Below are positions 1 through 36,541 of a stretch of 36,541 nt of DNA, piece by piece. How positions within the stretch are numbered: position 1 is the first letter of the stretch; every line of letters starts with the position of its first letter. Origin of the DNA: Anaerolineales bacterium (lineage in GTDB: Bacteria; Chloroflexota; Anaerolineae; Anaerolineales; Villigracilaceae); assembly GCA_017985935.1 (NCBI GenBank), contig JAGNWT010000037.1, positions 1 to 36,541 of the forward strand, in the 5' to 3' direction. Below the pieces are notes generated by a model that saw only the letters and a list, made by a program, of their open reading frames with translations, made no database searches and had not been told where the DNA came from. The translations under genes were made by a program, and so were the position numbers.

Positions 1-114
1 AAATCCCGCCACTTTGGTGATCGCCGCTGTCAGCGTCGTCTTTCCATGATCGATGTGTCCCATCGTTCCGACGTTGAGGTGCGGTTTGCTTCTGTCAAAT
101 TTTTCCTTCGCCAT
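1..114 (-). CDS. tuf: Elongation factor Tu, N-terminal fragment (runs off window)
   Basis: EF-Tu delivers aminoacyl-tRNA to the ribosome as a GTP complex. Only the first 38 codons lie in the window, and the gene continues beyond base 1. The translation begins [20 protein letters not shown] and carries the P-loop segment GHIDHGKTT, which is diagnostic for EF-Tu. The ATG at 112-114 is preceded on the minus strand by AAGGAG with 7 nt spacing, so the start is well supported. It is the last visible gene of the rpsL-rpsG-fusA-tuf (str) operon and lies 30 nt after the fusA stop. Confidence 0.97.
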
Positions 115-144
115 TATGTAACTCCTTGAATAATAACTTGATCG

Positions 145-2217
145 TTACGCTTTTAATATTTGTTCAGCCACTGACTGCGATACTGGCGCGTAGTGGTCAA
201 ATTCCATGTTGAATACGCCGCGTCCCTGTGTTGCGGAGCGTAATTGTGTTGCGTATCCAAACATTTCTGCCAACGGAACCATTGCTTTGACTGCCTGAGC
301 ATTACCCGGGCGGACTTCCATGCCCTGGATCAGACCACGGCGGCTGTTGATCTGCCCCATGACATCACCAAGATATTCTTCAGGCACCACAACTTCCACT
401 TTCATCATCGGCTCAAGCAAGATGGGATTCCCCTTATGCACGCCTTCCTTGAAGCCCAAAATAGCCGCCATCTTGAAGGCCATTTCACTGGAGTCAACTT
501 CATGGAATGAACCATCAAACAAAGTGACTTTCACATCAACCACAGGGTAGCCAGCAAGAACACCACCTTCAGCGGCTTCCTTGAAGCCTTTTTCAACAGG
601 GTTGATATATTCCTTCGGAATAGCCCCACCTACGATCTTGTTTTCAAAAACAATACCGCTGCCGCGTTCACCGGGCTCCAGAGCAAATACGACATGGCCG
701 TATTGACCCTTACCACCAGACTGCTTGGCATATTTGTAGTTGACTTCCTTGACGGGTTTGGTAATGGATTCGCGGAATGCAACGCGCGGAGCACCGACAT
801 TTGCCTGAACTCTGAATTCGCGAAGCAAGCGATCCACGATGATATCGAGATGTAATTCACCCATGCCCCTCAAGATGGTTTGACCGGAGTCTTCATCAGA
901 GTTGACATGAAGTGTGGGATCCTCTTCCGACAATTTGCGGAGGGCCTCACCCATTTTTTCCTGATCGCTGGAGCTCTTGGGTTCGATCGCAATCGAGATC
1001 ACAGGCTCAGGGAAGGAGATTGTCTCAAGAACAAGCGACTTATTATCGCAAAGAGTATCGCCTGTGAAGCTTTCCTTGAAACCCAACACAGCACCGATAT
1101 CGCCAGCGCGAATCTCTTCCACGTCCTCGCGGTGATCGGCATGCATACGGATCAAACGCCCAATGCGCTCCTTGCGTCCCTTGGTTGTGTTCTGAACCGT
1201 CTGTCCCTGACTGACAACGCCAGAGTAAACGCGAACATAAGCCAAACGTCCCACATAGGGGTCGGTGACGATCTTGAAAACCAAGGCGCTGAGCGGAGCA
1301 TCATCCTTGCCAGCAATTTCAAATGTATTTTCGGGGTTTCCAGGCTCTGAAACAGTAATGATCGGCTTGTCTGCGGGAGAAGGAAGATAGTCCACGACCG
1401 CATCAAGCAATACCTGCACGCCTTTATTCTTTAATGAAGAACCACAAAAAACAGGGGCTGCTTTGGTTGAAAGTACGCCCTTGCGGAGCGCAAGCTTCAA
1501 TTCTTCAATGCTGATTTCTTGGGCTTCGAGGAACTTCATGGTGAGTTCATCGTCAAGTTCAGCGATCTTCTCCACCATCTTGGCACGAGCCTCAACAGCT
1601 TGTTCCTTCAATTCGTCAGGGATTTCGGTGATCTGGGGTTCTTTTCCAAGATCGTCCGTCCAGACAATTGCTTTCATGGTGAGCAGATCAACAACGCCCT
1701 TGAAGGTGGCTTCAAAACCGATCGGGATCTGCATCGGGATCGGGTTGGCACCCAAACGGTCAATGATCGTTTCAATGGTGCGCTCGTAAGATGCACCGAC
1801 ACGATCCATCTTATTAACAAAACAAATACGCGGTACGCCGTAACGATCCGCTTGACGCCACACAGTTTCGGACTGGGGTTCAACACCTTGAACCGCATCA
1901 AATACCACCACACCACCATCCAAAACGCGCAGCGAACGCTGCACTTCGGCGGTGAAATCAATGTGACCGGGGGTATCAATAATATTGATCTGATATCCCT
2001 TCCACTCAGCGGAGACAGCTGCCGAAACGATGGTGATGCCGCGTTCGCGCTCTTGCACCATCCAGTCGGTCACTGTTGTACCATCGTCAACAGAACCGAT
2101 GCGATGTGTCATGCCGGTGTAGAACATGATACGCTCGGTGGTTGTCGTTTTCCCGGCGTCAATGTGGGCAATAATGCCTATATTTCTATATTTCTCGAGC
2201 GGATACGCACGTGCCAT
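145..2217 (-). CDS. fusA: Elongation factor G
   Basis: EF-G is the ribosomal translocase GTPase. The product is 690 residues, the usual length. The GTPase motifs are intact: AHIDAGKT at residues 17-24, DTPGH at 81-85 and NKMD at 135-138. The remaining EF-G domains follow without interruption to the C-terminus. It sits 41 nt downstream of rpsG and 30 nt upstream of tuf, which is the classical str operon order. The sequence before the ATG has only a distant GAGG, so the ribosome-binding site is weak for so highly expressed a gene. Coupling to rpsG translation may compensate, which is an inference. Confidence 0.98.
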
Positions 2218-2258
2218 AACTAACTACTTTGCCTCAGGTTTCCAGTTTGATTAAAGAA

Positions 2259-2726
2259 TTAAACGCGATAGTGGGAGAAAGCGCGGTTCGCCTCGGCCAT
2301 CTTGTGCGTTTCATCGCGCTTGCGGATGGCAGAACCGGTTTCGTTGAAAGCATCGATCAATTCAGACGCGAGTTTGTCCGAGAAAGATTTTCCCGAGCGG
2401 TCACGCGCGGCGGCAAGAATCCAGCGAAGCGCCAGAGTGGTGCGACGATCGGAAGATACTTCCATCGGCACCTGATAAGTGGCACCACCCACACGACGCG
2501 GGCGGACTTCCATTGCAGGGCCGACATTCTTAAGAGCACCTTCGAAAACATCCAACGGATTTTTCTCGGTGCGCTCCTTAATAAGGTCCATTGCATCATA
2601 GATCAAACGAACGGCCGTGCTCTTCTTGCCACTCTTGAGCACATGCTTGACCATCGTCTGCACATTAATGCTATTAAAACGGGGGTCGGGAAGAATTTCC
2701 CGCTTCTCGGGTTTTGCTCTACGCAT
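2259..2726 (-). CDS. rpsG: 30S ribosomal protein S7
   Basis: S7 is a primary 16S rRNA-binding protein of the 30S head. The product is 155 residues, a normal S7 length. The start [19 protein letters not shown] and the VGGATYQVP segment are typical of the family. The ATG has a GGAG about 9 nt upstream. It lies 22 nt downstream of rpsL and upstream of fusA. In Escherichia coli S7 autoregulates the str operon by binding the rpsL-rpsG spacer. The 22-nt spacer here looks too short for that structure, so regulation is probably different. Confidence 0.97.
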
Positions 2727-2748
2727 GCTTCATTACTCCATCTATAGA

Positions 2749-3165
2749 TTACTTGGGACGCTTCGCGCCGTACTTGGAACGGCCCTGCTTGCGGTTGGCC
2801 ACACCAGTTGTGTCGAGAGTGCCGCGCACAATGTGATAGCGCACGCCGGGAAGATCCTTCACACGGCCGCCGCGCACCAAAACCACAGAGTGCTCCTGCA
2901 ACTGATGACCTTCACCAGGAATGTAGGCTGTGACTTCGATACCGTTCGTCAAACGTACGCGGGCGATCTTGCGCAGCGCTGAATTCGGTTTCTTGGGAGT
3001 CATTGTACGAACAACGGTGCATACGCCGCGTTTCTGCGGCGCACCTTTGTCCTGCCTTACACGGCGCTGCTTGAAACTGTTCAAAGTGAACTGCAGGGCT
3101 GGGGCTTTGCTTTTTGTCTTATTATTTTTGCGTCCCTTACGGACCATTTGATTTACTGTCGGCAC
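2749..3165 (-). CDS. rpsL: 30S ribosomal protein S12 (GTG start)
   Basis: S12 sits at the 30S decoding centre. I place the start at the GTG at 3163-3165, giving 138 residues that begin (M)[12 protein letters not shown], which matches the universal S12 N-terminus. CGGAGG lies 6 nt upstream of this GTG, a strong Shine-Dalgarno. The open frame continues 17 codons upstream to 3216, but that extension has no homology to S12. The conserved loops KKPNSALRK and [10 protein letters not shown] carry the usual lysines, so streptomycin-resistance substitutions at these sites are not present. It is the first gene of the str operon, behind its own promoter and a leader of about 143 nt. Confidence 0.97.
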
Positions 3166-3217
3166 AGTAAGCCTCCGATTACAAAATCTTTCATGATTAC
3201 ATTTGAGTATTCGCAAG

Positions 3218-3256
3218 AAATGAGACCATCAACAACATTCCCTGATGGCCTCATTT
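3218..3256 (-). other. Hairpin in the rpsL leader
   Basis: The leader between the str promoter and rpsL contains a long inverted repeat. AAATGAG (3218-3224) pairs with CTCATTT (3250-3256) and CCATCA (3226-3231) pairs with TGATGG (3243-3248). One A/C mismatch separates the two helices and the loop is 11 nt. No T-tract follows on the minus strand, so it is not an intrinsic terminator. A shorter hairpin (AAAGC/GCTTT) lies nearer the promoter, around 3283-3300. A regulatory or RNA-stability role is inference. Confidence 0.55.
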
Positions 3257-3314
3257 GTAGCTGCCAATGGATTCGAGCGGGGGTAAAGCCACTCTGCTTT
3301 TACAACGGCGGATT

Positions 3315-3343
3315 AGTTTATCACGCCATATCTGTAGCGTCAA
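3315..3343 (-). promoter_or_regulatory. Promoter of the rpsL-rpsG-fusA-tuf operon
   Basis: On the minus strand TTGACG (3338-3343) is followed after exactly 17 nt by TAAACT (3315-3320), a good sigma-70-type promoter. It starts 7 nt past the rpoB stop codon. The predicted transcription start is near 3308, leaving a leader of about 143 nt. The str operon can therefore be expressed independently of rpoB. Confidence 0.75.
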
Positions 3344-3350
3344 TAGGAAA

Positions 3351-6300
3351 TTACTTTTTCCCTAGCGGATTCTCGCCAAGACTGAGCAATCCCGTGTCAT
3401 GCTTGGGCGGATGAGCCTTCTCATCGTCCTTGCCAAACTTGACCATGTCACCGCCTTCGTTGATCGCCTCTACAGCCAAACCAAGTGACTGCAATTCCTT
3501 GACGAGCACCCGGAAGGATGCGGGGATGCTGGGCTCTTCGATCGGCTCACCCTTCACGATCGCTTCATATGTATTTACGCGACCTTGAACATCATCGGAC
3601 TTGACGGTGAGCATTTCCTGAAGTGTGTGCGCCGCGCCATAAGCTTCGAGCGCCCAAACTTCCATTTCACCGAAGCGTTGTCCACCGAATTGAGCCTTAC
3701 CACCAAGGGGTTGTTGAGTGACCAGGCTGTAAGGTCCGGTGGAGCGAGCATGAACCTTATCTTCGACAAGGTGATGAAGCTTAAGAATGGTCATCACACC
3801 TACCGTAACGGGCTGATCATACGGGATACCGGTTTTTCCATCACGCAAGATCTGCTTGCCTAGAATGGGAAGCGGAATGCCTTTTTCTTTTGCAAGTTCC
3901 TGGGCAGTGTCGTACACCTTGTCTTCAGCGACCCTGCGGGTAACGCCATGTGTCGCCATCCACAAACGCAGACAAGCGGAGACTGTTAACTCATCGATCT
4001 CAGGATCGTGATTTGCAACATCGCGGTCATCGAGCAGGATCTCTTCAGGTTTGGCATATCCCTTTTCGCGCAACCATTCTTTGGCGGTCGCATGACGTGC
4101 GTACTCCGGATCGTTCAGGCTGTACACATCATACTTGCGCTTGCCCAGCCAATGTTCAAGATATAAACGTCGGACTTCATCATCGTCCTGAATGGAATTC
4201 GGATCATATTCCTGTTCTTTGAGCCATGCCCATGCGCTATCGGCAGCTTCCTTCCAAGCCTGATCCATGATCCAGGCTCGGGCGAGTTCTGCTTCAATCT
4301 GCTCCTCGGACGCGCCATCGAACACGGGAGTGATCGCACGGAAGCCCATGCGTTTCGCTGCCCAACCCAAATGGACTTCCAAAACCTGACCGATGTTCAT
4401 ACGACCAGGAACGCCCAATGGGTTCAAGATCAGATCGACAGGAGTGCCATCTTCAAGGAAGGGCATATCTTCCACGGGAACAACTTTGGAAACGACACCC
4501 TTATTCCCATGACGTCCCGCCATCTTATCGCCTGCTGTGATCTTGCGGCGCTGCGCAACAGAAACGCGCACCATCATATCCACGCCTGCGGACAGGTCAG
4601 AATTCTCTTCGCGGGTAAAGACCTTTACATCAACAACTTTACCGCGCTCGCCATGAGGCATTCGCAGTGAGGTGTCTTTCACATCACGTGACTTTTCGCC
4701 AAAGATAGCGCGCAATAAGCGCTCTTCGGGCGTGAGTTCTTTTTCGCCTTTGGGCGTGATCTTGCCAACAAGAATATCATTCGGACCAACTTCAGCGCCG
4801 ATGCGAATGATGCCATTCTCATCAAGATCCTTGATCGCATCCTCACCCACATTGGGGATGTCGCGGGTGATCTCTTCAGGTCCGAGCTTGGTATCGCGGG
4901 CTTCTACTTCATGCTTTTCAATATGAACAGAAGTGAAGCGGTCTTCCTGTACCAGACGTTCTGAAAGAAGGATGGCGTCTTCGAAGTTTCCACCCTCCCA
5001 AGAGAGGAAAGCAATGACAACATTCTGACCGAGTGCGAGCTGCCCGCTATCAGTGGAGGAAGAATCAGCAATGATGTCGCCCTTCTTGATCAACTGACCC
5101 TTTACTACAGAAGGACGCTGGTCAATACATGTGCTCTGGTTGGATCGTTGATACTTGCGAAGCTGGTAAACACGATTTCCGCTCTTCTTTTCTTTGACCG
5201 TGATGGTGGATCCGGTTACAGACACAACCTCACCGTCTGCCTCAGCGACAACGACCTGACCCGAGTCAAGCGCGGCATGACCTTCCATGCCCGTCGAAAC
5301 AAGAGGAATTTCAGGGCGCACCAAAGGAACGGCCTGCGCCATCATGTTCGAGCCCATCAAAGCGCGGTTCGCGTCATCATGCTCGAGGAACGGGATCAAT
5401 GCTGCGCTGATACCAACAACTTGATGCGGCGCAACATCCATGTAATCGATCGTTTCTGAATTCGAGAACAAGAACCCTGAGTGATAACGGCAGGAAATGC
5501 GCTCGCGGGAAAATTCCATGTTCGCATTGAGGAGGGCATTCGCCTGCGCGATCGTATATTTATCTTCCGCATCCGCAGAGAGGTAGACGATCTCATCTGA
5601 CACATACGGAACAATGCCGATCTCACTCTCAAACCTTGAGAGGCGCTTCAAAGTCTTTGCATCAACAACAGAACCGGACTTAAAGAGCAATTCTTCACTC
5701 TTGGGGTCATAAACATCTTCACGCAAAGTGCGTCCTTCCAAACGTTCATCATCAGAAGGAAGTGCCTTGTACACCTTGCGGTAAGGAGTCTCAATAAACC
5801 CATATTCATTGACCCGGGCAAAAGATGCCAAACGTCCAATAAGACCGATATTCGGGCCTTCAGGCGTCTCGATCGGGCAGATACGTCCGTAATGGGAATG
5901 ATGAACATCGCGGACATCAAACCCGGCGCGCTCACGGCGCAAACCACCAGGTCCCAAGGCAGAAAGAGTACGCTTGTGGCGCAACTCAGCCAGCGGGTTG
6001 GTCTGGTCCATAAATTGAGACAATTGAGAAGAACCGAAAAACTCGCGCAATGCAGCAACCACTGGGCGGATATTGACCAGGGTCACAGGAGACAATTGCT
6101 CCTGATCGCGGATGGACATGCGCTCCTTGATCACGCGCTCCATTCGGCGCAAGCCAATGCGCAATTTATTCTGAATCAACTCACCCACCGTCTTCACGCG
6201 ACGGTTACCGAGGTGATCGATGTCATCAGGTCGTTCTGCTCCGTTATTGATCTGGATCATACGGCGGATCAATCGGATCACATCGTTCTTCGAGACCGTT

Positions 6301-7250
6301 CGGTGAGGAATGGGGATATTAAGATCAAGTTTCTGATTGAGCTTATAACGACCCACCCGCTCAAGGTCATAATGTCGTTGATCGAATAACTGCTCTTCAA
6401 GGAACTGACGAGCATTATCCAGGGTGGCGGGGTCGCCGGGGCGCATCTTCTTGAAAAATTCGATCAAAGCCTGCTCAGCGATAGGCTGGTTGGAAGCCTT
6501 CCAATCCGGCTCTTGCTTGAGCGTGGACGCCATGAACAAGCGCTCGGGATTATTGTCCACATCCTTGAAGATGGAAAGGATCTCTTCATCGGAACCGGTC
6601 TTGATCGGAGAATCTTTTAGCCCGTCAGAAACGGCAGCCAAAGCGCGGAGGAACACAGTGATAGGCACAGTGCGTTTGCGGTTGAATTTCAGGATGATGT
6701 AATCAGACTTACGAGTCTCGAACTCCATCCATGCACCACGGTCAGGAATTAACTTGGCCATCGCAAGCGGACGTCCAGTGGCACGATCTGCAGGTGCTTC
6801 AAAATACACACCCGGAGAGCGGATCAACTGAGACACCACGACACGCTCAGTGCCATTCACAATGAACGTGCCCTTATCTGTCATTTCAGGGAAATCGCCT
6901 AAAAATATATCCTGCTTGATCGGCTCAGGAACATCGGGGCCAGCCAATAGAACAGAGACATACAATGGGCTGGAATATGTCAGGTCGCGCTCAACACATT
7001 CTTCGATCGTATGCTTGGGATCACCAAACCAATACTTGAGTCCAAATTGCTGAGACTCAGGGCTGCGGCTCGGGAAGAATAATTTCATTCCCTTGTTGTA
7101 AGACTCGATCGGGGATACTTCATGAAAAAGGTCACCAAGACCTTCCTTCTTAAGTCTTTCAAACGAATCGAGTTGTACTTCTATTAAATTGGGGAGATCA
7201 AGCTTAACGGGTATACGTGCGTAACTCTTGTGGGTCAAAGAAGATGCCAT
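3351..7250 (-). CDS. rpoB: DNA-directed RNA polymerase subunit beta
   Basis: RpoB is the beta subunit of the core RNA polymerase. I choose the ATG at 7248-7250 ([16 protein letters not shown]), which gives 1299 residues, because AGGAG lies 6 nt upstream. The frame extends to an earlier ATG at 7301, but that extension is not typical of the family. The rifampicin-site segment [12 protein letters not shown], followed by the conserved His and Ser, is of the sensitive type (around residues 405-440). The C-terminal beta signatures, including [20 protein letters not shown], are intact. The downstream neighbour is rpsL, not rpoC, which is unusual. Its own promoter lies about 70 nt upstream of the start codon. 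Confidence 0.97.
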
Positions 7251-7292
7251 CCTTCTCTCCTGACTTTTGGCTGGGTTGGAAAACGATTTGAA

Positions 7293-7309
7293 CTGTCCCA
7301 TTTGGACAG
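7293..7309 (-). other. Small hairpin at the 5' end of the rpoB transcript
   Basis: CTGTCC (7293-7298) and GGACAG (7304-7309) form a perfect 6-bp stem with a 5-nt loop. It lies within about 20 nt of the predicted rpoB transcription start. Such a hairpin could stabilise the 5' end of the mRNA, but this is inference. Confidence 0.4.
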
Positions 7310-7318
7310 CGACCTAAC

Positions 7319-7347
7319 ATTATATCGAAACGAATATAAAAAGTCAA
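7319..7347 (-). promoter_or_regulatory. rpoB promoter
   Basis: On the minus strand TTGACT (7342-7347), a 17-nt spacer and a perfect TATAAT (7319-7324) form a strong sigma-70-type promoter. The predicted start is near 7312, about 62 nt before the rpoB ATG. This shows that rpoB heads its own transcription unit here. Confidence 0.85.
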
Positions 7348-7395
7348 GCAAACGTCAATACATTCATTTTAGTGAAAACCATTCAAATGTCTTTC

Positions 7396-7424
7396 TTGAC
7401 AATCTGTATAAGTGCGTGTAAAAT
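7396..7424 (+). promoter_or_regulatory. Promoter of the tRNA cluster
   Basis: TTGACA (7396-7401, consensus), a 17-nt spacer and TAAAAT (7419-7424) form a strong promoter. The predicted start is near 7431, about 22 nt upstream of tRNA-Phe. It is divergent from the rpoB promoter. Confidence 0.85.
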
Positions 7425-7452
7425 CCCGCACGCTTAACAAAAAAATACACAA

Positions 7453-7525
7453 GCCGAGATAGCTCAGTTGGTAGAGCACGCGACTGAAAATCGCGGTGTC
7501 CCCAGTCCGATCCTGGGTCTCGGCA
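7453..7525 (+). tRNA. tRNA-Phe (GAA)
   Basis: The cloverleaf is complete. The acceptor GCCGAGA pairs with TCTCGGC, the D stem is GCTC/GAGC and the anticodon stem is CGCGA/TCGCG. The loop CTGAAAA carries anticodon GAA at 7486-7488, and the T stem is CCCAG/CTGGG. The discriminator is A at 7525. The 3' CCA is not encoded and must be added by a nucleotidyltransferase. Confidence 0.97.
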
Positions 7526-7552
7526 CACTCGGCTGAAAGTTAGCCGAAAATT

Positions 7553-7624
7553 GCGGGCGTAGTACAGTGGTAGTACGTCTCCTTGCCAAGGAGAAGGTCG
7601 TGGGTTCGAATCCCATCGCCCGCT
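7553..7624 (+). tRNA. tRNA-Gly (GCC)
   Basis: The acceptor GCGGGCG pairs with CGCCCGC. The anticodon stem TCTCC/GGAGA encloses loop TTGCCAA with anticodon GCC, and the T-loop is TTCGAAT. The discriminator is T at 7624 and no CCA is encoded. It lies 27 nt after tRNA-Phe in the same transcript. Confidence 0.97.
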
Positions 7625-7627
7625 CTA

Positions 7628-7679
7628 AAAATGGAGGATTGTAGATTGGAAGTTCAATTTCAGTCACAATCCTCATTTT
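7628..7679 (+). repeat. Long hairpin between tRNA-Gly and tRNA-Cys
   Basis: The 15-nt arm at 7628-7642 pairs with the 14-nt arm at 7666-7679, forming a 14-bp stem with one bulged G. The 23-nt loop contains ATTG/CAAT. The arm reads as degenerate heptamers (GGATTGT, AGATTGG). It resembles a small palindromic repeat element or a processing signal. It lacks a long T-tract and would stall the tRNA transcript only weakly. Confidence 0.5.
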
Positions 7680-7685
7680 GTAAAT

Positions 7686-7756
7686 GGCGTCGTGGCCAAG
7701 TGGCAAGGCAAGGGTCTGCAAAATCCTGATCGCGGGTTCAAATCTCGCCGACGCCT
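7686..7756 (+). tRNA. tRNA-Cys (GCA)
   Basis: The acceptor GGCGTCG pairs with CGACGCC. The D stem is GCC/GGC and the anticodon stem is AGGGT/ATCCT with one G-T pair. Loop CTGCAAA has anticodon GCA at 7718-7720, and the T stem is GCGGG/CTCGC with one wobble. The discriminator is T and CCA is not encoded. It is the last tRNA before the terminator. Confidence 0.95.
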
Positions 7757-7760
7757 CAAA

Positions 7761-7804
7761 AAAATAAAGAAGCAAACTCTAACAGGTTTGCTTCTTTATT
7801 TTTT
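7761..7804 (+). terminator. Intrinsic terminator of the tRNA cluster
   Basis: A perfect 15-bp stem (7763-7777 with 7786-7800) with an 8-nt loop is followed by T residues. It begins 5 nt after tRNA-Cys and ends the tRNA transcript ahead of the next gene. Confidence 0.9.
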
Positions 7805-7839
7805 AACTTTTTTGGCATGAAAATTTCGATAAAAAAGCC

Positions 7840-7845
7840 TATAAT
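7840..7845 (+). promoter_or_regulatory. Possible -10 box for the PAS/GAF/HD-GYP gene
   Basis: A perfect TATAAT lies 25 nt upstream of the ATG, but there is no clear -35 hexamer at the usual distance. The predicted start near 7852 would leave a leader of about 19 nt. This is tentative. Confidence 0.4.
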
Positions 7846-7870
7846 AAAATAAACATCCAATTGACATATC

Positions 7871-10800
7871 ATGCATATTCAGAAGATCAGAACGTTTCTT
7901 GGAAATTACCTGGTTTACATAACGACAGTGATCGCACTGATCCTGCTGTCGAATCTTGCTGTGGGGTTTTTGTTAACAGACCCTGGGGTTGCTCTTCGAG
8001 TAAAAGCCTATAAAGTTTGGGTTGACCTGCTCCTGATCGGGCTTGCTATTTTTTTAATTCTCAGAAAACAGAACAATGCATTGAGGTCCATGGAAGGGAA
8101 TTTTTCCGACCTCTTTGAGTCCACCACCGAAGGAATCTTCCGTTCCACACCAAATGGACGCTTTTCTGAGGTTAATGCGGCGATGGCAAGTATTTACGGT
8201 TACGCCTCACCTCAAGAAATGATCGACGATATTATAGACATCAGCACGCAGATCCATCACTCGCCGGAAAGCCGGAAAGCATTCACAGAGTCTCTGATGC
8301 TCAACGGGAAGGTCGAAAATTTCGAGGTGCGGAATCGAAAAAAAGACGGCACATTGATCTGGACCTCCACAAATGCTCGAATTGTAAAAGATAAGAACGG
8401 ACGGGTTCTCTATTTTGAGGGGTTTGTCACAGATATCACCAAACAAAAAAAAGCGGAGATCGCTCTACAAGACGCTGAAGCGCGTTATCGAATGCTCGTC
8501 GAAAAACTGCCAGCGGTAGTTTTTATGGATATTTTCAACGACCCGCAGAGTACACAATATATGAGTCCGCGCCTGAAAGATCTTGTTGGATACACCCCGG
8601 AAGAATGGGTAGCTGGCGAAAACCTGTGGGAAAACTCATTGCACCCAGACGACAAAGAGCGAGTACTTGCTGAAGACAGGCGGACCGACAAGACAGGCGA
8701 GCCTTTTCGTATTGAATATAGAATACAACACCGCGACGGGCACTATGTATGGGTAAAAGAAGACGCCTCGATCATTCGTGATGAAGATGGCACCCCCCTG
8801 TTTTGGCAGGGCATAATGCTGAATATTTCAGAGCAAAAGCGATCTCAGGATATCCTTCAGCGACGAGACTCTATCATCAAGGCGGTGGGTTTTTCGGCGG
8901 AACAATTCTTGAAATCCTCCAACTGGGAAGACAATATTATTCAGGTTCTTGAAAGATTGGGGGAAGCCGCACAAGTCAGCCGTGTTTACGTTTTTACCAA
9001 ATCGATCTCTTCGGATGGACGGGTCTTGGTAAGCCAGATATTCGAATGGTGCAACAAAGGGATACGACCGCTGATCGATGATGAACGCCTTAGAAATGTA
9101 GATATGTCGGGGCTTGGATATTCTCGCTGGATCGGTCTTCTCGATCAAGGACTGCCTGTTTACGGGTCGGTGAATGATTTCCCGGTTCAAGAACGCCCGA
9201 TGCTAAACGAACAGGATATTCGCTCACTTGTATGCATACCGCTTCAAATCGGCAGTGACTGGTGGGGATATATTGGCTTCGATGAATGCACCTATGAAAG
9301 AGAGTGGACCGAGGTGGAGATCGAAGCTCTAAAAGCCGCCGCCAATACTCTGAGCGTTGCATACGAAAGAAATTTATCGGTGACCGCTTTATCCAAAAGC
9401 GAAGCAAGTTATCGCGGACTCTTCGACAGCATCCACGATGCAATCTACATCCAGAACAGACAGGGGATTTTCCTGGATGTAAATGATGGCGCCGCAAACA
9501 TGTATGGCTATCCCAAAGAATTCTTTTTGGGCAAGTCGCCAGAGTTCCTAAGCGCACCCGGCAGGAACGACCTTGAAAAGACCAATATCTCACTCCAAGA
9601 GGCTTTTAGCGGCAAGGCTCAACAATTTGAGTTTTGGGGCAGGCGGAGCAATGGTGAAGTATTCCCAAAGAGCGTGCGCGCATTCAAAGGGACTTATTTT
9701 GGTCAGGAGGTTCTGATCGCCATTGCGCAGGATATAACTGCTCAAAAGAATGATGAAGAAAATTTACAGAGACAACTAAAAGAACTGACGGTCCTGCACT
9801 CCATCGCCATTGTAGAGTCCACCGCTCGCAATACAGACGAACTGATCAAACGGGTCACAGATATCATCGGAGAGATGCTCTATCCCGACAATTGCGGGAT
9901 TCTGCTCATGAACCAAAAAGGGGATGGCTTGTATCCTCACCCATCCTATCGTGGGATCAACGCCGCTGAGTTGATTCTCATCACCCCATTATCCCGGGGC
10001 GTGGCGGGAAAAGTGGCTTCCACAGGAAGGTCCATTCGGATCGGGGATGTATCGCAGGAGCCCGCATACTACGAGGCAACTGAAGGCATTCAATCTGAGC
10101 TATGCATCCCGATCCAAAGCGATACAAAGATCATCGGCATTCTAAATGTTGAAAGCAAAAAACTAAACGCATTCACAGAGACCGACGAACAACTACTCTC
10201 CACCGTTGCGGGCGGATTAGCGAACGCCTACGAAAGGATTCAACTCTTCGAGCTTGAACAGGGGCTCCGTGAACAGGCTGAGATCCTGCGTGAAGCAACT
10301 GGAGAACTAACCTCATCTTTTAATCTGGAAACTCTCCTTGAGAATGTATTCATCTCAATGGAAAAACTGATCAAGTACGACAGCGGCTCGATCGAATTTA
10401 TCAAGGGCGACTATCTTGAGATCGTGGCTGGAAAGAATATCCCCTCAGAAATGATTGGGAAAAAGAATTTCTATGACCCTCAAAAATGGGGAGACCTGAA
10501 CAACCAGCGACAGCCTGTGATCATTGCCGACGTTCAACGTGATCATCGGTTTGAAAAGTTCGAACAAACCAATTTTATTCGCGGGTGGATGGGCATACCC
10601 CTATTCTCCAAAGACACGGTGTTTGGAGTTCTGAATCTTGACAGCCGCATCCCCGACTTTTTCACAGAAGAACACGCGTCCATCGCCCAGACCTTTGCCA
10701 ACCAGGTTTCGATCGCCATTGAAAATGCCCGCTTGTTCGAGGCGGAGCGCCGCCGCCGCATGGAAGCGGAGACACTTAGCCAGGCGACCGCCGCGCTAGC

Positions 10801-12895
10801 AAACACATTGGATATCCACAGTCTATATGAAAACATCCTGGACTGGTTATATAAAATTACCCCGTACGACAGTTCATCCATTCTGATTTTGGAGGGAAAC
10901 AACATTCGCATTTCCGCCTCGCGCGGACTTCCCTTCCCAGACAAAACAAGCGGACGAATTTTCCCTGCCGATAACATTCTATGCAAGATCATGAGCACGA
11001 CCGGCGAGCCGTTGATCATTGACGACTGTGAAGATGATCCTCGTTTTGAAAATTGGGGAGAGATAAATCCACGCGGGTGGATGGGCGTTCCCATGTTATC
11101 ACGCGGACAGGTGATCGGGTATCTGACATTAGACAGTCACACTCCAAACTCTTACACCCAAAATAACGCAGTCGTCGCCCTGACATTTGCCCACCAGGCG
11201 GCGGTCTCACTGGAAAATTCACGGCTGTTCACTGAAACCCGGCAAAGGCTGGGCGAACTGGAGATCGTGAGCAGGGTATCTTATGCGTTGCGCGCCGCGC
11301 GAGATGCAAATGAGATGCTCCCCATTTTATTGAATGAGATCAAAGCCAGTGTTGGAACAAGCTCGGCGGCGATCTGGTTGTTCGATTATCAAAACAACGA
11401 ACTGAGCGCAAGGACCACTTCCGGCTGGTTCGATAATTTATCCAAATCCAACTTCAAAGCCAATGAAGGGATCATTGGAAAGGTTTACTCCAGCGGGACC
11501 AGTTACGATACGATAAGCCAAGCCCATGCAGCCCTTGATAATGAAAAGTTCTTTGGAGAGAATAAAAATGGGATCGCGGTTCCCATTCGCACCGCCACCG
11601 AAACGATCGGCGCGCTTGCCGTGGCCATTCATGCTCCGAACAAGATCAAACCGCATCAGATCCGTCTGGTCACTACCGTGGCTGAGATCGGAGGCAATGC
11701 GATCTACCGATCCAACCTGTACCAGCGCAGTGAGGAGCAGATCCAAAGGCTAACCACCCTGCGGGAATTGGACACTGCCATCTCCTCCAGTCTGGACTTG
11801 CACATAACGCTCGGAATCATGACCGAAAGCCTGATCACAAAAATGGGCGTGGATGCCGCCGCCGTTCTGGTCTTCAACACAGACAGTCAGTTGTTGGAAT
11901 ATTATGCCGCAAAAGGATTTGCAAATCGCGAAGCTCTCCGCGTGCCGGTCAGTATTGGCGACAGCCTCGCCAGCCAGATCCTTCTCAACCGCAAACCTTT
12001 GTACATCCGCGAGATCAAGAAGGCCGCGTCTGAGTTGAATCTCTCCGGTCCGATCTTGACCGAAAAATTTTCAAGCTACTACGCCACCCCCCTGTTTAGC
12101 AAAGGCGCGGCGAGAGGAATCCTCGAAACCTATTTCCGCAACCCTTTCTCCCCCACCGCAGATTGGGTAGACTTCCTGCACACGCTCGCAGGGCAAGCCA
12201 GCATTGCCATTGACAATGCTCAACTCTTTGAAAATCTTCAACAGTCGAACCAGGAGATTTCTCTTGCCTACGATACAACCTTGGAAGGATGGGGAAAGGC
12301 GCTGGAGTTGCGCGATAAAGAGACTCAAGGACACACGCGCCGCGTCACAAACCTGACCTTGGACCTGGCGCGGAAAATGGGCATTCCCGAATCTGATTTA
12401 TTGCATATCCGCCGCGGAGCGTTGCTGCACGATATCGGCAAAATGGGCATCCCGGATAATATCCTGCGCAAGAAGGGCCCACTCACCAATGCTGAGATCA
12501 CAGAAATGCGCAAGCATCCGCAATACGCGTATGACCTGCTCTCGCCGATCTCCTACCTGCGGCCAGCCATGGAAGTTGCCTATTCCCATCACGAATGGTG
12601 GAATGGGAACGGTTACCCGCGCGGACTCAAAGGCGAGGAGATTCCCCTCTCGGCTCGCATCTTCGCCATTGTAGACGTTTGGGACGCGCTCTCCTCAGAT
12701 CGCCCTTATCGAAAGGCGTGGCCGAACAAGAAGATCTGGAAATACCTTGAAGGACTTTCCGGAAAACAGTTCGATCCGCGCATTTATGAAATGTTCTGCA
12801 AAATGATGGAATACGATAAGGAAGCGAAAAGCGCAGGAACAAATAAACATCCGGCGAAAAAGACGGTTAAGAAAGCAATAAAAAAGAAGCGATGA
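7871..12895 (+). CDS. Membrane multi-sensor protein: PAS, six GAF domains, HD-GYP
   Basis: This is a predicted c-di-GMP phosphodiesterase with an unusually long sensory region (1674 residues). Two membrane segments lie at about 13-37 and 49-66. PAS domains follow at about 78-195, 203-320 and 510-630, with a GAF domain between the second and third at about 335-500. Five further GAF-like domains run from about 650 to 1455. The C-terminal HD-GYP domain (about 1465-1640) has HDIGK near 1519 and HHEWWNGNGYP near 1571-1581, so the metal-binding and GYP motifs look intact. The tail is Lys-rich. Domain borders are by eye. No strong Shine-Dalgarno precedes the ATG. The ligand is unknown. It stands alone between the tRNA cluster and convergent tyrS. 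Confidence 0.88.
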   Translation: MHIQKIRTFLGNYLVYITTVIALILLSNLAVGFLLTDPGVALRVKAYKVWVDLLLIGLAIFLILRKQNNALRSMEGNFSDLFESTTEGIFRSTPNGRFSEVNAAMASIYGYASPQEMIDDIIDISTQIHHSPESRKAFTESLMLNGKVENFEVRNRKKDGTLIWTSTNARIVKDKNGRVLYFEGFVTDITKQKKAEIALQDAEARYRMLVEKLPAVVFMDIFNDPQSTQYMSPRLKDLVGYTPEEWVAGENLWENSLHPDDKERVLAEDRRTDKTGEPFRIEYRIQHRDGHYVWVKEDASIIRDEDGTPLFWQGIMLNISEQKRSQDILQRRDSIIKAVGFSAEQFLKSSNWEDNIIQVLERLGEAAQVSRVYVFTKSISSDGRVLVSQIFEWCNKGIRPLIDDERLRNVDMSGLGYSRWIGLLDQGLPVYGSVNDFPVQERPMLNEQDIRSLVCIPLQIGSDWWGYIGFDECTYEREWTEVEIEALKAAANTLSVAYERNLSVTALSKSEASYRGLFDSIHDAIYIQNRQGIFLDVNDGAANMYGYPKEFFLGKSPEFLSAPGRNDLEKTNISLQEAFSGKAQQFEFWGRRSNGEVFPKSVRAFKGTYFGQEVLIAIAQDITAQKNDEENLQRQLKELTVLHSIAIVESTARNTDELIKRVTDIIGEMLYPDNCGILLMNQKGDGLYPHPSYRGINAAELILITPLSRGVAGKVASTGRSIRIGDVSQEPAYYEATEGIQSELCIPIQSDTKIIGILNVESKKLNAFTETDEQLLSTVAGGLANAYERIQLFELEQGLREQAEILREATGELTSSFNLETLLENVFISMEKLIKYDSGSIEFIKGDYLEIVAGKNIPSEMIGKKNFYDPQKWGDLNNQRQPVIIADVQRDHRFEKFEQTNFIRGWMGIPLFSKDTVFGVLNLDSRIPDFFTEEHASIAQTFANQVSIAIENARLFEAERRRRMEAETLSQATAALANTLDIHSLYENILDWLYKITPYDSSSILILEGNNIRISASRGLPFPDKTSGRIFPADNILCKIMSTTGEPLIIDDCEDDPRFENWGEINPRGWMGVPMLSRGQVIGYLTLDSHTPNSYTQNNAVVALTFAHQAAVSLENSRLFTETRQRLGELEIVSRVSYALRAARDANEMLPILLNEIKASVGTSSAAIWLFDYQNNELSARTTSGWFDNLSKSNFKANEGIIGKVYSSGTSYDTISQAHAALDNEKFFGENKNGIAVPIRTATETIGALAVAIHAPNKIKPHQIRLVTTVAEIGGNAIYRSNLYQRSEEQIQRLTTLRELDTAISSSLDLHITLGIMTESLITKMGVDAAAVLVFNTDSQLLEYYAAKGFANREALRVPVSIGDSLASQILLNRKPLYIREIKKAASELNLSGPILTEKFSSYYATPLFSKGAARGILETYFRNPFSPTADWVDFLHTLAGQASIAIDNAQLFENLQQSNQEISLAYDTTLEGWGKALELRDKETQGHTRRVTNLTLDLARKMGIPESDLLHIRRGALLHDIGKMGIPDNILRKKGPLTNAEITEMRKHPQYAYDLLSPISYLRPAMEVAYSHHEWWNGNGYPRGLKGEEIPLSARIFAIVDVWDALSSDRPYRKAWPNKKIWKYLEGLSGKQFDPRIYEMFCKMMEYDKEAKSAGTNKHPAKKTVKKAIKKKR

Positions 12896-12923
12896 CTTTC
12901 AAGGTCATCGCTTCTTTTTTATT
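12877..12923. terminator. Bidirectional terminator overlapping the end of the HD-GYP gene
   Basis: A perfect 20-bp inverted repeat (12877-12896 with 12904-12923) has a 7-nt loop and A/T runs on both sides. It can terminate both the plus-strand HD-GYP gene and minus-strand tyrS. The stop codon TGA at 12893-12895 lies inside the stem, so the last codons double as terminator arm. Confidence 0.9.
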
Positions 12924-12934
12924 TATGATTTGTC

Positions 12935-14146
12935 TTACTTCACTCGCAGGAAGCGCCGCTTGCCAACCTGCAACACGCCGGGGTGCGGAAAGACCGCATC
13001 ACCGCGCTCAAGCACTTCGCCATCGAGGCGCACGCCTTTTTGATCGATCAAAGCGCGAGCCTTGCTCTTGCTCTCTGCAAGTTTTGCGGCAAGGATCACA
13101 TCCACAATGGTTTGCCCAGCCTGCAATTCAAATTCGGGCATTTCATCAGGGATCTCCTTCTGCTGGAAGGTCTTGATGAAATTCTCCTGCGCCGACCTGG
13201 CCTCGTCTTCGCTGTAGAAAATGCTGACAATCTCAGAAGCCATCTTCATCTTTGCATCACGCGGATGGAAAGCGCCCGAAGCCACATCTTTCTCGATCTG
13301 GTCGATCTCGTGTGGACTCCAACGGGTGACAAGGCGCATGTAGGTGCCCATCGCAGAATCAGGAACCGACATCAACTTGCCGAACATGTCATTCGCTCCG
13401 GTATTGATCGGAACGATGTTGCCCGTGGACTTGGACATTCTCTGCACGCCGTCTGTGCCGGGCAAAATGGCGGTGATGATCCCCACCAAAGGCTTTTGCC
13501 CAAGCGCCTCTTGCAATTTGCGCCCAGCCACAATGATGTTGAACAACTGATCAGAGCCGCCCACCTGCACATCGGTCTCCATTGCCACAGCATCATAACC
13601 CTGCATCAAAGCATAAAAGGTTTCATGCAGAAAGATCGGCTCGCCCTTATCGAGGCGGTTGGAGAAATTATCGCGCGCTAAAAATTGCTGAACGGTAAAG
13701 TTCTGCCCAAGGCGGATCAGATCCACCAAGGTGAGTTTGGAAAGCCACTCTCCGTTGTAGCGGATCTTTGTCTTGTGGCGGTCAAGCACGCGGAAAGCCT
13801 GCTCGGTGTAGGTCAATGCATTTTCGTTGACCTTCTCCTCGGTCAAAATGGGACGCGCCTTGTTCTTATCTGAGGGGTCCCCCACCAGCGCGGTGTAACT
13901 CCCAATAAGGAAGGTTACTTCATGCCCAAGATCTTGGAACTGGCGCAGCTTGCGCATGGTAATTGTATGTCCGAGATGCAGGTCAGTGGATGTGGGATCG
14001 TAACCGCAATAGACACGCAGGGGTCTATTTTCTTTTTCAGCCAGCAACAGGCGTGAACGCAGTTCGGCGGTCATGGCCTTTTTAAGATCTTCATCGCCGT
14101 ATTCCGTGCCTTGCATCAACAACTCAACTTGTTCTTCAACGTTCAT
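12935..14146 (-). CDS. tyrS: Tyrosyl-tRNA synthetase
   Basis: TyrRS charges tRNA-Tyr. The product is 403 residues, the length of the bacterial TyrZ-like subgroup. The class I signatures are HLGH at residues 57-60 and RMSKS near residue 238, the KMSKS counterpart. A C-terminal S4-like RNA-binding domain (about 340-403) includes KARALIDQKGVRLDG. The ATG has AGGAG 6 nt upstream. Upstream lies a leader with a Tyr-rich peptide and terminator, so expression is predicted to respond to charged tRNA-Tyr through ribosome-mediated attenuation. No T-box motif is visible. Confidence 0.96.
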   Translation of the reverse strand: MNVEEQVELLMQGTEYGDEDLKKAMTAELRSRLLLAEKENRPLRVYCGYDPTSTDLHLGHTITMRKLRQFQDLGHEVTFLIGSYTALVGDPSDKNKARPILTEEKVNENALTYTEQAFRVLDRHKTKIRYNGEWLSKLTLVDLIRLGQNFTVQQFLARDNFSNRLDKGEPIFLHETFYALMQGYDAVAMETDVQVGGSDQLFNIIVAGRKLQEALGQKPLVGIITAILPGTDGVQRMSKSTGNIVPINTGANDMFGKLMSVPDSAMGTYMRLVTRWSPHEIDQIEKDVASGAFHPRDAKMKMASEIVSIFYSEDEARSAQENFIKTFQQKEIPDEMPEFELQAGQTIVDVILAAKLAESKSKARALIDQKGVRLDGEVLERGDAVFPHPGVLQVGKRRFLRVK

Positions 14147-14170
14147 AACATTCTCCTGTGGAGTGAATAG

Positions 14171-14207
14171 ACAAACAAAAACGCGCCCGCGATGATGAGG
14201 GCGCGTT
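14171..14207 (-). terminator. Attenuator terminator in the tyrS leader
   Basis: On the minus strand AACGCGCCC (14207-14199) pairs with GGGCGCGTT (14188-14180) around a 10-nt loop. TTTTTGTTTG follows. This GC-rich 9-bp stem with a T-tract is a clear intrinsic terminator. It lies between the leader-peptide stop and tyrS, so it must be bypassed for tyrS expression from the leader promoter. Confidence 0.88.
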
Positions 14208-14223
14208 CATAGCACACCATCGC
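14189..14223 (-). promoter_or_regulatory. Predicted antiterminator helix of the tyrS leader
   Basis: On the minus strand GCGATGGTG (14223-14215) can pair with CATCATCGC (14197-14189) over 9 bp, including one G-U. The second arm is the loop of the terminator hairpin and abuts its 3' arm with no spare nucleotide. Both helices are therefore unlikely to form together. ACACC (14244-14240), inside and just after the last Tyr codon, can pair weakly with GGTGT (14218-14214) as a protector helix. Confidence 0.6.
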
Positions 14224-14230
14224 TTTGGTC

Positions 14231-14281
14231 TTATGGGCGGGTGTAATAATAATAGCGGTTGGTGGTGACTTTTTCAAACAT
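14231..14281 (-). CDS. Tyrosine-rich leader peptide of tyrS (16 aa)
   Basis: This small open frame reads MFEKVTTNRYYYYTRP and stops at TAA (14231-14233). Codons 10-13 are four consecutive Tyr codons (TAT, TAT, TAT, TAC). It lies 84 nt upstream of tyrS, with an intrinsic terminator between the two. By analogy with the trp, his and phe leaders, ribosome stalling at the Tyr codons when Tyr-tRNA is scarce would favour readthrough into tyrS. Its ATG falls at the predicted transcription start of the upstream promoter, so it may be translated from a leaderless RNA. The frame and its placement are seen directly. The function is inferred. Confidence 0.82.
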   Translation of the reverse strand: MFEKVTTNRYYYYTRP

Positions 14282-14287
14282 GCGCGT

Positions 14288-14316
14288 ATTATACAACAAG
14301 AATTTCACTGCGCCAA
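14288..14316 (-). promoter_or_regulatory. Promoter of the tyrS leader
   Basis: On the minus strand TTGGCG (14311-14316), a 17-nt spacer and a perfect TATAAT (14288-14293) form a good promoter. The -35 box overlaps Leu-Ala codons at the 3' end of the lipoprotein gene. The predicted start is near 14281, at the A of the leader-peptide ATG. Confidence 0.8.
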
Positions 14317-14979
14317 ATTGAAAGAGAAGCTCCACGGACCCAACACCGAGTAGAACTCGGGGCTGTAAACGATCTCTTCAGCCTGGGCTTGGGTCATCTC
14401 CGGCGGGAAGCTCAAGATCTGCATGGTGAGCACACCGTTCACATCCACACAATCGAGCGTAATGCCAATGCCGCGGTCGATCATTGCCTGCTGGATCTTC
14501 GGCATGTACACCGAACAATACTCGTCCTCGCGCGGCATGGAAGCAATCGCCTCGATCACAATGGTCACATTGGTCAGGTCGGCATCGGGCGGCACAAGAA
14601 AGGTCAGCATATCGCAGCGCAAACCCGCCACGCCCTCAGCAGGTTCCTGCAGGCTCACAAGAGTGGTGCCATATTCCTCAACAAGGATTCCGCCGTAGGT
14701 CAGGCTGGCAGATGAAATCCCCCAATCCGATTTATCTGGCAGACTAAAGCACACATCCGCATTCACATCTTTTCCGTCCACCCAGGCCCGATCCATATGG
14801 ACTTCGATGCCGCTCGCGGTCTGGTTGGGTTGCGCGATTTGCACCTGCGCAGTGGGGTACGAAGCGGGATCAACATACGCCGGCTCGGTCGCCATTTGAG
14901 GCAAGACCACACCGGGGTTTTGAGCAGGCAAACTGCATGCGGTCAGGATCAATGCCGCCAAGAGGATGATTCTTTTCAT
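14305..14979 (-). CDS. Putative lipoprotein of unknown function
   Basis: The 224-residue product begins MKRIILLAALILTACSLPAQ, a signal peptide with lipobox LTAC and the lipid-attachment Cys at residue 15. The mature part is soluble, with a Pro/Gln-rich linker followed by beta-rich segments. I do not recognise a family. It presumably sits on the outer face of the cytoplasmic membrane after processing by Lgt and LspA, both encoded in this window. AGGAG lies 8 nt before the ATG. It follows the SDR39U1-like gene by 14 nt, so the two are probably co-transcribed. Its end overlaps the tyrS leader promoter. Confidence 0.8.
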   Translation of the reverse strand: MKRIILLAALILTACSLPAQNPGVVLPQMATEPAYVDPASYPTAQVQIAQPNQTASGIEVHMDRAWVDGKDVNADVCFSLPDKSDWGISSASLTYGGILVEEYGTTLVSLQEPAEGVAGLRCDMLTFLVPPDADLTNVTIVIEAIASMPREDEYCSVYMPKIQQAMIDRGIGITLDCVDVNGVLTMQILSFPPEMTQAQAEEIVYSPEFYSVLGPWSFSFNLAQ

Positions 14980-14993
14980 GGATTTTTCTCCTA

Positions 14994-15893
14994 TTATTTT
15001 TTCTTGAACAGATCGGTCAACGCTTCACGCGGACCTTCGAACTGGAACTTGAACCCGGACTCTATCAGCCGTTTGGGTTTGGAATACCGTCCTTCCACAA
15101 TGAGGACGCTCATTTCCCCCAAAAGGGTCCGCAATAAGAAAGCCGGTGTGGGAAACCAATATGGTCGGCGCAAAACTTCGGCAAGCGCGCGATTGAAATC
15201 AGCGCTGGAGGTGGGTACAGGCGCAATGAGATTATATGCCCCGCGCGCGTTCTCGTCTGCGATCAAGTGGCGGATCGCACCCACCCAATCGTGGATATGG
15301 ATCCAGGGCATGCAAAATTTTCCGCTGCCAATGGGTCCGCCGACAAATAATTTTACGGGCAAAGCCATCAGCGAGAGCAAGCCGCCTTGCGCGTCCAGCA
15401 CTGGGGCAGTTCGCGCTACCACACGCCGCACACCCAAGTCTTCTACAGACTGGGTTGCAGCTTCCCAATGAACTGTGACCTGCGCGAGGAAATCATCTGC
15501 GGGCGGGGTGGATTCGTCGGCAGGGTCACCATGCAATCCATAATGATTGATGCCCGAAGCCTGCACAAAGATCTTTGGGCGCCGGGTCGCTTCCAGAACC
15601 GCTTGAGCAAGCGCGCGTCCAGGATTGACCCGCGAATCGATAAAATCCTGCTTTGTGGCAGATGTCCACGGCCAGGAGGAAAGAGATCTGCCGGCGAGGT
15701 GAATGATCACATCCATTTCATTGACGAGATGCCCCCACCCCGTGGTTGTCTTCGCATCCCATTGAACGGTTTGTGTGCCCGGGTGCGCTGATGCACCGCG
15801 CGTGAGGATGAAAACCTGATGACCATCCTCTAAGAAAGATTTCGTGAGGGCGCCTCCAAGAAAACCTGAGCCGCCCGCGATCATGATATTCAT
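14994..15893 (-). CDS. TIGR01777/SDR39U1 family NAD(P)-dependent epimerase-like protein
   Basis: This extended short-chain dehydrogenase fold protein resembles YfcH and SulA-type epimerases. I start it at the ATG at 15891-15893 (MNIMIAGGSGFLGGAL), which has AAGGAG 8 nt upstream, giving 299 residues. The frame extends nine codons further upstream without support. The nucleotide-binding GGSGFLG is at residues 7-13. The FVQASGINHYG stretch and the C-terminal DUF1731-like part (RPYWFPTPAFLLR..) fit the family. The substrate is unknown. It is the first gene of a short unit with the lipoprotein. Confidence 0.9.
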   Translation of the reverse strand: MNIMIAGGSGFLGGALTKSFLEDGHQVFILTRGASAHPGTQTVQWDAKTTTGWGHLVNEMDVIIHLAGRSLSSWPWTSATKQDFIDSRVNPGRALAQAVLEATRRPKIFVQASGINHYGLHGDPADESTPPADDFLAQVTVHWEAATQSVEDLGVRRVVARTAPVLDAQGGLLSLMALPVKLFVGGPIGSGKFCMPWIHIHDWVGAIRHLIADENARGAYNLIAPVPTSSADFNRALAEVLRRPYWFPTPAFLLRTLLGEMSVLIVEGRYSKPKRLIESGFKFQFEGPREALTDLFKKK

Positions 15894-15966
15894 TTCAAAA
15901 ACTCCTTGTGAGCCGGTCAATGCGAACGTAATTAATTTGGGCTTCCGTTGTCTGATTAACTGGCAG

Positions 15967-15972
15967 TATAAT
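15967..15972 (+). promoter_or_regulatory. -10 box for the HNH gene
   Basis: A perfect TATAAT lies 21 nt before the HNH start codon, with only a weak -35 (TTCCGT at 18 nt spacing). The predicted start near 15979 gives a leader of about 15 nt that just accommodates GAGG. Confidence 0.5.
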
Positions 15973-15993
15973 CACGCAGACTACCGAGGCTAT

Positions 15994-16497
15994 ATGTTCG
16001 AACCCGTTTTGGTACTCAACGCTAATTTTGAGCCGATCCATGTGTGCTCAACACGGCGGGCGGTTGGCTTGATCCTTGCTGGCAAAGCCGACATGATCGT
16101 GAATGGACGCGGACACATCCACACCATATCGCAGCGTCTTCCGCGCCCCTCAGTCATTCGACTGGAATCCCAGGTTCACAGACCACGACCACGCGTCAAA
16201 TTAACGCGCCGCGAACTCTTCAGACGCGATAATTATACCTGCCAGTATTGCGGTAAGCGCGATGGCAGCCTGACGGTGGACCATGTCATCCCACGGCATT
16301 TGGGCGGGCAGCACAAGTGGACAAATCTGGTGGCGGCCTGCCCGGCATGTAACCATCGCAAGGGTGGGCGAAGACTGGAGGAAGCGCACATGCATCTGGC
16401 ACATCCTCCGAAAGAACCCCCGGCAAACGCAGCATATATCTTTGGCAGGCATCTTTCAGAGAATGGCGAATGGGCGCCGTATATAACAGGCTGGTAA
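15994..16497 (+). CDS. HNH endonuclease family protein
   Basis: This is a 167-residue HNH nuclease-fold protein. I choose the ATG at 15994 (MFEPVLVLNANFEPIHVCST), because it fits the common N-terminus of stand-alone bacterial HNH proteins and has GAGG just upstream. The longer frame from 15844 would overlap the divergent gene. The HNH core has CQYC at residues 83-86, DH at 96-97, N111 and CPAC at 116-119, giving two CxxC zinc ribs and the catalytic His. There is no adjacent methylase, restriction subunit or phage gene, so the target is unknown. Such proteins are common single genes in Chloroflexota, Actinobacteria and Cyanobacteria. Confidence 0.9.
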   Translation: MFEPVLVLNANFEPIHVCSTRRAVGLILAGKADMIVNGRGHIHTISQRLPRPSVIRLESQVHRPRPRVKLTRRELFRRDNYTCQYCGKRDGSLTVDHVIPRHLGGQHKWTNLVAACPACNHRKGGRRLEEAHMHLAHPPKEPPANAAYIFGRHLSENGEWAPYITGW

Positions 16498-16500
16498 ATA

Positions 16501-16530
16501 AAACCCCTCTTCACAAAAAGAGGGGTTTTT
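16501..16530. terminator. Bidirectional terminator between HNH and MBL genes
   Basis: An 11-bp perfect stem (16501-16511 with 16518-16528) with a 6-nt loop is followed by TTTTT on the plus strand and by TTTTATTT on the minus strand. It separates two convergent genes. Confidence 0.9.
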
Positions 16531-16548
16531 GGTTGCAAAAACTGTCTG

Positions 16549-17304
16549 TTAAAAATCCAACTCCATGAAATCTTTGGCGAGCACGATCTCTCCAGTGTAG
16601 GCAGCGCTCGCTTCTGCGAGCGGGTCGCCTTTGGCAAATTTCCCGGTCGGATAATGGATAAGGTACAGTCTGCCAACTTCGGCTTTTGTGGCGATCTCAC
16701 CAGCCTGCTTTGCAGAGGAGTGCCCCATCGATTCGCCTGTCGCTTCGTGGATCAGCACATCTGCGCCTTCGCTTAGCTTCACAACCTCATCGCAGGGTTC
16801 TGTGTCGCAGGAGTAGGCCATCACACTCTCTCCGTTTTTGAACTCGATCCGCAGCCCAATATTTGGGATCATGTGATGAACCGGCGAGGAGTGAACTTTA
16901 AAGTCGGGGCAATCTAACACTTGTGTCAACTCACTAGCAGGCAGGCGGTGAAAGATGACAGGAAAAAAATTCGGCCAAGCCGACCAATTGTAAAAGCCCA
17001 TCATCCCTTCTACACGGTCGAGGGTGTAGTGCAGACCGTAAATATTGAGCGGTCTCTGCCTGCCCATCAGCCACATATCCATCAGCAATAGCGGCACCCC
17101 TGAGACATGGTCCGGGTGGAAGTGCGTGATGATGATATCGGTCAGATCGTTGAAGTCTAGACCGGCCTGCTCCAGCCGCAAGATGGGATTGCTGACCGAA
17201 TCGACCAACAGCATACGATCCTGCCCCACGATCACCATATGAGTGTTTTCATGGTCTCTGGTGGGAATCGCATTCGAGGAGCCGAGGATGATCACTTTAG
17301 GCAT
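16549..17304 (-). CDS. Metallo-beta-lactamase-fold hydrolase (RNase Z-like)
   Basis: The 251-residue protein opens with IILGSSNAIPT and has the metal-binding motif HFHPDH at residues 61-66. Later metal ligands fit HHM near 143, the Asp of YSCDTEP and the His of LIHYP. The layout resembles the tRNase Z/arylsulfatase branch of the fold, but it is shorter than ElaC proteins (about 300 residues). I do not claim tRNA 3' processing, although the uncoded CCA ends of the local tRNAs mean such an enzyme must exist in the cell. No clear Shine-Dalgarno precedes the ATG. It is last in the minus-strand run, 77 nt after the ABC permease. Confidence 0.85.
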   Translation of the reverse strand: MPKVIILGSSNAIPTRDHENTHMVIVGQDRMLLVDSVSNPILRLEQAGLDFNDLTDIIITHFHPDHVSGVPLLLMDMWLMGRQRPLNIYGLHYTLDRVEGMMGFYNWSAWPNFFPVIFHRLPASELTQVLDCPDFKVHSSPVHHMIPNIGLRIEFKNGESVMAYSCDTEPCDEVVKLSEGADVLIHEATGESMGHSSAKQAGEIATKAEVGRLYLIHYPTGKFAKGDPLAEASAAYTGEIVLAKDFMELDF

Positions 17305-17381
17305 AATTCATATCTTAACCTAAAATTTTTTCTAAAGGATTTCAACTTTATTTTCATTTTCAAACGCTTTAATGAACGCGG

Positions 17382-18812
17382 TTATTGGATCACACCGATC
17401 AAGAGACTGGGGGTAACGTAGGCTTCGATCACTGCGGCCGCCGCAAGCAAAGGGACCACCAGCCCGAAAAAGATCTTGGCCCAATCAGCGAAAAGCTCAA
17501 TGATCACCTCGCCCATGGATTTGCCCGTCTGTGGCGTAACGATGGAAACGCCCATATACAGGACCACCGCGCTCCCGAACATCAACGCAGGGATCTCAAA
17601 TACTCCGTGCGGCACAACGCCCGCGAGGAAGATCGGCCAGGGTTGAACGCCAAGCAATTGAAGCAAGGCAAACACACCTCCGATCAGACCAATGTTGACC
17701 ATGTAAAGGATAACTCCCAGCACGCTGAACGAGAACAACCCGGCAAAAAATATCACCGTCACTGCGCGGGTATTGTTAAGGAACAAAAATGGAGCGCTCA
17801 GACTGCCCTGCAAACTGGAAAGGTCTGGAACTTCGCTTGCTCGAGCGGCGAGCGATTGAAGCCGGTCTGGCGGGACTTTCGAAAGCACTTCTGGAACGTT
17901 ATCCATCACCCAGTCGTAGCCCATCCAAATACTCACGGCAGCGATCAACAAAGTCGCGAGAAAAGCCGGAGCGATGCGCCTTACCGCGGTCCCCAATACC
18001 CGGCGATACCAGTCGAAAAAGGAGGAAGCACCTCCCAAAAAGTTCTTCCAGAACGTACTCCACACCCAGCGCATATTGATGGTATCGATCTCGCGCCCGA
18101 GCAGATATTCACGTTGAAAATGCGCAATACCCACACGGATCAACAGGAGCGAGATGATCATCACCCCTGCGACCGCCAGCCAAAGGACCTGCTCATTCCC
18201 CCAGAACAACATGACCGCTTCCCCTTGCATCAAAATAGCCACGGGGATCACGATGAACGAAGCCAGCAGATTCGCAGCCTTCACAGTAGTGGACTGAACA
18301 GAGATGACGATCGCCGCGCTCACCATCAAAGTGGCGTGAGCTGTGGTCAAAAAGAACAGCTGCACCATCACGCTCACAGAAGGCATCGAAAGTCCCTGCT
18401 GCAGGATCATCAGCAGGTATAAAAAGATCGACAAATAACTGGCCACCAGCGGCGTTGCCACCCCCACCAACAACTTCCCAAAATACAACTGCCAGTTATC
18501 GAGCGGAGCGCTCAAAATGGGTTCGATCGTACCGCGTTCTTTTTCGCCTACAAAAGACTCAAGCGCAACCACAAGAGAGATCGTGATCGGAAAGAAACCA
18601 ATGATCATGATCGAGAACGGGACCAGCCGGTCAAGGATCAGGTTGGCGTCGTATTGATTTAAGAAGTCAACCGTCTGCTTGGCAAATTCATTCATCAACA
18701 CAGGAAAACACAGCACAAGGATAATCATCGGCGTCAGCACGCGCCAGTCACGAAATTGGTCTTTGAGTTCACGCCCGGCAACCAGCCAGACCAGCCTGAA
18801 TTTATTGAACAT
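17382..18812 (-). CDS. ABC-2 type transporter permease (NatB-like)
   Basis: This is the membrane subunit of an ABC exporter, about 476 residues. An N-terminal membrane helix (about 26-45) follows the sequence GRELKDQFRDWR. A block of helices follows at about 60-230, then a large extracytoplasmic segment and further helices to the C-terminus. VALESFVGEKERGTIEPILSAP-like sequence near residues 80-100 is typical of ABC-2/NatB permeases. I start at the ATG at 18812, with GGTGG 5 nt upstream. A GTG three codons earlier (18821) is also possible. It overlaps the ATPase gene by about 11 nt, so the pair is translationally coupled. The substrate is unknown. Confidence 0.88.
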   Translation of the reverse strand: MFNKFRLVWLVAGRELKDQFRDWRVLTPMIILVLCFPVLMNEFAKQTVDFLNQYDANLILDRLVPFSIMIIGFFPITISLVVALESFVGEKERGTIEPILSAPLDNWQLYFGKLLVGVATPLVASYLSIFLYLLMILQQGLSMPSVSVMVQLFFLTTAHATLMVSAAIVISVQSTTVKAANLLASFIVIPVAILMQGEAVMLFWGNEQVLWLAVAGVMIISLLLIRVGIAHFQREYLLGREIDTINMRWVWSTFWKNFLGGASSFFDWYRRVLGTAVRRIAPAFLATLLIAAVSIWMGYDWVMDNVPEVLSKVPPDRLQSLAARASEVPDLSSLQGSLSAPFLFLNNTRAVTVIFFAGLFSFSVLGVILYMVNIGLIGGVFALLQLLGVQPWPIFLAGVVPHGVFEIPALMFGSAVVLYMGVSIVTPQTGKSMGEVIIELFADWAKIFFGLVVPLLAAAAVIEAYVTPSLLIGVIQ

Positions 18813-19737
18813 GTTCTCCACCTTTTGCCTTCGCCATCACTTTGAGATACACCTGCTCCAATGTGCGCGGCTCTTCCTGAAATGCCATCACAGATGCAGA
18901 CCCGGCGGATAACGCCTGCAATATTTTGGGATTGGATTGCTGCGGTCGGTCCACCCGAACCTTCAAGCTGGTCGCAGTCCGAGAAAGCAGAGACGCCCCC
19001 TCGGGCAATTCCAGCCCGCTTGAATCCCAGGCATCACTGAGCTTGATCTCGTACTCAGGAGCGCCCAACACTTCCCGTTTCAGTTCATCCAGCGAACCCT
19101 GCAGCAGGATCTTTCCACGATAGATGATCGCGATCTTGTCTGCCAGAGCCTCCACCTCGGTGAGGTTGTGCGAGCAGATCACGATCGTCCGCTGGGACGA
19201 TTTCAAGCGCGCGATCTCATCACGCACCAGCCGCGCAGACTCAGGGTCCATGGCAGAGGTGGGCTCATCCAGAAGCAGCACACCGGGGTCGTGCATCATG
19301 GCACGCGCCAACGCCAGCTTCTGACGCATGCCTTTTGAATACTCACCGATCCGGCGATGGGATGCTTCGGTCAGCCCAAAGTATTCGAGCAGATGATCAC
19401 TGCGCGACCTTCGAGCAGCCGCAGAGAGGCTGTAAACCTGCCCGAAGAAATCGAGGTATTCAATGGCGGTCATGCGCATGTACAAACCATGCTGCTCTGT
19501 CAACACACCGACCGATGACCGTACATCATGACCGTTCTTTACAACATCATATCCGGCCACCCGCGCAGTCCCCCGGGTGGGAGTCAATAACGCCGTCAAC
19601 ATGCGGACAGTGGTTGTCTTACCGGCACCGTTTTGCCCCAGAATCGCCAATATTTGTCCCGCATCCACATTGAGGTTGACTTCATCCACTGCTAAAAAAT
19701 CATGGAATTGTTTCGTGAGGTCCTTGGTTTCTATCAT
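18802..19737 (-). CDS. ABC transporter ATP-binding protein (NatA/CcmA-like)
   Basis: The 311-residue ATPase has Walker A GQNGAGKTT at residues 34-42, signature YSKGMRQKLALARA near 138 and Walker B LLLDEPTSAMDP near 160, followed by the switch His in ICSHNLTE. A C-terminal extension of about 90 residues is normal for this exporter subfamily. It powers the permease encoded immediately downstream. The ATG (19735-19737) is preceded by AGAGGA about 11 nt away. Lgt lies 90 nt upstream in the same direction. Confidence 0.93.
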   Translation of the reverse strand: MIETKDLTKQFHDFLAVDEVNLNVDAGQILAILGQNGAGKTTTVRMLTALLTPTRGTARVAGYDVVKNGHDVRSSVGVLTEQHGLYMRMTAIEYLDFFGQVYSLSAAARRSRSDHLLEYFGLTEASHRRIGEYSKGMRQKLALARAMMHDPGVLLLDEPTSAMDPESARLVRDEIARLKSSQRTIVICSHNLTEVEALADKIAIIYRGKILLQGSLDELKREVLGAPEYEIKLSDAWDSSGLELPEGASLLSRTATSLKVRVDRPQQSNPKILQALSAGSASVMAFQEEPRTLEQVYLKVMAKAKGGEHVQ

Positions 19738-19827
19738 ATTAAATTTTTTCCTCTTTTATGAGAACGAACACAGAAGGAGCAAAGACATTGTATTCCCCTC
19801 TTAGTTTTTCATCCCTTCACAGAGACC

Positions 19828-20637
19828 TTACAATTCCTGTGCAAGACGATGCCTTAAGTATATCCCCGCGACCGAACCAAGAAACACCACCAAAAAGAAC
19901 AGTTGATTGATATTGATACCATTCACCAAAGACACATCGAGGCGCAGAAATTCAAGAGCAGCGCGGATGAAGGAATACGATCCAAGATAGACGAGGAAAA
20001 TATCACCCGCCTTGAGTTTTGCTGCGTAACGACGCCCGATCCACAGGAGTAATAGGAGACTTGCGAGATTCAAGAACATTTCATAGGCAAACAATGGATG
20101 GTAATACTCAATCGACTCATATCCCATGAGCCGGTAATCTTGGGCAATGAAAATCTTCCAAGGCAGGTTGGATGGGAGACCATAAAGTTCCTGATTGAAA
20201 TAATTCCCCAAACGCCCGAAGACCTGCGCCAGCAGTGCGCCCGGAGCGATCACATCTGCCAGTTCCCAGTAATCCAGTTCATTTCGGCGGGCAAAGAAAA
20301 AAAGAGCAGCCATGCTGCCGATCCACGCGCCTGGGATGCCAAAGCCTCCGATCCACATGGCGAGCACATCCAAAAAATGAGTGAGGTAGTGACCGGTGGT
20401 CAATCCCAGTTGAACTGAAGAAAGAGGAGGAGTAAAAATATGCCAAAGGCGCGCACCGACCATCCCCCAGATGACCAAAGGCAGAAACAGATAATAGATG
20501 ACCTGCGGATCATAATCGCGGCGTTTGGCTTCGCGTGTCGAAAGGAATGCTCCCGCCGCGATCCCCAGTGCCAGTAAAAGCCCGCCCCATCGAAAGGTCA
20601 ATGGACCCAGTGTGAATCCTTCAGCAAAGGGAATCAG
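19828..20637 (-). CDS. lgt: Prolipoprotein diacylglyceryl transferase (start likely CTG)
   Basis: Lgt transfers diacylglycerol to the lipobox Cys of prolipoproteins in the cytoplasmic membrane. The signature GRLGNYFNQE and the WIGGFGIPGAWIG segment are clear, with about seven membrane helices. The first common start codon in frame is TTG at 20599-20601 (257 residues). The 12 codons before it read IPFAEGFTLGP, which is the conserved Lgt N-terminus. The likely start is CTG at 20635-20637, overlapping the upstream TGA as CTGA, with AAGGA 9 nt upstream, giving 269 residues. ATT next to it is an alternative. Translational coupling to the phosphatidyltransferase gene is inferred. Confidence 0.9.
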   Translation of the reverse strand: MIPFAEGFTLGPLTFRWGGLLLALGIAAGAFLSTREAKRRDYDPQVIYYLFLPLVIWGMVGARLWHIFTPPLSSVQLGLTTGHYLTHFLDVLAMWIGGFGIPGAWIGSMAALFFFARRNELDYWELADVIAPGALLAQVFGRLGNYFNQELYGLPSNLPWKIFIAQDYRLMGYESIEYYHPLFAYEMFLNLASLLLLLWIGRRYAAKLKAGDIFLVYLGSYSFIRAALEFLRLDVSLVNGININQLFFLVVFLGSVAGIYLRHRLAQEL

Positions 20638-21272
20638 TGTATATATTCCTTGTTCTTCTTTTCGGCGGCTTGATGCATTCGCGCATGTCCCTGTTTCCTC
20701 ACGTAGAGGATGCGTTGAAGGGCGGTGATATTACCAAGCACTGCTATGATGACAACCGCGGCAAAAGGTTGGTTAAAGATCAGAAGCGGGATCAGAACAA
20801 TGTATCTTTCCACGCGCGTGAGGATACCGACCTTAGCAGTGAAGTTCAATCCTTCGGCGCGGGCTTTGACATACGACACCAGTACAGACCCGGCTGTTGC
20901 CAAAAAGGTGACCATGACCCCGGGATAATCTTCGTGAGAGAGAAAAAAATAGATCAGACCGCCAAATGTGATGAACTCTGCGTAGCGGTCGCTGACCGAA
21001 TCCACAAAGCCCCCAAAGTCACTGGATTCTCCGCGCAGGCGAGCCATGGTCCCATCGAGGGCGTCCACAAGCACTGAGATCAAAAGGATGATCGCGCCCG
21101 TGGTCATACTGCCTTGCGAAATGACGTATGCGCCAACCGCGGTTCCGCCCAAGCCAAGTAAAGTTATGGCATTGGGCGTCAGACCGGTACGGTTAAGAAA
21201 AGCGCCGATCGGATCGAGTATTCCCTTAAATAGAATTCGTAATCTATCAGTAAATGTAGGTGTGGGATTCAT
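20634..21272 (-). CDS. CDP-alcohol phosphatidyltransferase family protein
   Basis: This membrane enzyme of phospholipid synthesis has 212 residues. The full catalytic motif is present: D70, D73-G74, A77-R78, G87, D91 and D95 in the DxxDGxxARx8Gx3Dx3D spacing. The N-terminal LDPIGAFLNRTGLTPNAITL resembles the phosphatidylinositol-phosphate/archaetidylinositol-phosphate synthase branch more than glycerophosphate PgsA, but the acceptor alcohol cannot be decided from sequence alone. About six membrane helices are visible. It follows ftsK by 21 nt, and its stop overlaps the predicted lgt start. Confidence 0.88.
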   Translation of the reverse strand: MNPTPTFTDRLRILFKGILDPIGAFLNRTGLTPNAITLLGLGGTAVGAYVISQGSMTTGAIILLISVLVDALDGTMARLRGESSDFGGFVDSVSDRYAEFITFGGLIYFFLSHEDYPGVMVTFLATAGSVLVSYVKARAEGLNFTAKVGILTRVERYIVLIPLLIFNQPFAAVVIIAVLGNITALQRILYVRKQGHARMHQAAEKKNKEYIH

Positions 21273-21293
21273 GTCGCGAGGTTCCCAGTGGTG

Positions 21294-23513
21294 TTATTTC
21301 TCCGGGTTCATTCCTTCGTCAAGGTCCAGATCTTCGGGACCGACCAGCACATCGCGTTCCTTACCGCCGCCCTGCGATGGTCCAACGACGCCCATCTCTT
21401 CGAGTTGATCGAGCAATCTGGCGGCACGCGGATATCCCACCCGCAAACGGCGCTGAAGGAGGGATGCCGACGCACGTTGACTTTGCTTCACAATAGAGAC
21501 CGCCTGCTCGATCAGTCCATCGTCTTCATCTTCACCAGGTTCCTGAAGCAGTTTCTCCCACGGAGGAACATCATCCACTTCAATATCGCTCTTTTGCCAA
21601 TGTGAAATGATGCGTTCGATCTCCATATCCGTGATCATCACGCCCTGAGCGCGGACAGGGTTGCCAACTTCTGGATTAAGGAAGAGCATATCGCCGCGCC
21701 CAAGCAAAGACTCTGCGCCGGTGTAATCCAGAATAACACGGCTATCTGTGCCGGAGGCAACGGCAAAAGCCAGACGCGCCGGGAAGTTCGCTTTGATGAG
21801 TCCTGTCACAACATCGGTGGACGGGCGCTGAGTGGCAACGACAAGGTGAATGCCCGTGGCGCGAGCCATCTGAGCCAAACGCACAAGGTTGTGCTCGGTG
21901 ACATCGGGAGCAGACATCATCAGGTCGGCGAGTTCGTCGATCAAGACCACAATGCGCGGCAAGGCTTTACCATCCGCTTTGCGGGTGATCTTACGATTGT
22001 AGGTGGTCAGGTCGCGGGCGTGCGCGCTTTCAAGCAATCGGTAGCGATGCTCCATTTCCACAACGACCCAACGCAAAACCCCGAGGATGCGCTCAATATT
22101 GGTCTCAACCTTGCCGAACAAGTGAGGCAGTCCATTAAAACGGATCAACTCCACCATTTTCGAGTCGATCATCACCATGCGAAGATCTTCAGGTGAATTG
22201 TTCATGGCAAAACAAGCCGCGATGGATGTGATACAAACCGATTTGCCGGAGCCTGTGGAGCCAGCGATCAAAAGATGAGGCATGCGCCCAAGGTCAGCCA
22301 CAAGCGGATTGCCGGATACATCACGTCCCAACGCAACGGCGAGCGGTGTGCCCATGCGGTTGAAGACATCTGACTCAAGCAGAGTCTTCATGCGAACAAC
22401 AGAACTATGTGTGTTCGGTACTTCAATGCCAACGTAAGGTTTGCCGGGAACAGGAGCTTCGATACGCAGACGCTGGGCTGACAAGGCAAGCGCAATATCT
22501 TTTTCCAGCGAAGCGATCTGCGCCACACGGACTTTCATCTGCAGGGCATCTTCTTCATCTGTGCCGGGCTTTTTGATAAAGCCGGGTTGAACAGCAAATT
22601 GAGTCACGGATGGGCCGACCCGGTAACCGATCACAGTGGCGGGAATACCAAAGTCTGCGAGGGTCTTCATGATCAAGCCCGCGGTCTGATTGATGGTGCG
22701 CTCATCAGCGCGGACAGCAGTTTCACCAAGCAAAATACTGAGCGGAGGAAGTTCCTCGCCGCGCTGCACTGGCTTGAATGGCTTTTCATCCTTTTTGGCA
22801 GGAGCCTTCAACGAAGTGCGGAACTCAGGCGGAACCGGGTTGACAGCCTTCTTTTTGGGAGCATCGGACTTGGCAGTCGGTTCTTCTTTGGGCGATTCCG
22901 CCTGCGGCTCATCCATGACCGGAGCAGTCACAGCCACCTGCGGGGCTTCTCCAGCGAAGCGCATTAACCACTCCTCCAACCAGTGCCAGATCCCAAAACC
23001 GGTCATCACCATGAATGCCCAGATCAGGAAGATGATGAAGGTGCCGAGGAATTTACCCAACTTGAGGGTATCCCAAACCAGGGTGATCATGCCCCATCCG
23101 AGGCGGCCGCCGTCCATGCCGGCTTCTGCCCGGATCAGGTCATTGCCTTGGGATGCAGCGAGCAAGCCAAGGGTTAAGAGAGAAGCGAGTTCCAAAGCGA
23201 TGAGTCTGCCCCAGTGGATGGATTCTCCATCACGCTTGAGCAGGAAATATCCAAAATATGCGATCCCCAAAAGCACAAGCACGCTCCCCCATCCAAACCA
23301 GGTTTTGAGTAAACCAGCGAACGGGGTTAGAAGCGCACCATCGGTGATACCCCACACCGAAAACTGGAACATGACCGCGAGAGCGATCAACCCGACTCCG
23401 GCGGCGTCACGCACAAAACGCCCGAACTGCGCGTTGAAGCGTGCCAGTTTTTCCAGCCAGTCGTTTTGCGGAAGGGGTGTAGGCGCGTCTGCCTGCTCGT
23501 ATCTTTTTGACAT
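21294..23513 (-). CDS. ftsK: DNA translocase FtsK/SpoIIIE
   Basis: FtsK pumps chromosomal DNA through the closing septum. The 739-residue protein has four N-terminal membrane helices (about 37-160) and a charged Pro/Lys-rich linker (about 180-250). The translocase motor has Walker A GSTGSGKS near residue 420 and Walker B IVVLIDELADLMM. A C-terminal winged-helix gamma domain (about 660-725, LLQRRLRVGYPRAARLLDQL) reads orientation sequences. The domain order is standard. It starts 6 nt after the S1-domain gene with a weak Shine-Dalgarno, suggesting coupled translation. Confidence 0.96.
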   Translation of the reverse strand: MSKRYEQADAPTPLPQNDWLEKLARFNAQFGRFVRDAAGVGLIALAVMFQFSVWGITDGALLTPFAGLLKTWFGWGSVLVLLGIAYFGYFLLKRDGESIHWGRLIALELASLLTLGLLAASQGNDLIRAEAGMDGGRLGWGMITLVWDTLKLGKFLGTFIIFLIWAFMVMTGFGIWHWLEEWLMRFAGEAPQVAVTAPVMDEPQAESPKEEPTAKSDAPKKKAVNPVPPEFRTSLKAPAKKDEKPFKPVQRGEELPPLSILLGETAVRADERTINQTAGLIMKTLADFGIPATVIGYRVGPSVTQFAVQPGFIKKPGTDEEDALQMKVRVAQIASLEKDIALALSAQRLRIEAPVPGKPYVGIEVPNTHSSVVRMKTLLESDVFNRMGTPLAVALGRDVSGNPLVADLGRMPHLLIAGSTGSGKSVCITSIAACFAMNNSPEDLRMVMIDSKMVELIRFNGLPHLFGKVETNIERILGVLRWVVVEMEHRYRLLESAHARDLTTYNRKITRKADGKALPRIVVLIDELADLMMSAPDVTEHNLVRLAQMARATGIHLVVATQRPSTDVVTGLIKANFPARLAFAVASGTDSRVILDYTGAESLLGRGDMLFLNPEVGNPVRAQGVMITDMEIERIISHWQKSDIEVDDVPPWEKLLQEPGEDEDDGLIEQAVSIVKQSQRASASLLQRRLRVGYPRAARLLDQLEEMGVVGPSQGGGKERDVLVGPEDLDLDEGMNPEK

Positions 23514-23519
23514 GGATCT

Positions 23520-24485
23520 CTATTGAAGCCTCATGCTGAGTCCCATGCGTTGATGGGAGGGGTCGAGGTGCAGGATGCGCACTTGAACGGTCTGTCCTTC
23601 GCTCAAAATTTCCTTTAAGGGTCTGCCGTCCATTTGCGGGATCTCGGAAGCATGAATGAGTCCTTCGATGCCATTCTCGAGGCGGGCAAACGCGCCAAAG
23701 GAAAGCACACTGGTGATCATCGCAGTTCGCTGGCAGCCTTCGGGTAATTCAGCGGCGGCGTTCATCCAGGGATTCTTTTGCAGGCGTTTCAAGCTCAGGG
23801 CAACGCGGCAGCGTTCTGGAGAAAGGTCCAGCACTTGCACGTCGATCTTGCTGCCGATCTTCACGATCTGGCTGGGATGGGAAACCCGTCCCCAGGAAAG
23901 CTCGGAAATGTGGATCAACCCTTCCACGCCGCCAAGATCCACGAACACACCAAAATCCGTGACATTGGTGACCAATCCTTGAACGTGCTGCCCGGGTTGC
24001 AGCGCGTGAAAAAGTTCGGCGCGTTTGCCCGGCTCAGATTGAGCGGCTCGCTCCGAAAAGACCACGCGTCCATCTTCCGGTACGCATTCGATGACTTTTA
24101 GCCGCAGAGAACGCCCAACGTACACTTCGAGGTCATGGTCACGTTCGCCATTCTCGAACTTCCCCGCCAGGTCAACAAGATGTGAAAAAGGTACAAAACC
24201 GTAAAGCCCCTCCCCCTCTACAAGCAGGCCTCCGCGATTGTGCCCCGTTACAGACAGGTTGATGATCTGATCTTTCATGTACAGATCTTTAACCTGATTC
24301 CAATTTGCAACGGTCTTCTTTTCAGCGGAAGGATTCTTCGCCTCTTCGTGGACTTCAGGCTTGCTCCCCGCCGCCCGAACGATCGGTCCCGATGAAGAAC
24401 GACTTTCCTCCGCCAATACCGATGCCCACCAGCCCTCATCCAGTTCGGGGATCGGATTTTCCTGCCTTCCTTTTTGTCCGGCCAT
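23520..24485 (-). CDS. S1 RNA-binding domain protein (RpsA-like)
   Basis: The 321-residue protein has an acidic N-terminal region (1-65) and three S1 domains at about 66-140, 145-220 and 235-321. The second and third show classical cores (VTDFGVFVDLGGVEGLIHISELSW and a similar FGAFARLENGIEGLIHASEI). The first is more divergent. This short architecture is used by ribosomal protein S1 homologues in several Gram-positive-type phyla, but it could be another S1 regulator. A strong AAGGAGG lies 5 nt upstream of the ATG. It heads the ftsK pair and follows the 7TM sensor gene by 81 nt. Confidence 0.88.
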   Translation of the reverse strand: MAGQKGRQENPIPELDEGWWASVLAEESRSSSGPIVRAAGSKPEVHEEAKNPSAEKKTVANWNQVKDLYMKDQIINLSVTGHNRGGLLVEGEGLYGFVPFSHLVDLAGKFENGERDHDLEVYVGRSLRLKVIECVPEDGRVVFSERAAQSEPGKRAELFHALQPGQHVQGLVTNVTDFGVFVDLGGVEGLIHISELSWGRVSHPSQIVKIGSKIDVQVLDLSPERCRVALSLKRLQKNPWMNAAAELPEGCQRTAMITSVLSFGAFARLENGIEGLIHASEIPQMDGRPLKEILSEGQTVQVRILHLDPSHQRMGLSMRLQ

Positions 24486-24566
24486 TTTGGCCTCCTTCGC
24501 ATCCTATAAATATGAGCCTTGGGTTTCTTCCTGCTAAAACAGAAAGGCGCTCATCTATTCAATAAA

Positions 24567-26477
24567 TCACTGCTCTTTCAAACTGACTTCCATTTCAAGG
24601 ATCGCCTTCGCAACCGCCTCCACCGCGACCCGCTGCTTTCGGTATAAATCCGCTTCAGACATCGCAAGTCGTGAAGCGACATCCCGCACCTTGCGCCCCT
24701 CGATAAATTTCATTTCAAGGATATTGTACAGTATCCACTCAGATGTGAACTTGCGGTCACCTTTCGGTTTTACCTGATCCACAGCCCTGCGCAACAGGGC
24801 GCGCAAAGCGTTCGCGGAATTGCCATCGTCCTGTTCGGCCAGTTCACGCACCACTTGAAGCTTGATCAAAGGGTTGTTCGTCAACTTCGGTCCGCCCCAA
24901 TAATGGGTCAACGCATCCTTGACCCAATTGGCAAGGTCGGCTTCCTGCGGAAGAGCCTCGGCCATCAGGTTGGCGCGGGTATCATAACGACCGGCCGCGC
25001 GCATACGCTGGATCATTTCCACTTGTGGTTGAAGATCTTCAAGCGAGCGGAACACCCTTTGCTGCAACTGGCGATCTTGCAAGGCAAGGGCGGCACGATC
25101 TGCCAGCAGCCACAAGGCATTGCGTTGATCGGTTTCCATGGGATTCTTTTCCGGGCGGGACACACCGAGCAGACCCAACAGCGGCGGAGTTTCGTCCTGA
25201 TCCATTTCAGGCCGGCGGCGTTGGTGCAATGGCAGAACCAGGAAACTCCCCCACTGGAATTCATGCCGCTCATCTTGATTCACATCTTCGAGAATCTCGG
25301 TCAGGCTTTCCTGATCCAATTGAGAGCGGTTTCCAGCGACCACAATCGGAGACAGGGTCTCATCATCCAATGCGGCAACAAATGCGGTCGGAGACTGCAA
25401 ATGGTCGCGCACGGCTGCCAGCACCGCTTCAAGGAATTGCTGCAAGTCACTTTGGGTCAGCAGGCGTTCTTCAAAATTCTGAAGGACTTGCAACTCGCCG
25501 CGGTCACTGCCAAAGAAAAGCCAGCGTTCCCAGATCGGCGCGGCAAAGGTGATGGCATGTTCCAGCAAGAGCACAGTGGCAACCACCGTGAAAGGAACAA
25601 AAGCGTTATAAGGTGAGCCTAAAAGTTCTCCGCTTCGGCGCACAACCGTCATCAACGCCAGCGCGGCAGAAGCCACCACCGGTCCACGCATGATCCACTT
25701 GACCAGACGGCTCTTGATAACACGGTCTGGCCAGGATACGCCAAAGAACGCCACGGCGTAGGCCATCACGATCACCAGTGCGCCAACCAAAATATTGATC
25801 ACCGTAGCCGCGCCCCAGAACCAGAACGGATGCTGGGCGGCAAGGCTGTAACCAAATAAAAGGTAAGGGTAGGAACCGAGCGCAGGGGCTGTAGCGCCAG
25901 CCATCAGGTACAGCATACGCCGCCTGCCAGAGCGAGTCAGCATTAGGCTGTAAGCGCGCGCAAAATTCACGCCAGCCCAAACCATCGTGCTGACGTAGAA
26001 AATGGTGAATACTTCGGTCCAGGGAGTACGAGTGAGATGCGGCGCGGGTTTTCCGTCCACAACGATCGAGCCCAGCAAATATCCAAATGCAAGCAACACA
26101 AGGAAAAAAGCAGAGATCACATACATCCCCCGTACGGCAATTCGCCTGCGCCCGCGTGAAGGACGACCGGCTGTTACCAGCAAAGCATCGGAAAGATGAA
26201 GGTAAGCCGCGGGGAGAAAAACAATGCCAAACCACTGCAGACGTAGAAGCAGGTCAATGGCTTCGGTCGCAAGGGACTTGTCCTGCATTGCCTCAGCGGT
26301 GAATACGATCACCACACAAAGCAAAATGATCGCAAACGAACGCGCCACCCTGTCACGCAAGTTAAACGAAAGCGCATACAAGAACAGGGAGAAAGCCGTA
26401 ATGGCGATCCCTGCCGTTAGAATCTGGTTGAGTGTCTGGATCCCCGCCAGAAACGTATCCATCCAACCGTTAATCAT
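24567..26477 (-). CDS. 7TM membrane sensor with GAF-like and C-terminal HTH-like domains
   Basis: The 636-residue product starts at the ATG at 26475-26477, with GAAGGG upstream. An upstream TTG at 26507 is less likely. Residues about 1-310 hold eight or nine hydrophobic helices resembling the N-terminal 7TM region of histidine kinases. A GAF-like domain follows at about 325-480, then a helical linker. There is no HisKA, HATPase, GGDEF or HD domain. The C-terminal 60 residues (EGRKVRDVASRLAMSEADLY) look like a helix-turn-helix. This suggests a membrane-bound one-component regulator, but DNA binding is inference. The cue and targets are unknown. Confidence 0.75.
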   Translation of the reverse strand: MINGWMDTFLAGIQTLNQILTAGIAITAFSLFLYALSFNLRDRVARSFAIILLCVVIVFTAEAMQDKSLATEAIDLLLRLQWFGIVFLPAAYLHLSDALLVTAGRPSRGRRRIAVRGMYVISAFFLVLLAFGYLLGSIVVDGKPAPHLTRTPWTEVFTIFYVSTMVWAGVNFARAYSLMLTRSGRRRMLYLMAGATAPALGSYPYLLFGYSLAAQHPFWFWGAATVINILVGALVIVMAYAVAFFGVSWPDRVIKSRLVKWIMRGPVVASAALALMTVVRRSGELLGSPYNAFVPFTVVATVLLLEHAITFAAPIWERWLFFGSDRGELQVLQNFEERLLTQSDLQQFLEAVLAAVRDHLQSPTAFVAALDDETLSPIVVAGNRSQLDQESLTEILEDVNQDERHEFQWGSFLVLPLHQRRRPEMDQDETPPLLGLLGVSRPEKNPMETDQRNALWLLADRAALALQDRQLQQRVFRSLEDLQPQVEMIQRMRAAGRYDTRANLMAEALPQEADLANWVKDALTHYWGGPKLTNNPLIKLQVVRELAEQDDGNSANALRALLRRAVDQVKPKGDRKFTSEWILYNILEMKFIEGRKVRDVASRLAMSEADLYRKQRVAVEAVAKAILEMEVSLKEQ

Positions 26478-26511
26478 AAATCCCTTCCAGTAAATAAATT
26501 CCTGCAATAAA

Positions 26512-26532
26512 GCGGTTGTTTGACCGCCGTTT
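26512..26532. terminator. Weak hairpin after the GNAT gene
   Basis: GCGGT (26512-26516) pairs with ACCGC (26523-26527) around a 6-nt loop. The minus-strand flank is TTTATTG and the plus-strand flank contains TTTTTT. The 5-bp stem is short. It could cause partial termination between the GNAT and 7TM sensor genes. Confidence 0.3.
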
Positions 26533-26533
26533 T

Positions 26534-27073
26534 TTACTTTAATGCCCTTCCAAAAAATAAAGCCACATCTTGATTTAAGTAGTACATGTCATTATACCCG
26601 CAGAATTCGTACCCAAATTTCTGGGCAAATCGGATAGCCGGAAGATTCTTCGATTGCATTTCCAGGATGATACGGCGGTGCGATCGGGACGCCGCCCAAT
26701 CTTGCGCGGCATTCAACAGGGCTGCCCCTACTCCCTGACGACGATACGGCAGTCCCACCACAATGTCCGTGACCCATACAACAGACGCCGTTCCGCCCTC
26801 AAGCAGGCTGATGTACCCAACTGGATCCTGCCCTGAGAAAGCCGTGTACATGATGGATTTTCTAACCCAATCATCTGCCAGGGCGTAAGGGTTATGCGGG
26901 TACAAGACGGAGATCGAGCGTGGCAGGCGCACTTCGCGGAAGGTGGCAGCGATCTGCCCGGCATCACGCCGTAACTCCAATTGCCAGACGGATTCGCTGG
27001 TCGTTGAATGATCAAGCCCCATCAAGCGGGAAAGATCGGTTGCTACAGTAGGTCGAATTTGAAAGTCACTCAT
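26534..27073 (-). CDS. GNAT family N-acetyltransferase
   Basis: This 179-residue acetyltransferase-fold protein has the acetyl-CoA pyrophosphate loop RRQGVGAAL at about residues 111-119. It is preceded by the VTDIVVGLPY strand and followed by the NLPAIRFAQKFGYEFCGYND segment. The substrate, a protein amine or a small molecule, cannot be inferred. It lies 20 nt downstream of the membrane/Ig-like gene and 56 nt upstream of the 7TM sensor, so it is probably part of the same transcript. Confidence 0.9.
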   Translation of the reverse strand: MSDFQIRPTVATDLSRLMGLDHSTTSESVWQLELRRDAGQIAATFREVRLPRSISVLYPHNPYALADDWVRKSIMYTAFSGQDPVGYISLLEGGTASVVWVTDIVVGLPYRRQGVGAALLNAAQDWAASRSHRRIILEMQSKNLPAIRFAQKFGYEFCGYNDMYYLNQDVALFFGRALK

Positions 27074-27093
27074 GCCAATTCCACAACTTTATG

Positions 27094-27774
27094 TTATTGA
27101 ATGGGAACAACGCGTACCGGCACAACACAAGCCGGGAGCGACTGTCCCTGATTATCTGTGACCACCAGGCGGATCTGGTAATCGCCGGGAGTGAGAGCGG
27201 TTGTGATCCACGGTCCAAGCGGACCGTTGACGACCGTCGTCCGCCCGGCAGAGATCGTCGCCCAGGTATTGCTTCCCGCCGGCGCGACCTCGTATTTATA
27301 AAATCCAAAATTCGGAATATTCACCGTACCGATCAGTTCGATGGTGCCTTTCACTTCCTCGCCAGGCAGCGGTGATGTAAGCACGATCTGGTTGGGAGTG
27401 CATCCGGTCACATTCACCACCGCGGTTGGAATGGTGACATTCGCGAACTGGGTCATCATCTCAGGTGAAAGAGTGCCCGTGGGAGTTGAGATCAGATCCA
27501 GGGTAGGCGTGGACAAAAAAACGCCCGAAGGCAAACCGGGGATGATGAAGGAAACGATGAACAGCTCGGCGCAAAACAGAATAATGATCACTGCCGATAC
27601 CGCAGCAGACTGGCTGAAACGGCGGGTAGAAAATTGCCTCTCTAAAGTATATACAGCGTTTTGGACTTCTCGCCATGAACGCCATAGCCAGCGAAAGGAG
27701 AATAATCCGCCGATCGCCAGCACAATATAGATCAGAGCCTCATAGGTCTTGAGGAAACCATAAATTTCAGCCAT
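27094..27774 (-). CDS. Membrane-anchored protein with Ig-like extracellular domain
   Basis: The 226-residue protein has two membrane helices, at about 13-30 and 58-82. An exported C-terminal half contains a beta-sandwich module (about 125-226: TSPLPGEEVKGTIELIGTV and GDYQIRLVVTDNQGQSLP). This module is similar to Ig-like domains found in Chloroflexota surface proteins. There are no catalytic motifs. It lies 19 nt after the nucleoside phosphorylase gene. The function is unknown. A role in surface attachment or envelope organisation would be a guess. Confidence 0.75.
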   Translation of the reverse strand: MAEIYGFLKTYEALIYIVLAIGGLFSFRWLWRSWREVQNAVYTLERQFSTRRFSQSAAVSAVIIILFCAELFIVSFIIPGLPSGVFLSTPTLDLISTPTGTLSPEMMTQFANVTIPTAVVNVTGCTPNQIVLTSPLPGEEVKGTIELIGTVNIPNFGFYKYEVAPAGSNTWATISAGRTTVVNGPLGPWITTALTPGDYQIRLVVTDNQGQSLPACVVPVRVVPIQ

Positions 27775-27793
27775 TCGAACTTTGAGATCATCC

Positions 27794-28630
27794 TTATAGC
27801 TGCGGCAAAATGGCGCGGATGATCTTTTCTACTTTGGGGGTGATCACTTTACCGGCTTCAATGACTTCTTCGTGGGTTGTAATGGTGGAGCCATCAAGAT
27901 TGGCTTTATTGCTCACGCCGGAGAGTCCGAGCACGCGCATATTCCCGTGCCGCGCAATGATCACCTCGGGGACAGTGGACATCCCCACAGCATCCGCGCC
28001 GGCAAGCCGCAGGAAGCGCAGGTCGGCGGGAGATTCAAAGGATGGGCCGCTCAACCCGGCGTACACGCCTTCGCGCAGGGTAATTCCATTTTCTTTTGCA
28101 ACCTTGCGGGCAAGGTCACAATATTCACGATCATAGGGCTGGCTCATATCCGGGAAGCGGGTTCCGATCTCGTCGAGATTGGGTCCCATCAGCGGATTCA
28201 AGCCCGACATGCCCATGAGATTTAACTGATCGGTAATGAGCATGACATCACCGGGTTGGAAATCGGGATGCACACCGCCAGCAGCATTCGTGACGATCAT
28301 GCTGGGGATATTCAACCGTTGCATGACCCGCACGGGGAGCGTGACCTGCCCCATGGTGTACCCTTCGTAATAATGGATACGACCCTGCATCACAAGCACG
28401 GGTCTGCCTTCCAACTCGCCGATCACGAACTGACCCACGTGTCCATGAACTGTGGAGACGGGGAAATTAGGAATGGAACTGTATGGGATACGAACCGGAT
28501 TTTGAACAGAATCAGCCAAACCATTAAGCCCAGAACCGAGGATGATTCCCACAATGGGTTGAACCGAGATCTGCTTTTTGATCGCTTGAGCAGCCTCATC
28601 TATCTGAGCAAGAGTAATAAAATTTTGCAT
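27794..28630 (-). CDS. punA: Purine nucleoside phosphorylase (trimeric class)
   Basis: The enzyme splits purine (deoxy)nucleosides with phosphate for salvage. The 278-residue product has the phosphate loop GSG at 32-34, HGH at 62-64, TNAAGG at 114-119, the GPSFESPADLR segment and VGMSTVPEVI. These are typical of the class I trimeric PNP (PunA/PupG) type. A hairpin with a T-tract lies between its likely promoter and the start codon. It is the first gene of the long minus-strand run. Specificity for guanosine/inosine versus methylthioadenosine is not settled by sequence alone, but the SNKA motif (Asn) favours ordinary 6-oxopurines. Confidence 0.93.
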   Translation of the reverse strand: MQNFITLAQIDEAAQAIKKQISVQPIVGIILGSGLNGLADSVQNPVRIPYSSIPNFPVSTVHGHVGQFVIGELEGRPVLVMQGRIHYYEGYTMGQVTLPVRVMQRLNIPSMIVTNAAGGVHPDFQPGDVMLITDQLNLMGMSGLNPLMGPNLDEIGTRFPDMSQPYDREYCDLARKVAKENGITLREGVYAGLSGPSFESPADLRFLRLAGADAVGMSTVPEVIIARHGNMRVLGLSGVSNKANLDGSTITTHEEVIEAGKVITPKVEKIIRAILPQL

Positions 28631-28660
28631 GTATCTTTTACCTGTGAAAGAGATTTTTAC

Positions 28661-28688
28661 AAAAAAATACCTCCCACTGGAAAGGTAT
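28661..28688 (-). terminator. Terminator-like hairpin in the punA leader
   Basis: On the minus strand ATACCTTTC pairs with GGGAGGTAT (7 Watson-Crick plus 2 G-T pairs) around a 4-nt loop. A TTTTTTT tract follows directly. It lies between the extended -10 box and the punA ATG, so it could act as an early terminator or attenuator. Confidence 0.5.
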
Positions 28689-28701
28689 GATCTGTAACAA
28701 G

Positions 28702-28710
28702 ATTATATCA
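28702..28710 (-). promoter_or_regulatory. Extended -10 promoter for punA
   Basis: On the minus strand TGATATAAT combines an extended TGn with a perfect TATAAT, and has no good -35 box. The predicted start is near 28695, giving a leader of about 65 nt. Confidence 0.6.
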
Positions 28711-28728
28711 GAAATCACAATCTCACTT

Positions 28729-28756
28729 TTGAAGGTAGATAAAATTTAGTTATTAT
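28729..28756 (+). promoter_or_regulatory. Promoter for the GAF-HD-GYP gene
   Basis: TTGAAG (28729-28734), a 16-nt spacer and TATTAT (28751-28756) make a plausible promoter. The predicted start near 28763 lies after the first in-frame ATG (28760). It leaves only about 9 nt before the ATG at 28772, implying a nearly leaderless mRNA. Confidence 0.45.
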
Positions 28757-28759
28757 GCT

Positions 28760-31700
28760 ATGCTAGCCGTGATGAAGCATCCGTCTGAGAATGAACTTAG
28801 CGCCCTCTCATCTGGATTGATCGGGATCTTGGGGGTCGGTCTTCTGCTCATTCCAGTTCGCCTAAACGTGCTTGATACAAACACCCCCATTTTTGCCGTG
28901 CTGGCTTTGGGGATTTTTTCTTTTGCGGCATCTTTGTCGCTGCAGATCTCTTCGATCCTGCCCATCCAAAAAAGGCGGGTCAGGCTCATTCAAAACTCCA
29001 CGATCTTCTTTCTTTTGCTGTTTGCATGGTTGTTCCTGCGGACCGGGCACTTCGTAGAAACCATAATCATCGTAGTGGCTGCGGTCATGCAATTCATCTT
29101 GCAAGGGAACGCAAGAGAACGTTTCGCTCGATTAGACCTGCTCAAAATAACCTTTATTCTGATCAACCTGCTCAGCGGCATATATCTGGGGATTAGCGGT
29201 GACGAATACACCCAGGTCGATATTTCTCTCTATCGAATGCCGCTGACCATTGGGCTGACAGGCTCTGCCCTGATCGGTTTGCTCACCCTGCGCCAAAAGC
29301 CTTCACGTCTCAATGCGCTTTTCCTGCGCCTTATGGCGGTCCCGTGGCTGGTGTGGTGCGCGATCTTCACTCCCAGCTTATCCGCCGCGAACATCATTCC
29401 CCCGGCAGTTCTATTCATGTCCATCTTGTTCGAGGATTTCCTGCCCTGGGATAAGATCCAAATGGACAGCAACAACGTGCTTGGGCAAAGGATCTTGATG
29501 ATCGCCTGCACGCTGGAGATGACCGCCCTCATTTTCCTGAGCGCGTTGATGATCATCTTCGATCATTCCCTGATCATTGAAGGGTCCACTTTTCTGACGA
29601 CGCGCGACGCCGCCCTTTTGTTTTTCCTGTCCATTTCGACCGTGGTTTACAGCGCAGCGCTTTTGGTCATCATGACCACCAATGGCTTGATCGTTGAATT
29701 AAAAGAGATCGAATCGAACAAAGACGAAATAGACAGACCTGCTGACCTGCGGCTCATGCAATGGAACAAGAGACTCTCCCGCTACCTCCGTCCATTTCTG
29801 CAAACCCAGGAAAAAGTTCAGCACCGACTAACCAATCAGAACGACCAGATCAACCTGCTGGTCAATCAGCTAAAGACCGAAAAGAAACGCAACAACCAAC
29901 TCATCCTGTTGACAGAACTTAGCCAGCAATTGGAAAATCAATTAGACCAGCCGGTTGCAGCCCAGCTTTCTGTCAACACACTGGAGCGGGCCTTGAACTG
30001 TTCGCTCGCAACGATCTACATTCATGAAGCGGACGAAAAAGAGTTCATGTTGATCGCCGCGGCTGGACCGCAAACCATGTTCATGCCCTCGGGATTTCGC
30101 CAGGCAACCAATACCGGAGCGATCGGGCGCGCTGTGCGCCAGCGAAAAACGCAGATCATCAACGACATCCGCAACGATGCAGATTACATCCTTTTCAAGA
30201 ACGAGAACAATCTCTCAGCGGTCATCATCCCTCTGATCTCGAACGGGCACGTCAACGGCGCGATCGTCTTAAACAGTGAGAAGACCAATGCATTCTCCAG
30301 CATTGATATCAGCCTTGCAGAATCTGTAGCAGCTGAACTCACTCGCGCCTGGGAGCGTTCAGGCTATCACCAGCGTCTGATGAACCTTGTGCAGGCGGGA
30401 AGTCAACTTTCTGCCATGGTGGAACCAGATGCCACCGCGCGTGAAGTAGCCAGCATCGCCAGAGAGATCCTTCAGGCAAAGTTCACTTTTGTTCAAATTC
30501 AATTGGGACAGGAAAGAAATTTCAGCCAGAGCGCTTCATCGGGCGAAGCGCCGCGATTGCTGGCATCATTGGAAGATTTGAATGTCTCTGAGGAATTGAT
30601 CAGACTCTCGTCACACGCCGTGCAGCCTTTCCGGGTCCGTGATGTACGAAAATTTGCATCCACAGCACACTTGAGCATTGATAATACTGGGTTGAGAGGC
30701 ATGCTGGCAATTCCGATCCGCTGGCATCGCATCAGCATTGGAACCATCCTTGCTTTCGGAAAAAAGAACGAGGTCTTCTTCAACGAGAACGATCAATCGC
30801 TTGCCGAGCTTCTCTCCATTCAAGCCGCAGGCGCATTTGAAAGCACCTGGCTTCAGCAAGAATTGCGCGGCTCCCTGCGGACCACTTCCCTGCTTTACCG
30901 CTTAAGCACACAGATCATTCAAGCGGAAAATCTTGAAAACGCCGCGTTAGACATCACCCAAACGGCTCACAAGCTGGCAAAAAGTTCCTGCACAGGCATC
31001 ATCCTGCTTAATCAAAAAGGGGATATTGTCACCGAGTTAATGATCGACTCAAACGGCGTCCATCGCGGCGTTGAGCACCCCATGAGCATCATCGCCGATG
31101 CAATGTCATCGGGACAGTTGATCTATCTTTCGCAGGGACATTCTGTCACCCGAGCCTGCCTCCCCATTCAGACCCCGATCCGAAAATACGGCGCCGTATG
31201 GATGGACATTCCCGAAAACCCTGGCAGCAAATCTCCAGCAAATCCAAATGACCTGCAAGCTCTGGTCAACCAGACCGCAATCGCATTGGAACGCTCGGTG
31301 CTTTTGGTCGAGTCCCGCAGGCAGGCGGCAGAGATCAAATCTGCGTACGACACGCTCGAAAACACATACGATCAGACCTTGGAAGCGCTGATGTCTGCGC
31401 TCGACGCCCGCGATCGTGAAACGGAGGGACACAGCGCGCGCGTCAGTCACCTGACCGCCGAACTTGGGAAGAAGCTTAACTTCTCTCGCGAGCAGCTAAA
31501 AGTTCTCGAACGCGGCTCTCTCCTGCACGATATCGGCAAGATCGGCATCAGCGACGCGATCCTGCATAAGCCGGGACCATTAACCGAGGAAGAATGGGTC
31601 GTGATGCGCAGGCATCCCGATATTGGCGCGAGGATCGTGGAAGGGATTCCATTTCTTCAAGATACGCTCCCGCTCATTCGACACCATCAGGAAAGATGGG

Positions 31701-31948
31701 ACGGCACCGGCTACCCGGTCGGGCTGCAGGGCGAGGATATTCCCATTCTTGCCCGCATGTTTGCCATTGTAGATGCCTTCGATGCGCTGACCTCCAAGCG
31801 CCCCTATCGAAAAAAGATATCTGCTCAAGAAGCGGTCGATTATTTGAGCGAGCAAGCCGGGATCTTGTTTGACCCGCAGATCGTCGAGGTCTTCAAATCG
31901 CTGATCGCTGAAGATCCCACCGGAACAGTATTCGTGGAAAAATCATGA
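28760..31948 (+). CDS. Membrane GAF-HD-GYP protein (predicted c-di-GMP phosphodiesterase)
   Basis: The 1062-residue protein has about ten membrane helices in residues 10-310 and a coiled coil at about 335-390. GAF-like domains follow at about 390-530 and 540-690, with a degenerate third at about 700-850. The C-terminal HD-GYP domain (about 870-1050) has HDIGK near residue 922 and HHQERWDGTGYP near 975-983. The metal and GYP motifs are complete. The true start may be the ATG at 28772 (MKHPSENEL), since no Shine-Dalgarno is seen and the predicted transcript starts near 28763. Its TGA overlaps the next ATG by 4 nt, coupling it to the GGDEF gene. Confidence 0.88.
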   Translation: MLAVMKHPSENELSALSSGLIGILGVGLLLIPVRLNVLDTNTPIFAVLALGIFSFAASLSLQISSILPIQKRRVRLIQNSTIFFLLLFAWLFLRTGHFVETIIIVVAAVMQFILQGNARERFARLDLLKITFILINLLSGIYLGISGDEYTQVDISLYRMPLTIGLTGSALIGLLTLRQKPSRLNALFLRLMAVPWLVWCAIFTPSLSAANIIPPAVLFMSILFEDFLPWDKIQMDSNNVLGQRILMIACTLEMTALIFLSALMIIFDHSLIIEGSTFLTTRDAALLFFLSISTVVYSAALLVIMTTNGLIVELKEIESNKDEIDRPADLRLMQWNKRLSRYLRPFLQTQEKVQHRLTNQNDQINLLVNQLKTEKKRNNQLILLTELSQQLENQLDQPVAAQLSVNTLERALNCSLATIYIHEADEKEFMLIAAAGPQTMFMPSGFRQATNTGAIGRAVRQRKTQIINDIRNDADYILFKNENNLSAVIIPLISNGHVNGAIVLNSEKTNAFSSIDISLAESVAAELTRAWERSGYHQRLMNLVQAGSQLSAMVEPDATAREVASIAREILQAKFTFVQIQLGQERNFSQSASSGEAPRLLASLEDLNVSEELIRLSSHAVQPFRVRDVRKFASTAHLSIDNTGLRGMLAIPIRWHRISIGTILAFGKKNEVFFNENDQSLAELLSIQAAGAFESTWLQQELRGSLRTTSLLYRLSTQIIQAENLENAALDITQTAHKLAKSSCTGIILLNQKGDIVTELMIDSNGVHRGVEHPMSIIADAMSSGQLIYLSQGHSVTRACLPIQTPIRKYGAVWMDIPENPGSKSPANPNDLQALVNQTAIALERSVLLVESRRQAAEIKSAYDTLENTYDQTLEALMSALDARDRETEGHSARVSHLTAELGKKLNFSREQLKVLERGSLLHDIGKIGISDAILHKPGPLTEEEWVVMRRHPDIGARIVEGIPFLQDTLPLIRHHQERWDGTGYPVGLQGEDIPILARMFAIVDAFDALTSKRPYRKKISAQEAVDYLSEQAGILFDPQIVEVFKSLIAEDPTGTVFVEKS

Positions 31949-33489
31949 AAGACAAACGCGGCGGCTTTACCCCTGAAGAGAACCTGATCTCCATCCTGCC
32001 CTCGGTTGCGGCGGGTCTGGTGGTATTCTCCGCGGTCATTGCGGCGCACCTTATCTACTTCCCGCCTGCCAACGCGCTTTATAAAACCGGGATTCTCCTG
32101 CTTGGTTTGCTGGGCATGATCTATCTCTCAAGTTATTATTTTATTTACACCACATCGCTCAACAAGACCAGGTTTTCATGGGGAAATTCCTTCATTGCCA
32201 TCGTTGCGATCTGCTCAATGGTGTACATCTTCCCTGAAAAGCTGGAGTATCTGCTTTTTACCCTCACACTGATCGCCGCCCTTTCATCTTCCATCATGTC
32301 CACCCGCGGACCTGCTTACACATTGATCGGTTGTGTCGCCGCCTTTGACTTCATCGTTCGACTCCTTCAAGGAAACATCAGCCACGATTGGGTCATTCAT
32401 TTCGGATTCAGTGTTGCAGCTCTCATGGGCGTGGAAACCATTCAACAGTTAAAGAAGATCGCAACCCGCCAGATCAACCGCCTCGAGTTGATCAACGAGA
32501 TCAGCAAGCAAGTGGTCTCAACCCTGGAGACTCGCCAACTATATGAATTGCTCGACGCCGCTCTACAGAACGCGCTCGAAGCAGATGCGTACTACATTGG
32601 AATTGTGGAAGGAGACCAGATCCATTTTGAGCTGCTCCACGATGACGGCGAATACTACCAGGATATGCGAGTCAATAAAAAAGGGACTCTATCCAATTGG
32701 GTCATCTCCCATCAAAAGGAACTCTTCCTGCCGGACCTGCGCCAGAATATCCAATTGGACGATGTGCAGACCATCACGGTTGGCAAAGATACACCTACCT
32801 TGTCGTGGATGGGTGTGCCCATGCGCGGCGCCCATGTGGATGGCGTCATGGCCATCTCATCCTATCGGCATAACGCCTTCGATCGCAGCGACATGGAACT
32901 GCTCTCCACCATTGCGCAGCGCGCCGCGCTCGCATTGGATAACACCTATCACCACGCGCTTGTGCAAAAACAAGCTCAATTAGACAGCCTCACCAATGTC
33001 TACAATCACGGTCACTTCATTCAGGTTCTTCGTGAGCAGGCAAAAACCTGTCTCGCCCAAGATCAACCGCTGAGCCTGATCATGCTCGACATTGATCACT
33101 TCAAGCAATACAACGACACATTTGGGCACCTCATGGGCGATGAGATCCTCATCCACCTGTGCGATGCGATCCGCACACACATCAAGAGCACCGATGCGGT
33201 CGGGCGCTGGGGCGGAGAAGAATTTGCAATATCCCTGCCCAATACCGACAGCCAGCAGGCAAGGCAGATCGCAGAACGCATCCGCACCACCATGGCCTCA
33301 TTACGGGTAAAAACGTCAGACGAAAAAAGTATTCCCACCCCCACGGTGAGTCAGGGCATTGCCATCTTCCCTATTGAAACAAGCGACACCACCAAATTGA
33401 TCGATCTGGCCGACGAACGGCTTTATGTAGCAAAAGAACGCGGACGGGATCAAATTGAGCCCGCGCCCGCGTTCCTAAAAAGCAATTAA
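31945..33489 (+). CDS. Membrane GAF-GGDEF protein (predicted diguanylate cyclase)
   Basis: The 514-residue protein has about six membrane helices (residues 15-165), a GAF domain (about 190-335) and a C-terminal GGDEF domain (about 345-505). The active-site loop is GGEEF near residue 422 and the metal/substrate motif is MLDIDHFKQYNDTFGH, so it should synthesise c-di-GMP. The usual inhibitory I-site RxxD five residues before the loop reads KSTD, so product inhibition may be altered. The start ATG overlaps the stop of the HD-GYP gene (ATGA). Opposing enzymes are thus made from one message. The ligand of the GAF domain is unknown. Confidence 0.92.
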   Translation: MKDKRGGFTPEENLISILPSVAAGLVVFSAVIAAHLIYFPPANALYKTGILLLGLLGMIYLSSYYFIYTTSLNKTRFSWGNSFIAIVAICSMVYIFPEKLEYLLFTLTLIAALSSSIMSTRGPAYTLIGCVAAFDFIVRLLQGNISHDWVIHFGFSVAALMGVETIQQLKKIATRQINRLELINEISKQVVSTLETRQLYELLDAALQNALEADAYYIGIVEGDQIHFELLHDDGEYYQDMRVNKKGTLSNWVISHQKELFLPDLRQNIQLDDVQTITVGKDTPTLSWMGVPMRGAHVDGVMAISSYRHNAFDRSDMELLSTIAQRAALALDNTYHHALVQKQAQLDSLTNVYNHGHFIQVLREQAKTCLAQDQPLSLIMLDIDHFKQYNDTFGHLMGDEILIHLCDAIRTHIKSTDAVGRWGGEEFAISLPNTDSQQARQIAERIRTTMASLRVKTSDEKSIPTPTVSQGIAIFPIETSDTTKLIDLADERLYVAKERGRDQIEPAPAFLKSN

Positions 33490-33495
33490 TTAAAC

Positions 33496-34548
33496 TTAAT
33501 TAACAGCCCGGGCAAAAACCTCTGTCAGGGCATTCAACGACTTCTCCACCCCCGCATCGTCCACCCAATAATGGGTCACCAAACGGAAGCGGCGCGGTCC
33601 CGCCCAATCGATCAGCACACCGTATTTCTTCACTTCGTCCACGATCTGGTTCACGCTCAACTTGACCTCGTCACTGAGATCGAAGTACACCATGTTGGTG
33701 GATGAAGGACCGTACGGGTCGAGCCTTAATCCTTGAACCTGCTTCAACCCCTCAAACAATTTCTTCGCCCGGGCATGGTCCTGCCCAAGCCGCGCAGACA
33801 TTTTCTCGAGCGAGATCATTCCCGCCGCCGCCAGCACTCCCGCCTGACGCATACCGCCTCCGAGCATCTTCCGCAAATGACGCGCCCGCGCGATAAATTT
33901 CTTGGAGCCCACCAGCATCGACCCGACCGGTGCGACAAGTCCCTTGCTCAAACAGAACATCACCGAATCCGCAGACGCAACCAGCTCGCTCACCGAAATA
34001 TTTAGCGCCGCCGCCGCATTGAAGATCCGCGCTCCATCAATGTGAAAGGACAGGTTGTTTTCGCGGGCGATCTTTCCAACCGACTCAATATATTCCTTTG
34101 ATAGCACCACCCCGCCGCAGGCATTCTGGGTATTCTCCAGGCAGATGAGCCGCGTAATGGTGTGATGCACATCCTCGCTCTGAATGGATGCAACGATCTC
34201 ATCCAACGCGAGGGTTCCATCCGCTTGATTTTTGATCGGGCGCGGATGAATGCCCCCCAGCGCAGACATTCCGCCCGCCTCGTTGACATAAATATGAGAT
34301 TTATCCCCAACGATCACTTCATCCCCACGCTGACAGTGAACCAGCAGCGCAAGCAAATTGCCCATCGTCCCCGAAGGGACAAAAAGCGAATCTTCTTTGC
34401 CAAGCATCTCTGCCGCTTTTTCTTGCAGGCTATTCACAGTGGGGTCATCCATGTAAACATCGTCACCCACCTCGGCTTCCGCCATCGCCTCACGCATCTC
34501 CGGTGTAGGCTTGGTGACTGTATCAGAACGAAGATCTATGTAGTTCAT
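33496..34548 (-). CDS. ltaE: Low-specificity L-threonine aldolase
   Basis: This PLP enzyme cleaves threonine/allo-threonine to glycine and acetaldehyde. The 350-residue product starts [19 protein letters not shown], a family hallmark. It has H85 in SHIYVNE, the LENTQN segment, [11 protein letters not shown] near 169-180 and the Schiff-base lysine K202 in CLSKGL. AGGAG lies 7 nt before the ATG. It is separated from the upstream rluD operon by a terminator, so it probably has its own promoter in the 109-bp spacer, although no good match is seen. Its stop is 6 nt from that of the convergent GGDEF gene. Confidence 0.95.
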
Positions 34549-34560
34549 GTAATGTCTCCT

Positions 34561-34657
34561 AAAAGAAAGTAGAAAGGAAGAAGATCAAAAGGAAAAAGAT
34601 CGTCAATGACGATCTACCTTTTACTTCATACTTCTCACTTTTTACACTTATTACTAC
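34561..34657. repeat. Heptamer-patterned imperfect palindrome
   Basis: The spacer downstream of rluD consists of degenerate 7-nt units. On the minus strand these read GAGTAGT, AATAAGT, GAGAAGT, ATGAAGT and AAAAGGT up to the hairpin centre at 34597-34615. Beyond the centre, pyrimidine-rich units (TTCTTCC, TTTCTAC) continue to about 34561. The whole looks like a long, decayed inverted repeat. Confidence 0.45.
34589..34615 (-). terminator. Terminator of the alr-lspA-rluD unit
   Basis: On the minus strand AGATCGTC pairs with GACGATCT (34615-34597) around a 3-nt loop. TTTT, then CC, then TTTT follow. It lies 43 nt past the rluD stop and upstream of ltaE. Confidence 0.75.
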
Positions 34658-35584
34658 TCACCTATTCCCCCTCACCTCATCCAAAACAGCAGATAACTCA
34701 GCCGGTAGATCAGCCTCGAACACACGCGGCGTCTTCTCGTTCGGCAAAATGATCTTCAACTTCGCGGCATGGAGAAAATGCCTGTCGATCTCAACGGTCA
34801 GGCTCTTCCTGCCATAGATCGAATCACCCACAATGGGGCACCCTAAAAATTGACAGTGCAATCGAATTTGATGTGTACGCCCGGTATGAGGATGGAACTC
34901 CAACAGCGTGTGTTCTTTGAAAGCCTCCAGCGTCTTATATTCACTGACCGATTCGCGCCCCTTACCAGCAGGGACGATCGCCATCTTCTTTCTGTGGCTT
35001 GGGTCGCGCCCAATGGAGGCTTCCACCCGCCCCGTGGGCGTGGGCGGCTTGCCATCGACCAACGCAATGTAGGTCTTCTCCACCGTCCGCAAGCGGAATT
35101 GGTCTTGCAGCCAGCGGTGTGCCTGCTCATTCTTGGCAAGCACGATCAAGCCTGAAGTTTCCTTATCCAAACGATGCACCAAACCGGGGCGTTCTTCGCC
35201 GCCAATGCCTTCCATGTCCGGGTCGTAACCCAGCACCGCATGCACAAGCGTCCCTGAGTCATGTCCCGCCGCGGGATGAACCACCATCCCCGCAGGCTTG
35301 TTGACAATGATCAGATCCTCGTTTTCAAAAATAATATCGAGCGGAATATCCTCCCCGATCAAACCGCTTGGCACAGGCGGCGGAACACGCACCTCGACCT
35401 GCGCGCTCACATCGAGCGGCTGCCCAGACTTTTTGGCAGTCACTCCGTTGACCGAGACAAAGCCGTCATCGATCAGCCCTTGCAAACGGGCGCGCGAAAA
35501 TTCAGGCAGACAGGTCACCAGGAATTTATCGAGCCGCCCCGCTTTTTCGCCCTCATAAGTAAACTTCTCAATACGGTCACTCAC
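34658..35584 (-). CDS. rluD: RluD-type 23S rRNA pseudouridine synthase
   Basis: This protein isomerises uridines to pseudouridine in large-subunit rRNA. The 308-residue product has an N-terminal S4 RNA-binding domain (about 16-70) and a catalytic domain with HRLDKETSGL at 137-146, in which D140 is the nucleophile. The GRTHQIRLH segment occurs near the C-terminal third. The start is GTG at 35584 and overlaps the lspA stop as GTGA, so translation is coupled. The exact target uridines (1911/1915/1917 in E. coli RluD) are inferred only from family membership. Confidence 0.93.
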   Translation of the reverse strand: MSDRIEKFTYEGEKAGRLDKFLVTCLPEFSRARLQGLIDDGFVSVNGVTAKKSGQPLDVSAQVEVRVPPPVPSGLIGEDIPLDIIFENEDLIIVNKPAGMVVHPAAGHDSGTLVHAVLGYDPDMEGIGGEERPGLVHRLDKETSGLIVLAKNEQAHRWLQDQFRLRTVEKTYIALVDGKPPTPTGRVEASIGRDPSHRKKMAIVPAGKGRESVSEYKTLEAFKEHTLLEFHPHTGRTHQIRLHCQFLGCPIVGDSIYGRKSLTVEIDRHFLHAAKLKIILPNEKTPRVFEADLPAELSAVLDEVRGNR

Positions 35585-36144
35585 GATTGCTCACTATTCA
35601 CTTGGGTCTGGTCACCAGGAACGGAATCTTGCTCACTACCGGTTAACATCTCTGCAGCCTTCCTTTTCTCTTCTCTTTCCTTGACCCAAACGCCAAGGAG
35701 CAACACAACAACACCAATGGAGATGGAAGCGTCTGCCAGGTTCAAAACCGGAAAGGTTCCCACAGAAATAAAATCCGTTACCTTGCCCATCATCAGCCGG
35801 TCGATCAAATTACCAGCCGCGCCTGCAAGCTGCAACCCCATCGCGAGGCGCAGAGTCCAATCTTCCTTCTCCACCTGACCATAGTAATAAATGATCGCCG
35901 AGATCACAATGAACGCCAGAATGGTGAATACCATGTTCCCGTTCTGAAACATTCCAAAAGCCGCGCCGCTGTTATACCAATGCACGATCCGCGCATAAGG
36001 AGAAAGCCACTCCATACCCTGGGGCAGCCACATCCCGCCATACTCAATATTCTCGCGTACCAGCCACTTTGTCCATTGGTCCAGCCCGGTTACAAAACCC
36101 GCCAGTCCCAATAACCCCAAATAATCTATCACTTTCGATTTCAA
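35581..36144 (-). CDS. lspA: Lipoprotein signal peptidase (signal peptidase II)
   Basis: This aspartyl protease removes signal peptides from diacylglyceryl-modified prolipoproteins. The 187-residue protein has four membrane helices and the catalytic pair D115 (GNLIDR) and D138 (LNLADAS). The C-terminus has an extra charged tail of about 35 residues. The start codon is TTG at 36144, with GAGGTG about 4 nt upstream. No ATG occurs in a suitable position. It lies 28 nt after alr and overlaps rluD by 4 nt. It acts after Lgt, which is encoded elsewhere in this window. Confidence 0.94.
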   Translation of the reverse strand: MKSKVIDYLGLLGLAGFVTGLDQWTKWLVRENIEYGGMWLPQGMEWLSPYARIVHWYNSGAAFGMFQNGNMVFTILAFIVISAIIYYYGQVEKEDWTLRLAMGLQLAGAAGNLIDRLMMGKVTDFISVGTFPVLNLADASISIGVVVLLLGVWVKEREEKRKAAEMLTGSEQDSVPGDQTQVNSEQS

Positions 36145-36172
36145 CTTTCACCTCAATATAAAAATAGTCCGC

Positions 36173-36541
36173 CTATTTTACCGCACCGACAAAGACCCTC
36201 GGTACACGCGCACTGATATTTGTCATCACTTCGTATTCGTTCGTGCCAGCCCAATCTGCGTGCTCTTCGGGAGTGATGCCCCCGCCGAGCAGCGTAACCT
36301 CATCCCCCACCTTGATCTCATCCCCGCCCGCGTTGACCATGAACTGATCCATGCACACCCGCCCCACCTGCGGATAGGACTTGCCATGGATGAGCACCCG
36401 TCCTTGATTGGTGTTGCGGCGGAAGTACCCATCGGCGTATCCACACGGGACAGTGACGATCCGGGACTCCGCCCCAGCCTGCCACAGCGACCCATAGCTG
36501 ACTGCACGCCCCGGCAGGGTGACCTTACTGTACACCACTTT
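36173..36541 (-). CDS. alr: Alanine racemase, C-terminal part (runs off window)
   Basis: Alanine racemase is a PLP enzyme that supplies D-alanine for peptidoglycan. Only the last 122 codons are present, and the frame is open to the window edge, so the gene continues past 36541. The segment has the C-terminal beta-domain motifs AVSYG, PCGYADGYFR and VGRVCMDQFMV, which belong to alanine racemase, and MTNISARVPRVF at the end. It is the first visible gene of the alr-lspA-rluD unit. Confidence 0.93.
   Translation of the reverse strand, partial: KVVYSKVTLPGRAVSYGSLWQAGAESRIVTVPCGYADGYFRRNTNQGRVLIHGKSYPQVGRVCMDQFMVNAGGDEIKVGDEVTLLGGGITPEEHADWAGTNEYEVMTNISARVPRVFVGAVK

Follow-up and report, generated by a model that had tools for sequence, protein, structure and literature searches.

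The window analysed here, a 36,541-nucleotide stretch of DNA from an Anaerolineales bacterium of the family Villigracilaceae, carries on its minus strand the tyrosyl-tRNA synthetase gene tyrS, preceded by a leader of roughly 105 nt. Further 5' on the same strand lie a lipoprotein-like ORF (14305-14979; so described from its N-terminus, with no family match) and, beyond it, a TIGR01777 oxidoreductase gene (14994-15920), and in many relatives these two retain the same order upstream of tyrS. A 1674-residue PAS/HD-type sensor protein is encoded convergently with tyrS on the plus strand (7871-12895), and many relatives have a homologue of its C-terminal part at the equivalent place by tyrS. The gene and the coding and promoter-like features around the leader are as follows, the Tyr codons and the AGGAG being read directly from the sequence:

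14311..14316, minus strand: -35-like hexamer TTGGCG, 17 nt from the -10 box, within the 3' end of the lipoprotein-like ORF
14288..14293, minus strand: -10 box TATAAT, 6 nt 5' of the leader ATG
14231..14281, minus strand: leader ORF MFEKVTTNRYYYYTRP, 16 codons, with ATG at 14281-14279 and a TAA stop at 14233-14231
14243..14254, minus strand: four tandem Tyr codons, TAT TAT TAT TAC, the candidate sensor codons
14157-14153, minus strand: AGGAG ahead of the tyrS start
12935..14146, minus strand: tyrS, tyrosine--tRNA ligase (TIGR00234 equivalog, 360.3 bits against a cut-off of 113.8)

An initial annotation of this DNA had proposed a 16-codon frame with four tandem Tyr codons, which we found on the minus strand at the positions it gave; the promoter-like elements, the 6-nt gap to the ATG and a helix pairing 14244-14240 with 14218-14214 go beyond that annotation. 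The window's own genome contains a single match to the leader. In 80 relatives the leader ORF is 12-17 residues long, and across 98 loci a Tyr codon stands at positions -4, -5 and -6 before the stop in 79, 90 and 72 cases, respectively, with 197 TAT and 96 TAC codons used within the last 14 codons.

The promoter-like site is similarly widespread. Of 82 separate leaders, 80 have an exact TATAAT 6-9 nt 5' of the start codon, the gap being 6 nt in 70; among shuffled sequences there were 43 of 1640, even with one mismatch permitted. A TTGACA with 1-3 mismatches could be placed in 74 of 80 relatives, which, as a raw count taken over the best of five spacings (15-19 nt) with no chance control, is weak. 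The spacing between the TATAAT and the start codon predicts a leaderless transcript, starting at or beside the ATG, and a TAtaaT signal of leaderless genes in Chloroflexi is described in the excerpted text of PMC3160421.

To define how far this arrangement extends, we used a detector requiring at least two Tyr within the last nine ORF codons, followed by a terminator. TyrS is present in 135 of the 150 genomes of the same family; 122 loci from part of these genomes were listed, and 120 were examined after two on short contigs had been dropped. The loci with named records come from Anaerolineales and other Chloroflexota assemblies, for example Candidatus Villigracilaceae (L223) and Candidatus Desulfolinea nitratireducens (L255). 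A Tyr-rich ORF end and a terminator, the two elements that the initial annotation had expected in orthologous leaders, were present together at 110 of the 120 family loci, in 21 of 25 genera, each with a predicted ORF bearing a run of codons for the very amino acid that the controlled gene serves. Of the ten loci that the detector missed, L014 has an interrupted Tyr run, L082 and L090 retain the hairpins with one Tyr, and the other seven (L032, L072, L078, L085, L329, L340 and L357) have no element. In a close relative (genome G044; L210/L032) the leader region is absent, a natural deletion that leaves about 38 nt between the end of the lipoprotein-like gene and tyrS. Of 100 shuffled sequences, 6 scored positive for Tyr with the detector, and of 100 reverse complements none did; in a residue control on 60 of 139 Tyr-positive loci any other residue was found in at most 24 (the maximum being Arg), against 60 of 60 for Tyr by construction.

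From the last codons of the ORF onward, the leader has the segments of three predicted helices that share strands:

14240..14244, minus strand: segment 1, predicted 5' strand of a protector helix, ACACC (last Tyr codon and Thr codon)
14214..14218, minus strand: 3' strand of the protector helix, GGTGT (pairing counts in 57 sequences)
14215..14223, minus strand: segment 2, antiterminator 5' arm GCGATGGTG (pairing counts in 57 sequences, swap test)
14199..14207, minus strand: terminator 5' arm AACGCGCCC (sequence, hairpin energy, 57-leader alignment)
14189..14197, minus strand: segment 3, antiterminator 3' arm CATCATCGC, in the terminator loop and abutting the terminator 3' arm
14180..14188, minus strand: segment 4, terminator 3' arm GGGCGCGTT (sequence, hairpin energy, 57-leader alignment)
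14177..14181, minus strand: T-tract of the terminator, seen in the sequence

The intrinsic terminator, a hairpin with 9-bp GC arms (-18.2 kcal/mol), lies with its T-tract between the leader ORF and tyrS as first described, and so does the alternative helix (14223-14215 with 14197-14189; 9 bp including one G-U, -12.3 kcal/mol), which uses the terminator loop and has no linker to the terminator 3' arm.

The initial annotation had suggested looking for covariation in the helices, and for the alternative helix both a swap test and pair counts indicate co-evolution. In the swap test, the duplex energy of segment 2 with its own partner was compared with that obtained after re-pairing partners among genomes (93 distinct pairs, 5000 permutations). 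Segment 2 with its own loop and 3' arm reached a mean of -14.47 kcal/mol against -12.03 +/- 0.23 kcal/mol for permuted pairs, with 0 of 5000 permutations as low, and the same test by genus (19 genera) gave -15.22 against -11.30 +/- 0.60 kcal/mol (0/5000). Three swap controls showed no effect: segment 2 against the terminator 5' arm, the loop against an upstream segment, and segment 2 against sequence lying downstream. When segment 2 was reversed, as a control for composition, it slightly beat its permutations (-10.82 against -10.38, 30/5000; 109/5000 at the genus level), so that composition accounts for a minor part of the signal. The protector helix also passed the swap test, more weakly between genera (65/5000 as low).

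Pair counts were made on an alignment of 57 distinct leaders confined to genera g1, g8, g14 and g17, which have the GGCGCGTT arm, with the others left out. In these leaders the antiterminator had 95.0% of cells paired, against 13-61% when the strands were slid, and 8 sequences had A-U in place of G-C at a single pair; the protector had 90.1% of cells paired, against 21-58% when slid, with two pairs altered on both sides (11 cells in total). The terminator had 99.4% of cells paired, and with its arms nearly invariant no covariation was found in it among the 57 leaders. For antiterminator and protector alike, all 500 shuffles were exceeded in how many cells had changed, in percentage paired and in covariation score; neither changed pairs nor pair types were more numerous in the same leaders than in the shuffles (472/500; 322 and 112/500). 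More distant genera have other sequences with the same logic retained, as in L095, L084, L064 and L059. A covariance model made from these 57 leaders and applied to 61 whole genomes of the family gave a single match in each of 22, all directly 5' of tyrS by coordinates. It had no match in the other 39 of the 61, including genera with a known distant form (e.g. g23); the model is therefore narrow, and extra copies of the distant form are possible.

On this evidence, the tyrS leader very probably acts by ribosome-mediated transcription attenuation, with the run of Tyr codons as its sensor of charged tRNA-Tyr. The transcript would begin at the ATG or right beside it, and its leaderless ORF would be translated immediately. 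Under poor charging of tRNA-Tyr, the ribosome would stall on the Tyr codons and mask segment 1, leaving segment 2 to pair with the terminator loop ahead of synthesis of the 3' arm, with readthrough into tyrS. With charged tRNA-Tyr at hand, the ribosome would complete the ORF and leave, the 1:2 helix would capture segment 2, and the terminator would form.

We weighed this reading against one in which the ORF simply encodes a small protein, under a promoter and terminator of its own, and its Tyr-rich end serves the function of that protein, tyrS being merely downstream. A promoter-like site and a strong terminator are indeed present, and the ORF is widespread; against such a gene, however, the residues N-terminal to the Tyr run vary freely across the 98 loci, the distance from stop to terminator is nearly constant (17-22 nt in 93 of 98 loci), the co-varying alternative helix is given no role, and other genera bear the Tyr run on a different, full-length protein. 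We consider a free-standing small protein gene very improbable.

To much the same degree, we doubt that the helix between segment 2 and the loop is a pseudoknot that stabilises the terminator. The nine core pairs in the window use terminator-loop bases only, which makes the helix topologically an H-type pseudoknot, yet it abuts the terminator 3' arm without a linker, and the best segment-2 duplex takes 3'-arm bases in 98 of 98 loci, at least three of them in 94 (a raw count with no control), so that the two helices cannot both form in full. In silico, then, the antiterminator is incompatible with the terminator, as attenuation would have it; the pairing of leader codons with segment 2 in the protector helix is the weaker element of the model. 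Least credible of all is that the terminator merely ends transcription of the lipoprotein-like gene, the ORF being incidental: that gene does end at 14305, 98 nt 5' of the terminator, but an exact TATAAT lies in between, and where the upstream gene differs the arrangement is kept, and the Tyr run with it.

Returning to attenuation, thermodynamic folding sets limits on how the switch could operate. The whole leader did not fold better than shuffled sequences (z -0.83; 39 of 200 shuffles were as good), and minimum-energy folding did not reproduce the switch, the terminator still winning whichever of the four Tyr codons a ribosome was set to occupy. Since the terminator wins at equilibrium, antitermination must be kinetic, set by the order of synthesis. 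The initial annotation had also held that a ribosome at the stop codon would block the first arm of the antiterminator. With an assumed footprint of 12 nt, the ribosome would reach no further than the second base of the arm, which leaves occlusion alone unconvincing as the cause of termination. A protector helix formed after the ribosome has departed would, in this model, be the better account.

T-box riboswitches bind tRNA directly, and they abound in this family: every one of 100 family genomes had matches at E <= 0.001, with 88 above the cut-off. The window's genome has a T-box before a PF01409 (pheS-type) gene (111 bits), together with matches at thrS (88.2 bits) and serS (75.1 bits) that both fall under the gathering score of 93. 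For the T-box (RF00230), window positions 13950-14420, which take in the tyrS leader, gave no match at E up to 1, and 20 tyrS upstream regions gave none at E up to 0.01. At the gathering score there was none in the window or in 18 tyrS loci; the thrS and serS T-boxes of this genome would likewise go undetected at that threshold. The contrast with T-box control drawn in the initial annotation thus holds within the window's genome, where T-box matches were found at thrS, serS and pheS and none at tyrS, and from its sequence tyrS looks like an exception inside a T-box-using genome. No Rfam family, amino-acid leaders included, matched the tyrS leader above gathering; a match to P9 at the leader was rejected as chance (23.1 bits against a gathering score of 43). 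By eye, no cognate-codon leaders were seen at other synthetases in 20 loci of four genomes; this survey covered only PF00579, PF00587 and PF01409 in five genomes, with Ile, Leu, Val, Met and others outside its scope.

Not all members of the family carry the Tyr run on a leader peptide. In genera g3, g12, g13, g16, g22 and g23, and in some relatives, it forms the C-terminus of a protein of ~165 residues (for example KGRYYYSRP or DGMVYYARA), and here ribosomes completing the upstream full-length gene would do the sensing. The protein is weakly similar to a bacterial PH domain, with bPH_6 above cut-off only in L249 (25.1 bits against 22) among five scanned. This small membrane/PH-like gene is found in 32 of the 150 family genomes, mostly beside tyrS (e.g. 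L255:1923-2423 and L249:1916-2425). It occupies the place that the lipoprotein-like gene and the leader have in other genera, or that the leader alone has in L262, and where the TIGR01777 gene was found flanking such loci it precedes the PH-like gene. The PH-like gene starts 6-7 nt after a TATAAT in six of nine loci inspected (L255, L249, L269, L260, L239 and L234); in L240 the spacing fits if the start is taken three codons further in, and in L259 and L263 the start is not at this distance.

Genera g11 and g25 have a PH-like gene with a single Tyr in a YSR-like end (a second, separate Tyr in L328), and in eight loci of these genera the single-Tyr gene is followed by a separate Tyr leader with its own TATAAT. 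By adjacency count, a YY pair is present in 23 of the 26 PH-like genes that adjoin tyrS without a separate leader, and in none of the ten that have a separate leader or lie elsewhere in the genome. This is no more than suggestive of a dependence of the gene-tail Tyr pair on an adjoining attenuator. A gene tree of the PH-like gene, made with slightly different labels, offered only one to two independent contrasts, with labels that are uneven: L329 and L338 count as non-sensor for lack of an attenuator, L072 is unlabelled, and L317, L259, L261 and L263 count as sensor despite lacking an attenuator. As the detector itself requires two Tyr, labels drawn from it would be circular. On a 98-row TyrS tree the states alternate, with 9 changes required for the label of gene tail, at least 6 of them forced by well-supported branches; the tree is quick, and hence rough, and gain is not separable from loss in it. 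The sensor may thus be interchangeable between a leader peptide and the tail of a PH-like gene, the 16-codon leader being, as we infer, a relic of or replacement for the gene that arose more than once. We hold this reading tentatively, at a little below an even chance and no higher on account of the exceptions in the adjacency recount.

Outside the family, a leaderless-type ORF with at least two Tyr or a Tyr-Ser-Tyr motif was found at 11 of 61 loci from other families of the class, one of which (L304) is probably chance; no Tyr leader was found at the other 50, three of which had short or masked upstream DNA. In L299 (family f11), the leaderless-type ORF MNTALNATGYYHCGSARAAHATGGFTAS stands before tyrS and is followed by a terminator-like hairpin with a T-run. 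Eight outside-family loci have a second leader design, in which a Tyr-Ser-Tyr motif, as TACTCGTAT or a near form, stands right before a GGGGCG...CGCCCC hairpin. These loci (L172, L174, L176, L183, L275, L298, L308 and L309) are all upstream of tyrS; seven of the eight have a leaderless-type short ORF, and a GC terminator with a T-tract lies further downstream. The second design aligned poorly, and covariance modelling was for that reason limited to the family leaders.

Attenuation of aminoacyl-tRNA operons is reportedly the subject of Lopatovskaya 2010. Classical attenuators on synthetase genes are listed in the excerpted text of PMC1262725 for pheST in gamma-proteobacteria and for trpS and leuS in Streptomyces, and the same excerpt places tyrosine under T-box control. 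As far as that text goes, the tyrS leader resembles these attenuators in having a short ORF with cognate codons, an antiterminator, a GC terminator and a synthetase gene downstream; it differs in its Tyr codons and tyrS, its occurrence in Chloroflexota, its predicted leaderless start and the tail of a full gene as a possible sensor. With the attenuators of the trp and his biosynthetic genes (PMC1183508) and the peptide His-leader attenuators of his genes in Firmicutes (PMC2965389, PMC9413887), as these appear in extracts of the papers, it shares the 1:2, 2:3 and 3:4 logic and the tandem codons close to the ORF end, whereas gene, amino acid and phylum differ. Excerpts of PMC2494555 report a T-box riboswitch on tyrS of Bacillus subtilis, as well as T-boxes in two Dehalococcoides genomes. 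The B. subtilis system has the same gene, transcription antitermination and, we infer, the same signal, the charging of tRNA-Tyr; unlike it, the leader described here has translated codons as the proposed sensor, and no T-box was found at it. Among the matches listed from the open-licence literature, seen as excerpts, neither a tyrS attenuator with Tyr codons nor any peptide attenuator from Chloroflexota appeared. Attenuation of synthetase genes is already known, and what is new is the tyrosine/tyrS variant, not the kind of mechanism.

If the attenuator reading is true, tyrosine and tyrS, in a T-box-rich phylum, would join the genes under classical attenuation. Within a single genome, some synthetases would then be governed by tRNA-binding riboswitches and another by a translating ribosome. 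A leaderless start, as predicted, would tie the first ribosome to the polymerase with no Shine-Dalgarno site involved, and the gene-tail versions would offer a testable route to the origin of leader peptides.
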